A stretch of DNA of 64,000 bases from Xenophilus azovorans DSM 13620. Lineage in GTDB: Bacteria; Pseudomonadota; Gammaproteobacteria; Burkholderiales; Burkholderiaceae_C. How positions within the stretch are numbered: position 1 is the first letter of the stretch; the number at the start of each line of letters is the position of its first letter. The notes under the pieces are model-generated. The model did no database searches and had not been told where the DNA came from. It was given only the letters and a program-made list of their open reading frames with translations. Both the position numbers and the translations under genes were made by a program. Of this stretch, positions 1 through 64,000 are shown piece by piece. The stretch is from the NCBI RefSeq assembly GCF_000745855.1, contig NZ_JQKD01000003.1, positions 248,001 to 312,000 on the forward strand, written 5' to 3'.

Positions 1-777
1 GCCCAGCAGCGCGGTCCACACCTCCAGGTTGAGGTCGCGCACGCCCATGTCGGCCAGCGGCGCGTAGTCGGGCGCCAGCGTGCTGCGGCCGCTGGTCAGG
101 CCGACGGCCTTGAGCTTGCCGGCCTTGGCCTGCGGGATGGCGATGCCGGGCGGCACCAGCGCCATCTGCACCTGGCCGCCCACCATCGCGGTCACCACCT
201 GCGGGTTGCCCTGGTAGGGCACGTGCTGCGCCTGCAGGCCAGGGATGCGGCTCTTGAGCAGTTCCATGCCCAGGTGGCCGACCGAGCCGACGCCCACCGA
301 GCCGTAGTTCCACTTGTCGCCCGAGGCCTTGGCGGCGGCGACGAAGTCCTTGCCGCCGGGGATGTCGTTGGAGGCCACCAGCACCAGCGGGGCGGTGGCG
401 ATCAGCGAGAGGTACGTGAAGTCCTTCGCCGGGTCGTACGGCAGCTTGGGGTAGAGCATCTTCGACGACGTGAGGTTGCCGTTGATGACGATGCCCAGCG
501 TGTGGTCGTCGGTGGCCTTGGCCACGATGTCGGCGGCGATGTTGCCGGAGGCGCCGGGCTTGTTGTCCACCACCACCGGCTGGCCCAGCACCTTGGCCAG
601 CGGTTCGGCGATGGAGCGCGCGGCGATGTCGGGCGTGGAGCCGCCGGGGAAGCCCACCAGCAGCCGGATCGGCTTGGTGGGCCAGGCGGTGCCCTGGGCC
701 TGCGCGGGCAGCGCGGCGCAGGCGAGTGCCGCTGCGGCGGCCAGGAGGACGTGGCGTTTGTTCAGGGATGCAGGCAT
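1..777 (-). CDS. Bug-family (TTT) periplasmic solute-binding receptor, 3' end outside window
   Basis: The N-terminal 259 residues of a tripartite tricarboxylate transporter substrate-binding protein are present and the C-terminus is cut by the window edge. It begins with ATG at 777, followed by a basic and hydrophobic signal peptide ending near AQAQG. The family hallmark W-P-x-K-P-I-R-L-L-V-G-F and the GGSTPDIAARSIAEPL stretch follow, then VVVDNKPGASGNIAA. These receptors capture small carboxylates in the periplasm for TctAB-type transporters. It lies in the same direction as the gentisate operon upstream but is separated from it by a dispersed repeat, so co-transcription is uncertain. The ligand cannot be read from sequence; an aromatic acid is a guess from context. 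Confidence 0.9.
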   Translation of the reverse strand, partial: MPASLNKRHVLLAAAAALACAALPAQAQGTAWPTKPIRLLVGFPGGSTPDIAARSIAEPLAKVLGQPVVVDNKPGASGNIAADIVAKATDDHTLGIVINGNLTSSKMLYPKLPYDPAKDFTYLSLIATAPLVLVASNDIPGGKDFVAAAKASGDKWNYGSVGVGSVGHLGMELLKSRIPGLQAQHVPYQGNPQVVTAMVGGQVQMALVPPGIAIPQAKAGKLKAVGLTSGRSTLAPDYAPLADMGVRDLNLEVWTALLG

Positions 778-900
778 GGCGGAGGTGCGCGTGAAAGCGC
801 GTCTTGAGTGACGAAATGTACGAGTCTACGACCCGACTCGCCGTACCGACACCGTGCAGGCCCCGGGGCCCACCATCGCACACCGAAACGGGCTTGATCC

Positions 901-1017
901 GAAGGCCGCGGAGCGGGCCATGCCAGGGCACCCGCGGAACTGGCTCGGCCAGGCCGCCGGGTGCGCCCCCTGGAGGGGGGTGCCGGAGCGGAACGCAGTC
1001 CGCGCAGGCTGGGGGTG
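901..1017 (-). repeat. Gene-end dispersed repeat, copy R1
   Basis: A C-rich repeat of about 117 bp starts 3 nt after the stop codon of the Bug gene ending at 1021, reading on the minus strand. It opens with CACCCCCAG-like bases, carries a CCCCCT..AGGGGG hairpin and ends with CTCCGCGGCCTTCGG. Related copies lie at 23301, 34124 and 56532. It fills most of the 243-bp gap between the two Bug genes; no gene is seen there. Confidence 0.85.
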
Positions 1018-1020
1018 GGC

Positions 1021-1992
1021 CTAGTCCAGACTGATGTTGCCGCGCTTGACCAGGTCGCCGTAGATCTTCGACTTGATCTCGGCCTGGCGCGTGATCTCCT
1101 CGGGCGACCAGGCCAGCGGCTCGAAGGCGAAGGTGTCGAAGCGGGCGCGGATCTCCGGGTCGGCGATGGCCTTGGCCACGTCGGCGTTGATCTTCTTCTT
1201 GACGGCCTCGGGCACGCCCTTGGGCGCGAGCAGGGAGACGAAGGAGTTCACTTCCAGCCCGGCCGGGCCGCCCGACTCGGCCATGGTCGGCACGTCGGGC
1301 ATCTGCGGCACGCGCTTGGTCGCGGCCACGGCGATGTACTTGAGCTTGCCGGCCTTGTAGATGCCCTGGCTGGAGGGGATGCTGGCGAAGGCCCAGGGCA
1401 CGTCGCCGGTGCCGACGTTGGCGTACAGCTGCGAGACCTCGCGGTAGGGCGCGTGGTTCATCTGCAGGCCGGCCAGCGCGTCGAGCTGCTGGCCGCCCAG
1501 GTGGCCGGGGCTGCCCACGCCCCACGAGCCGTAGGTGATCTGGCCGGGCTTGGCCTTGGCCTCGGCGATCAGGTCCTTCATGCTGTTCCACTTCGACTGG
1601 CTGCTCACCGCCACGAAGAAGGGCGTGCGGAACAGCGAGGCCACCGGGTCGAAGTGCTGCAGCGTCACGAAGTTCTTCGACTTGTACAGGTGCGGCAGCG
1701 CGGCGATGTGCTCGCTGTCGAACTGGATCAGCGTGTAGCCGTCGGGCGCGGCGCGGCGCGCGGCTTCGATGGCGATGAAGCCGCCGCCGCCGGGCTTGTT
1801 GTCGATGGTGACGCGCTGGTTCCACAGCTTGCCCAGCTTGTCGCTGACCAGGCGCAGCACGGCGTCGGGGCCGCTGCCGGCGGCGAAGGGGGTGACGATG
1901 GTCACCGGCTTGGTCGGGAAGTCGGCCGCGCCCTGCGCCAGGGCGGCGGGCACGAGGGCGGCGGCGGCGAGGGCCGCGAGAAGGCGTTTCAA
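1021..1992 (-). CDS. Bug-family (TTT) periplasmic solute-binding receptor, gentisate operon
   Basis: A 323-residue tripartite tricarboxylate transporter receptor. The signal peptide MKRLLAALAAAALVPAALAQ is followed by the family pattern FPTKPVTIVTPFAAGSGPDAVLR and a conserved IDNKPGGGG segment. The start codon is TTG at 1992, supported by an AGGAGACAAG ribosome site and by the signal peptide starting exactly there; no ATG fits better. It follows the gentisate dioxygenase gene by 37 bp, so it is probably the last gene of the operon and may bind 3-hydroxybenzoate, gentisate or a related acid. No TctA/TctB membrane genes are in the window, so it would have to use a transporter encoded elsewhere. 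Confidence 0.9.
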   Translation of the reverse strand: MKRLLAALAAAALVPAALAQGAADFPTKPVTIVTPFAAGSGPDAVLRLVSDKLGKLWNQRVTIDNKPGGGGFIAIEAARRAAPDGYTLIQFDSEHIAALPHLYKSKNFVTLQHFDPVASLFRTPFFVAVSSQSKWNSMKDLIAEAKAKPGQITYGSWGVGSPGHLGGQQLDALAGLQMNHAPYREVSQLYANVGTGDVPWAFASIPSSQGIYKAGKLKYIAVAATKRVPQMPDVPTMAESGGPAGLEVNSFVSLLAPKGVPEAVKKKINADVAKAIADPEIRARFDTFAFEPLAWSPEEITRQAEIKSKIYGDLVKRGNISLD

Positions 1993-2029
1993 GGTGCTTG
2001 TCTCCTAGTGGTGTCGTTGATCGGAACGG

Positions 2030-3166
2030 TCAGTCGGCATCGACCTGCACGCGGTGCTGGTGCAGCGCCTCGAAGATCGGCGCATCGCCGAAGCGGAACA
2101 GGTCGAGCGAGGGGGCGCCGGCGTCGCACTGCGCCTGGAAGGGCACCCACGAGGGCACGACGAACAGGTCGCCGCGCTGCACGCGCCACGACTGGCCGCC
2201 GACGCGCACGCTGCCGGTGCCGTCGAACACCTGGTACACGGAAGATCCCACTTCGCGCCAGGCGCGGGTGCGGCCGCCGCGACGCACGCGGTGCATCTCG
2301 CAGCGGATGGTGGGCATCACGTCGCGGCCGGTGCCGGGGTGCGTGAAGCGCACGGCCGCGTGGCCGGCGCTGACCACGCCGGGGTGGCCCTCGTCCTCCA
2401 GCGCGAGCTGGTCGGCCAGCGCGCGGTCGGTGTCGGCCCAGCGGTAGGCCAGGAGCGGCGAGCCCGCCGTGTCGGCCGGCTGCGAGAGCGGGCGCAGGCC
2501 GGGGTGGCCCCACAGCCGCTCGGAGCGCGAGCGCTCGGGCGTGCCCTGCTCGGCCTCGCTGATGGCGTCGCGCCCGTGCTCGAAGAACTGCGACTCGGTC
2601 ATGTACGCGAAGGGGATGTCCAGCCCGTCGATCCAGGCCATCGGCTCGGTGGCGGCGTTGTGGTGCGCGTGCCAGTTCCAGCCGGCCTGCGGCAGGAAGT
2701 CGCCGCGCGACATGCGCACCGCGTCGCCGCCCACCACCGTCCACACGCCCTCGCCCTCGACCACGAAGCGGAAGGCGTGCTGCGTGTGGCGGTGCTCGGG
2801 CGCGTTCTCGCCCGGCATCAGGTACTGGATGGCGGCCCACAGCGTGGGCGTGGCGAAGGGCCGGCCGCCCAGCGCCGGGTTGGCCAGCGCGATGGCGCGG
2901 CGCTCGCCGCCGCGGCCCACGGGCACGATGCGGCCGGCCTCGCCAGCGAGCTGCTTCAGGCGCTCCCAGCGCCACAGGTGGGCCGCCGCCTTGCTGCGCG
3001 GCTGCGGCGGCATCAGGTCGCCGATCTCGGTCCACAGCGGCACCAGCAGCTCCTGCTCGAAGCCGCGGTAGAGCTGTTCGAGCGCGGGCGTGGGCTCGGG
3101 CTGGCCGGGGGCGGCCACGGCCTTCAGGCGCACGGGCGAGGGGGGAACGTCGATCACGGCGGCCAT
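2030..3166 (-). CDS. Gentisate 1,2-dioxygenase
   Basis: A 378-residue cupin-fold, Fe(II)-dependent ring-cleaving enzyme that opens gentisate to maleylpyruvate in the cytoplasm. The iron-binding cupin motif is visible in MPGENAPEHRHTQHAFRFVV, with a second cupin half around SVYQVFDGTGSVRVGG. The ATG at 3166 is preceded by CAAGGAGACACACG, a strong ribosome site; the in-frame ATG 69 bp upstream lies in the neighbouring gene region and is rejected. Length and motifs match GtdA/NagI-type enzymes. It sits between the fumarylpyruvate hydrolase and a Bug receptor in one minus-strand operon. The 1-hydroxy-2-naphthoate dioxygenases are close relatives, but the flanking 3-hydroxybenzoate 6-hydroxylase favours gentisate. 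Confidence 0.9.
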   Translation of the reverse strand: MAAVIDVPPSPVRLKAVAAPGQPEPTPALEQLYRGFEQELLVPLWTEIGDLMPPQPRSKAAAHLWRWERLKQLAGEAGRIVPVGRGGERRAIALANPALGGRPFATPTLWAAIQYLMPGENAPEHRHTQHAFRFVVEGEGVWTVVGGDAVRMSRGDFLPQAGWNWHAHHNAATEPMAWIDGLDIPFAYMTESQFFEHGRDAISEAEQGTPERSRSERLWGHPGLRPLSQPADTAGSPLLAYRWADTDRALADQLALEDEGHPGVVSAGHAAVRFTHPGTGRDVMPTIRCEMHRVRRGGRTRAWREVGSSVYQVFDGTGSVRVGGQSWRVQRGDLFVVPSWVPFQAQCDAGAPSLDLFRFGDAPIFEALHQHRVQVDAD

Positions 3167-3206
3167 CGTGTGTCTCCTTGTCGGAATGGCGACGATTCTG
3201 CGGGCT

Positions 3207-3908
3207 TCACTCGGCCGGCGCGACGGTGAGGGCAATCTCGCCCACGCCGTCCACCTGGCCCGTGACGCGGTCGCCGGGCTGCAGCGCGCCCACGCCCTCG
3301 GGCGTGCCGGTGTAGATCAGGTCGCCGGGCTGCAGGTGGTAGTACTTCGAGAGGTCCTCGATCAGCTCGGGGATGTTCCAGATGAGCTTGTCGAGGTCGG
3401 ACTGCTGCTTCACCTGGCCGTTGACGGCCAGCGCGATCGCGCCGCGTTCCAGCACGGTGCCGGGCATCGGCACGATCTCGGAGATGACGGAGGACTGCTC
3501 CACGTCCTTGCCCAGGTCCCAGGGCCGGCCCTTGTCGCGCGCGGCGAGCTGCAGGTCGCGGCGCGTCATGTCCAGGCCGCAGGCGTAGCCGTAGATCAGC
3601 CGGCCGGCGTCGGCGCGCGCGACACGGAAGCCCGGCGCGCCGATGGCGACGACCAGCTCCATCTCGAAGTGGTAGTTCTGCGTGCCCGGCGGATAGGCCA
3701 CGGTGGCCCCCGACTCGACCAGCGTGGACGGGCTCTTGGTGAAGTAGAAGGGCTGCTCGACGGACTTGTCGACCGGCCGGCCCATCTCCACCGCATGCGC
3801 GTGGTAGTTGCGGCCGACGAAGAACAGGCGCTGCACGGGCAGGCGCCGCGATTCGCCGCGCACGGGCACGCTGGCGACGGGGGGCGGGGTCCAGAGGTAG
3901 TCGGTCAT
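3207..3908 (-). CDS. Fumarylpyruvate hydrolase (FAH superfamily)
   Basis: A 233-residue member of the fumarylacetoacetate hydrolase superfamily, short single-domain type. It would split fumarylpyruvate (or maleylpyruvate) to pyruvate plus fumarate (or maleate). Typical features are FFVGRNYHAHAVEMG near the N-terminus, the acidic metal-binding set in NYHFEMELVVAIG with a downstream Asp in YGYACGLDMTRRD, and GDLIYTGTPEGVG near the C-terminus. The ATG at 3908 follows an AAGGAACG ribosome site 23 bp after the hydroxylase gene. NagK of the gentisate pathway is the best functional comparison. No glutathione-dependent maleylpyruvate isomerase is present beside it, so the true substrate isomer is open. 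Confidence 0.85.
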   Translation of the reverse strand: MTDYLWTPPPVASVPVRGESRRLPVQRLFFVGRNYHAHAVEMGRPVDKSVEQPFYFTKSPSTLVESGATVAYPPGTQNYHFEMELVVAIGAPGFRVARADAGRLIYGYACGLDMTRRDLQLAARDKGRPWDLGKDVEQSSVISEIVPMPGTVLERGAIALAVNGQVKQQSDLDKLIWNIPELIEDLSKYYHLQPGDLIYTGTPEGVGALQPGDRVTGQVDGVGEIALTVAPAE

Positions 3909-3931
3909 GTCGGTTCGTTCCTTGGGTTCGT

Positions 3932-5152
3932 TCAGTCCTTGGCCAGGCAGGTGTCCACGGTCCAGCCGTAGAGCCATTCCATCGCGTCGTAGAAGCGCTC
4001 GGGCGTGCGGCCCTTCCACAGCTCGTTGCGCACCAGCCGCTCCACGCCCCTGGCGTGGAAGATGCGGCCCATCTCGCGCGAGGACAGCACCACGCGCGCG
4101 GTGCGCGCCACGCGCGACTTCTGGTAGAGGGCGAAGGCCTTGTCGAACTGGTTGTCCGTGGCGCGCAGGGCCTCGCCCAGCGTCACCGCGTCCTCCATCG
4201 CCATGCAGGCGCCCTGCGCCATGTACTGCAGCGTCGGGTGCGCCGCGTCGCCCAGCAGCACCACACGGAAACTGGGGCCGAACACCCACTGGCCGATCGG
4301 CTCGCGGTCGGCGGTGGCCCAGCGCTTCCAGTCCCTGGGCAGCTCGATGAGCTGGCGCGCCCTGGCGCAGATGCCCTCGAAGTAGCTCAGCACCTCCTCG
4401 CGGCTGCCCTCGCGCACGCTCCACTCTTCCTGGTCGCGGCTGTGGAAGGTGACGACCACGTTGTACTGCTCGCCGCCGCGCAGCGGGTAGTGCACCAGGT
4501 GGCAGTTGGGGCCGACCCAGATGCTGGCGGCATTCCACTGCAGGTCGACGGGGAAGTCGGCACGGTCCACCACCGCGCGGTAGACCACGTGGCCGGAGAC
4601 ACGCGCCTCGTCGCCCACGTACTGGCGGCGCACGGCCGACTTCACGCCGTCGGCGCCGACCAGCGCCGCGCCGCGGAAGCGCCGGCCGTCGCCGGTCACC
4701 ACGGTCACGCCGGCATCGTCCTGCTCGACGCGCTGCACCTGGGCGCCGGTGGCGATCTCGATGCGGCCGGTGGCGTGCGCGCCCTCCAGCAGCGAGCCGT
4801 GCACGTCGGCGCGGTGGATCACCGCATAGGGGTTGCCGAAGCGCTTGCGGAAGGCCTCGCCGGTGGGGATGCGGCCGACGCAGTATTCGTCCAGCGCGTC
4901 GTGCATCACCATCTCGTCGGTGTAGACGGCGCGGGCGCGGGCGATCTCGCCGATGCCCAGCGCGTCGAAGGCGGCAAAAGCGTTGGGGCCGAGCTGGATG
5001 CCGGCGCCGATCTCGCCGAGCTGCGCGGCCTGCTCCAGCACCAGCACGTCGAAGCCGCGGCGCACCAGCGCCAGCGCGGCAGCCACGCCGCCGATGCCGC
5101 CGCCCGCCACCAGCACCGACTGGGAGGAAGTCGTGGGGTTCGTGTTCGCCAT
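3932..5152 (-). CDS. 3-hydroxybenzoate 6-hydroxylase (FAD monooxygenase)
   Basis: A 406-residue class A flavoprotein hydroxylase. The N-terminal dinucleotide fold VLVAGGGIGGVAAALAL, the DG motif in LVGADGVKSAVRR and the FAD-ribose motif LLGDAAHPTLQYMAQGACMA are all present in order. The enzyme class uses NAD(P)H and O2 to hydroxylate an aromatic acid. Being first in an operon with gentisate dioxygenase and fumarylpyruvate hydrolase, conversion of 3-hydroxybenzoate to gentisate is the likely reaction; salicylate 5- or 1-hydroxylation by a related enzyme is the alternative. The ATG at 5152 is preceded by CAGGAGAGCGT. A candidate promoter and an inverted repeat lie in the 117-bp divergent gap to the LysR gene. 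Confidence 0.85.
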   Translation of the reverse strand: MANTNPTTSSQSVLVAGGGIGGVAAALALVRRGFDVLVLEQAAQLGEIGAGIQLGPNAFAAFDALGIGEIARARAVYTDEMVMHDALDEYCVGRIPTGEAFRKRFGNPYAVIHRADVHGSLLEGAHATGRIEIATGAQVQRVEQDDAGVTVVTGDGRRFRGAALVGADGVKSAVRRQYVGDEARVSGHVVYRAVVDRADFPVDLQWNAASIWVGPNCHLVHYPLRGGEQYNVVVTFHSRDQEEWSVREGSREEVLSYFEGICARARQLIELPRDWKRWATADREPIGQWVFGPSFRVVLLGDAAHPTLQYMAQGACMAMEDAVTLGEALRATDNQFDKAFALYQKSRVARTARVVLSSREMGRIFHARGVERLVRNELWKGRTPERFYDAMEWLYGWTVDTCLAKD

Positions 5153-5189
5153 ACGCTCTCCTGGCTCTTGATGTCTGTCAATGGCGTGG

Positions 5190-5218
5190 ATTGTTCGCGG
5201 CCACCACTATTGCATCAA
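5190..5218 (-). promoter_or_regulatory. Candidate sigma-70 promoter of the gentisate operon
   Basis: On the minus strand TTGATG (5218-5213) is followed after exactly 17 bp by AACAAT (5195-5190), each matching 4 of 6 consensus bases. It lies about 40 bp upstream of the hydroxylase ATG and just downstream of the inverted repeat at 5230. Inferred from sequence only. Confidence 0.4.
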
Positions 5219-5229
5219 GCGCCATGGAG

Positions 5230-5242
5230 GATACTTCGTATC
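5230..5242. promoter_or_regulatory. Candidate LysR operator GATAC-TTC-GTATC
   Basis: A perfect 5-bp inverted repeat with a 3-bp spacer lies in the divergent region between the hydroxylase operon and the LysR gene, just upstream of the candidate -35 box. Placement is typical for an activator site. It does not show the classical T-N11-A spacing, so the assignment is tentative. Confidence 0.4.
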
Positions 5243-5269
5243 TCGTTTTTCAATAGATGGAGAGACGGC

Positions 5270-6178
5270 ATGTCCAAGCTCGACCTGGAATGGCTGAAGG
5301 TCTTCGACGAGGTGTGGCAGACGGCCAGCGTCTCCAAGGCGGCCGAGCGCCTGGGCATCGCGCAGGCGGCCGCCAGCACGGCGCTGAACAAGCTGCGCGC
5401 GCACTTCGACGACCGCCTGTTCGAGCGCACCGCACTGGGCATGCAGCCCACGCCGCACGCGCAGAAGATCCAGCCCGCCCTGCGCGAGGCGCTGGCGCAG
5501 ATCGAGCGCGCCCGCGCCAGCCGCGAGGCCTTCGTGCCCGAGCGGGCGACGCGGCGCTTCCGCATCTGCCTGACGGACATCAGCGAGGTGGTGCTGCTGC
5601 CGCGCCTGCTCGACCACCTCGGCCGCGCGGCGCCCGGCGTGCAGATCGAAACGGAGATCATCTCCGGCGCCAGCTCGCGCCGCCTGGAGGACGGCGAGAT
5701 CGACCTGGCGGTCGGCTTCATGCCGCAGCTGGACGCCGGCTTCTACGGACAGACCCTCTTCTGGCAGAACTTCGTGTGCCTGGTGGCGCAGGACCATCCG
5801 CGCATCGGCGCGCGCCTCACGAAGAAGGCCTTCTCGGCGGAGTCGCACGCGCTCATCGCCTCCTCCGGCACCGGCCACGCGATCGTCGACAAGACCATCG
5901 CCCGTGCCGGCATCGAGCGCCGGGTGGCGGTGCGGCTGTCGAGCTTCCTGGGCGTGGCGCGCATCGTGGCGCAGACGCAGCTGCTGGCGGTGGTGCCGCG
6001 CATCCTGGGCGAAATCCTGTCCACGCAAGAGCCGGTGCGCCTGGTGGAGCCGCCCTTCGCCCTGCCCGACTACGCCGTCAAGCAGCACTGGCACGCGCGC
6101 TTCCACGCCGACGACGGCAACGCCTGGCTGCGGCGCACGCTGGCGCAGCTCTTCGGCGGGCGCAGGCCGGCGCCCTGA
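5270..6178 (+). CDS. LysR-family regulator of the gentisate operon
   Basis: A 302-residue LysR-type regulator. Residues 1-60 form the winged helix-turn-helix, with the recognition pattern VSKAAERLGIAQAAASTALNKLR; the remainder is a periplasmic-binding-like effector domain starting at RRFRICLTDISEVV. The ATG at 5270 follows ATGGAGAG and starts exactly at the HTH domain; the open frame upstream of it is only a shadow of the hydroxylase gene. It is transcribed divergently from the 3-hydroxybenzoate/gentisate operon with a 117-bp shared control region, the standard arrangement for a local activator. The likely inducer is 3-hydroxybenzoate or gentisate, inferred from location alone. Confidence 0.9.
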   Translation: MSKLDLEWLKVFDEVWQTASVSKAAERLGIAQAAASTALNKLRAHFDDRLFERTALGMQPTPHAQKIQPALREALAQIERARASREAFVPERATRRFRICLTDISEVVLLPRLLDHLGRAAPGVQIETEIISGASSRRLEDGEIDLAVGFMPQLDAGFYGQTLFWQNFVCLVAQDHPRIGARLTKKAFSAESHALIASSGTGHAIVDKTIARAGIERRVAVRLSSFLGVARIVAQTQLLAVVPRILGEILSTQEPVRLVEPPFALPDYAVKQHWHARFHADDGNAWLRRTLAQLFGGRRPAP

Positions 6179-6188
6179 GCAGCGCCGC

Positions 6189-7127
6189 TCAGCCGCCCCG
6201 CGCGCAGGCCTGCTCGAAGAAGGCCAGGACCTGCTCGCCCAGCCATGACTCGCCCGAATTGAAGTGCGCCACGACCGAGATGTGGTTGTGGTCGGGCAGG
6301 GCGATGTGCAGCGGCGCCCGGCCGCGCGCCTGGCCGACGGCGTGCGCGAACTCCAGCCCGTAGACGTCCAGCCAGGGGTTCTCGTACTCCGCGTTGACCA
6401 CCAGCACCGGCAGCTGCAGCCGCGCGGCGTGCGCCACCGGCGAGAGCAGCGCCAGCCGGCCCTCGTTCTCGCCGTGGTAGGCGCGCACGCCGGCGGCGTT
6501 GGGGTTGTCGCGGCGCACGTCGGCGCGCAGCCGCGCCGACACCAGCACCAGCGCGTGCGCCTTCGGGGCCAGGCCCAGCAGCGGATCGCAGGCGTAGGCG
6601 GCCGCGTGCGTGCCGCCGGCCGAATGGCCGACGAGGCAGACGCGCCGCGGATCGCCGCCGTGCGCGCCAGCGTGCCGCGCCACCCAGTCGCAGGCCAGCG
6701 CCACGTCCTGCGCGCCGCCGGGGTACGGCGCCTCGCCGGCCAGCCGGTACTCGACGTTGATGCCGACGCAGCCCCGGCGCGCGAACCAGCGCAGCACGTT
6801 GCCCCACATCTGCACGGTGGCGTCCTTGGCGCCGCGCACGAAGGCGCCCCCGTGCACGAACACCACCACCGGCGCACCGCGGGCGCCGGCCGGGCGGTAC
6901 ACGTCGAGGGTCTGCCGCGGGTGGCTGCCGTAGGCGATGTCGCGCGTCACCTGCACGCCGTCCGGCGCCGCACAGGCGGCTTCCAGCAGCGGCTCGTACA
7001 GCGCCTTCGTCTCTTCGCTCGCCGCGCGGATGCCCAGGTGCCAGCGCGGGCCGATCTCGCGCAGCCGGGCCGTCAGCGCCGGCGGCCGGGCTTCGGCGGA
7101 ATGGGCCGAGCGCGACACCGGGCTCAT
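6189..7127 (-). CDS. Alpha/beta-hydrolase, HSL-like esterase
   Basis: A 312-residue carboxylesterase-like protein of the hormone-sensitive-lipase type. The oxyanion-hole motif HGGAF is followed by the nucleophile elbow GHSAGG (Ser169), and a late Asp/His pair is likely in LPVLVVNAEYENPW and LPDHNHISVVAHF. Cytoplasmic; no signal peptide. The ATG at 7127 overlaps the stop codon of the RidA gene by 4 bp, which indicates translational coupling. It is third in a cluster after an AurF-like diiron protein and a RidA protein. Similar hydrolases include arylformamidases and amidases acting on aryl-amine catabolites, which would fit the neighbours, but the substrate is unknown. Confidence 0.8.
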   Translation of the reverse strand: MSPVSRSAHSAEARPPALTARLREIGPRWHLGIRAASEETKALYEPLLEAACAAPDGVQVTRDIAYGSHPRQTLDVYRPAGARGAPVVVFVHGGAFVRGAKDATVQMWGNVLRWFARRGCVGINVEYRLAGEAPYPGGAQDVALACDWVARHAGAHGGDPRRVCLVGHSAGGTHAAAYACDPLLGLAPKAHALVLVSARLRADVRRDNPNAAGVRAYHGENEGRLALLSPVAHAARLQLPVLVVNAEYENPWLDVYGLEFAHAVGQARGRAPLHIALPDHNHISVVAHFNSGESWLGEQVLAFFEQACARGG

Positions 7128-7528
7128 TCCCGCCGGAAGGCGGTGGCCTCGACCTCGAACAGCCACTCGGGCCGCGCCAGGGCGCGCACCACCAGCACGG
7201 TGGAGGCGGGCCGCGCCTCGCCGAGGAAGGGCTGGCGCACCGGCCCCAGCAGCGGCAGGTGCGCCGGGTCGACCAGGAAGGAGCCCACGCGGACCAGGTG
7301 GCGCGCGTCCATGCCGGCTTCGCGCAGCACCGCCGCGAGGTTGGCCCAGGCCTGGCGCGCCTGCGCTTCGAAGCCCTGCGCCAGCGTGCCGTCGGGCGCC
7401 ACGCCGACCTGCCCCGCGATGTGCAGCCACTGCCCCGGGCCGGCCGCGGCGATGCCGTGGCTGTAGGCCCCCAGCGGCGGCGCGATGCCCTCCGGGCTGA
7501 CGATGCGGTTCGCGGTGCTCGCGTTCAT
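7124..7528 (-). CDS. RidA/YjgF/Rid-family protein
   Basis: A 134-residue Rid-family protein. These small trimeric cytosolic proteins hydrolyse reactive enamines or imines, and some members are 2-aminomuconate deaminases in aminoaromatic degradation. The PPLGAYSHGIAAAG opening and LHIAGQVGVAPDG are family hallmarks, as are LAAVLREAGMDARHLVRV and the C-terminal FEVEATAFRRE. The usual C-terminal Arg-x-x-x-Glu region of the deaminase-active type is only partly evident, because the position normally reading R-P-R-x-x-V is changed (ARPASTVLVV). It lies between a diiron oxygenase-like gene and an esterase, overlapping the latter by 4 bp. Confidence 0.85.
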   Translation of the reverse strand: MNASTANRIVSPEGIAPPLGAYSHGIAAAGPGQWLHIAGQVGVAPDGTLAQGFEAQARQAWANLAAVLREAGMDARHLVRVGSFLVDPAHLPLLGPVRQPFLGEARPASTVLVVRALARPEWLFEVEATAFRRE

Positions 7529-7546
7529 CGGCAGGCGCTCCCGCGC

Positions 7547-8458
7547 TCAGTGCACGGCGGCGGCATCGTCGAGTTCGGGGATGCGCGGGATCTCGACGCC
7601 GTAGACGCCGACGTCCTCGCGGATCTGGTTCACGCCGCGCCGGATGATGTCCATCTCCTCGTCCGGGTGGGTGGCGCCCAGCCCGTGCTCGGCCGCCAGC
7701 GCGCGGTTGCGGCCGGAGCGCGCGCGCTCGTCGGCGGGCAGGTTCACCACCGCATAGACGCCGTTGAGCAGGCTGCCGCGCAGCTTCTTGGCCACCTTGG
7801 CGCCGATGGTCTGCTTCTCCGCGGCCGGCAGCTCGTCGAAGAAGCGGCGCATGATGATGCGGCCGAACTGGATGTGGCGCGCCTCGTCGCGCAGGATCAG
7901 CCGGCACGCCTCGCGGATCGACTCGAAGCGGGCGTTCTCGTAGCGCGCCTGCAGCAGCTCGCCCGAGAGCTGCTCGAACAGCGTGTTGACCGACAGGCCG
8001 GCGAAGAAGCTCATCGCCTTCTCGTCGGACTCGTCGTGGAACTTCGGGATGATGTCCTTGAAGTAGTCGGCCCGCGGCGTCGGCTCGTAGCCGCCCAGCG
8101 CCTGCGCGATGCGGAAGCTCGCCTCGTGGTGGCGGAACTCCTCGGCGATGAAGTTGGTGATGTGCTGCTTCACCTCGAAGGGCTGGTGGTCGAAGATCGC
8201 CTCGCGCAGGCGCTCGGCGCCGTAGGGCGTGGCGCCGTGCTCCATCCAGGCGCGCAGGCTCCACCACTCGGCGCCGGCGCGGCGCACCTCGGGCGGCAGG
8301 TCCGCCGCCTGCAGGTCGGCGTGGTCGATCGCCATCGGGTCCCAGGCCAGTTCGCGCGCCTGGGTGCACAGGCGCCAGACCTCGGGGTATTCGACCGAGG
8401 CGACCACCGGGTAGGGGTTGGGGACGGTGACGATCTCTTCGAGCAGGGAGGCTTGCAT
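7547..8458 (-). CDS. Ferritin-like diiron protein, AurF-type N-oxygenase candidate
   Basis: A 303-residue all-helical protein with two carboxylate/histidine segments spaced as in diiron oxygenases: AEEFRHHEASF near residue 125 and RDEARHIQFGR near residue 190. The second matches the DExxH motif of AurF/CmlI-type arylamine N-oxygenases. The ATG at 8458, with AAGGACA about 10 bp upstream, begins just before the conserved region; an in-frame ATG at 8533 would add 25 residues of low-complexity sequence. First gene of a cluster with RidA and esterase genes, divergent from a LysR regulator. The role could be oxidation of an aromatic amine or related compound; the family link is moderate and the substrate unknown. 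Confidence 0.7.
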   Translation of the reverse strand: MQASLLEEIVTVPNPYPVVASVEYPEVWRLCTQARELAWDPMAIDHADLQAADLPPEVRRAGAEWWSLRAWMEHGATPYGAERLREAIFDHQPFEVKQHITNFIAEEFRHHEASFRIAQALGGYEPTPRADYFKDIIPKFHDESDEKAMSFFAGLSVNTLFEQLSGELLQARYENARFESIREACRLILRDEARHIQFGRIIMRRFFDELPAAEKQTIGAKVAKKLRGSLLNGVYAVVNLPADERARSGRNRALAAEHGLGATHPDEEMDIIRRGVNQIREDVGVYGVEIPRIPELDDAAAVH

Positions 8459-8526
8459 GGCTGGCGGTGTCCTTCGGCTGGCCGTGGTGCGGGTGGGGAA
8501 TGCGGCCATGCTAGGCATTCGACCCT

Positions 8527-8574
8527 GATACATCCAATACTATTGACCGGACCGCGTGATTCGCCGGATGTATC
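8527..8574. promoter_or_regulatory. 9-bp inverted repeat across a divergent control region
   Basis: GATACATCC at 8527-8535 and GGATGTATC at 8566-8574 are exact reverse complements separated by 30 bp. They lie between the diiron-protein gene and the divergent LysR gene. The right arm overlaps a LysR-type T-N11-A box. Candidate operator pair that could allow looping or dual control. Confidence 0.45.
8556..8573. promoter_or_regulatory. LysR box ahead of the LysR gene
   Basis: ATTCGCCGGATGTAT (8559-8573) has T-N11-A geometry. It shares ATTCG-n-CGGA-n-G with the perfect palindrome at 9521, upstream of the nearby Bug receptor gene. It lies about 40 bp before the LysR start codon, suggesting autoregulation. 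Confidence 0.5.
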
Positions 8575-8609
8575 TCTCCATCCAGCCGCGCCGGGAAGGA
8601 GAAGCCACG

Positions 8610-9506
8610 ATGTTCGAATTCCGCCAGTTGCGCCAGTACGTGGTGGTGGCCGAGGAGCTGAACTTCCGCCGCGCCGCCCAGCGGCTGCACATGTCGCAGC
8701 CGCCGCTGTCGGTGGCCATGCAGAACCTGGAAAGCACGCTGGGCACGCGCCTGCTGGACCGCAGCAGGCACCACGTGCGCCTCACACCCGCCGGCGTGGC
8801 CTTCCACAAGGACGCGGTGCGGCTGCTGCAGCTGGCGGCGATGGCCGCGGACCGCGCGCGGCGCACCGGCCTGGGCCAGGAGGGCACGCTGCGCCTGTCC
8901 TTCGTGCCCAGCGCGGCGCTGGACCTGCTGCCCGGCGTGTTCAAGCGCTTCCGCCACGACTATCCGACGGTGCACCTGCAGCTCACTGCCGAGACCACCA
9001 CGCGCCAGCTGGAGGGCCTGCGCAGCGGCGAGATCGACCTGGCGCTGGTGGTCGGCCCGGTCTTCGACGCCGGCGGCCTGCAACTGGTGCGGCTGAAGGC
9101 GCAGCCCTTCGCGCTCGCGGTGCCGGCCAGCCACCCGCTGGCGGGCCGCGAGCGCGTGCGGCTGCGCGAGCTGGCGGCCGAGTCCTTCGTCGGCTTCCCG
9201 AGCGCGGAAGGCGCGGGCTTCGCCGCCGCCGTGCTGTCGGTCTGCCAGGAGGCCGGCTTCCTGCCGCGCGTGGTGCAGGAGGCCTCGCAGATGCAGGCCA
9301 TCCTCACGCTGGTGGCCGGTGGGCTGGGCGTGGCCCTGGTGCCGGCCTCGATGGCCCGGCTGCACATGGAGGACGTGGTGCTGCTCGAGATCGCCGACCG
9401 GCGGCCGCCGCGCACCTACGAGCTCGTGCTCGCCTACGCGCCGGGCAACGACAACCCGGTGATCCAGGCCTTCGTCTCGATCGCGCTGCGCACGGCCCGC
9501 CGCTAG
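8610..9506 (+). CDS. LysR-family transcriptional regulator
   Basis: A 298-residue LysR regulator with the CatR/CbnR-like opening MFEFRQLRQYVVVAEELNFR, a helix-turn-helix through LHMSQPPLSVAMQNLE and an effector domain of two Rossmann-like lobes from about residue 90. The ATG at 8610 follows GGGAAGGAGAAGCC; an upstream in-frame ATG at 8556 lies within the operator-like repeats and is rejected. Divergent from the diiron/RidA/esterase cluster and followed by a Bug receptor gene 146 bp downstream. Matching LysR boxes sit in front of both this gene and the Bug gene, so it probably controls both sides. Confidence 0.9.
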   Translation: MFEFRQLRQYVVVAEELNFRRAAQRLHMSQPPLSVAMQNLESTLGTRLLDRSRHHVRLTPAGVAFHKDAVRLLQLAAMAADRARRTGLGQEGTLRLSFVPSAALDLLPGVFKRFRHDYPTVHLQLTAETTTRQLEGLRSGEIDLALVVGPVFDAGGLQLVRLKAQPFALAVPASHPLAGRERVRLRELAAESFVGFPSAEGAGFAAAVLSVCQEAGFLPRVVQEASQMQAILTLVAGGLGVALVPASMARLHMEDVVLLEIADRRPPRTYELVLAYAPGNDNPVIQAFVSIALRTARR

Positions 9507-9520
9507 GGCAAACCGGATCG

Positions 9521-9541
9521 GTGATTCGACGGACGAATCAC
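9521..9541. promoter_or_regulatory. Perfect LysR box ahead of the Bug receptor gene
   Basis: GTGATTCG (9521-9528) and CGAATCAC (9534-9541) form an exact inverted repeat with a 5-bp spacer, giving canonical T-N11-A geometry. It starts 14 bp after the LysR stop codon and 132 bp before the Bug ATG. The half-site recurs ahead of the LysR gene at 8556. Confidence 0.6.
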
Positions 9542-9652
9542 GCGGGCCCTCACTCGGTATTGGACAAGCCGCCGGCCGGCTTCACATCATGCGCGGCAGA
9601 GGCCGCCGAGCCTCGGATGTCCGTCCCCCCGTTTCGCGGAGTCCCCACGACG

Positions 9653-10642
9653 ATGAAGTTCCTGCCTCTTCCGATCCGCCGCCTCGCGCTGCCCGTGGCC
9701 GCCCTCGCACTGGCCTCGGCCGGCCTCGCCGTCCAGGCGCAGACCTATCCCGCCCGGCCTGTAACGCTGGTGGTGCCCTACCCGCCCGGCGGCACCGCCG
9801 ACATCCTGGCGCGCAGCGTCGGCCAGAAGCTGGGCGAGCGGCTCGGGCAGACCGTGGTGGTCGAGAACAAGGCCGGCGCCGGCACGGCCATCGGCACGCG
9901 CTTCGTGGCCGAGGCGGCGCCGGACGGCTACACGCTGCTGCTGGGCACGGTCAGCTCGCACGCCATCAACCCGGCGATGAGCAAGGTGGGCTACGACCCG
10001 GTGAAGGACTTCGTGACGATCGCGCCGCTGGCCTCCATCCCCTTCGTGCTGGTGGCCAACCCGCAGTCGCCGTACCGGACGCTGGCCGACCTGCTCCAGG
10101 CGGCCCGGACGCAGCCCGGCTCCGTCAGCTACGCCTCGGCCGGCCCCGGCACGTCGAACCACCTGGCCGGCGAGATGCTCGCCTCGGACGCCGGCGTCAA
10201 GCTGCTGCACGTGCCCTACCGCGGCAGCGCGCCGGCGCTGGCCGACGTGCTGGCCGGCCACGTGCCGGTGATGTTCGACCTGCAGAGCACCGCGATGCCC
10301 AACGTCGCCCAGGGCAAGCTGCGCGCGCTGGCCGTCACGTCCCGCCAGCGCAACGCCCTCCTGCCCGAGGTGCCGACGGTGGCCGAGGGCGGGCTGCCGG
10401 GCTTCGAGGTGAGCGCATGGTTCGCCCTTTTCGCGCCCGCCCGCATCCCCCGCGAGGCGGCGCAGCGGCTGTCCTCGGAGATGGCGGCGATCATGAAGTC
10501 GCCGGAGATGGCGGCCCGGCTGAAGGACATGGGCGCGGAGCCGGACACCCGCCCGCCCGCCCAGTTCGCCGACTACGTGCGCAGCGAGGCCGACCGCTAC
10601 GCCCGCGTGCTGAAGGCGGCGGGCCTGTCGCCGTCTCCCTGA
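9653..10642 (+). CDS. Bug-family (TTT) periplasmic solute-binding receptor
   Basis: A 329-residue tripartite tricarboxylate transporter receptor. A signal peptide (residues 1 to about 29, ending AVQA) precedes TYPARPVTLVVPYPPGGTAD, the family signature, then VVVENKAGAGTAIG and DGYTLLLG. The ATG at 9653 gives the best signal peptide; an in-frame ATG at 9617 would add 12 residues. It lies downstream of a LysR gene and has its own LysR-type palindrome at 9521, so it is probably induced by that regulator's ligand. It may feed a substrate to the diiron/RidA/esterase cluster. Ligand unknown; no membrane partners nearby. Confidence 0.9.
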   Translation: MKFLPLPIRRLALPVAALALASAGLAVQAQTYPARPVTLVVPYPPGGTADILARSVGQKLGERLGQTVVVENKAGAGTAIGTRFVAEAAPDGYTLLLGTVSSHAINPAMSKVGYDPVKDFVTIAPLASIPFVLVANPQSPYRTLADLLQAARTQPGSVSYASAGPGTSNHLAGEMLASDAGVKLLHVPYRGSAPALADVLAGHVPVMFDLQSTAMPNVAQGKLRALAVTSRQRNALLPEVPTVAEGGLPGFEVSAWFALFAPARIPREAAQRLSSEMAAIMKSPEMAARLKDMGAEPDTRPPAQFADYVRSEADRYARVLKAAGLSPSP

Positions 10643-10691
10643 GCGCCGCGCGGCGGCGTCAATAATCCGGGGCGCCCTCCGCCCCGACCCG

Positions 10692-11756
10692 ATGCCGCCC
10701 GCCCTGCCCGCCCACCGCCTCAACAACTTCGACGCCGTACGCATGGTGGCGGCGCTCACCGTGCTGGTGTCGCACCAGTTCTCGCTCACCGGCCACGGCG
10801 AGGCCGGCCTGTTCGAGGTGCACTCCTGGGGCGGCGTGGCCGTGCTGGTGTTCTTCTCGATCAGCGGCTTCCTGGTGGCGCAGAGCTGGGACAACGATCC
10901 GCGCCCGCACGCCTTCATGGCGCGCCGGCTGCTGCGGGTGTGGCCCGCGCTGGCGGTGGCGGTGGTGCTGACGGCCTGCGTGCTGGGGCCGCTGATCGGC
11001 TCGATGCCCTGGCGCGACTACGTGCACGACCCGCTGTTCCGGCGCTACTTCAAGATCCTGCGCTTCTCCAACCAGCTCTTCCTGCCCACCGGCTTCGAGG
11101 GCAACGTGCTGGGCCGGGTGATCAACGGCTCGCTGTGGACCATCCCGATCGAGATGAAGTGCTACGTGGCGCTGGCGGTGGTCGGCGCCCTGGGCCTGCT
11201 GCGCCCGCGCTGGCGCCCGCTGCTGGCCGTGCTGCTGGTGGCGGTGGCCGTCGGCTACCTGTGGCCGGCGCCGTGGCGCTACGGCTGGATCGTGCGGCGC
11301 GACATGCCGCTCGAATTCATGCTGTGCTTCGCCTTCGGCATGCTGTGCCACTACCACCGCCCGCGCACCACCGGGCCGGGCGCCTGGCCGCTGCTGGCCG
11401 CGGCGTGGGGCGCCGGCGCGGTGGCCTATGCCGCGCACCAGCAGGTGCTGGCGCTGGTGCTGTGGGTGCCGCTCACCGCGGTGTGGGTGGGCACCTCCTC
11501 CTGGCCGGTGGTGCGGCGCCTGGGGCGCTTCGGCGACGTCTCCTACGGGCTGTACATCTACGCCTTCCCCACCCAGCAGCTGATGATCTGGCTCTACAAG
11601 GACCGGCTGCCCTGGGGCGCGGTGCTGCTGCTGGCCATCGCCGGCACGATGGCGCTGGCCTTCGCCTCGTGGCACGGGGTGGAAAAACACGCGCTGCGCT
11701 GGAAGCCGCGCACGCCCCGACGGGCGGCCGCCGAAAAGGCGCCGGCGCTCGCATAA
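10692..11756 (+). CDS. Acyltransferase-3 (OafA/YrhL) family membrane protein
   Basis: A 354-residue integral membrane acyltransferase with about ten hydrophobic helices. The family opening NNFDAVRMVAALTVLVSHQF carries the conserved catalytic-type His, and the motif VAVLVFFSISGFLVAQS plus FMARRLLRVWPAL follow. Members transfer acetyl or other acyl groups to surface polysaccharides, lipids or small molecules. No sugar-synthesis genes are nearby, so the acceptor is unknown. It ends with an Arg/Lys-rich cytoplasmic tail and is followed after 33 bp by a thioesterase gene on the same strand, suggesting a two-gene unit. The start codon has no strong ribosome site; the stretch before it carries a short GC hairpin (GGGGCG/CGCCCC). 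Confidence 0.85.
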   Translation: MPPALPAHRLNNFDAVRMVAALTVLVSHQFSLTGHGEAGLFEVHSWGGVAVLVFFSISGFLVAQSWDNDPRPHAFMARRLLRVWPALAVAVVLTACVLGPLIGSMPWRDYVHDPLFRRYFKILRFSNQLFLPTGFEGNVLGRVINGSLWTIPIEMKCYVALAVVGALGLLRPRWRPLLAVLLVAVAVGYLWPAPWRYGWIVRRDMPLEFMLCFAFGMLCHYHRPRTTGPGAWPLLAAAWGAGAVAYAAHQQVLALVLWVPLTAVWVGTSSWPVVRRLGRFGDVSYGLYIYAFPTQQLMIWLYKDRLPWGAVLLLAIAGTMALAFASWHGVEKHALRWKPRTPRRAAAEKAPALA

Positions 11757-11789
11757 TCGCCGCCTCCCCACGGCCCGCCGAGGTTGCCC

Positions 11790-12239
11790 ATGTCGTCGAT
11801 CACCCTGCGTTTTCTCGCCGAGCCGAGCACCGTCAACTTCGGCGGCAAGGTCCACGGCGGCACCGTCATGAAGTGGATCGACGAGGCCGGCTACGCCTGT
11901 GCCACGACCTGGTCGCACAACTACTGCGTGACGGTGTTCATCGGCAGCATCCGCTTCCACCGGCCGATCATGATCGGCGACCTGGTGGAGGTGGAGGCCC
12001 GGCTGGCCTACACCGGCAGCACCAGCATGAACATCGCCGTGGAGGTGCGCAGCGGCGACATGAAGGGCGGCCAGATGACCAAGACGACCGAGTGCCTGAT
12101 CGTCTTCGTCGCCGTCGACTCGCACGGCCGCCCGCTGCCGGTGGACGCCTTCACGCCCAGCACCCCGGGCGAGATGGCGCTGGCCGAGCGCGCGCGCGTC
12201 CACCTGGAGGCGGCCCGGCAGGCCGCCTCGGTGGGCTGA
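11790..12239 (+). CDS. Hotdog-fold acyl-CoA thioesterase
   Basis: A 149-residue single hotdog-domain protein of the YciA/acyl-CoA hydrolase type. The characteristic pattern NFGGKVHGGTVMKWIDEAGY contains the helix-capping HGG...D residues of the active site, followed by TVFIGSIRFHRPIMIGDLVEVEARL. It would hydrolyse acyl-CoA to free fatty acid and CoA in the cytoplasm. The ATG at 11790 is chosen over a TTG two codons upstream. It follows the acyltransferase gene and converges on the MFS gene with only 6 bp between stop codons. Substrate chain length is not predictable here. Confidence 0.85.
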   Translation: MSSITLRFLAEPSTVNFGGKVHGGTVMKWIDEAGYACATTWSHNYCVTVFIGSIRFHRPIMIGDLVEVEARLAYTGSTSMNIAVEVRSGDMKGGQMTKTTECLIVFVAVDSHGRPLPVDAFTPSTPGEMALAERARVHLEAARQAASVG

Positions 12240-12245
12240 TCCGCC

Positions 12246-13586
12246 TCAGGCCGGCACGAGGCGCACGGCCGGCGCCGCCGCCGGCCGGATGGCCCGCATC
12301 AGGATGACGCCGGCCAGCAGCCAGAGGCCCATCGTCAAATACATGCTGGCGGCCGGGCTGCCGGTGCTGGTGTTGATCCAGGCGGTGAGCGGCGGCATCA
12401 CCGACGGGCCCAGGTTGCCCAGGCTGCTGATCAGGGCGATGCCGCCGGCGGCCGAAGCGCGGGGCAGGTACTCGCTGACCGCGGCGAAGAAGATCGGCGT
12501 GTTGGCCGACTGGCCGATCGCCATGACGGCCAGCCCGGCCAGGCCCAGCACCATGTTGCCCTGCGCGAGCGCGGCCACCAGCAGCCCCGCCGCGGCCAGC
12601 ACCACGCAGAAGAAGAAGTGCCGCCGGCGCTCCAGGCGCTGGTCGGAGCTGCGCCCCACGAACACCATGCCGATGGCGCCCACCACCGCCGGGATGGCGG
12701 CCAGCAGGCCGATCACGAACACGTCGGCAACGCCCCAGCTCCTGATCAGCGTCGGCATGAAGAACACCAGCGTGTAGTTGGCGCCCAGGAACAGGAAATA
12801 CACCAGCGCCATGGTGAAGACCTTCGGGTCGCGCAGCAGCGCCCAGAAGGAGCCGTGCGAGGCGACCTCGACGGTGTGCGCGTCGTTCTCCAGGTGCTCG
12901 CGCAGCAGCAGCTTCTCGGCCGGCGCGAGCCAGCCCGCGTCCTCCGGCCGGTCCTTCAGCCAGAAGAAGGCGGCGATGCCCAGCACGGACGCGGGCAGGC
13001 CCTGCACCACGAACAGCCACTGCCAGCCGTGGTGGCCGCCCAGGCCGTCCATGTACTTCATGATCGCGCCCGAGAGCGGGCCGGCGATCAGGTAGCCGAT
13101 CGCGGTGGCCGTCATGAAGATCGAGATCACCTTGCCGCGCCGCGCCGAGGGGTACCAGTAGGTGAGGTACAGGATGACGCCGGGGAAGAAGCCCGCCTCG
13201 AAGGCGCCCAGCAGGAAGCGCAGCACGTAGAACTGCGTCGGCGTCTGCACGAACATCATGGCCGAGGCCACGATGCCCCAGCAGAACATGATGCGCAGCA
13301 GCGTCTTGCGCGCGCCGATCTTCTCGAGCACGAGGTGGCTCGGCACCTCGAACAGGAAGTAGCCGATGAAGAAGATGCCCGCGCCCAGCGCATAGGCCTC
13401 GTCGCTGAAGCTCAGCGTCTGCTTCATCTGGAGCTGGGCGAAGCCGATGTTGATGCGGTCGATGAAGGCGACGATGTAGCAGATGACCAGCAATGGCAGC
13501 AGGTGCCAGCTCACCTTGGAGAACAGCGCCTCGTCCTGCGCGTCGTAGCTTGCGTGCGCGCCGCTGCGCGCCTGGGCCGGGTTCAT
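12246..13586 (-). CDS. MFS transporter, anion:cation symporter (ACS) type
   Basis: A 446-residue major facilitator with 12 predicted helices. The ACS-family pattern is clear: ICYIVAFIDRINIGFAQLQM in helix 1, GYFLFEVPSHLVLEKIGARK between helices 2 and 3, and FLLGAFEAGFFPGVILYLTYWYP in helix 4. Relatives import organic anions such as tartrate, phthalate, glucarate or hydroxybenzoates by proton symport. The ATG at 13586 follows CAGGAGACGACACC. It lies 45 bp after the wax-ester synthase gene and may be the distal gene of that operon, although its substrate class fits aromatic or sugar acids better than lipids. Confidence 0.9.
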   Translation of the reverse strand: MNPAQARSGAHASYDAQDEALFSKVSWHLLPLLVICYIVAFIDRINIGFAQLQMKQTLSFSDEAYALGAGIFFIGYFLFEVPSHLVLEKIGARKTLLRIMFCWGIVASAMMFVQTPTQFYVLRFLLGAFEAGFFPGVILYLTYWYPSARRGKVISIFMTATAIGYLIAGPLSGAIMKYMDGLGGHHGWQWLFVVQGLPASVLGIAAFFWLKDRPEDAGWLAPAEKLLLREHLENDAHTVEVASHGSFWALLRDPKVFTMALVYFLFLGANYTLVFFMPTLIRSWGVADVFVIGLLAAIPAVVGAIGMVFVGRSSDQRLERRRHFFFCVVLAAAGLLVAALAQGNMVLGLAGLAVMAIGQSANTPIFFAAVSEYLPRASAAGGIALISSLGNLGPSVMPPLTAWINTSTGSPAASMYLTMGLWLLAGVILMRAIRPAAAPAVRLVPA

Positions 13587-13631
13587 GGTGTCGTCTCCTG
13601 TCTTTGCCGTGGAAGGGATGCGGGAAGGAAA

Positions 13632-15203
13632 TCAGGCGGACGGACGGCCGCCGCGCCGGGCGGCCGTGGCCGGCTTGCGCCGCGGCGCCGCGGCGGCCTT
13701 GCCGGCGGGGGCGGCGCGCGGCGTGCGCGGCTTCCGCGCGGTGGCGGGGGGCGCGGCGGCCGGCTCGGCGGGCGCGGCCGCGCCGTCGACGCCGGGCAGC
13801 TGCCGGATCTGCTCCAGCGCGTCGCGCAGGTGGCCGATCAGCTCGTACGACTCCTCCTGCGACAGGATGCGGCGGCAGGCGGTGAGGCCGAAGTCCAGCG
13901 AGCCGGCATAGCTCTGCACCGTGATGTTCAGCGCCGTGCCGTGGTAGGGGATCGACACCGGGTAGAAGTGCATCATCCGCGCGCCCGCCACGTACAGCGG
14001 CACGGCCGGCCCGGGCACGTTGGAGATCAGCACGTTGGCCACCGGCGGCAGCCGCCGCGCCAGGTTGGAGCGGCCGTACAGCGAGGCCAGGCTGGTCATC
14101 AGCCACGGCGATCCGGTGACCGGCACGTCCACCCCGAGCACCGGCCGCAGCTCGCGCACCACGGCCTTGGCCGCCTCGGAGGAGGCGTGGATCGCCTTGA
14201 AGCGCTCGCCCGCGTCGGCGATGTCGGTCGCCAGGTCCACCCGCACCATCGAGACCTGGTTGTTCATCGCGTCGTCCCCCTCGGTGCGCAGGCTCACCGG
14301 CACGCCGGCGATCAGCGCCTCCCTGGGCAGCAGGCCGCGCTCTTTCATGAAGCGGCGCAGCGCCTCGCTGCACATCGCCATCACGATGGTGTTGACGGTG
14401 CCGCCGACCCGCTTGCCCAGCGCCTTCAGCTCGTCGAAGGGCAGCGACAGCGTGCTGTACGAACGCTGGTTGGTGATGGAGTCGTTGAACATGGCCTTGG
14501 GCGCCAGGCCCAGGGTCAGCGGGCGTTCGCCGCGGCCCGTCTGCTGGCTGGCCAGCACGCTGCCGGCGGCGGTGAGCGCGCGCGCGGCGGTGGGCAGCAG
14601 CTCGGCCAGCTTGCGGTACTGCAGCGCCGTGTTGGAGACCGCCGCGCGCAGCAGCTCGGCCACGCCGAGCTGGTAGCCGCCGCTGCCGCCGGCGCGCCGC
14701 CGCGGCGGCGGCACCTCGCGGATCTTCGGCGAGACGTCGTACATGACCTTGGCCAGCTCGGTGCCGGCCTTGCCGTCCACGCCGCTGTGGTGCGCCTTGG
14801 TGTAGAAGGCCACCCGCCCGTCCTGCAGGCCCTCGATGACGTACATCTCCCACAGCGGGCGGCTGCGGTCCAGCAGGCTGGAGTGCAGCCGCGCGACGAG
14901 GTGGTGCAGCTGCTCCATGGAGCCCGGCCGGCGCAGCGTCAGGCTGCGCACGTGGTAGTCCAGGTCGATGTCGTCGTCGTCGATCCACACCGGCTCGGCC
15001 AGCTCGAAGGGCATCGGCGCCAGCTTGCGCGCCAGCACCGAGGCCAGGTGCAGGCGCGCGCCGACCATCGCCTTCACGTCCTCGTAGTAGTCGCCGTCGT
15101 AGCCGGGCGGCAGCTCCAGCAGCATCAGGCTGCCGACGTGCATCGGCGTCTCGGGGGTTTCGAAGTGCAGGAAGGAGGCGTCGAGGCCGCTGAGGTGGTG
15201 CAT
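13632..15203 (-). CDS. Wax ester synthase / diacylglycerol acyltransferase (WS/DGAT)
   Basis: A 523-residue bifunctional acyltransferase that esterifies acyl-CoA to fatty alcohols or diacylglycerol, making storage lipid. The catalytic HHxxxDG motif is HHSGVDG at residues 138-144. The family opening MHHLSGLDASFLHFETPETP and the late motifs VLISNVPGPAVPLYVAGA and NITVQSYAGSLDFGLTACRR are present. The last 35 or so residues form an Ala/Pro/Lys/Arg-rich tail of AlgP type that is unusual for the family and could bind nucleic acid or granules. The gene follows an acyl-CoA ligase gene by 91 bp with a hairpin between them, so the two probably act together on fatty acids. Confidence 0.9.
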   Translation of the reverse strand: MHHLSGLDASFLHFETPETPMHVGSLMLLELPPGYDGDYYEDVKAMVGARLHLASVLARKLAPMPFELAEPVWIDDDDIDLDYHVRSLTLRRPGSMEQLHHLVARLHSSLLDRSRPLWEMYVIEGLQDGRVAFYTKAHHSGVDGKAGTELAKVMYDVSPKIREVPPPRRRAGGSGGYQLGVAELLRAAVSNTALQYRKLAELLPTAARALTAAGSVLASQQTGRGERPLTLGLAPKAMFNDSITNQRSYSTLSLPFDELKALGKRVGGTVNTIVMAMCSEALRRFMKERGLLPREALIAGVPVSLRTEGDDAMNNQVSMVRVDLATDIADAGERFKAIHASSEAAKAVVRELRPVLGVDVPVTGSPWLMTSLASLYGRSNLARRLPPVANVLISNVPGPAVPLYVAGARMMHFYPVSIPYHGTALNITVQSYAGSLDFGLTACRRILSQEESYELIGHLRDALEQIRQLPGVDGAAAPAEPAAAPPATARKPRTPRAAPAGKAAAAPRRKPATAARRGGRPSA

Positions 15204-15232
15204 GGCGAATGCCCTGGTTGGAAAAGAGACGG

Positions 15233-15251
15233 CCCCGGCGCGCCGCCGGGG
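15233..15251 (-). terminator. Hairpin between acyl-CoA ligase and WS/DGAT genes
   Basis: CCCCGGCG and CGCCGGGG form a perfect 8-bp stem with a 3-nt loop. On the minus strand it is followed by a weak T-rich run (TCTCTTTTCC). Possible attenuator or partial terminator that would lower WS/DGAT expression relative to the ligase. Confidence 0.35.
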
Positions 15252-15294
15252 AACGGGGGAAGGGAAGAAGGGGACGAGGCGCGGCCGCGCCGCT

Positions 15295-16995
15295 TCAGGC
15301 GGCCTCGCGCCGGCGCGCCTCTTCCTCGACCAGGTCCTTCTTCGACAGCTTGCCCACCGGCGTCTTCGGCAGGGCGTCGCGGATCTCCAGGCCGTGCACC
15401 ATCTCGTGCTTGCCCAGCCGGTCCTTCAGGAAGGCCTGCAACTGCTCCAGCGTGAAGGGCGCGGCGCCCGGCTTGAGCGTGACGAAGGCCTTGGGCGACT
15501 GGCCGCGGTAGGCGTCGGGCACGCCGATCACCGCCACCTCGTGCACGGCAGGGTGCTGGTAGATCGCCTCCTCCAGCACGCGCGGGTAGACGTTGTAGCC
15601 GCTGCACAGCAGCATGTCCTTGCAGCGGTCGACGATGAAGACGAAGCCGTCCTCGTCCATGTAGGCGACGTCGCCGGTGCGGAACAGGCCGTCGAAGGTG
15701 GTGCTCTCGGCCGTGGCTTCGGGCTTGTTCCAGTAGCCCTTCATCACGTTCGGGCCCTGGATGCACATCTCGCCTTTCTCGCCCAGGGGCACGTAGCGGG
15801 TCGGGTTCTCCAAGTCGAGCATCCGGATGGTCACGCCCGGGTGCGGGATGCCGCAGGAGCCGGCCTTGCGCTTGCCGTGCGCCGGCGAGAAGGTGCCGGT
15901 GGGCGAGGTCTCCGTCATGCCCCAGCCTTCGGCCAGCCAAGTGCCGGTCACGGCCTTGAAGCGCTCGCCCACCTCCACCGGCAGCGGCGCGCCGCCGGAG
16001 TTGCACAGCTTGAGCGAGTGCAGGTCGTGCTTCGGCGTGTCGGGGTCGCCGATGACGGCGGTGAACATGGTGGGCACGCCGCAGAAGGTGGTGAGCTTCT
16101 TCTCGGCGATGTCGCGCAGCGCGGCCTTGGGGTCGAAGCGCACGTGCTGCACGATCTCGGCGGCCAGGCGCACGCCCAGCAGCAGGTTCACCGTGAGCGC
16201 GTAGATGTGGAAGGGCGGCAGCACGGCCAGCAGCTTCTCCTGCCCCATCGCCAGCACCGGCGGCGTGCCGAACTGCGTGATCACCACCTGCTCGACGGCC
16301 GAGGACAGGTTGGCGTGCGTGAGCATCGCGCCCTTGGGCAGCCCGGTGGTGCCGCCGGTGTACTGCAGGACGGCCAGCGCCTCACGCGGGTCGCCCACCG
16401 GGTGGGGCGTGTACCGGCCGTCGTTGTCGATCAGCTCGGCGAAGCGCAGGTGGCGGTCGTCGGCCGGCAGCTCGACGGTCTCGTTCTTCGCCTTCATCTG
16501 CGCGGCCACCGCCTCGGGCGCGCCGGTCATCTCGGCCACGCTGCCGACGATGAGCTTCTTCAGCCGCGTCCTGCCGAGCATGGCGGCCATCTGCGGGTAC
16601 AGGGCGGCCAGGTCCAGGGTGAGGAGGAAGTCGGTGCGGCTGTCCTCGATCTTGTGCTGCAGCACCTTGGCGGCGTCCAGCGGCGAATAGTTGACCACCG
16701 TGCCGCCGGCCTGCAGCACGCCGAAGACGGCGATCAGGTAGTGCGGCGTGTTGGGCAGGAACAGGCCCACGTGCACGCCGGGGCCGACGCCCAGCTTCTG
16801 CAGGCCCGCGGCGGCGCGGTCCGCCAGCGCGCCCAGCTCGCGGTAGCTCAGCCGCCGGCCCATGAAGTCGATGGCCGGCCGGTCGGGGAAGCCGGCGACG
16901 GCGTCGGCCAGGATCTGCTGCACGGGCGTGGGCCGGATGTCGGCGTCCCAGCGCACGCCGTCGGGGTAGGAAGCCAGCCAGGGCTTGTCGTTCAT
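15295..16995 (-). CDS. Long-chain fatty acid-CoA ligase (AMP-forming)
   Basis: A 566-residue ANL-superfamily ligase that activates fatty acids to acyl-CoA through an acyl-AMP. The P-loop motif YTGGTTGLPKGA, the EGWGMTETSP stretch, the LFRTGDVAYMDEDGF motif and the C-terminal catalytic Lys segment PKTPVGKLSKKDL occur in the expected order. Length matches FadD. The ATG at 16995 follows GGAGACGAACG. It heads a minus-strand series with WS/DGAT and an MFS gene and would supply acyl-CoA for storage lipid or degradation. A possible 49-codon reading frame ends across its start codon. Confidence 0.9.
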   Translation of the reverse strand: MNDKPWLASYPDGVRWDADIRPTPVQQILADAVAGFPDRPAIDFMGRRLSYRELGALADRAAAGLQKLGVGPGVHVGLFLPNTPHYLIAVFGVLQAGGTVVNYSPLDAAKVLQHKIEDSRTDFLLTLDLAALYPQMAAMLGRTRLKKLIVGSVAEMTGAPEAVAAQMKAKNETVELPADDRHLRFAELIDNDGRYTPHPVGDPREALAVLQYTGGTTGLPKGAMLTHANLSSAVEQVVITQFGTPPVLAMGQEKLLAVLPPFHIYALTVNLLLGVRLAAEIVQHVRFDPKAALRDIAEKKLTTFCGVPTMFTAVIGDPDTPKHDLHSLKLCNSGGAPLPVEVGERFKAVTGTWLAEGWGMTETSPTGTFSPAHGKRKAGSCGIPHPGVTIRMLDLENPTRYVPLGEKGEMCIQGPNVMKGYWNKPEATAESTTFDGLFRTGDVAYMDEDGFVFIVDRCKDMLLCSGYNVYPRVLEEAIYQHPAVHEVAVIGVPDAYRGQSPKAFVTLKPGAAPFTLEQLQAFLKDRLGKHEMVHGLEIRDALPKTPVGKLSKKDLVEEEARRREAA

Positions 16996-17324
16996 CGTTC
17001 GTCTCCAGGAAGTGATGCTTGGCCGGGCCGGCGCGCGAAGGGCCGCCCGCGCGCGGGGCGCGATGTGCGTGACAGCGTGGTTTCCTCGGGCCCGGGCAGG
17101 CGTGCCCGGGCGTCCCGGTGCCTGGGGCCCGGTGCCTTCATGTCGTCTCCTTCGCGCCGTGGCGGGACGGGCCCGGCCGGCGCTTGTGTGCGTCGTCGCC
17201 GTGCCCTGCATCCATGGCACGCGGCGTCGGCGTGCGGCCATCTTTCCGCGCGCGCCGCGACATGAAAAGGTGCGATCAGCCCGCTTCCCGGTGATTTCAG
17301 GCCGGGCGGCGCCGGCCGCGCGCG
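16996..17324. other. Gene-free stretch, with one weak leader-ORF candidate
   Basis: About 330 bp between the acyl-CoA ligase start and the end of the AraC gene holds no convincing gene. On the minus strand a 49-codon frame starts with ATG at 17141 after GGAGACGAC and its TGA (16994-16992) overlaps the ligase ATG. The peptide is Arg/Pro-rich and compositionally like random high-GC sequence. It could be a translationally coupled leader or chance. Confidence 0.3.
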
Positions 17325-18356
17325 TCAGCGCTGGCGGTAGGCCTGCGGGGTCTTGCCCGTCCAGCGCGCGAAGGCATGCCGGAAGTTCGCCGCGTCGCTG
17401 TAGCCCAGCCGGCTGGCGATCTCCTCGGTGGTCATGCGCGTCTTGCGCAGGTACTCGATGGCCAGCGCGCGCCGCACGTCCGCCAGGATCTGGCGGTACG
17501 AGGTGCCCTGCATCTCCAGCCGGCGGCGCAGGGTGCGCGGCTCCATGTCGATCTCGCGGGCCATCGACTCGATGCTGGGGAAGCGCCAGGGCATCTGCTG
17601 CGTCAGCGCCTGCCGCACCCTGGCCGCGGTGCCGCCCGCGTGCGCCAACTCGGACAGGAACTGCTGGCACATCTCGCGCGTCATCGCGTGGGTGATCGGG
17701 TCGTGCGTGCTGGGCGGGCGCGTGCTCCACGCGGCGTCGAACTGCAGCTCGTTGCACGGCTGGCCGAAGTGCACGGGGCAGCCGAAGAAGGCGCGGCACG
17801 CCTGCGCATGGGCCGGCTCCGGGTAGGCCACGCGCACCGCCGAGAAGCCGAAGCCGTCGCCGTAGATGTCGCGGCTGAGCGTCTGGTGCGCGGCGTAGGT
17901 GAACTCGATGGCGAAGCGGTGGAGCTCGTCGCGCGGGTCGGGCGTGAGCACCGCCTCGAAGGCGCAGACCGAGGGATCGGCGGCGTGGTCGTAGCGCATG
18001 TCGGCCATCGGGCCGATGACGCGGCGGTACTTGACCGCGAACTCCAGCATCTCGGCGCAGGTGCGGCTGCTCAGCAGCGCGTAGCCCCAGATGCCGTAGG
18101 CGGTGATGTGCATGCGCGCGCCGGCGCGCAGCGCCACCGCGGGGTCCCGCGAGAGCCGCAGCGCGTTGCGGAACACGGTGACGACCTGAGCGTAGGAGAT
18201 GCGCGTCGCCGGCGTATGCAGCTCGGCCTCGCCGACGCCGCTGCCGCGCAGCACCTCGGCCGCGGCGACGCCGTCCTCCGCCAGCGTGGCGACGACGGCG
18301 GCGATCCGCTGGGGCGTATAGACGCGCGGCTCGAAGTCGGGTGGCGAGCGGTGCAC
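17325..18356 (-). CDS. AraC-family regulator with Arabinose_bd-type N-domain
   Basis: A 343-residue AraC regulator of the OruR/ArgR-like group. An N-terminal ligand domain (roughly residues 15-210, including LRLSRDPAVALRAGARMHIT and YGIWGYALLSSRT) is followed by a two-HTH DNA-binding domain with RTLRRRLEMQGTSYRQILADVR and IASRLGYSDAANFRHAFARWTGKTPQAYR. The preferred start is GTG at 18356 because AGGGAGAAAGAACC sits immediately upstream; the in-frame ATG at 18458 lacks such a site. It is divergent from an alpha/beta-hydrolase gene and upstream of the ligase/WS-DGAT series, so it may control either. Inducer unknown, perhaps a lipid or ester. Confidence 0.85.
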   Translation of the reverse strand: MHRSPPDFEPRVYTPQRIAAVVATLAEDGVAAAEVLRGSGVGEAELHTPATRISYAQVVTVFRNALRLSRDPAVALRAGARMHITAYGIWGYALLSSRTCAEMLEFAVKYRRVIGPMADMRYDHAADPSVCAFEAVLTPDPRDELHRFAIEFTYAAHQTLSRDIYGDGFGFSAVRVAYPEPAHAQACRAFFGCPVHFGQPCNELQFDAAWSTRPPSTHDPITHAMTREMCQQFLSELAHAGGTAARVRQALTQQMPWRFPSIESMAREIDMEPRTLRRRLEMQGTSYRQILADVRRALAIEYLRKTRMTTEEIASRLGYSDAANFRHAFARWTGKTPQAYRQR

Positions 18357-18443
18357 GGTTCTTTCTCCCTCGGGACGTCGACACCGCGACGTCTGCCGCA
18401 CATGGGGCCGCGAGGATAACGAACGGCCGGCCCGCGCAGATAC

Positions 18444-18456
18444 GGGGAGATTCCCC
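18444..18456. promoter_or_regulatory. Inverted repeat GGGGA-GAT-TCCCC in divergent region
   Basis: A perfect 5-bp inverted repeat with a 3-bp spacer lies in the 215-bp gap between the AraC gene and the divergent hydrolase gene. Candidate regulator site; no other support. Confidence 0.3.
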
Positions 18457-18571
18457 ACGTGCGCAGGTCTGGCCCAAACTCACCGCCGCGTGGTCTGATC
18501 GAACCTTTCGGCCGCGGCGCCTCGTGTGCGACAAGACGGCCGGAACAAGACAGGCCATCACCCTCACCACC

Positions 18572-19486
<915 letters not shown>

Positions 19487-19597
19487 AGACCCTGCCCACG
19501 CCGCCCGGATGAGCCGCTACATTGCGGGGGCGGCCATGCGCCGCGGCGGCCGGGCAGCTTCGCCGGCCGGCGGCAGAAGAAGACAAGGAGACCCGAG

Positions 19598-20035
19598 ATG
19601 GCGTCCTCGCTGTTCCCCGACCCGCTGCAGATGTGGCGCGATGCGCTGGCCCGGCTGGAGAACGATGCCAACGCGCTGGCCGCCGGCGGCATGAAGTCGC
19701 CCGAGCTGATGCGCTCGCTGCAGCACGCCACGACCGTCGGCACCGGCATGCAGCAGGTGTTCGAGAAGATGGTCGAGGCCTACCTGCGGCGCGCCCAGCT
19801 GCCCAGCCGCAAGGACCTGGCGGAGGTGATGGCCGCGCTGCAGCGCGTCGAGGAGAAGCTCGACCGCCTGCTGCCCGCGCAGGAGAGCGTGCCCCGGCCG
19901 GCCCGCACGCGCAGGCCGCAGACCGCGGCGGCCGCGCCCGCCACCACGCCCGAACCTGCGCCGCAGCCCGCGCGCCGCGCCGCCAGGGCCCCGGCCGGGA
20001 AGACCACCGCGGCGCGCCGCACCTCGAAGCGCTGA
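19598..20035 (+). CDS. Short PhaE-like PHA synthase subunit / phasin-like protein
   Basis: A 145-residue protein with a helical N-terminal part (about residues 1-98) and an Ala/Pro/Arg/Lys-rich tail (about 99-145). The helix ending in RRAQLPSRKDLAEVMAALQRVEEKLDRLL resembles the C-terminal LNLPSRxEV helix of PhaE, the non-catalytic partner of class III PHA synthases, and of phasins. It sits 3 bp before a class III-type phaC, as phaE does in class III operons. It is far shorter than classical PhaE (about 320-360 residues). The basic tail may bind DNA or granule surfaces. RBS AAGGAGACCCGAG. Function inferred from helix pattern plus position. Confidence 0.65.
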   Translation: MASSLFPDPLQMWRDALARLENDANALAAGGMKSPELMRSLQHATTVGTGMQQVFEKMVEAYLRRAQLPSRKDLAEVMAALQRVEEKLDRLLPAQESVPRPARTRRPQTAAAAPATTPEPAPQPARRAARAPAGKTTAARRTSKR

Positions 20036-20038
20036 GCC

Positions 20039-21130
20039 ATGGCCACCCAAACCGCCCCCGCGCGCCAGGACGACCCCGCCCTGGCCGAGCGCCTGCGGCT
20101 GGAGGTCGAGCGCGCGGTGCAGCGCAGCCTCAAGGGCATCGAGCTGCTCGGCGCGCCGCCGCCCACCGTCGGGCGCACGCCCAAGACCTCGCTGCACCGC
20201 CGCGGCACGCTGGAGCTGGTGCACTACCACGCGGTGACGGACGAGGTCTACCGCATCCCGCTGCTGATCGTGATGGCGCCCACCAACAAGGGCTACATCC
20301 TTGACCTGGCGCCGGGCCAGAGCCTGATCGAGTTCCTGCTGCAGCGCGGCTACGACGTCTACATGATCGACTGGCACGCGCCCTCGCCGCGCGAACGCGA
20401 CCTGAAGATCGACGACTACGCGCTGGACTTCATCCCCGACTGCATCCGCCGGGTACAGCAGGACTCGGGCGAGGAGGACATCAACCTGATCGGCTACTGC
20501 GCGGGCGGCATGCTGTCGGTGATCTACCAGTCGCTGCACGCCGACGGGCCGGTGAGGAACCTGGCCTGCTTCACCACGCCCGTCGACTTCTCGCAGATGG
20601 AGCTGTTCCGCGCCATGGCGGACGAGAAGAGCTTCGACGTGGACCGCTTCGTCGAGAAGAACGGCATCGTGCCCGCCGACTTCGTCGCCGGCGGCTTCGA
20701 GGCGCTGCGGCCGGCCAGCCGCGTCGCCGGGCAGATCCGGCTGTGGGACAACCTCTGGAACGACCAGTTCGTCAAGGGCTTCCGCATGATGGAGCGCTGG
20801 GGCAACGAGACGCTGCCGCTGCCCGGCGGCTACTTCCGCCAGACCACCCAGGAGCTGCTGCGCCGCAACGCGCTGTACGAAGGCACGCTGCGCATCGGCG
20901 GGCGCCCGGTCGACCTGGGCGACATCACCGTGCCGCTGCTGCACGTGGTGGCGCAGTACGACCACATCGTGCCGCCGGCCTGCGCGGCGCCGCTGGTGCA
21001 GCGCGTCGGCTCGGCCGACAAGGAGGAGGTCGTCCTGCCGGGCGGCCACGTCAGCATCGCCGCCGGGCCCAACGCCGTCAAGCGCATGTGGCCCAAGCTC
21101 GACGCCTGGCTGGAGGGGCGCTCCCTATGA
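20039..21130 (+). CDS. phaC: Class III-type polyhydroxyalkanoate synthase PhaC
   Basis: A 363-residue polyester synthase that polymerises hydroxyacyl-CoA into PHA granules. The lipase-like box has Cys as nucleophile: IGYCAGGML with Cys154. Conserved YDVYMIDWHAPSPRERDLKIDDY and a catalytic Asp/His pair in VAQYDHIVPP and LPGGHVSIAAGP follow. The length of about 40 kDa and lack of a long N-terminal domain mark the class III type, which needs a PhaE partner; a short PhaE-like gene lies directly upstream. The stop codon overlaps the ATG of a GNAT gene by 4 bp. Class I synthases, usual in Burkholderiales, are about 560-600 residues, so this may be a second synthase. Confidence 0.88.
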   Translation: MATQTAPARQDDPALAERLRLEVERAVQRSLKGIELLGAPPPTVGRTPKTSLHRRGTLELVHYHAVTDEVYRIPLLIVMAPTNKGYILDLAPGQSLIEFLLQRGYDVYMIDWHAPSPRERDLKIDDYALDFIPDCIRRVQQDSGEEDINLIGYCAGGMLSVIYQSLHADGPVRNLACFTTPVDFSQMELFRAMADEKSFDVDRFVEKNGIVPADFVAGGFEALRPASRVAGQIRLWDNLWNDQFVKGFRMMERWGNETLPLPGGYFRQTTQELLRRNALYEGTLRIGGRPVDLGDITVPLLHVVAQYDHIVPPACAAPLVQRVGSADKEEVVLPGGHVSIAAGPNAVKRMWPKLDAWLEGRSL

Positions 21131-21723
21131 CCGACACCGACATCCGCACCTACCCGCGCCGCATCGACTGCGGCGGCACGCCGATCGAGATCGACCGCAT
21201 GACCAGCGGCGACCGCGAGGCGCTGGTCACCTTCGTGGCCGGACTGCCGGCCGACGACCTGCTCTTCGTGCCGCGCGACATCAGCCACCCCAAGGTGATC
21301 GATGCCTGGATGCGCGCGCTGGACAAGGGCCACCTGGCCAGCCTCGCCGCGCGCGACGGCGGCACCATGGTCGGCTGCACGGCCATCGCCATCGACCGGC
21401 TGAGCTGGTCGCGCCACGTGGGCGAGCTGCGCGTGCTGGTGTCGCCGGCCGGCCGCGGCAAGGGGCTGGGGCGCGCGCTGATCCAGGAGTGCTTCGCGCA
21501 GGCGCTGGAGCTGGGCCTGAAGAAGCTGGTGGCGCAGATGACCATCGCCCAGCGCGGCGCCATCGCCATCTTCGAGGACCTGGGCTTCCGGCCCGAGGCG
21601 CTGCTGCACCGCCACGTGGCCGACCGCCACGGCGCCATGCACGACCTGGTGGTGCTCAGCCACGACGTGGACGCGGTGGCCGCGCGGCACGAGGCCTTCG
21701 GCATGGGCAGCGCCACGGGCTGA
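21127..21723 (+). CDS. GNAT-family N-acetyltransferase
   Basis: A 198-residue GNAT protein with the acetyl-CoA-binding motif A as [19 protein letters not shown] and the preceding strand VGELRVLV. The later segment [25 protein letters not shown] is typical of the substrate-side C-terminus. Its ATG overlaps the phaC stop codon by 4 bp (ATGA), so it is translationally coupled to PHA synthesis. That is suggestive of protein or CoA-linked modification connected with storage, but the substrate is unknown. Confidence 0.8.
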
Positions 21724-21867
21724 CCCAGGGTTTTCCCGGGCATTCGCGTCCGGCCGGTTCGACGCGGGGCCGGGCGGGATTCCGGCACCGCCGGCGGCGG
21801 CCCCGGGCGGCCGGCCGCATTCCCTTGCAAATCAAGCACTTGCGCGCGTCCGGCGGGCCGGCGGCGC

Positions 21868-21882
21868 TGGCATCGTCCTTGC
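21868..21882 (+). promoter_or_regulatory. Sigma-54 (RpoN) promoter of dctA
   Basis: TGGCATCGTCCTTGC matches the -24/-12 consensus TGGCACG-N4-TTGC with exact GG-to-GC spacing. It ends 44 bp before the dctA ATG. The NtrC-type activator DctD and sensor DctB are encoded just downstream, which is the known regulatory circuit for dctA. Confidence 0.75.
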
Positions 21883-21925
21883 CCAGGAGACAGCCCTTTT
21901 CCTTCCAGAGACAAGCGGCTGCGCC

Positions 21926-23293
21926 ATGGCACACGACGACATTTCCCCGCCCTCCTCCTCTTCCAAACCCTTCTACCGGTCGCTGTACTTCCAGGTGCTG
22001 ACGGCCATCGTGCTGGGCGTGCTGCTCGGCCACTTCTACCCGTCGCTCGGCACCGACATGAAGCCGCTGGGCGACGCCTTCATCAAGCTCATCAAGATGA
22101 TCATCGCGCCGATCATCTTCTGCACCGTGGTGGTCGGCATCGCGGGCATGGAGGACATGAAGAAGGTCGGCAAGACCGGCGGCTACGCGCTGCTGTACTT
22201 CGAGATCGGCAGCACGGTGGCGCTGGTCCTGGGCCTGGTCATCGTCAACCTGGTCAAGCCCGGCGCCGGCATGAACGTGGACCCGGCCACGCTCGACACC
22301 CAGGCCATCGCCGCCTACACCGCGCCCGGCAAGATGCAGGGCACGGTGGACTTCCTGCTGGCGATCATCCCCAGCACCATCGTCGACGCCTTCGCCAAGG
22401 GCGAGATGCTGCAGGTGCTGCTGGTGGCGGTGATGTTCGGCTTCGCGCTGCACCGCTTCGGCGGCCGCGGCACGCTGGTGTTCGACATGATCGAGAAGAC
22501 CTCGCACGTGCTGTTCGTCATCGTCGGCTACATCATGAAGGTCGCGCCCATCGGCGCCTTCGGCGCGATGGCCTTCACCATCGGCAAGTACGGCGTGGGC
22601 TCGCTCAAGTCGCTGGCGCTGCTGATGGGCACCTTCTACGCCACCTGCCTGCTGTTCATCTTCGTGGTGCTGGGCATCGTCGCGCGCGTGCACGGCTTCT
22701 CGGTGTGGAAGCTCGTCAAGTACATCAAGGAGGAACTGCTGATCGTGCTGGGCACCAGCAGCTCCGAGGCCGCGCTGCCGCGCCTGATGGCCAAGCTGGA
22801 GAACCTGGGCGTGCGCAAGTCCACCGTCGGCCTGGTGGTGCCCACCGGCTACTCGTTCAACCTGGACGGCACCTCGATCTACCTCACGATGGCGGCCGTG
22901 TTCATCGCCCAGGCCACCAACACGCCGCTGGACATCACGCACCAGGTCACGCTGCTGCTGGTGCTGCTGCTCACCTCCAAGGGCGCGGCCGGCGTCACCG
23001 GCAGCGGCTTCATCGTGCTGGCGGCCACGCTCTCGGCGGTGGGCCACGTGCCGGTGGCGGGCCTCGCGCTCATCCTCGGCATCGACCGCTTCATGAGCGA
23101 GGCGCGCGCGCTGACCAACCTGATCGGCAACGCCGTGGCCACCGTGGTGGTGGGCCGCTGGACGGGCGACCTGGACACCAGCCGCATGAAGGAAGTCCTC
23201 TCGCACGAGACGGCCGCCGAGGCCGACGAGCCGGAGCGCGTGCTCGACGCGGTGGACCAGCGCTTCCCGGCGCAGCCGCACGCCGCCGGTTGA
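21926..23293 (+). CDS. dctA: C4-dicarboxylate:cation symporter DctA
   Basis: A 455-residue inner-membrane transporter of the DAACS family for succinate, fumarate and malate. Family motifs include [21 protein letters not shown], the serine-rich re-entrant loop [38 protein letters not shown] split across helices, and [21 protein letters not shown]. Length and N-terminus ([12 protein letters not shown]) match DctA. A sigma-54 promoter lies just upstream and the DctB/DctD pair just downstream, so expression is probably induced by C4-dicarboxylates. Fumarate produced by the gentisate and homogentisate pathways in this window is one internal link. A dispersed repeat begins 7 nt after the stop codon. 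Confidence 0.95.
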
Positions 23294-23300
23294 AATGAAG

Positions 23301-23422
23301 CACCCCCCAAGCGGCTTCGCCGCTCCCCCCTCTCTCGCCTTCGGCGGGAGGGGGGCGCACCCGGAGGCCTGGCCAAGCCAGTTCCTCGGGTGCCCTGGCA
23401 TGGCCTGCTCCGCGGCCTTCGG
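23301..23422 (+). repeat. Gene-end dispersed repeat, copy R2
   Basis: Starts 7 nt after the dctA stop codon in the same direction as dctA. The first half differs from the other copies, with its own hairpins (AAGCGGCTTCGCCGCTC and a C-rich/G-rich pair), while the second half, from GCGCACCCG to CCGCGGCCTTCGG, matches R1. It looks like a mosaic of two related repeats. It may terminate or stabilise the dctA transcript. Confidence 0.8.
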
Positions 23423-23488
23423 AGCGGGGAAGGGCGTTCTGCCTTGCAGGCTGCGGGCGGCGCGCAGCGCCATGGAAGACTGACACCC

Positions 23489-25372
23489 ATGCCTGCGCCA
23501 CATAGCCATACTGCGGCGGTGGCAGCAGCAACGACGACAGCAGCGACCGGGGGCGCGGCGCCGGCCCCGCCGCCTTTCCCTGCAGGCGGCCGGCGCTGGC
23601 TGCGCCGGCTGGGCGGCGCGGCCGGCATGCTCGCGCTGGTGGCCCTGGCGGCCTGGGCCGCCCACGCCGTGGCCCTGCGCGCCGGCCTGGCGCGGCTGGG
23701 CGAGGCGGCCAGCCACCGGCTGGACGTGGAGGCCACGCGGCTCGAAGGCGAGCTGGCGCGCTTCGAGTTCCTGCCCGCGCTGCTGGAGACCTCGCCCCAG
23801 GTGCTGGCGCTGCTGGCCGCCCCGCGCGACGCCGCGCGCCGCGCCGAGGCCAGCCGCTACCTGCACGCGCTCAACGCCATCGCTGGCGCCGAGATCCTCT
23901 ACGTGCTCGACCCCACCGGCTACGTCGCCGCTTCCAGCGACGACGGCCAGCCCGGCACGCCGGCCGGGCGCGACCTGTCCTACCGCCCCTACTTCCGCGA
24001 CGCGCTGGCCACCGGCCGCGGCCGCTTCTACGGCCTGGGCGTGACCAGCGGCGTGCCCGGCGACTACCTGGCCTACGCGCTGCCGCGCGGCGGCCCGCTG
24101 CGCGGCGTGGCGACGGTGAAGGTGGACCTGCGGCGCACCGAGCAGGCCTGGTCGCAGATGCAGGGCGAGCTGCTGCTGGTGGATACGCGCGGCGTGGTGG
24201 TGCTGGCCTCGCACACCGACTGGAAATACCGCCCGCTCGCACCGCTGGACGACGCCGCGCGGCAGGAGGTGGCCCAGGCCCGGCGCTACGGCGATGCGCC
24301 GCTCACGCCGCTGGCCTGGCGCGAGCTGCAGCGGCTGGACGCGCACTCCTTGCGCGTGCGCTTCGAGGGCCGGGCCTACGTCGCCACCGGCCACGCCGCC
24401 GACGACGGCCGCTGGCGCCTGCTGCTGCTGAGCGACGAGGCGCCGGTGCGCGCCGCCGCCCGCGGCGCCGCCGCCAGCGCCGCGCTGCTGACCGCCGTGC
24501 TGCTGCTGGCGGCGCTGGTGCTGCGCCAGCGCCGGCGCATGGTGCGCGAGCAGCTCGCCAGCCGCGCCGCGCTGCAGGCCGCGCACGACTCGCTGGAGCG
24601 CCGCGTGCAGGAGCGCACCGCCGAGCTGCGCGCCGCGCAGGCCGAGCTGGTGCACGCCGGCCAGCTCGCCGTGCTGGGCCAGATGTCGGCCGGCATGGTG
24701 CACGAGCTGAACCAGCCGCTGGCGGCGCTGCGCACCCTCTCCGACAACGCCGTGCTGCTGCTGGAGCGCGGCCGCGCCGGGGAGGCCGGCGCCAACCTGG
24801 GCCGCATCGCGCAGCTCGTGCAGCGCCTGGGCCGGCTCACCGCGCAGCTCAAGGTGTTCGCGCACAAGCGCACCGAGCCGCCCGAGCCGGTGCCGCTGGA
24901 CCAGGCGGTGCGCGAGGCGCTGGCGCTGCACGCCCAGCGCGTGCGCGACATGGGCGTGGCGGTGGCCGTGGCGCTGCACCCGCCCACGCTGGCCGTGCTG
25001 GCCGAGGAGACGCGGCTGGTGCAGGTGCTGGGCAACCTGCTGGGCAATGCGCTGGACGCGATGGCCGAGGGCGCGCCCCACGCACCGGACAGGCCGCGGC
25101 GCATCGCCGTCGAGGCCGCGGCGCCGCCGCCCGGCGCGCCCTGCCGCATCGTCGTCGCCAACAGCGGCCCGCCGATCCCGCCCGAGGTCGCGGCGCGCCT
25201 GTTCGAGCCCTTCTTCACCACCAAGCCGGCCGGGCGCGGGCTGGGCCTGGGGCTGATGATCTCGGCGCACATCGTGCAGGCCTTCGGCGGCGCGCTACGA
25301 CCGGCGCGCGGCGAGGAGCTGCCGCCCGGCATGGGCGCCGCCTTCCTGGTGGACCTGCCGGCGGCAGAATGA
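23489..25372 (+). CDS. dctB: C4-dicarboxylate sensor histidine kinase DctB
   Basis: A 627-residue membrane sensor kinase. A first transmembrane helix near residues 40-65 and a second near 330-350 (AAASAALLTAVLLLAALVL) bracket a periplasmic PDC-type sensor with YVLDPTGYVAASSD and DLSYRPYFRDAL. A coiled coil leads to the H-box LGQMSAGMVHELNQPLAALR with phospho-acceptor His405, then the N-box LGNLLGNALDAM, and FEPFFTTKPAGRGLGLGL. The start at 23489 is chosen because the upstream frame is made of the dispersed repeat. It precedes dctD by 7 bp and should phosphorylate it in response to dicarboxylates. Confidence 0.92.
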   Translation: MPAPHSHTAAVAAATTTAATGGAAPAPPPFPAGGRRWLRRLGGAAGMLALVALAAWAAHAVALRAGLARLGEAASHRLDVEATRLEGELARFEFLPALLETSPQVLALLAAPRDAARRAEASRYLHALNAIAGAEILYVLDPTGYVAASSDDGQPGTPAGRDLSYRPYFRDALATGRGRFYGLGVTSGVPGDYLAYALPRGGPLRGVATVKVDLRRTEQAWSQMQGELLLVDTRGVVVLASHTDWKYRPLAPLDDAARQEVAQARRYGDAPLTPLAWRELQRLDAHSLRVRFEGRAYVATGHAADDGRWRLLLLSDEAPVRAAARGAAASAALLTAVLLLAALVLRQRRRMVREQLASRAALQAAHDSLERRVQERTAELRAAQAELVHAGQLAVLGQMSAGMVHELNQPLAALRTLSDNAVLLLERGRAGEAGANLGRIAQLVQRLGRLTAQLKVFAHKRTEPPEPVPLDQAVREALALHAQRVRDMGVAVAVALHPPTLAVLAEETRLVQVLGNLLGNALDAMAEGAPHAPDRPRRIAVEAAAPPPGAPCRIVVANSGPPIPPEVAARLFEPFFTTKPAGRGLGLGLMISAHIVQAFGGALRPARGEELPPGMGAAFLVDLPAAE

Positions 25373-25379
25373 GCGCCAC

Positions 25380-26744
<1,365 letters not shown>

Positions 26745-26761
26745 GCGCGTGCATGCCGGCA

Positions 26762-26847
26762 ACCGTTCAGGCTGAGCTTGGCCTGTCCTGGGCCTGACGA
26801 AGGGTCGAAGCGCCGCGCGAGGCTTCGACAAGCTCAGCCCGAACGGT
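26762..26847. repeat. REP-like inverted repeat between convergent genes
   Basis: Arms ACCGTTCAGGCTGAGCTTG (26762-26780) and its reverse complement at 26829-26847 match with one mismatch. A smaller inner hairpin (TCGAAGC/GCTTCGA) lies within. This GTTCGGGCTGAGC unit is a common dispersed repeat in beta- and gammaproteobacteria. It separates the convergent dctD and LysR genes and may act as a two-way terminator. Confidence 0.75.
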
Positions 26848-26882
26848 TCTTGTGGATCGAACGCGCTGTCGCATGAGAAGGC

Positions 26883-27767
26883 TCAATCCTTCAGCAGCGC
26901 GTCGATCAGCTCGCCGAGGATGCCGATCGCCGGCGCCTCGGTGCGCCGCTCCAGCGTCACCAGCGCGAAGCGCGCCACGCGGCGCAGCGCCGGGCGCATG
27001 TCCAGCTCGACCAGGTCCGGCGCCGCGGCGCGGATGGCCAGCAGCACCGCGTCGCTGTGCCGCGCCACGTCGACCAGGCTGGGCACCTCCTCGCACTGCA
27101 GGGTGACGCAGGCGGCCGGGTGCGCCTGCGGGCCGTAGGCCTCCACCAGCGCGCGCGCCACCTCGTCGCTCAACGGCGTGGAGGCGATCGGGTAGCGCTG
27201 CACCTGCTCGAAGCGCACGCCCCGGCGCAGCCGGGCCAGCGGATGGCCCGGCCGGCACATGAAGACGCCGCGCATCTCGCGCGCCATCGCCAGGCGCAGG
27301 TCGGGCGCGGGCCGCAGCGACAGCGCATCCAGCACCAGCGCGTCCAGCGTGCCGGCGCGCAGTGCCTGCACGAGCTGCTCGGTGCCGCCGCGCGCCACCA
27401 CCACCCGCACCCCCGGATGGCGCGTCGCCATGCGCAGCAGCAGCGGCGTCATCAGCATGGCGCCGGGGCCGGAGCCCATGCCGACGCGCAGCTCGCCGCC
27501 CTCGGCCTGGCGGAGCTGGCGGCCGCTGTCGCGCAGCTCGCCGGCATCGAGCACCAGGCGCTGCGCCCGCTGCAGCACCTCGTGCCCGAAGGGGGTGAGT
27601 TCGTTGCGGCGGCCGATGCGGTCGAACAGCGGCACGCCCAGTTCGTCCTCCAGCGCGCGGATGCTGCGGCTGAGCGCCGGCTGCGTCAGGTGCAGCGCCT
27701 GCGCCGACTTGCTGAAGGAGCCGGTCTGGGCGAGCGAGATCAGGTGCCGGAGCTGGACCAGGGTCAT
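26883..27767 (-). CDS. LysR-family transcriptional regulator
   Basis: A 294-residue LysR regulator. The HTH covers FSKSAQALHLTQPALSRSIRALEDELG, followed by LFDRIGRRNELTPFG, and the effector domain begins near GGELRVGMGSGPGAML. The ATG at 27767 starts at the HTH. It is divergent from a Bug receptor gene followed by an M20 amidohydrolase, with 147 bp between starts and a perfect CAATGCATTG palindrome there. It likely activates those genes in response to an acyl-amino-acid or similar compound, inferred from location. Confidence 0.9.
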   Translation of the reverse strand: MTLVQLRHLISLAQTGSFSKSAQALHLTQPALSRSIRALEDELGVPLFDRIGRRNELTPFGHEVLQRAQRLVLDAGELRDSGRQLRQAEGGELRVGMGSGPGAMLMTPLLLRMATRHPGVRVVVARGGTEQLVQALRAGTLDALVLDALSLRPAPDLRLAMAREMRGVFMCRPGHPLARLRRGVRFEQVQRYPIASTPLSDEVARALVEAYGPQAHPAACVTLQCEEVPSLVDVARHSDAVLLAIRAAAPDLVELDMRPALRRVARFALVTLERRTEAPAIGILGELIDALLKD

Positions 27768-27816
27768 GGGCGACAGGCCGGGAAAAGCTGCATTCGACTC
27801 ATGCTAAATCAAAGAA

Positions 27817-27826
27817 CAATGCATTG
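27817..27826. promoter_or_regulatory. Palindrome CAATGCATTG in LysR/Bug divergent region
   Basis: A perfect 10-bp palindrome lies about 90 bp upstream of the Bug ATG and 50 bp upstream of the LysR ATG, in an AT-richer patch. Candidate regulator site. Confidence 0.35.
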
Positions 27827-27914
27827 GACCTTGCATCCGGCGGCTCCTAGGATGCGCCCGCAGCCCGGCTCCGGGCCGCTTTTTTCCCGAAGCAAAGACA
27901 CAGGAGACGACACC

Positions 27915-28907
27915 ATGATGAAGCACCTGCTGCGGCCCCTGCGCGTCGCGGTCCTCGGCGCCGGCCTGCTGGCGGCAGCCGGCCTGGCCCTTGCGCAGGG
28001 CTATCCGGCCAAGCCGGTCACGCTGATGGTCCCGTACCCGGCGGGCGGCCCCTCCGACGCCATGGCGCGCATCTTCGCGACGCCGCTGGGCAAGGCGCTG
28101 GGGCAGACGGTGATCGTGGACAACCTCGGCGGCGTGAGCGGCGCCCTGGCCGCGCAGAAGGTGCTGGCGGCGCCGGCCGACGGCCACTACATCTTCCAGG
28201 GCTCGCCCAACGAAGTGATCCTGGCGCCGCTGGCCAACGCGGCCGTGAAGCTCAAGGCCGAGGATTTCCGCCTGGTGCACCCGATCACCGACGCGGTGAT
28301 GGTCTTCCTCACCCGCAAGGATCTGCCGGTCAACAGCGTCGACGAGCTGATCGCGCTGGCGCGCAAGTCGGGCGACAAGCCGCTGACCTACGGCAGCGTC
28401 GGCATCGGCTCGCTCTACCACCTGATCCTGGAAGACGTGCAGCAGCGCACGGGCACGAAGATGCTGCATGCGCCCTACAAGGGCAATGCGCCGCTGCTGA
28501 ACGACCTGGCCGGCGGCAGCGTCGATTTCGCGGTGCTGGTCTACAGCGCGGCGATGGGCGCGATGGCCGAGCAGGGCCGGATCAAGGTGATCGGCCAGCT
28601 CGGTGCGCAGCGCTCCGAGTTGCTGAAGAACGTGCCCGCGGTCAGCGAGGGCAAGGAGTTGAAAGACTTCTCGTACAAGATCTGGGCTGGCTTCATGGTT
28701 CCGAAGAACACGCCCGAGGCCGTCGTGCAGCGCCTGCACCAGGCCATCGGCACGACGCTCAAGGACCCGGAGGTGCGCGCGCAGCTCGCGGCGCAGACCT
28801 CGCTGGCAGCGCCGCCGATGACGCTGGCCGAGTCGGCAGCGTTCTACGATGGCGAGATCGCCCGCTACCGCGCGATCGCGAAATCCGTCAACCTGCAGCC
28901 GCAATGA
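27915..28907 (+). CDS. Bug-family (TTT) periplasmic solute-binding receptor
   Basis: A 330-residue tripartite tricarboxylate transporter receptor. The signal peptide runs through VLGAGLLAAAGLALAQ and is followed by GYPAKPVTLMVPYPAGGPSD, the family signature, then IVDNLGGVSGALAA. The ATG at 27915 follows CAGGAGACGACACC; the next codon is also ATG. The M20 amidohydrolase gene begins 10 bp downstream, so the receptor probably delivers a substrate of that enzyme, such as an N-acyl amino acid or hippurate-like compound. The usual acidic ligand-loop residues could not be assigned with certainty. Confidence 0.9.
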   Translation: MMKHLLRPLRVAVLGAGLLAAAGLALAQGYPAKPVTLMVPYPAGGPSDAMARIFATPLGKALGQTVIVDNLGGVSGALAAQKVLAAPADGHYIFQGSPNEVILAPLANAAVKLKAEDFRLVHPITDAVMVFLTRKDLPVNSVDELIALARKSGDKPLTYGSVGIGSLYHLILEDVQQRTGTKMLHAPYKGNAPLLNDLAGGSVDFAVLVYSAAMGAMAEQGRIKVIGQLGAQRSELLKNVPAVSEGKELKDFSYKIWAGFMVPKNTPEAVVQRLHQAIGTTLKDPEVRAQLAAQTSLAAPPMTLAESAAFYDGEIARYRAIAKSVNLQPQ

Positions 28908-28917
28908 GGATCCTGCC

Positions 28918-30096
28918 ATGAACCCCCTGCTGGAAGACCTGCGGCGCGAGGCGGCGCCCTTCGTCGACATCCGCCGCGACATCCACCGCCATCCGGAGCT
29001 GGCCTTCGGCGAGCACCGCACCGCGGCGCTGGTGGCCGAGAAGCTGCGGGCCTGGGGCTACGAGGTGGAGACCGGCCTGGGCGGCACCGGCCTGGTCGGC
29101 CGGCTGGTGCGCGGCGGCGGCCGGCGGCGCCTGGGCCTGCGCGCCGACATGGACGCTCTGCCGATCGAGGAGGCCACCGGCCTGCCCTACGCGAGCTGCC
29201 ACCACGGCGTGATGCACGCCTGCGGCCACGACGGCCACACCGCCATGCTGCTGGCCGCGGCGCACCACCTGGCCGCGCGCGGGCGCTTCAGCGGCACGCT
29301 GCACCTGATCTTCCAGCCGGCCGAGGAAGGCGGCGGCGGCGCCGTGCGCATGATCGACGACGGCCTGTTCGACAAGTACCCCTGCGACGCCGTGTTCGCC
29401 ATGCACAACATGCCCGGACTGGCGCAAGGCCGCTTCGCGCTGCGCGACGGCCCGACCATGGCCTCGTCGGACTACGCGACGGTGACGGTCGCCGGCATCG
29501 GCGGCCACGGCGCGATACCGCACCGCGCCGCCGACCCGGTGGTGGCGGCCGCCAGCATCGTGATGGCGCTGCAGACGGTGGTGTCGCGCAACGTCGATCC
29601 GCTGCACACGGCGGTGGTGACGGTGGGCGCCCTGCATGCCGGCCAGGCCAACAACGTGATCCCGGCCGCCGCCACGCTGGAGATCAGCGTGCGCGCGCTC
29701 GACCGCGAGGTGCGCGCGCTGCTGGAGCAGCGCATCAAGGCCATCGTCGCCGCGCAGGCCGAGAGCTTCGGCTGCAGCGCGCAGGTCGACTGGCGCAAGG
29801 GCTACGCGGTGCTGGTCAACACGCCGGAGGAAACCGACTTCGCGCGCCAGGTGGCGCTCGACCTGGTGGGCGCCGAGCGCGTCACGCTGCAGGCGCCGCC
29901 GCTCACCGGCAGCGAGGACTTCGCCTTCATGCTGGAGAAGGTGCCCGGCAGCTACCTGCTGATCGGCAACGGTGACGGCGACAGCGCGGGTGCCTGCATG
30001 GTGCACAACCCGGGCTACGACTTCAACGACGACAACGTCGCGCTGGGCGCCGCCTACTGGGTGCTGCTGGCGGAGCGCTTCCTGGCGGCGGCCTGA
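28918..30096 (+). CDS. M20-family amidohydrolase (hippurate hydrolase-like)
   Basis: A 392-residue zinc or manganese amidohydrolase of the M20D group. Metal-site motifs are GLRADMDALPI, HACGHDGHTAMLL, FQPAEEGGGGA and FAMHNMPG; a dimerisation lid domain occupies the middle, with SDYATVTVAGIGGHGAIPH. Near the end, PPLTGSEDFAFMLEKVPGSY completes the site. Members cleave N-acyl amino acids, hippurate or indole-acetyl conjugates in the cytoplasm. It forms a two-gene operon with a Bug receptor under a divergent LysR regulator. Exact substrate unknown. Confidence 0.9.
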   Translation: MNPLLEDLRREAAPFVDIRRDIHRHPELAFGEHRTAALVAEKLRAWGYEVETGLGGTGLVGRLVRGGGRRRLGLRADMDALPIEEATGLPYASCHHGVMHACGHDGHTAMLLAAAHHLAARGRFSGTLHLIFQPAEEGGGGAVRMIDDGLFDKYPCDAVFAMHNMPGLAQGRFALRDGPTMASSDYATVTVAGIGGHGAIPHRAADPVVAAASIVMALQTVVSRNVDPLHTAVVTVGALHAGQANNVIPAAATLEISVRALDREVRALLEQRIKAIVAAQAESFGCSAQVDWRKGYAVLVNTPEETDFARQVALDLVGAERVTLQAPPLTGSEDFAFMLEKVPGSYLLIGNGDGDSAGACMVHNPGYDFNDDNVALGAAYWVLLAERFLAAA

Positions 30097-30171
30097 GCGC
30101 CGCCCGGCCGCCCGAAGGCGCTCGCACCGCAGCGCGTCAGCGCGAAGGCTTCCAATGAGCGCCGCCGGCGC

Positions 30172-30855
30172 TCACTGCCCGGACGCCGCCTGCGGCGTCT
30201 GGAGGAAGTCGAACACCTCCGCCAGGCGCTTCTGGTCGGGCATGACGTAGATGATGCCGACGCGGTCGCTCAGGTTGGGCTTGACCCACGCGTCGTAGAA
30301 GTCGGCCGGCACGTTGATGCAGCCGTAGGAGATGCGGTTGTCCTCGCTGGTGTCCGAGGCCAGGCGCTCCAGGCGGCGCTCGGCCTTCACCAGCGGCCGC
30401 ACGCGGTGCATCGACACGGCGACGCTGTAGTCCACCCACACGATGTCCTCGCGCTTGGCGTTGCGCCCCGGCTCGCCGACGAAGCGGCCGGCCGGCGTGG
30501 TGCGCTCGTGCGGCTTGATGAGGCGCATCGGCCGCTCGCCGATGCCCGGCACCGAATCGTCGCCCTTGGCCAGCCCGAGCAGCACGGGCGAGGTGCCCAG
30601 CAAGCGGCCCTGTTCGTCGAACACCGACACCGCCGCATGCGGCTTGTCGACGACGGCGAAGGCCTTGCCCTCGTTGTTGCGGGCGCGGATGACGCGAGCC
30701 GCCAGGTCCAGCGCCTCGGGGGAGGCCTGCACCGTCGCGGCGCGCAGTTCGGGCGGCACGGGTTTGCCGGCCGTGCTGCGTGCATGCGCCAGCGGCGCGA
30801 AGGCCAGGCTGCATGCGAGCAGCACGGGCGCGGTGGCGGAAAGCAGTGGGTGCAT
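30172..30855 (-). CDS. L,D-transpeptidase (YkuD domain), exported
   Basis: A 227-residue periplasmic YkuD-domain protein. The signal peptide is MHPLLSATAPVLLACSLAFAPLAHA; the catalytic Cys179 lies in ISYGCINVPADFYD and the partner His is probably in SVAVSMHRVRP. SYGCIN replaces the more usual S-H/R-G-C-x-R form, so it may belong to a divergent subfamily. Such enzymes form 3-3 peptidoglycan crosslinks or attach proteins to the wall. The ATG at 30855 is preferred because it begins the signal peptide; an upstream ATG at 30933 overlaps a terminator-like hairpin. The neighbouring proline-rich exported protein may be functionally linked. Confidence 0.85.
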   Translation of the reverse strand: MHPLLSATAPVLLACSLAFAPLAHARSTAGKPVPPELRAATVQASPEALDLAARVIRARNNEGKAFAVVDKPHAAVSVFDEQGRLLGTSPVLLGLAKGDDSVPGIGERPMRLIKPHERTTPAGRFVGEPGRNAKREDIVWVDYSVAVSMHRVRPLVKAERRLERLASDTSEDNRISYGCINVPADFYDAWVKPNLSDRVGIIYVMPDQKRLAEVFDFLQTPQAASGQ

Positions 30856-30894
30856 GGCCGGCGGCGTGCGGTGTGGACGAACGGACGGGGGCGG

Positions 30895-30921
30895 AAAAAA
30901 GAGCCGGGGCGACCCGGCTCT
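30895..30921 (-). terminator. Rho-independent terminator of the proline-rich protein gene
   Basis: On the minus strand a 9-bp stem (AGAGCCGGG/CCCGGCTCT) with a 4-nt loop is followed by six T residues. It lies about 50 bp after the stop codon of the gene at 30974-31303 and before the L,D-transpeptidase start, separating the two transcripts. A second small hairpin (CCCCT-CTTCG-AGGGG) is at 30936-30950. Confidence 0.8.
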
Positions 30922-30973
30922 CCAGTGTCTCACAGCCCCTCTTCGAGGGGATGCGATGGTCGGCCGAAGGCCG

Positions 30974-31303
30974 TCAGTTGCGGTCGGAACGCGGCGGCCT
31001 CGGCGGCGGGGGCGGCGGAGGCGGCGGCGGTGGTGGCGGGGGTGCCACGACCGGCGGCGGGGGCGGCGGCGGCGGTGGCGGGGCCACGACCACGGGCGGC
31101 GCGGGCTGCCAGGGCTCGCGGGCCGAGATGCCCGTCTCGCCCATCGGCGTGGAGCCGTAGGGCGACATGAGCTGCTGGCCGGCCGCGAGGGCCGGGTTGG
31201 CGGGCAGCAGCGTCGGCTCGACGCCCTGGGCGAAGGCCGTGCCGCCCACGCCGAGCGCGATGGCGGCCGCTACAAAAAGCTTCCTCTTCCTGATGGATGT
31301 CAT
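30974..31303 (-). CDS. Small exported protein with poly-proline C-terminus
   Basis: A 109-residue protein. A signal peptide (MTSIRKRKLFVAAAIALGVG, ending near AFAQ) is followed by about 40 ordinary residues and then a proline stretch from about residue 68 to 103, with runs of 10 and more Pro broken by VVA, ending in PRPPRSDRN. Gly-free poly-Pro of this length can span the periplasm or wall or bind partners. No domain was recognised. RBS GGAGATGCGCCA before ATG at 31303. It has its own terminator at 30895. The proline run is expected to need EF-P for translation. Function unknown. Confidence 0.75.
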   Translation of the reverse strand: MTSIRKRKLFVAAAIALGVGGTAFAQGVEPTLLPANPALAAGQQLMSPYGSTPMGETGISAREPWQPAPPVVVAPPPPPPPPPPVVAPPPPPPPPPPPPPPRPPRSDRN

Positions 31304-31419
31304 TGGCGCATCTCCAGATCACCACTCCGAAGTGTTGGTGCGCTGGCAGTTGTGCCAGCAGCGCCCTGCCGCATCCGGTAGGACGACGCCGGTTCTGACT
31401 GTCGTAAGAGGATGAACGG

Positions 31420-31447
31420 TGCGTGAATGAGGCATTTTTCACGCACT
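31420..31447. promoter_or_regulatory. Inverted repeat GTGCGTGAA/TTCACGCAC
   Basis: Exact 9-bp arms (31420-31428, 31439-31447) with a 10-bp spacer lie in the 181-bp gap between the fahA stop codon and the proline-rich gene. It has no clear T tail on either strand. Either a transcription-end hairpin for the homogentisate operon or an operator for the downstream gene. Nothing else was seen in this gap. Confidence 0.4.
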
Positions 31448-31484
31448 TCTTGCGCGGGCGCCGCGCCGGGCTGTCGGCGTGCGC

Positions 31485-32753
31485 CTACGCCAGCACCGTC
31501 CCGCTGGCCTCGCCGAAGCCGATGCGCACCGCGCCCGCGCGCTCGCACCAGCCGCGCAGCACCAGCGTATCGCCGTCCTGCAGGAAGGTGCGCTGCTCTC
31601 CGCCCGGCAGCGTGATGGGCTGCTTGCCGCCCAGCGTCAGTTCCATCAGCGAGCCGGCCGCGTCGGGCGTGGGGCCCGACAGCGTGCCCGAGCCCAGCAG
31701 GTCGCCCGGCTGCAGGTTGCAGCCGTTGACGGTGTGGTGCGCCAGGAGCTGCGCGGCGGTCCAGTAGGCGGCTTCCTTCACCAGCCCGTGCGTGAGGCGC
31801 GCGGGCGCCTCGCCCTGCTCGCGCATCTTCGCGGTCTGGACCAGCACCTCCAGCGTGATGTCGAGCTGGCCGCCTTCGCGGTTGGCGGCGCCGTCGAGGT
31901 ACGGCAGCGGCTGCGGGTCGCCCGCGGGCCGGGTGAAGGGCGCGCGGAAGGGCGCCAGCGCCTCCATCGTCACGATCCACGGCGAGACGGTGGAGGCGAA
32001 GTTCTTCGCCAGGAAGGGGCCCAGCGGCTGGTATTCCCAGGCCTGCAGGTCGCGCGCCGACCAGTCGTTGAACAGGCCCACGCCGAACAGGTGCGCTTCC
32101 GCGTCGTCGATGCCGACGGGCTGCCCCAGCGCGTTGCCCTGGCCGACGTAGAAGCCCAGTTCCAGCTCGTAATCCAGCCGCTTGCAGGGGCCGAAGCTCG
32201 GCTCGGCCGCATCGGGCGCCTTGGTCTGGCCCTGCGGGCGCTTGAAGGGCGTGCCGCTGACGACGATGGAGCTGGCGCGGCCGTGGTAGCCGATGGGCAC
32301 CCACTTGTAGTTGGGCATCAGCGGCTGGTCGGGACGGAACAGCTTGCCGATGGTGGTGGCGTGGTGGATGCCGGTGTAGAAGTCGGTGTAGTCGCCGACG
32401 CGGCAGGGCACGGTGTACTCGCAGTCGGCCTGCGGCACCAGCGCCTGGGCCCACGCGGCCTGCTGCGTGCTGCCGGCGGCCAGGCCGTCGGAGAGCTTCG
32501 CGCGCAGCGCTCGGCGCCCGGCCGGCGCGGCGGCCATCAGCGCGTTCATGTCGTCGGTGTCGACGAGGCCCGCGGCGCGCAGGTCCAGCACCTGGTCGCC
32601 GATGGCCACGCCGATGCGGAAGGCCTCGCCGCTGCCCTTGCGGCGGAAGCGCCCGAAGGGCAGGTTCTGGATGGGGAAGTCGCTGCCCGCGGCGTTGGCG
32701 GACTCGACCCAGCTCGTGCGCTTGGGGTCGTGGGTGGCGTCGATGTCGTACAT
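31485..32753 (-). CDS. fahA: Fumarylacetoacetase
   Basis: A 422-residue two-domain FAH that cleaves fumarylacetoacetate to fumarate and acetoacetate, last step of tyrosine/homogentisate degradation. The N-terminal SH3-like domain (residues 1-115) is followed by the catalytic domain with DYTDFYTGIHHATTIGKLFR, YELELGFYVGQGN and FNDWSARDLQAWEYQPLGPF, which contain the metal-binding Asp/Glu residues. The C-terminal GSGTLSGPTP is conserved. It follows hmgA by 14 bp in one operon. Full length for the family. Confidence 0.95.
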   Translation of the reverse strand: MYDIDATHDPKRTSWVESANAAGSDFPIQNLPFGRFRRKGSGEAFRIGVAIGDQVLDLRAAGLVDTDDMNALMAAAPAGRRALRAKLSDGLAAGSTQQAAWAQALVPQADCEYTVPCRVGDYTDFYTGIHHATTIGKLFRPDQPLMPNYKWVPIGYHGRASSIVVSGTPFKRPQGQTKAPDAAEPSFGPCKRLDYELELGFYVGQGNALGQPVGIDDAEAHLFGVGLFNDWSARDLQAWEYQPLGPFLAKNFASTVSPWIVTMEALAPFRAPFTRPAGDPQPLPYLDGAANREGGQLDITLEVLVQTAKMREQGEAPARLTHGLVKEAAYWTAAQLLAHHTVNGCNLQPGDLLGSGTLSGPTPDAAGSLMELTLGGKQPITLPGGEQRTFLQDGDTLVLRGWCERAGAVRIGFGEASGTVLA

Positions 32754-32767
32754 GGTGAGTCTTTCGT

Positions 32768-34075
32768 TCAGGGCTTGCTGAACTGGTCCTTGAGGCCGGC
32801 CCAGCAGTCGGCGTAGCCGGTGTCCAGCGGCGCGGTGTTGAGCGCGAAGGCGGTGGGGATGAAACGGTAGCGGCTCTCGAACATGAAGGCCAGCGTGTTG
32901 TCCAGCTTCTGCGGCTTCAGGTCGACCGTCGACGCCTTCTCGAAGGCTTCCTCATCCGGGCCGTGCGGCACCATCGCGTTGTGCAGGCTGGCGCCGCCGG
33001 GCTTGAAGCCGCCGGGCTTGGCGTCGTATTCGCCGTACACCAGGCCCATGAACTCGCTCATCAGGTTGCGGTGGTACCAGGGCGGACGGAAGGTGTCCTC
33101 CATCACCAGCCAGCGCGGCGGGAAGATGACGAAGTCGCAATTCGCCGTGCCGGGCGTGTCGCTGGGCGAGGTGAGCACGGTGAAGATCGACGGGTCCGGG
33201 TGGTCGAAGCTGATGGAGCCGATCGTCATGAAGTTGACGGTGTCGTACTTCACCGGCGTGAGGTTGCCGTGCCAGGCCACCACGTTGAAGGGCGTGCCCT
33301 TGGCCGGCGCGCGCCAGAAGCGGCCGCCGAACTTCTTGACGAGTTCGTAAGGGGCGTTGCTGTCTTCGTAGGCCGCGACGGGCGCCAGGAAGTCGCGCGC
33401 ATTGGCCAGGCCGTTGGAGCCGATCGGGCCCAGTTCGGGCAGGCGGAACTGCGCGCCGTAGTTCTCGCAGACATAGCCGCGCGAAGGACCGTCGGGCACG
33501 GCCACCTTGAAGGCCAGCCCGCGCGGCAGCACAGCGATCTCGCCGGGCTTGACGTCGAGCACGCCCAGCTCGGTGGTGATGACCAGGCGGCCCTGCTGCG
33601 GCACCACCAGCAGCTCGCCGTCGGCGTTGACGAAGGCGCGCCGCTCCATAGACTTGGTCGCAAGGTAGACCAGCGAGCCGACGCCGCACTGCGCGTCGGC
33701 ATCGCCGTTGGCGGCCAGGGTGCGCATGCCGTCGACGAAGTCGGTCTCGGCGCCGGGCTCGAAGGGGATCGGATGCCAGCGCATCGGCTCGGGCGCGAGC
33801 GCCGTCTCGCGGTCGCCGCCGGTCGTCCACAGCGGCTGCGCGTAGGGCTGGTAGCGGCCGGCCACCACCGAGGGCTGGCGGCGGTACATCCAGGTGCGGC
33901 GGTTCTCGTGGCGCGGCGCGGTGAAGGCGGTGCCGGAGATCAGCTCCGGGTACAGGTCGAAGGGCGCGCGCTGCGGGCTGTTGCGGCCCTGCGGCAGCGC
34001 GCCGGGCACGGCCTCGGTGGCGTGCTCGTTGCCGAAGCCGCTCTGGTAGCGCAGGGTGTCGGCGGTAGAGGTCAT
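32768..34075 (-). CDS. hmgA: Homogentisate 1,2-dioxygenase
   Basis: A 435-residue Fe(II) ring-cleavage enzyme that converts homogentisate to maleylacetoacetate. Conserved [21 protein letters not shown] opens the protein, and the iron-site region reads [27 protein letters not shown] in pieces, with [15 protein letters not shown] near the C-terminus. The ATG at 34075 is chosen; an upstream in-frame ATG lies within the dispersed repeat. It is followed by fahA 14 bp later and preceded by the R3 repeat and the mhaB-like gene. Confidence 0.95.
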
Positions 34076-34123
34076 GGTGTGGCTCCTCGATGGAAGGCGA
34101 TGTATCCGGAAAAGTCCGCTGGA

Positions 34124-34242
34124 CCGAAGGCCGCGGAGCAGGCCATGCGGGAACACGCGCGGAACCGGCTTCGCCGGGCCGCTGCGTGTGCCCCCTTGAG
34201 GGGGTTGGCGGAGCGGAACGAAGTCCGCGAAGACTGGGGGTG
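34124..34242 (-). repeat. Gene-end dispersed repeat, copy R3
   Basis: Begins 2 nt after the stop codon of the DUF2783 gene, reading in the same direction, and ends about 50 bp before hmgA. It has the CACCCCCAG opening, the CCCCCTCAAGGGGG hairpin and the CCGCGGCCTTCGG end. It splits the homogentisate operon and may create partial termination or processing between mhaB and hmgA. Confidence 0.85.
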
Positions 34243-34244
34243 TT

Positions 34245-34448
34245 TCATTCTTCTCGCGCGGCGGCCAGGGCCTCGCGCAGCACGGGCAGGCTGCCGATGT
34301 GGTTGGCCAGCAGCAGGACGAGGCGCGCGTTGAAGGCGTGGCTCTGCTCGGTCGTGAGGTCCTGGTGCGCGTCGATCAGCGCCTCGTAGAAGTCGTCCGG
34401 CGACGGCATGTTCGGCGCGGTGGTCAGGTGATCGGCGGTGGCAGTCAT
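34245..34448 (-). CDS. mhaB: DUF2783 small protein, MhaB-like coupling subunit
   Basis: A 67-residue acidic/hydrophobic helical protein containing [20 protein letters not shown] and [22 protein letters not shown]. It matches the size, pattern and position of DUF2783 proteins encoded next to large flavin hydroxylases. In Pseudomonas putida U the small protein MhaB acts with flavoprotein MhaA in hydroxylating 3-hydroxyphenylacetate to homogentisate. The gene starts 13 bp after the flavoprotein gene, with GGAGAACGAGCC before ATG. The gene name is by analogy of arrangement, not demonstrated. Confidence 0.75.
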
Positions 34449-34461
34449 GGCTCGTTCTCCT

Positions 34462-36117
34462 TCATGCCCTGGCCAGGGCGCGGTCGAAGGCCGCGCGCAC
34501 GGCCTCGGCCGTGGGGGCGCGCCAGCGGGCGCACACGTGCTGGTCGGGGCGCAGCAGGTAGGTGGTGCCCTCGCGCGCGTCGTAGCGGCGCGCGGCCAGC
34601 GCGTGGGCCGCGTCCAGCGGCACGCGCAGCACCTCGATCGGGCGGTCGGCGCCGGCCAGGGCCTGCGCGCTGCGCCCGGCCGCCTCGCCGCTGCCGAAGA
34701 CCAGCGCGGCGAAGCGCGTGCCGCCCAGGCCGCGCAGCAGCCAGCCCTCGGCCACCGGCGCGTCGGCCGCCACCGCGCCCGGCACCATCGCGCCCTCGAA
34801 GGCATCGGCGTCGGGCGTGTTCAGCACCGAATCGTGCAGCGTCGCCGGCACCGACAGCCGGCCGCTGTTGACCAGCCGCCGCGCGAAGTCGTGCCGCCGC
34901 GCCAGGTGCAGCACGGCGTCGCGGAAGAGGCGGCTGGCCTCGCTCTTGGGCGTGATGAAGTCGGTGGAGCGGGTGGAGTGGCGGATGTTCTCGTCCGCCG
35001 CCATCTCGCGCTCGCGGGCGTAGCTGTCCAGCAGCGCATCGGGCGCCTCGTCGCGCAGCACGGCGGCGAGCTTCCAGGCGAGGTTCTCCGCGTCCTGCAG
35101 CCCGGAGTTGGCGCCGCGCGCGCCGAAGGGCGAGACGCCGTGCGCCGAGTCGCCCGCGAACAGCACGCGGCCGTGGCGGAAGCTCGCCATGCGCTGGCAG
35201 GCGAAGGTGTAGACGCTGGCCCATTCGAGCGTGAACTCGGTGCCCTTGAAAGGCGAGGCGTCGAGCATCGCGCGCACGCGCGGGACGATCTTCTCGGGCT
35301 TCTTCTCCTCTTCCGGGTCGGCCTGCCAGCCGAGCTGGAAGTCGATGCGCCACACGCCGTCGGGCTGCATGTGCAGCAGCACGCTCTGGCCGGGGTGGAA
35401 GGCGGGGTCGAACCAGAACCAGCGCTCGGCCGGAAACTGCACGTCCATCTTCACGTCGGCGATGAGGAAGCGGTCCTTGAAGACGCGGCCGGTGCTCTCC
35501 TGCCCGATGAGCCGGCGCACCGCCGAGCGCGAGCCGTCGCAGGCGGCGACCCAGTCGGCCCGCAGCCGGTAGGGGCCGTCGGGCGTCTCGATGCTCAGCA
35601 GCACGTGGTCGCCCTGCGGCTCCACGCCGGTCACCGTGTTCTTCCAGCGCAGGTCGATCAGCGGCAGTTGCGCGGCGCGCTCGGCCAGGAAGCCCTCGAC
35701 GTAGTACTGCTGCAGGTTGACGAAGGCCGGACGCTCGTGGCCCTCTTCCGGCAGCAGATCGAATTCGTAGACCTGCTCGCCCTGCAGGAACACGCGGCCG
35801 AGCTTCCACGACACGCCCTTGGCCGTCATGCGCTCGCCACAGCCCAGGCGGTCGAAGATCTCCAGCGAGCGCTTGGAAAAGCAGATGGCGCGCGAGCCGG
35901 TCGAGAGGCGGTGGTCGTTGTCCAGCAGCACCACCGGCACCTGCTGCTGCGCCAGGTCGATGGCCAGGGCCAGCCCGATGGGGCCGGCGCCGACCACCAC
36001 GACCGGGTGGCGCACCGGCGCGGCGGCCCGCTGGTCGGCGTGCAGTGCGTAGTCGAAGACCACCTGCTGGTAGTCGATCTGCGGCGCGCCGGCCGACGCG
36101 AGGTCGTTCAGCTTCAT
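34462..36117 (-). CDS. mhaA: FAD-dependent aromatic hydroxylase, MhaA-like
   Basis: A 551-residue class A flavoprotein monooxygenase of the MhpA/PheA group. The FAD fold VVVVGAGPIGLALAIDLAQQ, the DG motif in VAACDGSRSAVRRLIG and GRVLFAGDSAHGVSPFGARG are in order, followed by a C-terminal thioredoxin-like domain typical of the longer group. The start ATG at 36117 is 35 bp after the MBL gene. Located with a DUF2783 gene, hmgA and fahA, the best guess is 3-hydroxyphenylacetate 6-hydroxylase producing homogentisate. The alternative is 3-(3-hydroxyphenyl)propionate hydroxylase, but the meta-cleavage genes for that route are absent. Confidence 0.8.
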   Translation of the reverse strand: MKLNDLASAGAPQIDYQQVVFDYALHADQRAAAPVRHPVVVVGAGPIGLALAIDLAQQQVPVVLLDNDHRLSTGSRAICFSKRSLEIFDRLGCGERMTAKGVSWKLGRVFLQGEQVYEFDLLPEEGHERPAFVNLQQYYVEGFLAERAAQLPLIDLRWKNTVTGVEPQGDHVLLSIETPDGPYRLRADWVAACDGSRSAVRRLIGQESTGRVFKDRFLIADVKMDVQFPAERWFWFDPAFHPGQSVLLHMQPDGVWRIDFQLGWQADPEEEKKPEKIVPRVRAMLDASPFKGTEFTLEWASVYTFACQRMASFRHGRVLFAGDSAHGVSPFGARGANSGLQDAENLAWKLAAVLRDEAPDALLDSYAREREMAADENIRHSTRSTDFITPKSEASRLFRDAVLHLARRHDFARRLVNSGRLSVPATLHDSVLNTPDADAFEGAMVPGAVAADAPVAEGWLLRGLGGTRFAALVFGSGEAAGRSAQALAGADRPIEVLRVPLDAAHALAARRYDAREGTTYLLRPDQHVCARWRAPTAEAVRAAFDRALARA

Positions 36118-36152
36118 CTGTCGTCTCCGTCGTTCTGCGGGGGCTGCTTTTC

Positions 36153-37118
36153 TTATTGCCCTTCCAGCGTCTTCCACATCTCGATGTCGCGCTCGGCCGT
36201 CCACACGCGCGGGTCGGCGTATTGCGTGGCCTCGTCGTAGCAGCGCGTCACGTCGAAGGGCATGCAGTGGTCGAAGATGACCCAGTGGCCGTACCTGGGC
36301 TTGAGCTTCGCGTAGGTCTCCCGGTAGACCGTGTTCAGGTCCTTGCCGGCGCGGGCGCCCTCGCTCACGCTGGCCCACACGTCGGCGATGAAGTCGCGCG
36401 TGCCGGCCAGGCCGCGGGCCACGTCTTCCGGCGTGGTGAGCGCGGCGCCGCGGCCAGGCACCAGCGCCTTCGGCTGCAGCGCGGCGATGTTGTCCAGCGT
36501 CTTCGGCCAGTCCTGGAAGTAGGCGTCGCCGGCGTAGGGCGTGGCGTCGAACTCCACCAGGTCGCCCGAGAGCAGCGTCTTCTCGCCGGGCAGCCAGACG
36601 ACCGTGTCGCCCTTGGTGTGGCCGCGGCCGAGCTGCAGCAGTTGCACCTCCAGCTTGCCCAGCCAGACGGTCATCTTGCCGGTGAAGGTCATGGTCGGCC
36701 AGGTCATGCCCGGCGGCACGGTCTCGACGCCGGCGAACAGGCGCGGGAAGCGGCCGATCTCGCTGGCCTTGTCCTGCTCGCCCCGCTCGACGATCAAGTC
36801 GTAGGTGTCCTGGCTGGCGAGGATCTGCTGCGCGCCATAGGCGCTGGCGCCCAGCACGCGCACCGCGTGGTAGTGCGTGAGCACCACGTACTTGATGGGC
36901 TTGTCCGTCACTTCGCGGATGCGGCGGATCACGTCGGCCGCCATCGCCGGCGTGGCCTGGGTGTCGGCCACCAGCACGGCGTCGTCGCCGATCACGATGC
37001 CGGTGTTCGGGTCGCCCTCGGCCGTGTAGGCCCAGGCGTGTTCGGAGATCTGGCTGAAGCTGACCTTCTTCTCTTCGAGGTCGGCCTGGCTGGCGAAGGC
37101 CTTGGCGGGCTGATTCAT
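36153..37118 (-). CDS. Metallo-beta-lactamase-fold protein with altered metal site
   Basis: A 321-residue MBL-fold protein. The canonical HxHxDH motif reads H82-Y-H84-A-V-R87, so the Asp and third His are replaced. Later GRGHTKGDTVVW keeps the His and TLLSGDLVEFD keeps the bridging Asp, but the last His site reads VPGRGAAL. Only a reduced metal site, or none, is expected. First gene of the homogentisate operon, divergent from an IclR regulator and ahead of mhaA. It could be a thioesterase-like or lactonase-like enzyme for a phenylacetate derivative, or a non-catalytic protein. Function not assignable. Confidence 0.8.
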   Translation of the reverse strand: MNQPAKAFASQADLEEKKVSFSQISEHAWAYTAEGDPNTGIVIGDDAVLVADTQATPAMAADVIRRIREVTDKPIKYVVLTHYHAVRVLGASAYGAQQILASQDTYDLIVERGEQDKASEIGRFPRLFAGVETVPPGMTWPTMTFTGKMTVWLGKLEVQLLQLGRGHTKGDTVVWLPGEKTLLSGDLVEFDATPYAGDAYFQDWPKTLDNIAALQPKALVPGRGAALTTPEDVARGLAGTRDFIADVWASVSEGARAGKDLNTVYRETYAKLKPRYGHWVIFDHCMPFDVTRCYDEATQYADPRVWTAERDIEMWKTLEGQ

Positions 37119-37154
37119 GGGGCTTGGCTCCTGTGTTTGTCTAAATTGAATATG

Positions 37155-37169
37155 TTCGTCTATTGCGAA
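37155..37169. promoter_or_regulatory. Candidate IclR operator TTCG-N7-CGAA
   Basis: TTCG (37155-37158) and CGAA (37166-37169) are inverted around a 7-bp spacer in an AT-rich 123-bp gap between the homogentisate operon and the divergent IclR gene. A direct repeat TGTCTAA occurs at 37138 and 37202. Location fits a shared control region; exact site uncertain. Confidence 0.4.
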
Positions 37170-37241
37170 TTTGATGCAAGTCTAGATGCTCAATCAGATA
37201 ATGTCTAATGTTTTCTCCATGAACAAACGTCGAGGTCGGGC

Positions 37242-38063
37242 ATGAGCGAGGACAGCGAGCGCGCCGCGGCGCAGCGCGGCATCCAGAGCATCGAGGTGGG
37301 CGGCCAGTTGCTGCGAGCCCTGGTGCACAGCGGCCGGCCGATGGCCCTGAAGGACCTGGCGCGCGAGGCGGAGATGACGCCGGCCAAGGCGCATCCGTAC
37401 ATGGTGAGCTTCGGGCGCCTGGGCCTGATCGAGCAGGACCGCGCCAGCGGCCACTATCTGCTCGGCCCGCTGGCGCTGCAACTGGGGCTGATCGCGATGG
37501 CCCAGGCCAGCCCGGTGCAGGTGGCCGCGCCGGTGATCGAGGAACTGGCCCGGCGCACCGGCCAGACGCTGGCGCTGGCGGTGTGGGGCGACCGCGGCGC
37601 CACCATCGTGCGCATCGCCGAGTCGCCGGCCGCGGTGCACGTGGCGATGCGGCACGGCACGGTGTTCTCGCTGGCGGGCACGGCCTCCGGGCGGCTGTTC
37701 GGCGCCTATCTGGACGAATCGGTGGTGCGCGCCACGCTGGAGGCCGAGCGCCGCCGCGCGCCGGAGCCCGGCGCCCTGTCGGAGGCCGGCATGCCGGCGC
37801 TGGCGCTGCCCACCTGGGAGGCTTTCGCGGCGCAGCTCGAGGAGGTGCGCCGGCACGGCGTCTCGCGCTCCGAGGGTGAGATCGTGCCGGGCGTGAGCGC
37901 GATGGCGGCGCCGGTGTTCGACGCGCGCGGCGCCGTCGTGCTGGCGCTCACCGCCATCGCCCCGGCGGCGGTGCTCGACACCCGCTGGGACGGCGCCACG
38001 GCGCGCGCGCTCAAGACGGCCGCGCAGGAGATCTCGCAGCGCCTGGGCTGGCGCGGCGCCTGA
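37242..38063 (+). CDS. IclR-family regulator of the homogentisate operon
   Basis: A 273-residue IclR regulator. The winged HTH spans IQSIEVGGQLLRALVHSG to AHPYMVSFGRLGLIEQDRASGHYLLG; the effector GAF-like domain starts near residue 90 with PVIEELARRTGQTLALAVWG. The ATG at 37242 follows GTCGAGGTCGGGC. Divergent from the MBL-mhaA-mhaB-hmgA-fahA operon, consistent with local control, with homogentisate or 3-hydroxyphenylacetate as possible ligand. Many IclR members repress or activate aromatic catabolism in this way. Confidence 0.9.
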   Translation: MSEDSERAAAQRGIQSIEVGGQLLRALVHSGRPMALKDLAREAEMTPAKAHPYMVSFGRLGLIEQDRASGHYLLGPLALQLGLIAMAQASPVQVAAPVIEELARRTGQTLALAVWGDRGATIVRIAESPAAVHVAMRHGTVFSLAGTASGRLFGAYLDESVVRATLEAERRRAPEPGALSEAGMPALALPTWEAFAAQLEEVRRHGVSRSEGEIVPGVSAMAAPVFDARGAVVLALTAIAPAAVLDTRWDGATARALKTAAQEISQRLGWRGA

Positions 38064-38073
38064 GCGGCAGAAC

Positions 38074-38745
38074 TCAGCCCGCGGGCCGCGCGCGCGAGCC
38101 CGACAGCGCCGTGTACACGCCCAGCCCGATGAAGGTGCCTCCGGTCACCCAGCGCCCCCACGCGGCGCCGCCGCGCAACGCCGAGAAGAAGGGACGCAGC
38201 CGGCTGGCGGCCAGCACGTAGAGGCAGTCGGTGCAGCCGGCGATGGCCACGAAGGCGGCGCCGAAGCCCATGATCTGCAGCGCCGGCGAGGTGCCGGGGC
38301 GGATGAACTGCGGCAGGAACGCGGCGAAGAACAGCGCCGTCTTCGGGTTGAGCAGCGCCACCACGAAGCCGTCGCGGAACAGGCGGGCCGGCCGCACCGG
38401 CCGCACGGGCAGGCCGGTGTCCTCGCCCGCCGCGTCGCCGCGCGGCGGCCGCAGCGCCTTCAGGCCCAGCCACACCAGGTAGGCCGCGCCGGCCCACTTG
38501 ACCACCGTGAAGGCCAGCGACGAGATGGCGAACAGCGCCGCCAGCCCGAGCGCGGCGCCCAGCGCGTTGCCGAAGTTGCCCAGCGCCACGCCCGCCACCG
38601 AGGCCAACCCGGCGCGGCGGCCCTGCGCCAGCGTGCGCGCCACCACGAACAGCACCGCCGGGCCCGGCGTGAGCGCCAGCACCAGGCTGGCGGCGGCGAA
38701 GGCCAGCATCACGGCCGGCGAGGGGAGGAAGGCGGTGTCGATCAT
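38074..38745 (-). CDS. LysE/RhtB-family amino acid exporter
   Basis: A 223-residue inner-membrane protein with about six hydrophobic helices. Family signatures are SLVLALTPGPAVLFVVARTLAQGRRAG near the N-terminus, KWAGAAYLVWLGLKALR and FRDGFVVALLNPKTALFFAAFLPQF in pieces. It would export an amino acid or related metabolite. The ATG overlaps the stop codon of the preceding GFA gene by 4 bp, and that gene overlaps another GFA gene, so the three are one translationally coupled operon. Substrate unknown. Confidence 0.88.
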   Translation of the reverse strand: MIDTAFLPSPAVMLAFAAASLVLALTPGPAVLFVVARTLAQGRRAGLASVAGVALGNFGNALGAALGLAALFAISSLAFTVVKWAGAAYLVWLGLKALRPPRGDAAGEDTGLPVRPVRPARLFRDGFVVALLNPKTALFFAAFLPQFIRPGTSPALQIMGFGAAFVAIAGCTDCLYVLAASRLRPFFSALRGGAAWGRWVTGGTFIGLGVYTALSGSRARPAG

Positions 38746-39257
38746 GGGTGTCGTCCTTGCGGGTGCCGCTCGCGCCAGGCCTGCCAGCGCTCCAGTGCGG
38801 CTTCGGGCCAGTACGCGCGGCGATCGTAGTACTCGGGCACCGCGGCCGCATCGGGCGGCAGCACCACCCACGGCTGCTTCGAGGCGGTGAAGATGTGGAT
38901 GTCCGGCGGCAGGTGGTCGGGCGCATCGAGCGTGCCCACGCGCAGGAACTTCACCGTCGGCCCGGCGCCGGCGTAGTGGCTCCACAGCGCGACGCGGCAG
39001 CGCGGACAGCGGGCGATGCGCTGCCCGCGCCCGCTCTCGGAGGGCGTGTCGACCATCTCCGGCTCGCCGGCCAGCAGCGCCACGCGCTCACCCTCCACCA
39101 TCGCGTTGAGCGCGAAGGCGCTGCCCGTCTCGCGCTGGCACCAGCGGCAGTGGCAGGCGTGCACGAACAGCGGCGGGGTGAGCAGGCGATAGCGCACCTG
39201 GCGGCAGGCGCAGCCGCCCTCCAGCGGGTACGGCGCGCGTTCGGCGTCGGCGCTCAC
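38742..39257 (-). CDS. GFA-family zinc protein (second of pair)
   Basis: A 171-residue Gfa-like CENP-V/GFA domain protein. Cys motifs are EGGCACRQVRYRLL, HACHCRWCQRETGSAF and ARCPRCRVALWSHY, giving the two zinc sites of the family. Start codon is GTG at 39257, overlapping the TGA of the upstream GFA gene as GTGA. The name glutathione-dependent formaldehyde-activating comes from one studied member; most others have no proven activity. An extra C-terminal part, FTASKQPWVVLPPDAAAVPEYYDR, is characteristic of the longer subgroup. Confidence 0.85.
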   Translation of the reverse strand: MSADAERAPYPLEGGCACRQVRYRLLTPPLFVHACHCRWCQRETGSAFALNAMVEGERVALLAGEPEMVDTPSESGRGQRIARCPRCRVALWSHYAGAGPTVKFLRVGTLDAPDHLPPDIHIFTASKQPWVVLPPDAAAVPEYYDRRAYWPEAALERWQAWRERHPQGRHP

Positions 39258-39604
39258 AGCGCGCGGCCGTCGAAGTGCTGCACCGGCACCTGGTCCAGCT
39301 CGATGCCTTCCAGGCAGCGGATGTTGACCGCCGCCATCGCCGCGCCGTTCGGCGCCGTGCCCTCGCCGAAGGGGTGGATGCCGCAGGTCGGGCAGAAATG
39401 GTGCGCGATGAGGTGCTTGTTGAAGCGGTAGCTGCGCATCGCCTCGGGCGGCGTCTTCAGCGTGAGCTGCGGGCGCGGCACGAACCACAGCAGCGAACCC
39501 TTGCGCTGGCACATCGAGCAGTTGCAGGCGACGGCGCCCTGCAGCTCGCCCTCGACGTCGAAGGCGATGGCGCCGCAGTGGCAGCTTCCGTGGTAGGTGG
39601 TCAT
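39254..39604 (-). CDS. GFA-family zinc protein (first of pair)
   Basis: A 116-residue single GFA domain. The zinc ligands are in GSCHCGAIAFDVEG, ACNCSMCQRKGSLLWF and FCPTCGIHPFGEG. It ends with AAVNIRCLEGIELDQVPVQHFDG, a typical family ending. It starts a three-gene operon with the second GFA gene and a LysE exporter, all overlapping by 4 bp. Activity unknown; S-hydroxymethylglutathione handling is one published role for the family. Confidence 0.87.
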   Translation of the reverse strand: MTTYHGSCHCGAIAFDVEGELQGAVACNCSMCQRKGSLLWFVPRPQLTLKTPPEAMRSYRFNKHLIAHHFCPTCGIHPFGEGTAPNGAAMAAVNIRCLEGIELDQVPVQHFDGRAL

Positions 39605-39662
39605 GCGTGTCTCCGGCGGACGAAAGGCCGCAGGCTACACCGCATCGGGCGCCGGAGGCGCG

Positions 39663-40490
39663 TCAGGACGGCTTGGCGTTTTCGAGCAGGTCGCGCGTGC
39701 GCAGCGCCTCTCGGCGCGCGGCGGCGGCGAAGTCGTCGCCGTCCGAGGCATAGCAGATGGCGCGCGAGGAGTTCACGACGATGGGCGCGTCCGGCCGCCA
39801 GCCGGCGCGCACGGTGGCCGCCGCGTCGCCGCCCTGGGCGCCCACGCCGGGGATCAGCAGCGGCGCCGTGGGCGCCAGCGCCCGCACGCGCTCGATCTCG
39901 TCGGGATAGGTGGCGCCCACCACCAGGCCGAGCTGGCCGTTGAGGTTCCACGGGCCCTGCGCCAGCCGCGCCACGTGCTCGTACAGCAGCGGCTCGCCCG
40001 GCACCGAGGCCAGCCGCTGCCCCTGCAGGTCGGCGCCGCCCGGGTTGCTGGTGCGGCACAGCAGGAAGGCGCCCTTGTCCGCGTACTTCAGGTAGGGCGA
40101 GACCGAATCGAAGCCCATGAAGGGCGAGAGCGTCACCGCGTCGGCGCCGTAGCGCTCGAAGGCCTCGACGGCGTACTGCTCGGCGGTGGAGCCGATGTCG
40201 CCGCGCTTGGCGTCCAGGATCACCGGCACCTGCGGCGCCACCTTGTGGATGTGGGCGATCAGCCATTCGAGCTGCGCCTCGGCGCGGTGTGCCGCGAAGT
40301 AGGCGATCTGCGGCTTGAAGGCGATCACGCAGTCGGCGGTCGCATCCACGATCTGCGCGCAAAACTCACCGATCCTGCCGGCATCGCCCTTCATCTTTCC
40401 CGGAAAGCGCGATGGCTCCGGATCCAGCCCCACGCACAGCAGGGAACGGTTCTGGCGCTGGGCGGCGCGCAACTGGTCGATGAAAGCCAT
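39663..40490 (-). CDS. pyrF: Orotidine 5'-phosphate decarboxylase
   Basis: A 275-residue type-2 OMP decarboxylase, last step of UMP synthesis. Motifs include SLLCVGLDPEPSRFP, CVIAFKPQIAYFAAHRAEA, VILDAKRGDIGSTAEQYA with the catalytic Lys/Asp cluster, and LLIPGVGAQGGD. The ATG at 40490 is chosen over an upstream one at 40526. A monocistronic housekeeping gene, divergent from the autotransporter. Confidence 0.95.
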   Translation of the reverse strand: MAFIDQLRAAQRQNRSLLCVGLDPEPSRFPGKMKGDAGRIGEFCAQIVDATADCVIAFKPQIAYFAAHRAEAQLEWLIAHIHKVAPQVPVILDAKRGDIGSTAEQYAVEAFERYGADAVTLSPFMGFDSVSPYLKYADKGAFLLCRTSNPGGADLQGQRLASVPGEPLLYEHVARLAQGPWNLNGQLGLVVGATYPDEIERVRALAPTAPLLIPGVGAQGGDAAATVRAGWRPDAPIVVNSSRAICYASDGDDFAAAARREALRTRDLLENAKPS

Positions 40491-40667
40491 GGATCCGATT
40501 CTAGGTGGCGCCCTGCACCGCCACACCGCACGGTGCCTCTAGCGTACTTTTGGATTCGATGTGAACTTTTGCACGAAAAGCCCTGAACCAAGATTTGCTG
40601 ATGACAATTGTTAACTGATGTCGTGACAATGTGTATCTTGTACTAATAAAGATAGACAACACCTGTC
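40491..40667. other. AT-rich intergenic control region of the autotransporter
   Basis: The 177 bp between pyrF and the autotransporter are far lower in GC than the surroundings. They include TTAACT and TATCTT spaced 17 bp apart on the plus strand as a weak promoter candidate, and an ATTGT/ACAAT inverted repeat. No gene is seen. Base composition suggests that the control region, and perhaps the gene, were acquired. Confidence 0.4.
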
Positions 40668-43600
40668 ATGAACCGCATCCATCGCGTCATCTTCAACCAA
40701 GCCCTGGGCACGGCCCAGGTGGTGCCCGAGGTGGCGCACGCCCGCGGCAGCAGCACCGTCCAGGATGAGACGCCCGGGCGCGCCGGCGCGCCCGCCTTCC
40801 GTCTCTCGCCGACCGCCCGGCTGTGCGCCGCCGCGATCGTGTCCCTGGCGGTCGGCGGCGCCTGGGCCGCCGGCGGCACTGGCGGCGCCACGTACAGCGG
40901 CGCGGTCGCGGGGGGAGCCGGCGGCACATCCGCCGCCGGAGCGACGGGCGCCTCTGGCGTGGTCAGCAGCTTCCCGGTCGGCGGCGGCGGGGGCGGGGGC
41001 GGCACGAATCTCGGCACGGGCATCGGCAGCGCAGGCGGCCGAGGCGGCCAGACCGGCGCCCTCGGAGGCAACGGCGGCGCGCGCGGAGACCGGGTGACGC
41101 TGGGCGCCAGCACCCACAACGCCACGGGCTCCTCCGGCGGCAACGGCCAGTCCGTCGTGATTCCCTCAAACCCGGGATGGTCCGACCTGGGTGCAGGTGG
41201 CGGCGGCAGCGGCGGCGCGGGCCTGGCGGTCGACATGTTCTTCGGCATCCTTGCCACCCATACGGTCACCGGCAAGGCCCTGGGCGGCAATGGCGGCAAC
41301 GGCGGCAACGCAGGCCTCAACCAGGACAGCTGGGGCGGTGGCGGCGGCGGCGGCGAGGGCGGCATGGGCGTGCTGCGCACGAGCGGCAATGTCGCTATCG
41401 ACGTCGGCGCGTCCGCCCTCGGCGGGAACGGCGGCAACGGTGGCCAGGCCGGCGGCGGCGCCGGCGGCAGCGGGGGCGACGGCGGTGCCGGCATCGCCTG
41501 GTCGGGCGCCGGGACCGGTACGCTGACCAATGGCGGAGCCATCGCAGGCGGCAGCGGCGGCATGGGCGGCAAGGGCGCGGCCGGCACCGGCGCGCAGGGC
41601 CTCGGCGGCCAGGGCGTGGTCTGGGCCGGCTCCAAGGGCGGCACCCTGACGAACGACGCCGGCGGCAGCATGTCCGGCGGCGCGGGCCGCATCGGCGGCG
41701 ACGGCGTGAGCCGCACGGGCGGCGGCAGCAGCACCCTCGCCATCCGCAACAGCGGCGTGATCAGCGGTGGGGCCGGCACGGCTGCCGGCGGCGCGGGCAT
41801 TTCGGGCAGCAATCTGTCCGTCGTCAACAACGGCACCATCCGCGGCGGGCGGGCCGACGGCGGCACGGGCGCCCAGGCCAATGCCGTCACCTTCACCGGC
41901 GGCAAGAACACGCTGCAGATCAACACCGGCTCGACCATCGAGGGCAACGTGGTGGCCGTGGCCGGCGGCGCGGACCAGCTCGTGTTCGGCGGGGCCGGGA
42001 GCGACAGCTTCGACGTGGGGCTGATCGGGAGCCAGTACCGCAACTTCGCCGGCCTGGAGAAGGCCGACGGCGGCACCTGGACGCTGACCGGATCGAGCAA
42101 GGCGGCCACGCCCTGGACGATCAGCGGCGGCACGCTGGTCGGCCATGCTGCCGCCTTCGGCAGCGGCAGCATCCTGAACGACGCCACGCTGGTGCTCGAC
42201 CAGGCCGCCGACGTCAGCATGGCCAACACCCTGGGCGGCGACGGCAGGCTGGTCAAGACCGGCGCCGGCGCGCTCGCGCTGACGGGCAACGTCGCGCTGG
42301 CGGGCGGCGCCGAGGTCGCGGCCGGCATGCTGCGGCTGGGCGATGCGGCGGTCACAGCCGGCAGCATCACCGGGACGAAGGGCAGCAGCCCCCTGCTGGG
42401 CGCCGGCGGCCACGGCGGGACGGCGGTGACGGTGGAGGCCGGCGCCGCCGGCGCAGCCAACTTCGGCACCTTCACCGGCGGGGCCGGCGGCAACGGCGGC
42501 GTCGTCGCCCTGACGTTCGGCCAGCGCGGCGGCGACGGCGGCACCGGCCTGCACAACGACGCGGCGCAGGCCGCGATCGACAACGCCGGCACGGTGGCCG
42601 GCGGCGCGGGCGGCCGGGGCGGCATCGCCGTGCTCGTCTCCGGGCGGGGCGGCGACGGCGGCACCGGCCTGAACAGCACGGCCGGCGGCGTCACCATCCG
42701 GAACAGCGGTGCCGTCCAGGGCGGCGCGGGCGGCGCCGGAGGCATCGGCGCGGTCGGCGTGGCCAGCGGCGGCGGCAGCGGCGGCACGGGCATGGCCCTC
42801 GCCGGCAGCACGGTCGTGGTGAACAGCGGCAGCATCGCCGGCGGGAACGGCGGGCCGGCGGGCAACACGCTGATCGACCTCAACACGCCGGCCGCGGGCG
42901 GCGTGGGCATCGTCGCCAGCGGCGACGTCCGCATCACCAACGGCGGCAGCATCAGCGGCGGCCTGGCGGCGGGCGGCGGCGAACGGGCGGACGCGATCCG
43001 GTTCAGCGGCGGCGGCAACCGCCTCGAGCTGCTGAACACCTCGGCCATCACCGGCAATGTGGTGGCGACCGCCGCCGGCGGCGACACGCTGGCGCTGACC
43101 GGCAGCGCCGACGGCGCCTTCGACGCCTCGGCCATCGGCGCGGCCGCGCAGTACCGCCACTTCACCGGCTTCGAGAAGGAGGGCACCAGCACCTGGACGC
43201 TGACCGGCAGCACGGCCGCCGTGACGCCCTGGCAGGTGACGGGCGGCGCACTGCGCATCGCCGACGACGCGGCGCTCGGCGACGCCGGCGGCGCGCTGAC
43301 GCTGGACGGCGGCGCCCTGCAGACGACGTCCAGCACCACCTCGGCGCGGGCCCTCACGCTGGGCGCAGGCGGCGGCACCCTGCACAGCGACACGGCGACC
43401 GTCCACACGGTCGCAGGCGTCATCGGCGGCAGCGGCGCGCTCGTCAAGGACGGCGGCGGCACCCTGGTGCTGGCGGCGGCGAACACGTACGGCGGCGGCA
43501 CCACCATCGCCGCGGGCACGCTGCAACTGGGCGATGGCGGCACCGCCGGCTCGATCACCGGCGATGTGGCGAACCACGGCACGCTCGCCTTCAACCGCAG

Positions 43601-45671
43601 CGACGCGGCCACCTTCGCCGGCGCCATCTCGGGCAGCGGCGCGGTCGAGCAGCGCGGCAGCGGCACGACGACGCTCACCGGCGCCAGCAGCCACACGGGC
43701 GGCACCACCATCGCCGCCGGCGCGCTGCAGCTGGGCGACGGCGGCACCAGCGGCTCGATCGCCGGCGACGTGGCGAACCACGGCACGCTCGCCTTCAACC
43801 GCAGCGACGCGACCACCTTCGCCGGCACCATCTCGGGCAGCGGCGCGGTCGAGCAGCGCGGCGGCGGCACCACCACGCTGGCCGCGGCCAACGGCTACAC
43901 CGGCGGCACGCGCATCCTGAACGGCACGCTGGCCGGCCACGCCGCCAGCTTCGGCAGCGGCGCGATCGTCAACGACGCAGCCCTGGTCATCGACCAGGGC
44001 ACGGCGGCCGGCTTCGCCAACGCGATGTCCGGCAGCGGCAGCTTCACCAAGACCGGCGCCGGCGCGCTGGACCTCACCGGCGACAGCAGCGCCTTCACCG
44101 GCGCCAGCCGCGTGGCCGCGGGCACGCTGGCGGTCAACGGCCGGCTCGGCGGCACGCTGAGCGTGGCCGGCGGCGCCACGCTCAAGGGCAACGGCACGGT
44201 GGGCAGCACGGTGGTCGAAGGCGGCGCGCTGGTGGCGCCCGGCAACTCCATCGGCACGCTGCACGTGGCCGGCGACCTGACGCTGGCCAGCGGCGCCGCC
44301 TACCAGGTGGAGGCCTCGCCCGACGGCCGCAGCGACCAGATCCTGGTCAGCGGCAGGGCGACCGTGCAGGGCGCCTCCGCCATCGCGCTGCTGGCCGACG
44401 GCAACTGGAACCCCTACGGCAGCTACACCATCCTGAAGGCGGACGGCGGCATCGCCGGCCAGTTCGGCGCCGTTAACTCCAACTTCGCCTTCCTCACGCC
44501 GACCATCGAGTACGGCGCGCAGACTGCCTCGCTGACGCTGATGCGCAACGACGTGCGCTTCTCCGACGTGGGCGTGACCTGGAACCAGAAGGCCAGCGCC
44601 GGCGCGATCGAGCCGCTGGCGGCCACGCCGCTGTACCGCGCCGTGGTGCAGCTCGACCGGTCGAACGCACTGGTGGCCTTCGACCAGCTCTCGGGCGAGC
44701 TGCACGCCAGCGTGAAGTCGGCCGCGGTGGAAGACAGCCACCTGGTGCGCGACACCGTGCTGGACCGCGCACGCCAGAGCCTGGGCGGCGTCGGCACCGC
44801 CGCCGCCGGCGCCACGCAGTTGAGCGAAGGCAGCCAGGGCAGCGTGTGGGCGCGCGCCTACGGCGGGCGCACCGAGGCCGGCGGCGACGGCAACGCCGCC
44901 AACAGCGAGCGCAGCACCAGCGGCCTGCTGATCGGCGCCGACCGGCGCGTGGGCGAGAGCGCCCGCGCCGGCGTGTTCGCCGGCTTCGGCCACACCCGCC
45001 TGGACGCCGGCCAACGCCGCGGCGAGGCCAGCGGCGACGCCTGGCACCTGGGCGCCTACGGCGGCGCGCAGTGGGGCGCGCTGGGCGTGCGCGGCGGCGC
45101 GAGCCTGAGCCGCCAGTCGCTGACCACCCAGCGCACGGTCGCCTTCACCGGCGTGACGGACGGGCTGCGCGCCAGCTACGCGCTGCGCACGGTGCAGGCC
45201 TTCGGCGAGGTGGGCTGGCGCATCGACGCCGGCGAGCGCACCGCCTTCGAGCCCTTCGCCAGCCTGGCGCACGTGGACGTGCGCAGCGGCAGCATCAACG
45301 AGCAGGGCCTGGGTAGCGGCGCCGCGCTCAGCGGCCGCGGCGACAGCACGAAGACCACCTTCGCCACCCTGGGCCTGCGGGCGTCCACCCGCGCCAGCCT
45401 GGGCGGCGTGGAGGCGACGCTGCGCGGCTCGGCCGGCTGGCGGCGCGTGGTGGACGGCGACGTCACGCCCAGCGCCCGCCTCGGCCTGTACGGCGGCCTG
45501 AGCCAGTTCACGGTGCTGGGCACGCCGCTGGCGCGCGAGGCCTTCGTGCTGGACGCCGGCGTGGACCTGAACCTGGGCCGCAACATGACGCTGGGCGTCA
45601 CCTACGGCACGCAGTTCACCGGCGGCACCACCTACAACGGGCTGAAGGCGGACATGCGCTGGACCTTCTGA
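40668..45671 (+). CDS. Large type V autotransporter with ESPR signal and PATR repeats
   Basis: A 1667-residue secreted surface protein. Residues 1-27 (MNRIHRVIFNQALGTAQVV..) form the extended signal peptide region, followed by a hydrophobic core ending AWA near 67. The passenger begins with about 380 residues extremely rich in Gly and Ala (runs such as GGGGGGGG), then beta-helix repeats with PATR motifs such as TLVLAAANTYGGGTTIAAGTL. Two near-identical 68-residue units lie at residues 944-1079. The C-terminal 280 residues (about 1388-1667) are the membrane beta-barrel, ending in Phe (MRWTF). Probably an adhesin or biofilm factor. The passenger has no Cys and no visible protease motif. Confidence 0.92.
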   Translation: MNRIHRVIFNQALGTAQVVPEVAHARGSSTVQDETPGRAGAPAFRLSPTARLCAAAIVSLAVGGAWAAGGTGGATYSGAVAGGAGGTSAAGATGASGVVSSFPVGGGGGGGGTNLGTGIGSAGGRGGQTGALGGNGGARGDRVTLGASTHNATGSSGGNGQSVVIPSNPGWSDLGAGGGGSGGAGLAVDMFFGILATHTVTGKALGGNGGNGGNAGLNQDSWGGGGGGGEGGMGVLRTSGNVAIDVGASALGGNGGNGGQAGGGAGGSGGDGGAGIAWSGAGTGTLTNGGAIAGGSGGMGGKGAAGTGAQGLGGQGVVWAGSKGGTLTNDAGGSMSGGAGRIGGDGVSRTGGGSSTLAIRNSGVISGGAGTAAGGAGISGSNLSVVNNGTIRGGRADGGTGAQANAVTFTGGKNTLQINTGSTIEGNVVAVAGGADQLVFGGAGSDSFDVGLIGSQYRNFAGLEKADGGTWTLTGSSKAATPWTISGGTLVGHAAAFGSGSILNDATLVLDQAADVSMANTLGGDGRLVKTGAGALALTGNVALAGGAEVAAGMLRLGDAAVTAGSITGTKGSSPLLGAGGHGGTAVTVEAGAAGAANFGTFTGGAGGNGGVVALTFGQRGGDGGTGLHNDAAQAAIDNAGTVAGGAGGRGGIAVLVSGRGGDGGTGLNSTAGGVTIRNSGAVQGGAGGAGGIGAVGVASGGGSGGTGMALAGSTVVVNSGSIAGGNGGPAGNTLIDLNTPAAGGVGIVASGDVRITNGGSISGGLAAGGGERADAIRFSGGGNRLELLNTSAITGNVVATAAGGDTLALTGSADGAFDASAIGAAAQYRHFTGFEKEGTSTWTLTGSTAAVTPWQVTGGALRIADDAALGDAGGALTLDGGALQTTSSTTSARALTLGAGGGTLHSDTATVHTVAGVIGGSGALVKDGGGTLVLAAANTYGGGTTIAAGTLQLGDGGTAGSITGDVANHGTLAFNRSDAATFAGAISGSGAVEQRGSGTTTLTGASSHTGGTTIAAGALQLGDGGTSGSIAGDVANHGTLAFNRSDATTFAGTISGSGAVEQRGGGTTTLAAANGYTGGTRILNGTLAGHAASFGSGAIVNDAALVIDQGTAAGFANAMSGSGSFTKTGAGALDLTGDSSAFTGASRVAAGTLAVNGRLGGTLSVAGGATLKGNGTVGSTVVEGGALVAPGNSIGTLHVAGDLTLASGAAYQVEASPDGRSDQILVSGRATVQGASAIALLADGNWNPYGSYTILKADGGIAGQFGAVNSNFAFLTPTIEYGAQTASLTLMRNDVRFSDVGVTWNQKASAGAIEPLAATPLYRAVVQLDRSNALVAFDQLSGELHASVKSAAVEDSHLVRDTVLDRARQSLGGVGTAAAGATQLSEGSQGSVWARAYGGRTEAGGDGNAANSERSTSGLLIGADRRVGESARAGVFAGFGHTRLDAGQRRGEASGDAWHLGAYGGAQWGALGVRGGASLSRQSLTTQRTVAFTGVTDGLRASYALRTVQAFGEVGWRIDAGERTAFEPFASLAHVDVRSGSINEQGLGSGAALSGRGDSTKTTFATLGLRASTRASLGGVEATLRGSAGWRRVVDGDVTPSARLGLYGGLSQFTVLGTPLAREAFVLDAGVDLNLGRNMTLGVTYGTQFTGGTTYNGLKADMRWTF
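43497..43904 (+). repeat. Tandem 204-bp repeat inside the autotransporter
   Basis: Two adjacent copies, 43497-43700 and 43701-43904, share long identical blocks, for example around GTGGCGAACCACGGCACGCT at 43566 and 43770. Each encodes 68 residues of beta-helix with the PATR motif. High identity suggests recent duplication, and copy number could vary by recombination. Confidence 0.9.
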
Positions 45672-45707
45672 CCTGACCGCGCAGGCCGGCCCGGCGGCGC
45701 GCGGCCG

Positions 45708-46478
45708 TCAGCCGGCCGTCCCGTCCAGGCAGGCCGCCGCCAGGCACAGGTCGGCCCAGGCGCGTGCCTTGTCGGCCGGGTTGCGCAGCAGGTAGGCCGG
45801 GTGGTAGGTGGCGACGAGCTGCACGCCCTCGCCCAGCGCCGGCAGCGCATGGACCTGGCCGCGCAGGCGGCCCAGCGGCTCGGTGCGGCCGAGCAGGCGC
45901 TGTGCGGCCAGCGGCCCCATGGCCAGCACGATGCGCGGTGCCAGCGGCGCGGCCCAGGCGGCGAAGCCGGTGTCGAAGTCGGCCTCGTCCTCGCCGGCCG
46001 GCGCCGCGACGGGGCCGGGCCGGTGGGCGCGCAGCAGGTGCACCGGCGCCGGGCCGGCCGGCAGGCGCAGGGCCTTGAGCATCTGGTCGAGCAGGCGGCC
46101 GGCATCGCCCGCCAGCGGCGGGCCGTGGCGGCCGTCGGCGCCGGGCGGCATGTCGGCCACCACCAGCCAGCCGCCCTGCGCGGGCGCGTCGGCCTGGGCA
46201 TACAGCCTCTGCGGCGGCGCCAGGCGCAGCGTGCCGGCCGCGGCGGGCGGGTGGGCGGCGGGCGCGGCGGGTGGATTCGGTGCGGCGGTGCGCGCGGGCG
46301 GCGCCGGTCGATGGGGCGGCGGCGAAGGCTCGGGCGCTTCCACCACGGCTGCTGCTGCCACGTCGGCATCCGGCGCTGCGCGCACGGCGACAGGCGCGGG
46401 CGCCGCCGCGGGCAGCCAGACCTTGACCCCCATCTCCTCCAGCATGGCGCGCCGGCGCGCATCGAGCAGCAGGGTCAC
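45708..46478 (-). CDS. Uracil-DNA glycosylase-like protein lacking the Fe-S cysteines
   Basis: A 256-residue protein of the UDG family-4 type. An Ala/Pro-rich N-terminal linker (about residues 22-80) precedes a glycosylase-like domain: VADMPPGADGRHGPPLAGDAGRLLDQML and VQLVATYHPAYLLRNPADKARAWADL. The second matches the family's His-containing motif, but the first lacks the usual GEAPG, and no Fe-S cysteine set is present; the only Cys residues are near the C-terminus. It may be an inactive or altered UDG. It follows rimI by 58 bp in a tsaB-rimI-udg order. Confidence 0.75.
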   Translation of the reverse strand: MTLLLDARRRAMLEEMGVKVWLPAAAPAPVAVRAAPDADVAAAAVVEAPEPSPPPHRPAPPARTAAPNPPAAPAAHPPAAAGTLRLAPPQRLYAQADAPAQGGWLVVADMPPGADGRHGPPLAGDAGRLLDQMLKALRLPAGPAPVHLLRAHRPGPVAAPAGEDEADFDTGFAAWAAPLAPRIVLAMGPLAAQRLLGRTEPLGRLRGQVHALPALGEGVQLVATYHPAYLLRNPADKARAWADLCLAAACLDGTAG

Positions 46479-46536
46479 AGGCGAACCTCCGCGCTGCGCG
46501 CTGCGGTGCGAGCGCCTTCGGGCGGCCGGGCGGCGC

Positions 46537-47130
46537 TCATCGCTGCAGGCTCCCCCAGGCGCTGGCAGGCTCGTTCAGGCGCAGGCTCATCACGATGGCG
46601 TCCTCGCGCCGGCCGGCGAAGCCCGGGTAGTAGCCCTTGCGCACGCCGACGCGGCGGAAGCCGTGGCGCAGGTAGACCTCCTGCGCGCGCCGGTTGCCGG
46701 TGCGCACCTCCAGCCACAGCCACTGCGCCTGCTGGCCGCGCGCCCAGCCGGCCAGCGCCTCCAGCATCAGCGGCGCCCAGCCCTGGCGCTGGAAGGGCGG
46801 CGCCACGGTGATGTTGAGCAGGTGCACCTCGTCGACGCCCTTCATGGCGATGAAGTAGCCGATCAGGGTGCTCTCGCCGCCGCGGGGCCGCCCCAGGGCG
46901 GCGAGCGCCCCCTCGGGGGGCAGCGAACCACGCACGGCGGGGAGCGTGGGGGCCACACTCCCGCCACCCTCGAGCACCTGGCAGTGGTAGCCGGCGTGCA
47001 GCGAATCGATGAAGTTGCCGCGCGTCCACGGATGGCTGTAGGCGAGCTGCTCCACCGCCACCACACGATCGACGTGGTCGATGGTCATCGGCCCCAGGCG
47101 GGCTTCGCTGGCATCGAGCACTGCACTCAT
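46537..47130 (-). CDS. rimI: Ribosomal protein S18-alanine N-acetyltransferase RimI, with inserted loop
   Basis: A 197-residue GNAT enzyme that acetylates the N-terminal alanine of ribosomal protein S18. PWTRGNFIDSLHAGYHCQVLE, VHLLNITVAPPFQRQGWAPLMLEAL and WLWLEVRTGNRRAQEVYLRHGF with KGYYPG..REDAIVMSL are family motifs. It is about 45 residues longer than E. coli RimI (148). A 30-odd residue Gly/Pro/Ala-rich stretch, GGGSVAPTLPAVRGSLPPEG onwards, sits between strands beta2 and beta3 and is encoded by a dispersed repeat. The ATG overlaps the tsaB stop codon by 4 bp. Confidence 0.9.
   Translation of the reverse strand: MSAVLDASEARLGPMTIDHVDRVVAVEQLAYSHPWTRGNFIDSLHAGYHCQVLEGGGSVAPTLPAVRGSLPPEGALAALGRPRGGESTLIGYFIAMKGVDEVHLLNITVAPPFQRQGWAPLMLEALAGWARGQQAQWLWLEVRTGNRRAQEVYLRHGFRRVGVRKGYYPGFAGRREDAIVMSLRLNEPASAWGSLQR
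46875..46968 (-). repeat. Dispersed C-rich repeat inserted in frame in rimI
   Basis: On the minus strand the DNA reads CCCCCACGCTCC, then TGGTTCGCTGCCCCCCGAGG and GGGGCGCTCGCCGCCCTGG, the layout of the first half of the gene-end repeats (CCCCCAG...TTCG..CCCCCT..AGGGGG). It has the C-run/G-run hairpin. It adds about 31 codons without a stop or frameshift and has the same orientation relative to the gene as the other copies. Confidence 0.7.
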
Positions 47131-47855
47131 GTGGCAACTCCCCTGGCCGCCGCGCGCTCGGCCGTGGTCTGCGCGACCTTGTCGCGCACGTAGAGGGGCC
47201 AGGCCCGCTCCGGCGGCACGGCGGCGCCGGCGGCCAGCAGCGCGGGCGCCAGGCGCAGGATCGCCGCCGCGGTGGGCAGCGCCTGCACGCGCGGCGCATC
47301 CTGCGGCAGGCGCTCGCCGCAGGCGGCGAAGGCGTTGCCGGCCAGCGTCCAGCCGGCGGGGACGGCCACGTCCTCCGGCGACAGCAGCCGCGCCTCGGCC
47401 GCGGCGGCGCCGAGCGGGTGCGCGCCGCCGTCGAAGGCATGCGCGGCGGCATAGACCTCGCCCATGCGCGCATCGAGCACCGCCACCACGCGCGCGGCGC
47501 CGGCGGCATGGTGCGCCTCCTCGGCCACGGCGTGCAGCGTGTCGACGGGCAGCACCGGCAGGCCGGCGCCGAAGGCCAGGCCCTGCGCCACGGCGCAGGC
47601 GGTGCGCAGCCCGGTGAAGGAGCCGGGGCCGCGGCCGAAGCAGACCGCGTCCAGTTGCCCGATGGCGAGGCCCGCCTCGGCCAGCAGCGCCTGCACCAGC
47701 GGGATCAGGGTGGCGGAGGATTCGGCGCCGCCCGGCCCGCTGCGCGCCAGCACGGCGCCGCCCCGGCGCACGGCGACGGACAGCACCTCGGTGCTGGTGT
47801 CGAAGGCCAGCAGGCTAGGGCCTGTGAACGCCATGGAAGGGGTCGCGAAGCTCAT
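47127..47855 (-). CDS. tsaB: tRNA t6A biosynthesis protein TsaB
   Basis: A 242-residue TsaB/YeaZ protein, the non-catalytic partner of TsaD in making threonylcarbamoyladenosine on ANN-decoding tRNAs. The ASKHA-fold motifs LLAFDTSTEVLSVAV and FGRGPGSFTGLRTACAVAQGL are clear. Homologues begin at about LLAFDTST; the N-terminal MSFATPSMAFTGPS here is encoded by the terminal inverted repeat of the element at 47816. Two in-frame ATGs (47855 and 47834) both lie in or next to that arm, so start choice is uncertain. First in a tsaB-rimI-udg series. Confidence 0.9.
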   Translation of the reverse strand: MSFATPSMAFTGPSLLAFDTSTEVLSVAVRRGGAVLARSGPGGAESSATLIPLVQALLAEAGLAIGQLDAVCFGRGPGSFTGLRTACAVAQGLAFGAGLPVLPVDTLHAVAEEAHHAAGAARVVAVLDARMGEVYAAAHAFDGGAHPLGAAAAEARLLSPEDVAVPAGWTLAGNAFAACGERLPQDAPRVQALPTAAAILRLAPALLAAGAAVPPERAWPLYVRDKVAQTTAERAAARGVAT

Positions 47856-48083
47856 CGCAGCCCGTCCATCAAGGCGCGCGACGCCGTGCGTGCGTCCGCA
47901 CGCACAAGGAGCGCAACGCTGAGGGGCGGGCTGCGATGAGCTTCCCTCCGGGTTGCTTCGCAAAGGGGCCGTCTGCGGCGTTGCCCGCGCTTGCAAGGCC
48001 CCAGCCTTGCTGCGCGCGGGCGCCTTGCATCCAGCCCCTTTGCGAAGCAACGCGATCCCCTTCCATGGCGTTCACAGGCCCTA
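47816..48083. mobile_element. MITE-like palindromic element of about 268 bp
   Basis: Terminal inverted repeats of 32-33 bp (47816-47847 and 48051-48083) begin TAGGGCCTGTGAACGCC and match apart from one inserted base. Inside are a 17-bp perfect inverted repeat (47848-47864/47927-47943), an 18-bp perfect one (47952-47969/48034-48051), and a nested hairpin (47983-47990/48014-48021 with GCAAGG/CCTTGC). No transposase reading frame. Flanks read CTA|GGG and CCC|TAA, compatible with TA duplication or a YTAR-type target. The left arm holds the tsaB start codon and the right arm the stop codon of the EamA gene. Confidence 0.8.
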
Positions 48084-49106
48084 AGCATCGCAGCGCCTCC
48101 CTGCCGGCAGGACGGCGGCGCGCGCGGCCGGCGCACGCAGCACGCCGAACAGGATGCCGGCCGTCACCAGCGCCAGCCCGGCCAGCAGGCCGGCGTTCAG
48201 CGGCTCGCCCAGGAAGAGCACCGCGCCCAGCGCCGACAGGCCCGGCACCAGCGCGGTGATCATGGTGGAGCGCACCGGCCCGAAGTGGCCGACCATGCGG
48301 GTGAAGCTGATGCCCGAGACCACCACCGAGCCCACGCCCTGGAACAGCATCTGGAAGGCGATCTCGCCCCAGGGCGCGGCGGCCAGCCGGCTGTGCAGCA
48401 CGCCGGCCGCCGTCAGCAGCGCGTAGACCGGCACGTAGGTGAACAGGGCGAAGACGGTGATGGCGATGGTGGCGCGCACCGCATCCAGCCCGTGCCGGCG
48501 CACCACCACGCTGTAGCAGGCCCAGGTGAAGGCGGCGGTCATGAAGAGCAGGTCGCCCTTCCAGACCTCGCCGCCGCCAAAGGCCTGCAGCAGGCTGCGC
48601 CCGCCCACCAGCAGGTCGCCGGCGACGATCAGCAGCAGGCCCGCGGCCCGCAGCGGCGTGATGCGGTCGCCCAGCACCAGCGCCGCCAGCAGCGCCGTCC
48701 ACAGCGGCAGGCTGCCCGGCAGCAACACCGAGGCATGCGCCGCCGGCGCGTAGAAGAAGCCCGCATACGCGAAGCTGGCGTAGGCGACCCCGCCGAACAC
48801 GCCCGCCAGCGCGCTCACCCGCAGCGACAGCGGCGACAGGCCGAAGAACGAATGCGGCGCCGGGCCGCCGGACGGCGCGCCGCCGCGCCGCTTCTCGCGC
48901 GCCACCAGCCACGCGCCCCAGGGCACCAGCACCAGGCTGGCGCCCACGATGCGCAGCAGCGCGATGTCGAAGGGCCCGAGCGAGCGGGCCGCCGAGGCGC
49001 GAGCGACGAGGATGAAGCCCGTCCACACCGCCACCGTGACCACGGCCGCGCCGATGCCCACGGCCCGTGGCGAGGGACGCGAAAGCAGGCGGGCGGCAAC
49101 AGGCAT
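48081..49106 (-). CDS. EamA/DMT-family transporter (drug/metabolite exporter)
   Basis: A 341-residue membrane protein with ten predicted helices in two EamA repeats. The first half has WTGFILVARASAARSLGPFDIALLRIV and FAYAGFFYAPAAHASVLLPG, the second has FTWACYSVVVRRHGLDAVRA and LFLGEPLNAGLLAGLALVTAG. The ATG at 49106 precedes helix 1 directly. The last codons, ending in CDA and TAG, run into the inverted repeat of the adjacent element, so the C-terminus may have been altered by insertion. Substrate unknown. Confidence 0.87.
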   Translation of the reverse strand: MPVAARLLSRPSPRAVGIGAAVVTVAVWTGFILVARASAARSLGPFDIALLRIVGASLVLVPWGAWLVAREKRRGGAPSGGPAPHSFFGLSPLSLRVSALAGVFGGVAYASFAYAGFFYAPAAHASVLLPGSLPLWTALLAALVLGDRITPLRAAGLLLIVAGDLLVGGRSLLQAFGGGEVWKGDLLFMTAAFTWACYSVVVRRHGLDAVRATIAITVFALFTYVPVYALLTAAGVLHSRLAAAPWGEIAFQMLFQGVGSVVVSGISFTRMVGHFGPVRSTMITALVPGLSALGAVLFLGEPLNAGLLAGLALVTAGILFGVLRAPAARAAVLPAGRRCDA

Positions 49107-49167
49107 CTCGGGATTATCGAGGGCCGGCGTCGGGGCCGCGCCGGACGCTTCGGATAATCCTGCGCCC

Positions 49168-50598
49168 ATGCGCTGCCTCCTTCCCGCCCCGATCGCCGCC
49201 CTCCCCCTCCTCCTCGCCGCCGCCGCCGCGCCGGCCCTGGCCCAGCAGGCGCTGCCGCGCGAGGTCGACGCCGCCCTGGCCCGCGCCAAGGTGCCGCGCG
49301 AGGCGGTGACGCTGCTGGTGGCCGACGCCGAGGGCCAGCGCCCGCCCCGGCTGGCGTGGCGCTCGCAGGTGCCGGTCAACCCGGCCTCGATCATGAAGCT
49401 GGTGACCACCTACGCGGCGCTGGACCTGCTCGGCCCCGCCTACACCTGGCGCACGCCGGTCTACACCGACGGCCGCCTGATCGACGGCACGCTGCACGGC
49501 AACCTCTACCTCCGCGGCCAGGGCGACCCGAAGCTCGTGATCGAGCGCATGTGGCTGCTGCTGCGCCGGGTGCAGGGCCTGGGCATCCGCGAGATCGCGG
49601 GCGACATCGTGCTGGACCGCAGCGCCTTCGAGACCACGGTGGAGTCCGACCCGGCCGCCTTCGACGGCGAGCCGCTGCGGCCCTACAACGCCTCGCCCGA
49701 CGCGCTGCTGGTGAACTTCCGCTCGGTGGTGATGACTTTCTCGCCGCAGCCGAACGGCCAGGCCGCGCAGGTGAGCTACGACCCGCCGCTGGCCGGCGTG
49801 GCGATGCAGCCCGCCGTGCCCCTGGCGCCCGGCGCCTGCGGCGACTGGCGCGCCGCGCTGCGCCCCGAGTTGGCCGACCCCTTGCGCATCGGCTTCGCCG
49901 GCAGCCTGCCGGCCGCCTGCGGCGAGAAGACCTGGGCCGTCGCCTACGCCGACCCGCGCAGCCACGCGCTGCGCGCCGTGGCCGGGCTGTGGGCGCAGGC
50001 GGGCGGCGTGCTGCGCGGCCAGGTGCGCGACGGCGGCGTGCCGCCGGGGCTGCAGCCGGCCTTCGAGTTCGAGTCGCCGCCGCTGGCCGAGGTGGTGCGC
50101 GACATCAACAAGTTCAGCAACAACGTGATGGCGCAGCAGGTCTTCCTGACGCTGGGCCTCACGCAGCGCCGGCGCGGCAGCTTCGAGGCGGCGCGCGCGG
50201 CCGTGCGGCAATGGTGGAAGGAGCGCATCGGCACCGGCGAGGGCGTGCCCACGCTGGACAACGGCGCCGGCCTGTCGCGCGAGGAGCGCATCAGCGCCGC
50301 CGAACTGGGCCGGATGCTGCAGGTGGCGTGGAAGTCGCCCGCCATGCCCGAGCTGCTGGCCTCGCTGCCCGCCATCGGCGTGGACGGCACGCTGCGCCGG
50401 CGGCAGATCCGCTCCGGCGGCTCGGCGCACCTGAAGACCGGCACGCTGCGCGACGCCTCCGGCATCGCCGGCTACGTGGACGGCGCCAGCGGCCGGCGCT
50501 GGGTGCTGGTGGCGATCGCCAACGACGCCAACGCCGCCGCCGCGCGCCCGGCCTTCGACGCATTGGTCGACTGGGCCGTGAACGACCAGGGGCTGTAG
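49168..50598 (+). CDS. dacB: D-alanyl-D-alanine carboxypeptidase/endopeptidase (PBP4, DacB)
   Basis: A 476-residue exported class C penicillin-binding protein. A signal peptide of about 25 residues ends APALAQ. Active-site motifs are SxxK (Ser74-Ile-Met-Lys77 in PASIMKLVTT), SxN in KFSNNVMAQQ and KTG in HLKTGTLRDASG. A large insert between SxxK and SxN matches the PBP4 layout. It trims D-Ala and cuts peptidoglycan crosslinks in the periplasm. The ATG at 49168 starts the signal peptide. Confidence 0.93.
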   Translation: MRCLLPAPIAALPLLLAAAAAPALAQQALPREVDAALARAKVPREAVTLLVADAEGQRPPRLAWRSQVPVNPASIMKLVTTYAALDLLGPAYTWRTPVYTDGRLIDGTLHGNLYLRGQGDPKLVIERMWLLLRRVQGLGIREIAGDIVLDRSAFETTVESDPAAFDGEPLRPYNASPDALLVNFRSVVMTFSPQPNGQAAQVSYDPPLAGVAMQPAVPLAPGACGDWRAALRPELADPLRIGFAGSLPAACGEKTWAVAYADPRSHALRAVAGLWAQAGGVLRGQVRDGGVPPGLQPAFEFESPPLAEVVRDINKFSNNVMAQQVFLTLGLTQRRRGSFEAARAAVRQWWKERIGTGEGVPTLDNGAGLSREERISAAELGRMLQVAWKSPAMPELLASLPAIGVDGTLRRRQIRSGGSAHLKTGTLRDASGIAGYVDGASGRRWVLVAIANDANAAAARPAFDALVDWAVNDQGL

Positions 50599-50681
50599 GC
50601 GCCGGCCGGTTGCGCGGCGGGCAGGCTGCGCACCAGAATGGGCGCGCCGCCATCACGGGCGGCGCCTCACCGGAGACACCC

Positions 50682-52268
50682 ATGCCCCTGCCGCGCCGCG
50701 CCCGACGTGCCGTCCTGCTCCCCCTCGCGCTGCTGACGCTGGCCGTGGCCGGCTGCGGGGGCGGCGGTGGAGGCGGCGGCATCGGCCTCTTTCCGCCGCC
50801 CGGGGGCGGAGGGGGAGGCGGCGACACCGGCCGCGGCTCGCTGGTCGGCGCCACCGAGCGGGTGACGCGCCTGACGGCCGACCAGTTCAAGGCGGTGCTG
50901 CAGTCGAGCCCGCAGGGCCAGGCGCTGCTGCAGGTGGCCGGCACGCCGGCCTGCGGCGTCGAACTGCGCAGCATGACCTACCGCACCGTGGGCGCGGCCG
51001 GCGAGGAAACCACCGCCACGGCCGCGCTGATGCTGCCCGCGGGCTCGGCCACGCCCTGCGCCGGCAGCCGGCCGCTGGTGCTCTACGCCCACGGCACCAC
51101 CGCCGCCCGCGGCTACGACATCGCCCGCTGGACCGACGCCGCCCAGCCCGCCGCCGGCGAGGGCCTGCTGGTGGCCGCCACCTTCGCGGCCCAGGGCCTG
51201 GCCGTGATCGCGCCCAACTACGCCGGCTACGCCGCCTCGCCCCTGCCCTACCACCCCTACCTCAACGGCGACCAGCAGGGCAAGGACATGGCCGACGCCC
51301 TGAAGGCGGCGCGCAAGGCGCTGCCGCTGGAAGGCGTGAGCGACGCCGGCTCGCTGCTGGTCACGGGCTACTCGCAGGGCGGCTACGTGGCGCTGGCCGC
51401 GCACCGCGAGCTGCAGGCCACCGGGCAGTCGCCCACCGCCTCGGCGCCGCTGTCGGCGCCCTCGGCCATCAGCCTGCTGATGGACTACGCCTTCAGCGGC
51501 TGGCCGGCGCTGGGCAGCACGGTGTTCGTGCCGCTCATCACCACCAGCTGGCAGAAGCAGTTCGGCAACGTCTACAACGCGCCCACCGAGATCTACGAGA
51601 GCCGCTATGCCGGCGGCATCGAGACCCTGCTGCCCAGCACCACGCCGCTGGCCGACCTGTTCGTCCAGGGCCGGCTGCCGCAGGCGGCGCTGTTCCCCGC
51701 CAACGGCACGCCCGGGCCGGTGAACCCGGCGCTGGCCTCCTTCTACGGCCCGGACAACCTGGTGCGCCAGAGCTTCCTGACGCAGGTCGCCAACGACATC
51801 GCGGCCTCGCCCTGCCCCGGCAACAGCCTGCCGGCCACCGCCGCCTCGCTGGAGAACGCCAGCCCGCTCGACTGCCATCCCTCCACCGGGCTGCGCCGCG
51901 CCGCGGTCGCCAACGACCTGCGCAACTGGCTGCCCCAGCGGCCGGTGTTCTTCTGCGGCGGCGCGCAGGACCCGACCGTCAACTTCCTGAGCACGCAGGC
52001 CACCGCCGGCCACTTCCGCGCGCGCGGGATGGCGCCGGCGCAGTTGACGGTGGTGGACCTGGAGCAGCCCGGCGGCGCGGGCGACCCCTATGCCGCCGCC
52101 CGCGCCGGCTTCGCGCAGGCCAGGCAGCAGACCTACGACGCGGCCGAGGGCAGCGACGCCGACAAGGCGCTGGCCGTGACGCTGGCCTACCACGGCGCGC
52201 TGGTGCCGCCGTTCTGCCTCGCCTCGGCGCGCGGCTACTTCCAGGCGCTGCTGGCGGCGGGCGGCTGA
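50682..52268 (+). CDS. Secretory-lipase-like alpha/beta-hydrolase lipoprotein
   Basis: A 528-residue lipoprotein. The signal peptide ends in the lipobox LAVAGC, followed by a Gly/Pro spacer (residues about 25-48, almost all Gly) that could tether the domain away from the membrane. The hydrolase has LVLYAHGTTAARGYD, the nucleophile elbow VTGYSQGGYVAL and a late His in VTLAYHGALVPPFCLA. The fold resembles the fungal/actinobacterial secretory lipase (LIP) family. Likely anchored in the outer membrane and acting on esters outside the cytoplasm. RBS CGGAGACACCC. Confidence 0.85.
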   Translation: MPLPRRARRAVLLPLALLTLAVAGCGGGGGGGGIGLFPPPGGGGGGGDTGRGSLVGATERVTRLTADQFKAVLQSSPQGQALLQVAGTPACGVELRSMTYRTVGAAGEETTATAALMLPAGSATPCAGSRPLVLYAHGTTAARGYDIARWTDAAQPAAGEGLLVAATFAAQGLAVIAPNYAGYAASPLPYHPYLNGDQQGKDMADALKAARKALPLEGVSDAGSLLVTGYSQGGYVALAAHRELQATGQSPTASAPLSAPSAISLLMDYAFSGWPALGSTVFVPLITTSWQKQFGNVYNAPTEIYESRYAGGIETLLPSTTPLADLFVQGRLPQAALFPANGTPGPVNPALASFYGPDNLVRQSFLTQVANDIAASPCPGNSLPATAASLENASPLDCHPSTGLRRAAVANDLRNWLPQRPVFFCGGAQDPTVNFLSTQATAGHFRARGMAPAQLTVVDLEQPGGAGDPYAAARAGFAQARQQTYDAAEGSDADKALAVTLAYHGALVPPFCLASARGYFQALLAAGG

Positions 52269-52705
52269 GCGTCGTCGGGGCCGGCCGGCGGAGCGCTGCC
52301 GGTGAGCGGGCTGGGCGCGCGGGCCGAGGCGGTGTCGGCCAGCACCAGGGCCGCGCGGTAGGCGCCGCGCCCGGCCAGCTTGGTGTGCGCCACCAGCGCG
52401 TCCCATTCCTGCTGGCGCTGCGCCGGGGTGGGCGCGTGGTCGGGCGGGCGCACGCGCAGCGTGCGCGCCACGTCCAGCAGCGCGCCGGCCGCGTGCAGGC
52501 AGAAGTGGACGGCGGTGTCCTCGGGGCGCTGGAGCGCGGCGTCGCGCTCCTGGCTGATCAGGGCCTCGCGCTCCGCCTCCGGCAGATGGGCCAGCGTGGT
52601 CGGCGAGGGTGCGGGTTCGAAATGGAGCACGCAGTGCGCCATCGCCTGCTCCACGGTCTGCAGGGCTTGGTCGATGAGTTCCACGTCGTCCGGCGCGGCG
52701 GGCAT
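52235..52705 (-). CDS. Hypothetical protein, helical
   Basis: A 156-residue protein with no recognised domain. Residues 8-125 look helical (VELIDQALQTVEQAMAHCVL, WDALVAHTKLAGRGAYRAAL), followed by an Ala/Pro-rich tail. It ends inside the 3' end of the convergent lipase-like gene (34-bp overlap). ATG at 52705 follows CAGGAGATCTCACCGC, a good ribosome site, which is the main support. The pattern does not suggest a function. Confidence 0.55.
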   Translation of the reverse strand: MPAAPDDVELIDQALQTVEQAMAHCVLHFEPAPSPTTLAHLPEAEREALISQERDAALQRPEDTAVHFCLHAAGALLDVARTLRVRPPDHAPTPAQRQQEWDALVAHTKLAGRGAYRAALVLADTASARAPSPLTGSAPPAGPDDAQPPAASSAWK

Positions 52706-52830
52706 GCGGTGAGATCTCCTGGGGGGCTTGCGGGTCGGCGAAACCCGGCATGGTGCCAGCGCCCCGGTCCGGCACCCATGCATTATTGCCCATATTGGAA
52801 ACAAAAGTATTATTTTGTCGCCAAAAGCCG

Positions 52831-53832
52831 TCAGGCGGCAGCGGCGCGCTGCAGGCGGTCGCGCACGCCTTCCCACTCGGCCGTGTCGGGCGGCGCCTCC
52901 ACCCAGATCAGCTTGACGCCCTCGTCGTCCAGCCGGCGCAGCTCGGCGAAGAGCTGCTGCGCGGCGGCGGCCGCGTCGTCCGGCATGCGCCGCAGCAGCA
53001 CGCGCGAGGAGCGGCTGCGCAGCGGCGCGCGCGCCCACACGGCGATGTGCGCCGCCTGGGCGCCCAGCACGTCCAGCCCGGTCTGCAGCGCCTTGGCGTC
53101 CATCAGGCGCACCTTGGCGGTGGGCGCGTAGTGCGCCTCCAGCGTGCCCGAGGCCTTGGGGTCGGGCAGGCCGAGCTCCTCGCGCGTGCGCAGGCGCTCG
53201 CGCGCCACGCGCTCGATCTCGGTGCGGGTGACGATGCCGGGCCGCAGCAGCACCGGCGCGCCGCGGCTGCAGTCGACGATGGTGGATTCGATGCCCACCG
53301 GGCAGGCCCCGCCGTCCAGCACCAGCAGCTCGTCGCCGAACTCGGCCGCGACGTGGGCGGCGGTGGTCGGGCTCACGCGGCCGAAGCGGTTGGCGCTGGG
53401 CCCGGCCAGGCCGGGCACGCCCTGCTCGGCGCAGGCCGCGAGCAGCGCCTGCGCCACCGGGTGCGCGGGGCAGCGGATGCCGATGGTGTCCTGCCCGCCC
53501 GCGGCGGCCGTGCCGATGCCGGGCTGGCGGGTGACGATCAGCGTCAGCGGGCCCGGCCAGAAGGCCAGCGCCAGCGCCTGGGCGAAGGGCGGCAGCGGCT
53601 GCGCGAAGCGCGACAGCGACTCGGTGCCGCGCGCGCCGGCGGCCACGTGCACGATCAGCGGGTGGTCCGCCGGCCGCCCCTTGGCCTTGAAGATGCCGCG
53701 CACCGCGTCGTCGTTGGCGGCGTCGGCGCCCAGGCCGTAGACGGTCTCGGTCGGGAAGGCCACGAGCTCGCCTGCACGCAGCGCCGTCGCGGCGCGGGCG
53801 ATGGCGGAAGGGTCCTGGCCGTCGAGGATCAT
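52831..53832 (-). CDS. tsaC: L-threonylcarbamoyladenylate synthase, long Sua5 type
   Basis: A 333-residue Sua5 enzyme that makes threonylcarbamoyl-AMP from Thr, bicarbonate and ATP, first step of t6A. The YrdC domain (residues 1 to about 210) has VAFPTETVYGLGADA, FKAKGRPADHPLIVHV, FWPGPLTLI and GPSANRFGRVSPTTA; the extra Sua5 domain begins near GTLEAHYAPTAKVRL. The long form differs from E. coli TsaC (about 190 residues). Third in a purE-purK-tsaC operon, 7 bp after purK. Together with tsaB it places two t6A genes in this window. Confidence 0.92.
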   Translation of the reverse strand: MILDGQDPSAIARAATALRAGELVAFPTETVYGLGADAANDDAVRGIFKAKGRPADHPLIVHVAAGARGTESLSRFAQPLPPFAQALALAFWPGPLTLIVTRQPGIGTAAAGGQDTIGIRCPAHPVAQALLAACAEQGVPGLAGPSANRFGRVSPTTAAHVAAEFGDELLVLDGGACPVGIESTIVDCSRGAPVLLRPGIVTRTEIERVARERLRTREELGLPDPKASGTLEAHYAPTAKVRLMDAKALQTGLDVLGAQAAHIAVWARAPLRSRSSRVLLRRMPDDAAAAAQQLFAELRRLDDEGVKLIWVEAPPDTAEWEGVRDRLQRAAAA

Positions 53833-53839
53833 GGCGTGG

Positions 53840-55039
53840 TCAGCAAGCGGTCGAATCGGGCAGGCCGAGCAGCGAGGCCGCCTGCGCGGCGACGGCGCGC
53901 ACCGCCTCGGCGCTCGGGCCGGTGATGTTCAGGTGCCCCATCTTGCGGCCGCGCCGCGCCTCGGTCTTGCCGTACAGGTGCAGGTGGGTGCCGGGCAGGG
54001 CCAGCACGCGGGCCCAGGCGGGCTCGACCGGCCGGCCGCTGACGGGCGCGAACCACAGGTCGCCCAGCAGGTTGAGCATGATGGCCGGGCTGTGCTGGCG
54101 CGGCACCACCAGCGGCAGGCCGGTCATGGCGCGCACCTGCAGTTCGAACTGCGAGCACTCGCAGGCGTCGATCGTGTAGTGGCCGCTGTTGTGCGGGCGC
54201 GGCGCCATCTCGTTGACGATCAGGCGGCCGTCCTCCAGCACGAAGAACTCGACGCACAGCACGCCGACGTAGCCGATGCCGTCTGCGATGGCGCGCGCGG
54301 CCGCCACCGCCTGCTGCGCCTGCGCGGCGGGCAGGCTACCCTCGTGCACCTCGGTCACGGCGAGGATGCCGTCCCGGTGCAGGTTGCGCTGCGGCGGGAA
54401 GTGCACGCTGCGCCCGTCGTGCCCGCGCGCGACGATGACCGAGCACTCGCCGGCCAGCGGCAGGCGCTGCTCCAGCACGCAGGGCACGCGGCCGAAGTCG
54501 GCCCACGCCTCGGCCAGCTCGGCGCGGGTGGTGACGGTGCGCTGCCCCTTGCCGTCGTAGCCCAGGCGCGCCGTCTTGAGGATGCCGGGCAGCAGCGCCG
54601 CCGGCACGGGCGCCAGGTGGTCCTCGCGCTCGATCACGGCGTAGGGCGCGCAGGGCACCCCGCTGGCCTCGGCGCAGCGGCTGAAGTGCGCCTTCTCGCG
54701 GATGCGGTCCTGCGCGATGGCCACCGCCTCGGCGCCGGGCGCCACGGGCACGTCGCCGGCCAGCGAGGCCAGCGCCTCGGCCGGCACGTTCTCGAACTCG
54801 GTGGTCACCGCATCGGCCAGGCGCGACAGGCGGGCCAGGCCGTCGCCGTCGAGGTAGTCGGCATGCACGTGGTGGTGGCTGACGCGGCCGGCGGGGCTGT
54901 CCGGGTCCGGGTCGAGCACCGCCGTGAAATAGCCCATCGCCTGCGCGGCGTGCACGAACATGCGGCCGAGCTGGCCGCCGCCCATCACGCCCAGGGTGCT
55001 GCCGGGCAGCAGGACGGGCGGCACGGTGGCAGGGCTCAC
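53840..55039 (-). CDS. purK: N5-carboxyaminoimidazole ribonucleotide synthase PurK
   Basis: A 399-residue ATP-grasp enzyme converting AIR, ATP and bicarbonate to N5-CAIR in purine synthesis. The N-terminal motif [36 protein letters not shown] and [30 protein letters not shown] in pieces are diagnostic. Start is GTG at 55039, overlapping the purE stop codon (GTGA), which gives translational coupling; no nearer ATG exists before the conserved Gly-rich motif. Confidence 0.93.
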
Positions 55040-55581
55040 AGGGCTCCTCCGCCCTGCGGGGAAAAGGGCGACACGTCGGCCGGTTTCTCGCCCGGCGGCA
55101 GCGTCATCGCCTCGGCCGCGGCCGTCTGGCGGGCGCGGAAGGCGTCGAGCTGCGCGCGCAGCGCCGGGTCGTTCACCGCCAGCATCGCCACCGCGAACAG
55201 CGCCGCGTTGGCCGCGCCGGCGTTGCCGATGGCGAAGGTGGCGACCGGCACGCCCTTGGGCATCTGCACGATGCTGTAGAGCGAATCGACGCCCTGCAGG
55301 TGGCGGCTGGCGACCGGCACGCCCAGCACCGGCACCGTGGTCTTGGCGGCCAGCATGCCGGGCAGGTGGGCGGCGCCGCCGGCGCCGGCGATGATGGCCG
55401 CCAGCCCCCGCTGCGCCGCGCTCCCGGCGTAGGCGAACAGCGCGTCGGGCATGCGGTGGGCGGACACCACCTTCGCTTCGTGGGCGATGTTGAATTGGGT
55501 CAGAATCTCGACCGCATTGCGCATCGTCTCCCAATCGGAGTCCGAGCCCATGACGACGCCGACCTGGATGCGTTCACTCAT
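55036..55581 (-). CDS. purE: N5-carboxyaminoimidazole ribonucleotide mutase PurE
   Basis: A 181-residue class I PurE. The opening [36 protein letters not shown], and [20 protein letters not shown] are invariant motifs containing active-site Ser, Asp and His. The ATG at 55581 is preferred over 55614. Short Ala/Pro C-terminal extension. The start codon is only 38 bp from the divergent cnoX start, so both promoters overlap. Confidence 0.95.
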
Positions 55582-55619
55582 GGGCTGGAATTCTACGGAC
55601 CGCCCCCACTTCATAGCCC

Positions 55620-56528
55620 ATGATCGACATCACCCTCGACAACTTCCAGACCGAACTGGTCGAAGCCTCGATGACCACGCCCGTGCTGCTGGACATCTGG
55701 GCCGAATGGTGCGGCCCGTGCAAGCAGCTCGGCCCGGTGCTGGAGAAGCTGGAGGTCGAGTACGGCGGCCGCTTCATCCTGGCCAAGCTCGACGCCGACA
55801 AGGTGCCGCAGATCTCCTCGCAGCTGTCGCAGATGTTCGGCGTGCGCAGCATTCCGTTCTGCGTGCTGTTCTCCGGCGGCCAGCCGGTGGACGGCTTCGT
55901 CGGCGCACTGCCGGCCGCGCAGGTGCGCGAGTTCCTCGACAAGCATGTGCCCGGCGCCGACGAGCTGGAGGCCCAGCAGGAGGAAGAAGCCGCCCAGGAG
56001 GCCCTGGCCGAGGGCGACACCGACGGCGCGCTGGAGCGCCTGCAGCACGCCGTGGCCACCGACCCGGCCAACGACGACGCGCGCTTCGACTACGTCAAGC
56101 TGCTGCTGCAGCTGGGCCGCACCGACGACGCCAAGGTGGCCTTCGCGCCCGTGATCGACCGCCGCGCGCTGGTGCAGCGCTTCGACGCCCTGCAGCGCTG
56201 GATGGACGCGATCGACGCCGCGGGCGACGCCCCCGACACGGCCGCCTTCGACGCGAAGATCGCCGCCAGCAAGCGCGACTTCGAGGCCCGCTTCGGCCGC
56301 GCGCAGGCGCTGATGGCCCGGCAGCAGTGGACCGAGGCGATGGACGAGCTGCTGGAGATCCTCATGCGCGACAAGGCGTGGAACGAGGACCTGGCGCGAA
56401 AGACCTACATCGCCGTGCTCGACATCATCGAGCCGCCCAAGCCCAAGGTGGCCGAGGGCCAGATCCCGCCCGACGACCCGACGGTGGCCAGCTACCGCCG
56501 GCGCCTGTCCAGCGTCATCCTGAGCTAG
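55620..56528 (+). CDS. cnoX: Thioredoxin-TPR protein, CnoX/YbbN family
   Basis: A 302-residue protein with a thioredoxin domain (residues 1-110) keeping a full redox motif, [11 protein letters not shown], and a C-terminal TPR-like helical domain from about residue 120 ([23 protein letters not shown]). CnoX proteins are chaperedoxins that protect substrates from oxidation and pass them to GroEL; E. coli YbbN lacks the full CxxC, whereas this one retains it. It is divergent from purE, and the R4 repeat begins 3 nt after its stop codon. Confidence 0.88.
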
Positions 56529-56531
56529 AAC

Positions 56532-56651
56532 CACCCCCAGTCTCCGCGGACTTCGTTCCGCTCCGCCAACCCCCTGCAAGGGGGCACACCCGACGGCCGG
56601 GCCGAGCCCGTTCCGTGGGTGTTCCCGCATGGCCTGCTCCGCGGCCTTCGG
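56532..56651 (+). repeat. Gene-end dispersed repeat, copy R4
   Basis: Begins 3 nt after the cnoX stop codon in the same direction. It reads CACCCCCAGTCTCCGCGGAC at the start, has the CCCCCTGCAAGGGGG hairpin in the middle and ends with CTCCGCGGCCTTCGG. The closest match is R3. It occupies most of the 199-bp gap before the META-domain gene. Confidence 0.85.
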
Positions 56652-56727
56652 TCCCGTCGCGCATGCCCGGCGGTACGATCGCGCCGTTTCGTTTCCATAC
56701 AACCTGCTGCACCGGAAGAGGAATCCC

Positions 56728-57183
56728 ATGCACCCAGCCGCCGTCCGCCGCCGTGCCCTGAAAGCCGCCGCCGCCCTGCCCCTGGCCGTCAGCCTCGGCG
56801 CCTGCGGCAGCGGGATCGCGCTGGACGAGCCGATCGAGGGTCCGGCCTGGCGGCTGGTGCAGATGGACGGGCAGCCGGTGGCGCCCGGCAGCGATCCGGC
56901 GCGCAACCCGCAGCTGCAGTTCGACCGCAGCACCGGCCGCGTGAGCGGCAGCGGCGGCTGCAACCGCGTGTTCGGCACCTACACGCGCACCGGCAGCCAG
57001 TTGCGCCTCTCGCAGATGGGCTCGACCAAGATGGCCTGCATGGACGGCGGGCGCAACCAGCTCGAGAGCCGCTTCCTGCAGGTGCTGCAGGCCGCCGCCA
57101 GCTACCGGCTGCCCGCCCCGGGCCGCATGGTGCTGCTGGACGCGGCCGGCCAGACGCTGGCCGCGTTCGAGGCGGCGCGCTGA
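56728..57183 (+). CDS. META-domain (HslJ-like) lipoprotein
   Basis: A 151-residue lipoprotein. The signal sequence MHPAAVRRRALKAAAALPLA ends in the lipobox SLGAC. The mature part is a single META domain: WRLVQMDGQPVAPG, LQFDRSTGRVSGSGGCNRVFG with its conserved GCN, and GSTKMACMDGGRNQLES. HslJ-type proteins are linked to heat or drug stress in E. coli. The ATG at 56728 is chosen because GGAAGAGGAAT precedes it and the upstream frame is repeat sequence. Confidence 0.87.
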   Translation: MHPAAVRRRALKAAAALPLAVSLGACGSGIALDEPIEGPAWRLVQMDGQPVAPGSDPARNPQLQFDRSTGRVSGSGGCNRVFGTYTRTGSQLRLSQMGSTKMACMDGGRNQLESRFLQVLQAAASYRLPAPGRMVLLDAAGQTLAAFEAAR

Positions 57184-57255
57184 GCGCACCGCCGCGGCGC
57201 CGTGCGCCGCCCTCCACCGATCAAGGGATGACCGGGGCCAGCGCAGCCCCGCACG

Positions 57256-59259
57256 ATGCCGCTTCCGATGAGCACGCTTCCCGACGGTTCCGTCCCGCCC
57301 CACGCCCCGGCCGCCGCGCCGGACGATGACGCGCCCCTGCCCGCCTTCGAGGACCGCGCGCCGCCCGACCGCTTCTGCGACCTCGTCCTCACCGGCGGCG
57401 TGACCAGTTCCATCGCCTACCCGGCGCTGCTGCTGACGCTGGCGAGCAGCTTCCGCTTCCACAGCATCGGCGGGTCGTCCTCCGGCGCGGGCGCGGCGGC
57501 GCTGGCCGCCGCCGCCGAGTACCGCCGGCGGCACGGCTCGTCCGAGGGCTTCCGCATCCTGCTGGAGCGCACGGCCGAGGTGCGCCGGACGGTGGACGGC
57601 CGCACCACCCGGCTGCGCACGCTGTTCCAGCCCTGGGCGCATTCGCGGCGGCTGTTCGAGGCGCTGGTGCCGGTGCTGACGCAGCCGGAACTCAGCGTGA
57701 AGAGCCTGGCGGCGGCGCTGGCGCGCGCCTATCTCCTGGGCCAGCGCCTGGCCGCCGCCTGCCTGGGTGCGGGGGCGCTGCTGGCCGCGGCGGGCCTGGT
57801 GCTGACCCTGGCCGCGCCCGCCGGCTGGCCCCGGATGGCGCCGCTGGCGCTGATCGCCGGCGCCGCGCTGGGCGTGGCCGGCGCCTGCGTGGCGGGCCTC
57901 GCGCTGGCGCGCGACCTGCGCCGGCTGATCGACGACGACTTCGGCCTGTGCAGCGGCTCGCAGCGGCTCGCGCCCGACAGCCCTGCGCCGCTCACCGAGT
58001 GGCTGCACGGCCTGATCCAGGAGATCGCCGGGCGCACGGCGGACGGCCCGCCGCTCACCTTCGCCGATCTGCGCGACGCACCCGCCTCGCCGCGCGCCAT
58101 GGGCCAGGGCGGGCAGGAGATGGACGGCGTCTCGATCCGCCTGCAGGTGTACGCCGCCAACGTCACCCTCGGCCGCCCGCTGGTGCTGCCGCTGCGCGCG
58201 TCGGACGAGCCACTCTTCTTCCGCCCGCGCGAGATGCACCGCCTCTTCCCGGCCGCGGTGGTGCGGGCCATGATGCGGCAGCGCCGCGACGGCGCGCCGC
58301 CCGGCCGGCCCGACGACGAGGACGCGCTCTGGCGCCTGCCCGACAAGGAACTGCCAATCGTCGTGGCCGCGCGCATGAGCGTGAGTGCGCCACTGCTCTT
58401 CTCGCCCGTGCCGGTGTGGATGGACGACGCCGACAGCGGCCCGCCGGTGCCGCGCCGCTGCCTGCTGTCCGACGGCGGGCTGTGCTCGAACTTCCCCATC
58501 CACCTGTTCGACTGCGCCGTCCCGGCCTGGCCGACCTTCGGCGTGTCGCTGCACGACGCGCCGCGCGTGCCCGGCGCGCCCGTGGTGGCGCCGCAGCGCA
58601 TGACGCCCGAGGAGATCCGCGCCGCGGTGGACCTGCCCGAGCACCCCGACGCCATGCCGCGCCAGCCGTGGCAGCGCTTCGGCGACGAACCCTCACCCTG
58701 GCAGCGCGCCTTCGGCTTCCTGGGCGCGCTGCTGTGGACCGCCAAGGACTGGAACGACGCCCTGCTCGCCCGCATGCCCGGCGTGCGCGACCGCATCGTG
58801 CGCGTGGCGCTGCCGCCGGGCATCGGCGGCCTGAACATCTGCATGACGCCGGACCAGATCCAGAGCCTGTCGGACCTCGGCCGCGAGGCCGGCCGGCGGC
58901 TGCTGGAACGCTTCGCCCGCCCGGCCCTGCCCGACGGCACCGCCGCCGGCTGGGCCGAGCACCGCTGGGTGCGCCTGCACCTGCTGCGCGAGGGCCTGGC
59001 CGAACTGCTGGCCGGCGCCTCGGCCGCCGCCGCGCCGGGCGCCTACGGCCCGTCGCTGGCGCAGCAGGTGCGGGATGCGCAGGCCCGCACGCCCCTGCGC
59101 GGCGACGACGCCCAGCGCCTGCTGGCCGCCCAGGCCGCCGCGCTCGAAGGCACGCTGGCCGCGCTGCGCGCCGCCGAGGCGGCCCTGGGCGCGCCGCAGG
59201 CCGCCCCGCCCTACCAGCCGCGCCCGCAGCCGATGCTGCGCCTGCGGCCGCCGCTGTAG
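57256..59259 (+). CDS. Patatin-like phospholipase with two membrane helices
   Basis: A 667-residue patatin-family lipid acyl hydrolase. The nucleophile motif is GGSSSG (Ser75 of G-x-S-x-G) and the catalytic Asp406 lies in LLSDGGLCSNFP, giving the Ser-Asp dyad. A hydrophobic pair near residues 159-220 (CLGAGALLAAAGLVLTLAA and LALIAGAALGVAGACVAGLA) would anchor it in the membrane and is unusual within a patatin domain. It would release fatty acids from phospholipids. The next gene, 21 bp on, encodes a peroxidase-P450 fusion that could use the product. Start at 57256 or 57268 (MST..). Confidence 0.85.
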   Translation: MPLPMSTLPDGSVPPHAPAAAPDDDAPLPAFEDRAPPDRFCDLVLTGGVTSSIAYPALLLTLASSFRFHSIGGSSSGAGAAALAAAAEYRRRHGSSEGFRILLERTAEVRRTVDGRTTRLRTLFQPWAHSRRLFEALVPVLTQPELSVKSLAAALARAYLLGQRLAAACLGAGALLAAAGLVLTLAAPAGWPRMAPLALIAGAALGVAGACVAGLALARDLRRLIDDDFGLCSGSQRLAPDSPAPLTEWLHGLIQEIAGRTADGPPLTFADLRDAPASPRAMGQGGQEMDGVSIRLQVYAANVTLGRPLVLPLRASDEPLFFRPREMHRLFPAAVVRAMMRQRRDGAPPGRPDDEDALWRLPDKELPIVVAARMSVSAPLLFSPVPVWMDDADSGPPVPRRCLLSDGGLCSNFPIHLFDCAVPAWPTFGVSLHDAPRVPGAPVVAPQRMTPEEIRAAVDLPEHPDAMPRQPWQRFGDEPSPWQRAFGFLGALLWTAKDWNDALLARMPGVRDRIVRVALPPGIGGLNICMTPDQIQSLSDLGREAGRRLLERFARPALPDGTAAGWAEHRWVRLHLLREGLAELLAGASAAAAPGAYGPSLAQQVRDAQARTPLRGDDAQRLLAAQAAALEGTLAALRAAEAALGAPQAAPPYQPRPQPMLRLRPPL

Positions 59260-59280
59260 CCCCCACACGAGGACGCCCCC

Positions 59281-62200
59281 ATGCCCGCCGATCCCACCTC
59301 CAAGTCGCGCACCCTGCGCGGCATCAGCGACCTGACGCTGCTCGCGCCGATCCGGCGCGGCCTGGTCCCCGCGCCCGACGCGCGCAGCTACGAGAGCCGG
59401 CTGCGCCTGCTGCTGCGCACCGTCAACGCACTGCGCTACTCGTCGCTGGAAGCCGAGCCCACGCCGCTGATCCCGGACGTGGTGGACAGCATCCGCGCGC
59501 TGCACGCCTTCCGCCTGGCCATCGTCCCGGCGCAGCCGGTGAACCAGCTCCTGCTCTCGGTCGACTTCGACGGCGGCTGGGAGCCCTACATGCGCCGCAT
59601 CTGGCGCGACCTCGGGCCGCTGCTGGACGTGATCTTCTGCAACTGCGAGGGCTACCTGCTCTCGCACGAGCATCCCTTCGAGGCCTACGCCGGCTGGGTG
59701 CGCTCGGCGCAGGTGAACACCGAGTTCCTCTACACCGCCAGCCCGGTCACGGTGAACGACCTGCACTGGCTGCGCGCCACGCAGCGCCCGACCCGCGCCG
59801 CGCCGCCGGGCACCGACGAGGAGCTGCTGCGCCAGGCCCTGCCCGGCCTGGCCGCCCTGTACCGCCTCACCGACGTCTACCCGCCCGGCAGCCCCGACGG
59901 CGACGTGCTGCTGCGCGCCGCGCACCACCTGCTCCAGCCGCTGCGCGGGCTGCCGCCGGCCCGCCGCCAGGGCCGCACCCCCACCGAGCAGGCGGCGCTG
60001 GCGTGGTTCGACCTGCCCGCGGCGCCGCGCCCCGCGCGCGACGTGCCGGCCGCGTGGAACCCGGCCAACACGCAGGGCGGCATCGTCGAGTCCTTCCCCG
60101 ACGCCACGCACGGCGCCGTGCTGCTGCTCGGCCTGCGCGATGCCGGCGCGGCGGCGGCGCTGATCGACGCGCTCGGCCCCGAGCGGCTGCGCGCCGACGC
60201 CGCGCCGGCGCCGGACGAGCCCTTCGCCAGCCTGGCCTTCACGCCGCGGGGCCTGCGCCGCGCCGGCCTGCCGGAGGGGCTGCTGGCCGCCTTTCCGCCG
60301 GAATTCCTCGAGGGCATGGCGGGCCGCGCGGCGGTGCTCGGCGACATGGCCTGCAACCACCCGCTGCACTGGACGCCGCCCGAGCGCAACTGGCCCGCGC
60401 CGGCGCCCGGCGAAGCACCGCAGCGCATCGAGCTGGGCAGCGTGCACGCGGTGCTGCAACTGGTCGCGCGCGGCCCGGTCGAGGGGCCGTGGGAAGCGCA
60501 GCCCGGCCATCCGCTGCGCCGCCGCATCGAGGCGCTGGACGCGGCGCTGGCCCCGCACGGCGTGCGCATCCTGTCGGTCGAGCCGATGCAGCGCCACCTC
60601 GACGCGCAGGGCCACCAGCGCGACCACTTCGGCTTCGCCGACGGCCTGAGCAACCCGGCGCCGCCGCAGGGCGGCGCCCGCCCCCAGCCCTGGGACCGCT
60701 GGGCGCTGGGCGACTACCTGCTGGGCTACACCAACTCGCAGCAGGAGGACACGCCGAGCGGCTGGCTGTGGACCGACAGCAGCTTCCTCGTGGTGCGCAA
60801 GCTGCGGCAGGACACGGCGACGCTCGAGGCCCTGCTCGCCCCCCTGCCGCCCGCCCAGCGCGAGGAGGCGATGGCCCACATGGTCGGCCGCTGGCCCGAC
60901 GGCCGCAGCCTGATGGACCCGGACGGCCGCCTGGGCAACGACTTCGACTACCGCGCCGACCCCGACGGCCGCCGCTGCCCCTTCGCCGCGCACGCCCGCC
61001 GCGCCAACCCGCGCGACCTGCCCGGCGAGCGCGCCGACCAGCGCGTGCTGCCGCGCATCCTGCGGCGCGGCATGGCCTACGGGCCGCCGGCGCAGCAGGG
61101 GCCGCAGGCCGACCGGGGCGTGATGTTCATGGCCTACAACGCCTCCATCGCCGAGCAGTTCGAGCTGATCCAGTCCTGGCTGTCCGGCGGCAACAGCGGC
61201 GGCGTCCAGGCCTACTCGGGCCAGCGCGACCCGCTGTTCGGCGTGCCGCGCGAGGGCGATCCCGCCGTGTTCCGCTACGAGGGCGCGCACGGCCCGGTCG
61301 AGGTGCCGCTCGGGCCGAAGCCGGCCGTCACGCTGCAGTGGGGGCTGTACCTCTTCGCACCCTCCATCGAGGCGCTGCGCGAGCTGCGTCGGCTGGCGCG
61401 CGAGCAGGCCCGGCGCGAGGCGCGCGGCGCCGACGCCGAGGCGGCCGAGCGCCAGCGCGCCACCGAGGCGAAGAAGGGCGCCGTGCTCATCGCGCGGCTG
61501 CAGGCGGCCGAAGCGGCCCTGGGCGTGGCCGCCGCGGCGGAGCAGTGGAAGATCGCGCTGGAAGACCTCAGCGCGCGCCAGTCCGGCGCCAGCCAGTGGC
61601 TCTGGACGGCGGTGCGCGAACTGCACGGCGGCGTGCTGCGCACCCCCTTCGGCGTGCTGGTGGGCCGCCGCGAGCAGGTGATGGAGGTGTTCGACAACCG
61701 CCTGGGCCGCTACACCGTGAGCGGCTACTGCCCGCGCATGCGCGCCTCCTTCGGCGAGATCTACCTCGGCCTGGACGACGGCCCCGACTACCGCGCAGCG
61801 TCGCGGGCGGCCAACGCGGCGATCCTGGCCGTGACCCGCGGGGCGGCCTTCGCGCAGGCGCTGGCCGATGCGCAGGTGGTGCTCGCCGGCCTGCGCGCCG
61901 GCGCGGGCGGCCAGGCCGGCGTCGACGTGAAGGACATCGTCAACGGCGTGCTCGCGCGCCTGGCGACGCACTTCTTCGGCTTTCCCGATCCGGGCGGCGG
62001 CGTCGCCGTCGGCGACGTGGGGCTGGACGCGGCCCGGCCCACCTGCCCGGGCCACTTCCTCGCGCCCTCGCGCTACATGTTCCAGCCCAACCCCGGCCCG
62101 GAGGCGGCGCGCACCGGCGAGGCGCACGGCCGCGTGCTGCGCGAGCACGTGCTGCAGCGCCTGCGCGCGGGCCTGCGCACCGCCAACCGCAGCGCGGTCG

Positions 62201-62739
62201 GGCAGGCGCTGGCCGGCATCGAGGACGACGCGCAGTACGCCGCCACGCTGATCGGCGTGATGATGGGCTTCCTGCCCACGGTGGACGGCAGCCTGCGCAG
62301 CGCGCTGTACGAGTGGGTGGACGACCGCTCGCTGTGGGAGCTGCAGCTGGCCTGGCGGGCGGCGCGGGAGGCCGGCCGCACGCCCTTCGAGGCCGCCGCC
62401 GAGGCGATCGAGCCGGCGCTGCGCCGCACGATGCAGCTGCGGCCGGTGCCCGAGCTGGTGTGGCGCACCGCGGCCGCCGCCCACCGCCTGGGCGGCGTGG
62501 ACATCGCGCCGGGCGAACGCATCGTGGTGGGCATCGTCTCGGCCATGCAGCAGAGCCGCCTGGAGGGCGAGCCCGATATCGGGCCCGTCTTCGGCGGCGA
62601 CCGCCGCGCCGCGCCGCACCCCACCCACGCCTGCCCCGGCCAGGAGATGGCGATGGGCGTGATGCTGGGCCTGCTGGCCGCGCTGCTGGACACGCCGCTG
62701 CGGCCGACGCTGGCGGCCACGGTGCTGCACCTGGGCTGA
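59281..62739 (+). CDS. DyP-type peroxidase fused to cytochrome P450
   Basis: A 1152-residue single reading frame. Residues 1-240: ferredoxin-like alpha/beta domain, including LLLSVDFDGGWEPYMRRIWR. About 255-690: DyP peroxidase with the catalytic GFADG (Asp454), proximal heme His571 in CPFAAHARRANPR, RILRRGMAYG (about 592-601) and FMAYNASIAEQFELIQSW. A charged helical linker follows (about 690-780). About 800-1152: P450 with heme Cys1118 in THACPGQEMAMG. The I-helix segment near 992 reads GVMMGFLPTVDG without the usual acid-Thr pair, and the K-helix position before R1054 is Met, not Glu. RBS GAGGA. Forms an operon with the patatin gene. No signal peptide; probably cytoplasmic or membrane-associated. 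Confidence 0.88.
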   Translation: MPADPTSKSRTLRGISDLTLLAPIRRGLVPAPDARSYESRLRLLLRTVNALRYSSLEAEPTPLIPDVVDSIRALHAFRLAIVPAQPVNQLLLSVDFDGGWEPYMRRIWRDLGPLLDVIFCNCEGYLLSHEHPFEAYAGWVRSAQVNTEFLYTASPVTVNDLHWLRATQRPTRAAPPGTDEELLRQALPGLAALYRLTDVYPPGSPDGDVLLRAAHHLLQPLRGLPPARRQGRTPTEQAALAWFDLPAAPRPARDVPAAWNPANTQGGIVESFPDATHGAVLLLGLRDAGAAAALIDALGPERLRADAAPAPDEPFASLAFTPRGLRRAGLPEGLLAAFPPEFLEGMAGRAAVLGDMACNHPLHWTPPERNWPAPAPGEAPQRIELGSVHAVLQLVARGPVEGPWEAQPGHPLRRRIEALDAALAPHGVRILSVEPMQRHLDAQGHQRDHFGFADGLSNPAPPQGGARPQPWDRWALGDYLLGYTNSQQEDTPSGWLWTDSSFLVVRKLRQDTATLEALLAPLPPAQREEAMAHMVGRWPDGRSLMDPDGRLGNDFDYRADPDGRRCPFAAHARRANPRDLPGERADQRVLPRILRRGMAYGPPAQQGPQADRGVMFMAYNASIAEQFELIQSWLSGGNSGGVQAYSGQRDPLFGVPREGDPAVFRYEGAHGPVEVPLGPKPAVTLQWGLYLFAPSIEALRELRRLAREQARREARGADAEAAERQRATEAKKGAVLIARLQAAEAALGVAAAAEQWKIALEDLSARQSGASQWLWTAVRELHGGVLRTPFGVLVGRREQVMEVFDNRLGRYTVSGYCPRMRASFGEIYLGLDDGPDYRAASRAANAAILAVTRGAAFAQALADAQVVLAGLRAGAGGQAGVDVKDIVNGVLARLATHFFGFPDPGGGVAVGDVGLDAARPTCPGHFLAPSRYMFQPNPGPEAARTGEAHGRVLREHVLQRLRAGLRTANRSAVGQALAGIEDDAQYAATLIGVMMGFLPTVDGSLRSALYEWVDDRSLWELQLAWRAAREAGRTPFEAAAEAIEPALRRTMQLRPVPELVWRTAAAAHRLGGVDIAPGERIVVGIVSAMQQSRLEGEPDIGPVFGGDRRAAPHPTHACPGQEMAMGVMLGLLAALLDTPLRPTLAATVLHLG

Positions 62740-62746
62740 CGCAGGG

Positions 62747-64000
62747 TCAGAGGCCGGCGCGCAGTGCGGCGGCCTGCGCCAGGTGCCAGTCCATGCCCAG
62801 GCGCTGGAAACCCTCCGCTGCCGCATCGAGCTGTCGCGCCGCCTCGGCGCCGTCGCCGCGCGCGACGGCCAGCCGGGCACGGCACAGCGCATTGCAGGCC
62901 GCCTCGTGCGGCGACCGGCGAAGCGCCGCGGCGCGGTCGGCCAGGTGCAGCGCGCGCGCCAGCCGCGCATCGTCGCCCGCGTCGGCCGCCAGGCGCGCCA
63001 GGGCGCGGCCGGCCATCGCCGCGCCCAGCCAGTCGCGCCGGCGCGCCCGCGCCAGCGTCCGGGCGGCGGCGGCGCGGGCCCCGTCCGGACGGCCGAGCGC
63101 CGCCATCGCATCGCTCACCCAGCCGTGGTTGAGCGAGGAGAACAGGGCCTTGTCGCGCAGGGCCAGCCAGGCGGCCGAGTCCTGCAGCGCGGCCAGCGTG
63201 CCGGGCTGCGGGCCGAGCATCCACTGCGCATAAGCGCCCAGGCCCTGGCTCATGGCGAAGATGTACAGGCTCTTGACCCGCTCGCCCACGCGGTGCGCCG
63301 CCTGCGCGTCGGCCAGCGCCGCCTGCCAGCGGCCCTGCCAGAGGTTGACGCCGGCGCGCCAGCACAGCACCGAGCCCTCGACCTCGTGGCCGGGGCCGGG
63401 CAGGGCGGCCAGCGCCTCCTCGAAGCAGGCGTGCGCGTCGTCGAAGCGGCCCAGGTCGCCCAGCGCGCTGGCGCGGCAGGCCAGCGCATAGGCCTCGCCG
63501 GGCGAGCGGCGGCCGCCCACGGGCGTGCCGGGGCCGTGCGCCGCGGCGTCGAACAGGTCGAGCGCGCGCGCGTAGCCGGCGGCGGCGGTCAGCGCCTGCC
63601 CGAGCAGCACGCGTGCCTGCACGACCAGCGGCACGTCGCGCAGCGCCGTGGCGCTCTCCAGCGCCTGCTCGCAGTGGCCGACGGCGCTCTTCGTCTCGCC
63701 CAGCGCGTACTGCAGGTAGGCCAGCCAGTACTGGGCGTAGGCGTGGCCGGCGGCGTCGTCGTGCGCGCGGGCCTGGTCGATGGCGCGGCGCAGCAGCGCC
63801 TGCTCGTCGCGCGAGGGGTCGAAGGCCGTCGCCAGGCCCAGCCGCCGCGCCACCGCGCGCCAGGCCTGGTAGCGCCCGGGCGTGGGCGGCAGGCGGTCGA
63901 GCATGTGCAGCGTGGCGCGGTACTGGGTCTTGGCCCGGTCGATGGAAGAAGCAGCCATCGCCTTGTCGCCGGCCATGCCGGCGTAACGCGCCGCCTCGGC
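62747..64000 (-). CDS. C-terminal part of a large TPR-like helical-repeat protein
   Basis: The last 417 residues of a protein that continues beyond the window; the frame is open to base 64000. It is made of about nine TPR-like helix pairs, for example AYAQYWLAYLQYALGETKSA, YALACRASALGDLGRFDDAH and AMAGRALARLAADAGDDARL. Such tails are found at the end of class III adenylate/guanylate cyclases with AAA ATPase domains and of LuxR/MalT-type regulators; the opening A-E-A-A-R-Y-A-G-M-A-G-D-K-A fits the boundary after an ATPase. The catalytic part is outside the window, so the identity is open. It converges on the DyP-P450 gene. Confidence 0.75.
   Translation of the reverse strand, partial: AEAARYAGMAGDKAMAASSIDRAKTQYRATLHMLDRLPPTPGRYQAWRAVARRLGLATAFDPSRDEQALLRRAIDQARAHDDAAGHAYAQYWLAYLQYALGETKSAVGHCEQALESATALRDVPLVVQARVLLGQALTAAAGYARALDLFDAAAHGPGTPVGGRRSPGEAYALACRASALGDLGRFDDAHACFEEALAALPGPGHEVEGSVLCWRAGVNLWQGRWQAALADAQAAHRVGERVKSLYIFAMSQGLGAYAQWMLGPQPGTLAALQDSAAWLALRDKALFSSLNHGWVSDAMAALGRPDGARAAAARTLARARRRDWLGAAMAGRALARLAADAGDDARLARALHLADRAAALRRSPHEAACNALCRARLAVARGDGAEAARQLDAAAEGFQRLGMDWHLAQAAALRAGL

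Follow-up and report, generated by a model that had tools for sequence, protein, structure and literature searches.

The 268-bp palindromic sequence at positions 47816-48083 of the window (the whole 64,000-nucleotide stretch that was analysed) is most probably a MITE-like element that an IS5-family transposase mobilises in trans, with a conserved, separable folded module in its interior. The original prediction had offered either a non-autonomous transposable element (MITE) or a structured RNA cassette, and these two readings are not alternatives here. The first agrees with dispersed copies, a TA duplication within YTAR, an insertion sequence (IS) with the ends of the family and an empty site in relatives. 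The second gains support from a covarying hairpin of ~100 nt, present twice in inverted order and also found inside other terminal inverted repeats (TIRs), which may act as RNA. The interior is the constant, conserved part of the element.

The inverted repeats proposed for this place are real: the TIR and two pairs of hairpin arms were located, and their fold lies far beyond that of shuffled sequences. The folding energy of the element is -132.8 kcal/mol as ssDNA, where dinucleotide shuffles give -65.4 ± 3.9 (z -17.1; 0/200 as good), and -218 as RNA, compared with -125.6 after shuffling (again 0/200). The inverted ends stand as predicted, their length of 32 bp does not: the perfect TIR measures 27 bp (47816-47842 and 48057-48083, 100% complementary). 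The hairpin arms are 92% complementary for 47847-47871 and 47920-47944, and 86% for 47949-47976 and 48027-48054. With up to three mismatches allowed, two occurrences of the quoted end, TAGGGCCTGTGAACGCC, are present in the window, and they form one inverted pair. The predicted span of 268 bp holds when the TA of both sides is included, the element proper being 47818-48081. Inside the TIRs, two hairpins of ~100 nt, hereafter M modules, stand in inverted order on either side of a CCC-NNN-GGG mini-hairpin, and in both (hairpin B on the other strand) a tip stem is enclosed by the core C(A/T)AGGCGC...GCAACG. The element has no reading frame of its own, as had been claimed, and no transposase gene. 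An intrinsic terminator and a sigma-70 promoter were looked for in the window copy and none was found. The features are as follows, R1 being the covariance model of M.

47816 to 48083, no strand: whole element with the duplicated TA on both sides (element proper, GGG...CCC, 47818-48081).
47816 to 47842, plus strand: left TIR with TA, 27 bp, perfect.
48057 to 48083, minus strand: right TIR with TA.
47846 to 47943, plus strand: hairpin A, an M module, 84.0 bits to model R1.
47870 to 47877, plus strand: 5' core of hairpin A, CAAGGCGC.
47913 to 47918, plus strand: 3' core of hairpin A, GCAACG.
47944 to 47952, no strand: mini-hairpin CCC-TCC-GGG between both modules.
47953 to 48052, minus strand: hairpin B, the second M module, 87.4 bits to R1.
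48020 to 48027, minus strand: 5' core of hairpin B, CAAGGCGC.
47979 to 47984, minus strand: 3' core of hairpin B, GCAACG.

The element lies between an EamA-type transporter gene (Pfam EamA) and tsaB (TsaD/TsaB family, PF00814), both on the minus strand. Its insertion left the EamA gene with a stop codon and placed an in-frame ATG ahead of tsaB, and this ATG may serve as the tsaB start codon.

48081 to 48083, minus strand: stop codon TAG of the EamA gene, composed of the duplicated TA and the first G of the element.
47832 to 47834, minus strand: ATG within the TIR, in frame with tsaB and giving MAFTGPSLLAFDTST; putative start codon.

A query taken from the tsaB flank matched 15/15 genomes of the genus (own genome included). 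The comparison of empty sites that had been suggested for the tsaB-EamA junction gave a tsaB start without the element in 8 same-genus genomes, which are all those readable by the search string among the 14. The sequence is thus neither unique nor conserved in relatives as ordinary intergenic DNA: it has copies elsewhere and its site is empty in the 8 readable relatives, and ordinary conserved intergenic DNA is ruled out on these two grounds. A chance palindrome is rejected as well, since none of the 200 shuffles folds as well. With nothing found in favour of either, we regard the probability of these two explanations as negligible. Elsewhere in the window, positions 40668-45671 contain a repeat-rich open frame of 1667 aa, the C-terminal part of which resembles an autotransporter barrel.

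The search of this and related genomes that had been recommended returned further full-length and partial copies in the same genome, and copies in relatives, the own genome being included in every tally of copies given here. The own genome has more full-length copies at C36 (96%) and C7 (91%), plus partial ones. By DNA search, 21/60 relatives were positive at E<=0.001 and 27/399 family genomes at E<=1e-15. Pairs of ends that span 258-286 bp were detected in 51/280 family genomes (39/141 genera) and in 17/399 order genomes (13/159 genera), and the reversed control pattern gave no match among the matches listed for the family and order searches. A single-end pattern was present in 110/299 family genomes, its control giving at least 3 matches among those listed. 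One of 72,556 plasmid records, from Variovorax paradoxus, has the element (92.5%); two query sequences had no match in phages, and one divergent query had none in E. coli. After removal of one junk call (L170) from 139 automatic calls, 138 distinct copies were left, and 133 of them measured 262-268 bp without TA; lengths of 240-300 were permitted, but many copies had been sampled via the 258-286 pattern. Elements with the TIR type of the window copy are designated class 1. Some unusual forms were observed among the copies. A class-1 element of 350 bp (L224:341-690) has ~80 bp of other palindromic sequence in one hairpin tip, and L241 and L243 (G000:C26) are reduced in length: one form is a palindrome of 162 bp with a single hairpin, and the other, of 98 bp, contains little more than the ends. 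In the own genome, two class-1-like ends lie head to head at L220:325-352, TAGGGCCTGTTGCC abutting GATAACAGGCCCTA, and resemble an end-to-end junction or a remnant.

The flanks had been said to resemble a TA or YTAR target, and TA is indeed duplicated within YTAR: a Y is present at -3 (before the left TA) in 127/137 flanks and an R at +3 (after the right TA) in 131/137. Full-length IS with the same ends, proposed as a check, were found in related genomes as IS5-family IS of 803-831 bp at nine loci, with TA on both sides. In three of them both ends read TAGGGCCTGTTAACAC; in the other six, one end departs from it by one or two changes. The end of the family, TAGGGCCTGTTMACRC, is 16 bp long; many short copies are identical to the IS end at 16/16 letters, and the end of the window copy, TAGGGCCTGTGAACGC, at 14/16. 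The IS pair was recovered in 16/20 fetched regions, and in 16/16 TA flanked both sides in YTAR. In L216, one of these IS, the transposase is in two pieces that match DUF4096 and DDE_Tnp_1 above the cut-off; against the IS5-family model NF033580, the second piece scores 134.9 bits and the first 105.2, below the cut-off of 110. Ends of this TA/YTAR type presumably belong to the IS427 group. No M module was detected in the three IS loci searched (L205, L206, L223). Since the 16-bp end and the TA duplication are common to the family and the IS, and the interior was absent from those IS that were searched, the element is very probably mobilised in trans: the IS5-family DDE transposase would recognise GGGCCTGTTMAC-type ends, act on them in trans and duplicate TA in YTAR. 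The IS link is weakened by the incomplete match between the end of the window copy and the IS end, and by the lack of a close partner IS in the own genome, where only two fragments 36% identical were found in a draft of 132 contigs from which repeats may be lost. A partner IS in the same genome is not required of a MITE, and many MITEs have no interior derived from their IS.

Across 62 representatives (85% clustering) the stems of M diverge and its motifs persist. The core motif was located in 107 hairpins and missed in 11. The two arms of a hairpin are on average 75% alike, against 51-53% between different copies. In 84 half-elements (alignment A3; 86 had been selected and two from L325 were excluded), 90.7% of the cells of 34 pairs are paired, compared with 56.7% after shuffling and at most 41.5% when slid, and covariation reaches 0.805 against 0.199 for shuffled sequences. 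No known Rfam RNA accounts for the module: at the gathering threshold the window gave 0 matches and 19 element loci only the two tRNAs of L261, outside the element, and a permissive scan of the window copy yielded microRNA-type matches far below threshold. These data bear on the possibility of a plain MITE, in which a functionless interior would have its palindromes matched by arm-to-arm copying in replication and the copies would descend from few successful ancestors. Arm copying would yield paired changes, and the TIRs, the TA duplication and the IS with the ends of the family all agree with such an element, as do the existence of truncated copies, the degenerate second hairpins (many elements have one degenerate M) and the class-1 copies without orientation bias described below. 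However, the core letters (GCAAC, AGGCG) and a fixed spacing were kept while the stems lost their likeness, arm copying ought to remove bulges, and the module also occurs within TIRs of other sequence. We therefore consider the plain MITE possible but rather doubtful.

Model R1 found M in 30/40 relatives at E<=0.001 and in 69/229 genomes of the class at E<=1e-6 (60/196 genera), the own genome included in both; the class is Gammaproteobacteria in the GTDB sense, which includes the old Betaproteobacteria. The same model gave 0 matches at E<=0.01 on 497 kb of 80 tsaB loci. M is also present on plasmids named as those of Azotobacter chroococcum NCIMB 8003, Halomonas sp. PA16-9, Pseudomonas aeruginosa PA83 and Candidatus Magnetococcus massalia, and one M-bearing plasmid is recorded as alphaproteobacterial. 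In the window itself, a weak R1 match at 30647-30742 (21.1 bits, E 0.006) is probably due to chance. Many R1 matches are framed by TIRs of other sequence. A rough single-linkage grouping of the 61 elements (of 73) that fell within the arm and length limits gave 16 TIR groups, one of which (L471) is an artefact of arm finding, leaving ~15. Similar interiors can have different ends, as in L441 (GGGCCTGTTAACAC) and L483 (GAGCCTGTCTATGAATAAATC), which are 80% identical over 178 nt, and some of the other TIRs resemble what we take to be IS630 or IS1380 ends. For 58 matches outside the training set (34 loci, belonging to other orders or to four plasmids), 93.7% pairing and a covariation of 0.888 against 0.194 were obtained, in an alignment fitted to the model and thus leaning towards it. 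As M turns up again within TIRs of a different sequence, the interior is separable from the ends. A class with a single M, ~166 bp long and with ends GAAGGTGTGAAYGAA, was found in 15/15 genomes of the genus, at 2-25 matches per genome (L516-L545).

To which strand the fold belongs was examined by counting G.T against A.C mismatches in M orientation. In the outer variable stems, G.T exceeded A.C by 42 to 18 in hairpin A and 31 to 9 in hairpin B (50 hairpins each), i.e. 73 vs 27 together (p 5e-6) and 52 vs 24 without one hot position (p 0.002). Alignment A3 gave 84 vs 38, and 51 vs 34 without its two hottest columns (p 0.08); in A4, which is fitted to the model, the same pair of counts was 74 vs 10 and 36 vs 10. 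The copies being related, these p values are optimistic. Whole arms including the core displayed the reverse, A.C exceeding G.T (169 vs 104 in A, 188 vs 91 in B); these counts come from an alignment without structure, and the outer-stem count was made after the whole-arm result had been seen. We attribute the whole-arm excess to A and C letters in the core that are fixed and unpaired. The tip stems reveal little (9 vs 7 and 8 vs 5), the TIR stem gave 21 vs 28, and in RNA folding M is more stable than its complement in 63/84 cases. Taken together, the strand evidence leans towards one folded strand per hairpin over a symmetric cruciform, and the wobble evidence for a role as RNA is mixed.

A function at the DNA level, in which ssDNA or cruciform hairpins would aid the transposase or the replication fork whichever transposase is involved, seems unlikely to us. 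A role in movement would account for a module on many TIRs, and of the 59 representatives in which the loop of the mini-hairpin was located, among 62 examined, 54 have GNA or TNC there; GNA forms a very stable triloop in DNA. Yet TNC, read as UNCG, suits RNA equally well, and a symmetric cruciform predicts no asymmetry between G.T and A.C, on which the wobble counts are mixed. The three IS with such ends lack M, and their transposition therefore needs no M. The concentration of copies at stop codons also points to mRNA rather than to DNA.

This concentration was established on class-1 copies, with flanking genes called by a simple codon score. Among 85 YTAR empty sites from 111 loci, 57 were at a stop codon, 19 in other non-coding DNA and 9 in coding DNA, compared with 23, 79 and 43 of 145 nearby YTAR sites (stop vs other, p 2e-12). 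The IS copies with the same ends were distributed as 4 stop, 6 other and 6 coding of 16, over a background of 4, 10 and 8. Elements differ from IS with p 0.004 for stop vs rest and p 0.057 for stop vs other non-coding. These p values, too, are overstated by the relatedness of the copies. As the IS copies have no stop-codon excess, a site preference of the transposase does not readily explain that of the elements, and we set this explanation aside, but the 16 IS copies are few and maybe younger. The neighbours of class-1 copies are in tandem at 71/111 loci, convergent at 26 and divergent at 14. No orientation bias relative to flanking genes was seen for class-1 tandem copies (27 vs 38), nor in a mixed set of 67 rows (21 vs 21 tandem), which hides opposite subgroups. 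In the single-M class, the flanking gene on one side, always the same one, points into the element at 28/28 loci, and the terminal TGA or TAA is the stop codon of that gene in 28/32 rows; from the 30 loci of this set, 2 (the G014 twins of G009) were excluded, 4 others were added, and L405, which is L520, was counted twice. In these copies M is antisense to the preceding gene, the mRNA carrying its complement. Tandem copies from other orders mostly have their better M in the sense orientation, by 12 vs 0 (L472-L491) and by 8 vs 3 in a second count within L472-L515, for which 5/24 further loci had flanks too short; this split was made after looking at the data, and the codon score used had been trained on genes of betaproteobacteria.

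Of the functions considered for M, action as RNA directly behind stop codons is the likeliest and the best supported, on account of the position of the copies, the stability of the RNA and the mixed wobble signal, and we put it forward tentatively. Because the modules are in inverted order, an RNA transcribed from either side would have its parts in one order: a TIR, then sense M, the mini-hairpin, antisense M and again a TIR. Owing to the stable fold, the flanking mRNA might suffer no harm from the insertion or might benefit from it, and it is proposed that copies behind stop codons survive for this reason. The single-M class, with its antisense M, argues against the simple form of this role. 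The class-1 copies without orientation bias, the degenerate M of many elements and the window copy devoid of promoter and intrinsic terminator likewise count against the reading as a whole. A wider claim appears to us unlikely as a whole: M would be an undescribed class of functional RNA whose fold matters for fitness and which spreads as a satellite alongside many unrelated DDE transposons, with interchangeable ends taken from whichever IS is active and an inverted pair that works either way. If the module does act as RNA, annotation would have missed a widespread RNA at the 3' ends of mRNAs, one that would illustrate how a non-coding parasite switches its transposase partner. The covariance model makes the module directly searchable and testable.

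MITEs are usually defined by their ends, and their interiors are regarded as filler. Here the situation is reversed, the interior being constant and the ends variable, in 69/229 class genomes and on the plasmid recorded as alphaproteobacterial. In the open-licence part of PMC, no paper contained the TIR strings, and among the papers listed, up to 20 per search, no description of the element was recognised by title or start of abstract; one may nevertheless exist. With IS5-family MITEs the element shares its short, gene-less nature, its IS5-family ends (16/16 letters in many copies, 14/16 in the window), the TA duplication and the dispersal; what sets it apart is an interior made of a conserved double module, which was not found in the three IS loci searched and which recurs in other TIRs. 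The hallmark of REP/REPIN sequences is a GTAG or CGTC tag with a RAYT partner. As far as the cited passages describe them, REP/REPIN are palindromic and extragenic, with REPs in alternating orientation within composite repeats (PMC3116915, PMC2817692, PMC3733652), and the units measure 20-40 bp (PMC3733652). Palindromic units, alternating orientation and extragenic location are common to both, whereas size and anatomy set the element apart, with its hairpins of ~100 nt within TIRs and its TA duplication. The ERIC/IRU sequence is described, in the passage cited, as a 127-bp mobile repeat whose orientation matters for host mRNA stability (PMC2229807). It is likewise a mobile repeat sitting in mRNA, but of another size and arrangement by its description, the element having a double module, covarying stems and changing TIRs. 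The NEMIS/Correia repeats of Neisseria, according to the same passage, are bounded by TIRs, measure 107 and 155 bp and form an RNA stem-loop proposed as an RNase III target near adjacent genes (PMC2229807). They resemble the element as TIR-bounded repeats with a stem-loop by genes, but are shorter, and their description in that passage includes no paired inverted module. For CIR of Caulobacter and Brucella, the RNA model given there comprises two long arms and a linker, with GANTC in the terminal loop and without a stem joining the 5' and 3' ends (PMC2229807). The two-arm layout of CIR and of the element is alike, whereas the stem between the 5' and 3' ends is present in the element and not in CIR.

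Follow-up and report, generated by a model that had tools for sequence, protein, structure and literature searches.

Our analysis supports a genuine fusion of a DyP and a P450 in a single chain of Xenophilus azovorans DSM 13620, with the heme ligands of both halves conserved. The gene lies in the window, by which we mean the whole 64,000-nt stretch that was analysed (assembly GCF_000745855.1, contig NZ_JQKD01000003.1, positions 248,001-312,000, forward strand); its parts and neighbours are collected in Table 1. The ORF contains no internal stop, and the GC content at codon position 3 is alike in the N-terminal, DyP and P450 parts (0.976-0.984); a longer overlapping frame of 1761 aa shows a shifted codon GC pattern, as in a non-coding frame. 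A scan of 84,980 species genomes returned 32 loci, 30 of which carry the same continuous fusion. Four other genomes of the genus hold full-length homologues with 61-62% identity (strain E41 accounts for two of the four, as separate assemblies); a fifth homologue in the genus is truncated by the end of its contig. Since the same fusion recurs in 30 of 32 loci and its codon GC is even, an assembly or frameshift artefact is ruled out; the uninterrupted frame proposed in the sequence-only reading, which had been made from the DNA letters before this analysis, stands, with neither stop nor frameshift between the parts. That the fusion is a family and not a one-off was absent from that reading. Its author knew of no described enzyme with this architecture, and our search of the open-licence literature, which omits most subscription papers, likewise returned no description of the two heme families joined.

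Table 1. Features of the fusion gene and of its immediate neighbours, in window coordinates.
Feature	Residues	Position	Strand	Evidence or remark
Patatin-like phospholipase gene		57256..59259	+	21 bases upstream of fusion; GSSSG and DGG motifs; PF01734 E 4.4e-8, above cut-off
Fusion gene (N-terminal domain, DyP, P450-like domain)	1-1152	59281..62739	+	ATG start; 1152 aa
N-terminal domain	1-250	59281..60030	+	conserved in alignment
DyP domain	255-705	60043..61395	+	Pfam, NCBIfam, PDB sequence matches, Foldseek
GxxDG motif Asp	454	60640..60642	+	30/30 aligned rows
His (presumed proximal heme ligand of DyP)	571	60991..60993	+	30/30 aligned rows
Arg (presumed distal Arg of DyP)	595	61063..61065	+	30/30 aligned rows
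P450-like domain	716-1152	61426..62736	+	AF2, Foldseek, profile matches
I helix with GFLPT	983-1014	62227..62322	+	Pro999 at the P450 Asp/Glu position
K helix	1044-1053	62410..62439	+	without ExxR
Heme loop FGGDRRAAPHPTHACP	with Cys1118	62590..62637	+	Cys in 30/30 rows
Class III cyclase-AAA-TPR gene		62747..64000	-	convergent; 1021 aa; runs beyond the window to a would-be 65812

The assignment of the DyP domain is supported by family profiles, fold and key residues alike. Pfam PF20628 matches it above cut-off (E 1.3e-5), PDB DyP sequences match down to E 8.5e-31, and NCBIfam TIGR01413 reaches E 1.2e-25 yet stays below its own cut-off (90.6 against 100.5 bits). Foldseek retrieves the DyP of Deinococcus radiodurans (PDB 8re2, E 2.8e-18). 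The motif set that the sequence-only reading had called complete is borne out by the invariance of its Asp, His and Arg, and heme binding and H2O2-driven oxidation are putative properties of this half. The Deinococcus enzyme (8re2/8re3), the nearest solved structure, shares the fold and the conserved GxxDG Asp, His and Arg; unlike the fusion, it stands alone as a protein of 457 aa, and the gene adjoining it belongs to the catalase family and does not encode a P450. A homologue of the N-terminal domain of the fusion lies beside it as a separate gene. hhalign relates this domain to a small gene that adjoins DyP in Deinococcus and in Microvirga; in Skermanella the homologous stretch is part of the gene preceding DyP. 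Against PDB sequences it gave no match up to E 1. The predicted order of elements in residues 15-119, strand-helix-strand-strand-helix, is compatible with the earlier label of ferredoxin-like.

The C-terminal half has the fold and the Cys ligand of a P450, and lacks both ExxR (no Arg at aligned position 1052 in any of the 30 rows) and a match to Pfam PF00067 (none among 30 aligned fusion members at E 0.1). Of the check on one protein proposed in the sequence-only reading, the DyP match was thus obtained and the P450 match was not. Since Pfam is blind to this part, a P450 call from the motif alone was insufficient, and profile and fold searches were needed. The AF2 model of the domain, which includes the residues 800-1152 singled out in that reading, has a pLDDT of 94.5 and a pTM of 0.93, and all 50 PDB matches listed by Foldseek are P450s (among them PbdA, which we take to be one). 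A 7-row profile matched 19 PDB sequences, all P450s and each weakly (E 0.17-1); with a 31-row profile, P450s made up 56 of the best 60 of 75 PDB matches, including NzeB and NascB, presumably P450s, with a best E of 0.0064. For the domain against a stand-alone P450, hhalign gave 95.9% (E 6e-9). The heme loop is laid out as FGGxR, an insert and then His-Ala-Cys (HAC), and the Cys, HAC and FGGxR are invariant in 31 of 31 rows.

The active-site motifs depart from those of an O2/NADPH-type P450 monooxygenase. The acid-alcohol pair is missing, with Pro at the I-helix acid position in all 30 fused rows; Thr1000 is kept in 25 of them, and Pro replaces it in the other five. An excerpt of PMC3990721 reports that loss of ExxR inactivates most P450s tested and that Streptomyces P450s without EXXR are functional. 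Because such exceptions are known (CYP157), the missing ExxR alone does not exclude P450 membership; because the loss was inactivating in most P450s tested and ExxR is absent in all 30 rows, the P450 half may fail to bind heme. CYP152 peroxygenases also lack the acid-alcohol pair and have an altered Cys loop, according to an excerpt of PMC5818669. They carry Arg-Pro in its place, unlike the Pro-Thr or Pro-Pro of the fusion family, and CYP152 is absent among the PDB matches listed in both the profile and the Foldseek searches of the domain.

The change from acid to Pro tracks the link with DyP. Among related P450s from 15 genomes, all 12 DyP-linked proteins, which neighbour a DyP or are fused to it in reverse order, lack the I-helix acid (11 Pro, 1 Ala), whereas the three without DyP nearby all have Glu. 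Because three of these 12 proteins were used to seed the profile and had suggested the idea, the independent comparison is 9 of 9 on the DyP-linked side (8 Pro, 1 Ala) and 3 of 3 on the other. The reverse-order fusion, in which the P450 comes first, forms its own clade in the tree, so that DyP and P450 were apparently joined twice, in opposite orders. A search of the phylum found 14 positive genomes among 397: that of the window, one further genome with the fusion (G539) and 12 with single P450-like frames of 400-592 aa. Of these 12, the surroundings were examined in seven (all but G513, G537, G687, G692 and G793); a DyP lies near the frame in G707, G636 and G050, and none was found in the stretches of G384, G786, G084 and G328.

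A homologue of the class III cyclase-AAA-TPR gene is present in 30 of the 32 loci and is the most constant neighbour of the fusion; none was found in the examined stretches of L038 and L044. Within the genus it occurs in exactly 6 of 15 genomes, those holding the fusion. This association, the reverse-order fusion and the absence of ExxR are new beyond the sequence-only reading. In the window's clade the catalytic Asn and Arg of the cyclase have been lost, and cyclic-nucleotide output in this clade is doubtful for that reason; a Roseateles locus keeps both residues. Some loci also carry a CRP-type transcription factor. Nine of the 32 loci have lipase-like genes or domains, four of the nine below Pfam cut-off: the window has a patatin gene, as do 5 of the 32 loci, and a GDSL domain is fused in three and adjacent in one, these being the four below cut-off. 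No lipase was recognised in the other 23.

The fusion appears to be a bacterial, hitherto undescribed counterpart of the fungal fusions that make lipid signals. As in fungal Ppo, linoleate diol synthase and DOX-AOS, one chain joins an oxidative heme enzyme and then a P450; the first half is a cyclooxygenase-type dioxygenase in fungi and, by Pfam and fold, a DyP here. An excerpt of PMC13049297 describes fungal dioxygenases whose P450 partners are self-sufficient and retain HxC. HxC is kept here as HAC, and by analogy a self-sufficient P450 is expected; the absence of ExxR sets the bacterial fusion apart. The parallel gains indirect support because the P450 has lost its O2-activation acid, because that acid is also lost in P450s merely neighbouring DyP, and because, at a single locus in a MAG (L050), a stand-alone copy of the fusion's P450 domain, accompanied by a cyclase, sits near a RoxA-like di-heme peroxidase gene. 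The latter protein matches NF040606 above cut-off (E 4e-121), has the RoxA structure 4b2n as best PDB match and carries CXXCH motifs 242 residues apart; any action of it on fatty acids is putative. In an excerpt of PMC4496055, the 10S-DOX and the diol synthase of Pseudomonas aeruginosa are RoxA-like, and their motif spacings are 245 and 235. The oleate diol synthase pathway of that organism is a bacterial two-step hydroperoxide route, like the one proposed for the fusion, with a RoxA-like di-heme protein, and differs from the fusion in using two separate di-heme enzymes, without P450 or DyP.

Natural fusions point to reactions that hand a product from one enzyme to the next. Our preferred reading, which we regard as quite possible if short of probable, is that the fusion is a two-heme, self-sufficient, peroxide-driven enzyme of the fungal kind, perhaps acting on a lipid and tied to cyclic-nucleotide signalling. 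The enzyme is probably cytoplasmic, since no leader sequence was seen by eye. The DyP half would carry out a peroxide-driven oxidation of a hydrophobic substrate; the P450 half, with its Cys ligand and without the acid and ExxR, would work without a redox partner, consuming peroxide or a hydroperoxide from the DyP half in isomerase- or peroxygenase-type chemistry. Overall it would resemble the Ppo/LDS fusions, with DyP replacing the dioxygenase. The packing of the two halves is uncertain (whole-chain pTM 0.59), and the passing of a product from one heme to the other, suggested in the sequence-only reading, is putative. A fatty acid or another lipid is the probable substrate, which in some lineages an adjacent or fused lipase may free, and enzyme and product may belong to a cyclic-nucleotide circuit with the cyclase and, in some loci, CRP; this signalling link, like its direction, is inferred. 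If DyP feeds the P450 with hydroperoxide without NADPH, the fusion would be a self-sufficient oxidation catalyst, would give some bacterial DyPs a physiological role and would reveal a way in which bacteria link lipid signals to cyclic nucleotides.

The features of the P450 half can also be read as those of a pseudo-enzyme, with the fold and perhaps heme, that serves the DyP half or the cyclase as a scaffold, a regulator or a sensor of peroxide or gas. The absence of ExxR in all 30 rows, the heme loop rebuilt with an insert, the long branch separating the domain from other P450s (2.23 in the tree) and the near-constant cyclase are consistent with this; we consider it unlikely given the invariant Cys, HAC and FGGxR and the Streptomyces precedent. 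DyPs are known for dyes and aromatics and not for fatty acids, which tells against a lipid substrate; their classical oxidation of aromatics argues for a catabolic or biosynthetic enzyme of an aromatic or secondary metabolite that lipases and cyclase only accompany or regulate. The DyP-linked P450s of G636 and G584 match biosynthetic P450 models, weakly and all below cut-off, and L055 has a gene for an AMP-binding enzyme nearby. Among the identified neighbours, a minority of the clusters, no aromatic-ring or natural-product gene is common to the loci, and lipase-like genes or domains recur, so this alternative appears rather doubtful. A Pycsar-like cyclic-nucleotide defence system with the DyP-P450 as effector is very improbable: the cyclase is hit by PADLOC models of PycC (best 1.2e-12), and the CRP protein by those of Pycsar effectors (best 8.1e-13), but both kinds of hit seem to be generic ones to a cyclase domain and to cNMP binding, no PADLOC model was matched by the fusion or the patatin, and the AAA/TPR parts and CRP-type transcription factor are unlike the usual Pycsar layout.

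The peroxide-driven two-heme enzyme that we prefer could be part of a wider design, to which we give a modest chance: a DyP-based bacterial lipid-mediator system in which a lipase would work with a fusion, of either order, of DyP and a self-sufficient P450 to yield an oxylipin-like signal; a dedicated protein resembling soluble adenylyl cyclase would, together with CRP, read or control that signal. Such a system would have evolved separately in prokaryotes as a parallel to cyclooxygenase-P450 and cAMP signalling, with DyP as a third kind of hydroperoxide-feeding heme enzyme beside the cyclooxygenase and RoxA-like types.

Among plasmid records, 74 have a DyP-type match, and eight of these were inspected; two carry neither catalase nor P450, three a catalase-family gene nearby, one a split DyP-P450 and two the fusion. 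Ten neighbour genes from other loci, which pointed to no common pathway, comprise four with no or a weak match, an MFS transporter, a histidine kinase, an amylase, an AMP-binding enzyme, a RoxA-like protein and a GDSL hydrolase.

The fusion gene carries DyP and P450 in one uninterrupted frame, as the sequence-only reading had proposed, with no stop, with an even third-position GC (0.976-0.984 across all three parts) and with both folds matched. A profile check for the two enzymes went with that reading for DyP, the sole family seen in the protein by Pfam and NCBIfam, but not for P450, seen by neither. The C-terminal 437 residues have no Pfam P450 match in any of the 30 aligned members, because the sequence is too divergent. 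Against PDB, a profile of seven C-terminal sequences gave P450s in 19 of 19 matches, each weak (E 0.17-1), and with 31 sequences P450s were 56 of the best 60 of 75 matches (best E 0.0064), the remaining four of those 60 being three viral coat proteins and one photosystem protein. By hhalign, a stand-alone Skermanella P450 (95.9%, E 6e-9) and the P450 region of a Pararhizobium protein (88.5%, E 2.7e-6) each aligned with the domain over most of its length. The P450 fold was borne out by an AF2 model of the domain (pLDDT 94.5, pTM 0.93), for which all 50 structural matches listed are P450s (best E 4.8e-10). A single structural search with the full-length model found both DyP (E 2.8e-18) and P450 (E 2.9e-9); its overall pTM is 0.59, a score at which the packing of the DyP half against the P450 half is uncertain. 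By the features tested the protein belongs to DyP, with one NCBIfam score under the cut-off, and its C-terminal domain counts as a P450 on fold and Cys ligand, whereas ExxR and Pfam do not place it there.

Features of the window and of related loci
Feature	Position	Strand	Remarks
Fusion gene	59281-62739	+	1152 aa, free of stops
Patatin-like phospholipase gene	ends 21 bases before fusion gene		GxSxG and DGG motifs
Class III cyclase + AAA + TPR gene	62747-64000, running past the window	-	convergent with fusion gene
Stand-alone P450-like gene locus	L050:4838-14811		with convergent cyclase, RoxA-like di-heme peroxidase, GST, GMC oxidoreductase and CRP-cluster gene
P450-first DyP fusions	L014, L116-L119, L121, L123		about 1410-1545 aa; apart from window type

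The DyP-P450 fusion is a family. With the C-terminal profile, applied via two short peptide patterns, a scan of 84,980 species genomes yielded 85 stretches, 32 of which contain relatives. Thirty of these are continuous fusion frames: 29 measure 1155-1989 aa from their first ATG, and L028 runs past the contig start at 1169 aa; the other two are L050, a stand-alone P450-like gene, and L057, cut by the contig end. L026 and L027 are assemblies of one strain, E41, and L027 was left out of the 30-row alignment, which holds the other 29 fusions and the window. Named hosts are Burkholderiales (Xenophilus, Variovorax, Roseateles, Paucibacter, Mitsuaria, Rubrivivax, Ideonella) and Alphaproteobacteria (Bradyrhizobium, Hyphomonas, Novosphingobium, Erythrobacter, Sandarakinorhabdus). 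In an order sample the domain matched in 8 of 399 genomes, strongly in three, the window's own included. The fusion of Bradyrhizobium hereditatis (L031), accompanied by patatin, falls together with that of Variovorax soli inside the clade of the window (97/96), a likely sign of horizontal transfer. A Sphingopyxis plasmid copy (L015:2959-8409) begins within the DyP domain, 63 bases past a Tn3 transposase gene, and was probably truncated by transposition. We group the window enzyme with a known kind, the two-heme fusion enzymes; the earlier statement that no enzyme of this layout was known to have been described agrees with the open-licence literature searched, where we found none.

In all 30 rows DyP D454, H571 and R595 and P450 C1118 are invariant, and the heme loop runs FGGxR, a variable-length insert, HAC. 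The K-helix ExxR motif is lost: Arg is found at aligned position 1052 in no row and Glu at 1049 in two of 30. The I helix has GFLPT or a closely similar sequence, with Pro999, present in every row and followed by Thr (25 rows) or Pro (5), at the site of the Asp/Glu of O2-activating P450s.

A search of the phylum with the C-terminal profile matched 14 of 397 genomes. The two best single-P450 matches (genomes G707 and G636) and the fifth (G050) are close to a DyP gene, and no DyP was found within the stretches examined around the third and fourth (G384, G786). DyP and P450 are adjacent genes on a Skermanella plasmid, and a Pararhizobium plasmid carries a reversed fusion, with P450 ahead of DyP, annotated simply 'cytochrome P450'. 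Pro occupies the acid position in all five of these linked P450s, versus Asp or Glu in four unlinked ones (G384, G786, G084, G167). A profile built from the five linked P450s and run on 397 genomes matched 15 at E 1e-30 or below. DyP linkage is seen in twelve, as six P450-first fusion frames (1410-1544 aa), four directly adjacent genes and two with DyP at a distance (~1.5 kb in G707, ~2.3 kb in G650); the other three have no DyP within the 16, 16 and 10 kb examined. The I-helix acid is present in 0/12 linked (Pro in 11, Ala in G650) and 3/3 unlinked P450s (Glu; Fisher p 0.0022), and in 0/9 versus 3/3 (1 in 220, by hand) without the three linked P450s that seeded the profile and suggested the Pro pattern; these statistics are only indicative because four of the nine independent linked P450s come from a single genus and the profile is biased towards DyP-linked relatives. 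Two DyP-free relatives (L120:7506-8687, L122:7987-9150) show GGIETT/GAIETT in place of the GAIPTT of DyP-linked ones, which offers mutational tests a naturally occurring Glu/Pro pair.

ExxR is kept in 17/17 stand-alone or P450-first P450s (15 genomes and two plasmids), its loss being confined, among the P450s compared, to the window-type domain. In a tree rooted at midpoint only, the window-type domains group together (100/100) on a long branch, and the P450-first fusions make up a clade of their own (98/94), which makes two fusion events in opposite order likely. An N-terminal-type domain sits between the halves in six of seven P450-first fusions.

Past the cyclase gene, outside the window, lie a gene for a CRP-type regulator and another of LuxR type. 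Of the 32 loci, 30 have a cyclase homologue; in 27 it lies downstream and convergent, and in 25 it overlaps or is no more than 200 bases away. L038 and L044 show none in the stretches examined. Large neighbour genes lie at L032:9378-16578 and L038:9283-17197. At genus level (E 1e-40) the cyclase occurs in 6/15 genomes, exactly the fusion holders (two of them one strain), and in 0/9 others; cyclase-type genes, by a short partial match, also precede five of seven P450-first fusions examined (L014, L116-L119). The window's cyclase-AAA-TPR protein resembles soluble adenylyl cyclase in layout. Its metal-binding Asp pair is kept in 34/34 aligned rows, and the catalytic Asn and Arg in 28 and 25; both are replaced by Gly/His in six rows (window, L026-L030), so the cyclase of the window's clade may be a pseudo-cyclase. 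Genes that fall into one cluster with the CRP gene of the window occur in 10/32 loci and patatin in 5/32 (two of one strain); GDSL hydrolase, always under the Pfam cut-off, is fused in three (L033, L036, L049) and adjacent in one (L034), and 23/32 loci have no lipase by these tests. No P450 domain is present at L067:2-9210, where a cyclase-type gene, another gene, DyP and patatin lie consecutively. The di-heme peroxidase of L050 matches NF040606 (405.7 bits versus a cut-off of 150) and PDB 4b2n (E 1.3e-7), and its CXXCH motifs, 242 residues apart, resemble in spacing those of RoxA-like oleate dioxygenase/diol synthase proteins of P. aeruginosa, as described in PMC4496055 and PMC5155153. Possibly it has taken the place of DyP there.

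Most likely, the DyP product or peroxide is used by an NADPH-independent P450 half. The DyP half would form a ferryl heme with peroxide and oxidise a hydrophobic substrate, and the P450 half would take peroxide or DyP's hydroperoxide product and rearrange or oxygenate without NADPH. We favour this because the acid is lost in DyP-linked P450s, as in CYP152 peroxygenases, which PMC5818669 describes as devoid of the acid-alcohol pair; because the P450s of fungal dioxygenase fusions are self-sufficient and keep HxC, according to PMC13049297; and because in L050 the P450 domain of this family and the cyclase lie near a di-heme peroxidase, a putative functional counterpart of the P. aeruginosa proteins. 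The window enzyme is not a CYP152 member, nor is it a fungal DOX-CYP, its first half being DyP. Lipase-like genes or domains in 9/32 loci, together with analogy, point to lipid as the putative substrate, and gene linkage alone suggests a putative cyclic-nucleotide coupling.

The N-terminal domain has no match in Pfam or PDB. It is homologous to a small separate gene beside DyP in Deinococcus radiodurans (98%, E 2.7e-13), where the DyP is the solved 8re2/8re3 protein, and in Microvirga (98.6%); it also matches part of the gene that precedes DyP in Skermanella (96.4%) and, less strongly, a gene preceding DyP in G050 (88.4%). Catalase-related proteins elsewhere are hydroperoxide-converting partners of lipoxygenase. 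The Deinococcus, Microvirga and one Rhizobium locus have a catalase-family gene, with no P450 in the stretch examined. DyP, a small neighbour homologous to the N-terminal domain and a catalase-family gene are found together at L073:4034-7267, L075:2871-6122 and L017:4818-7822.
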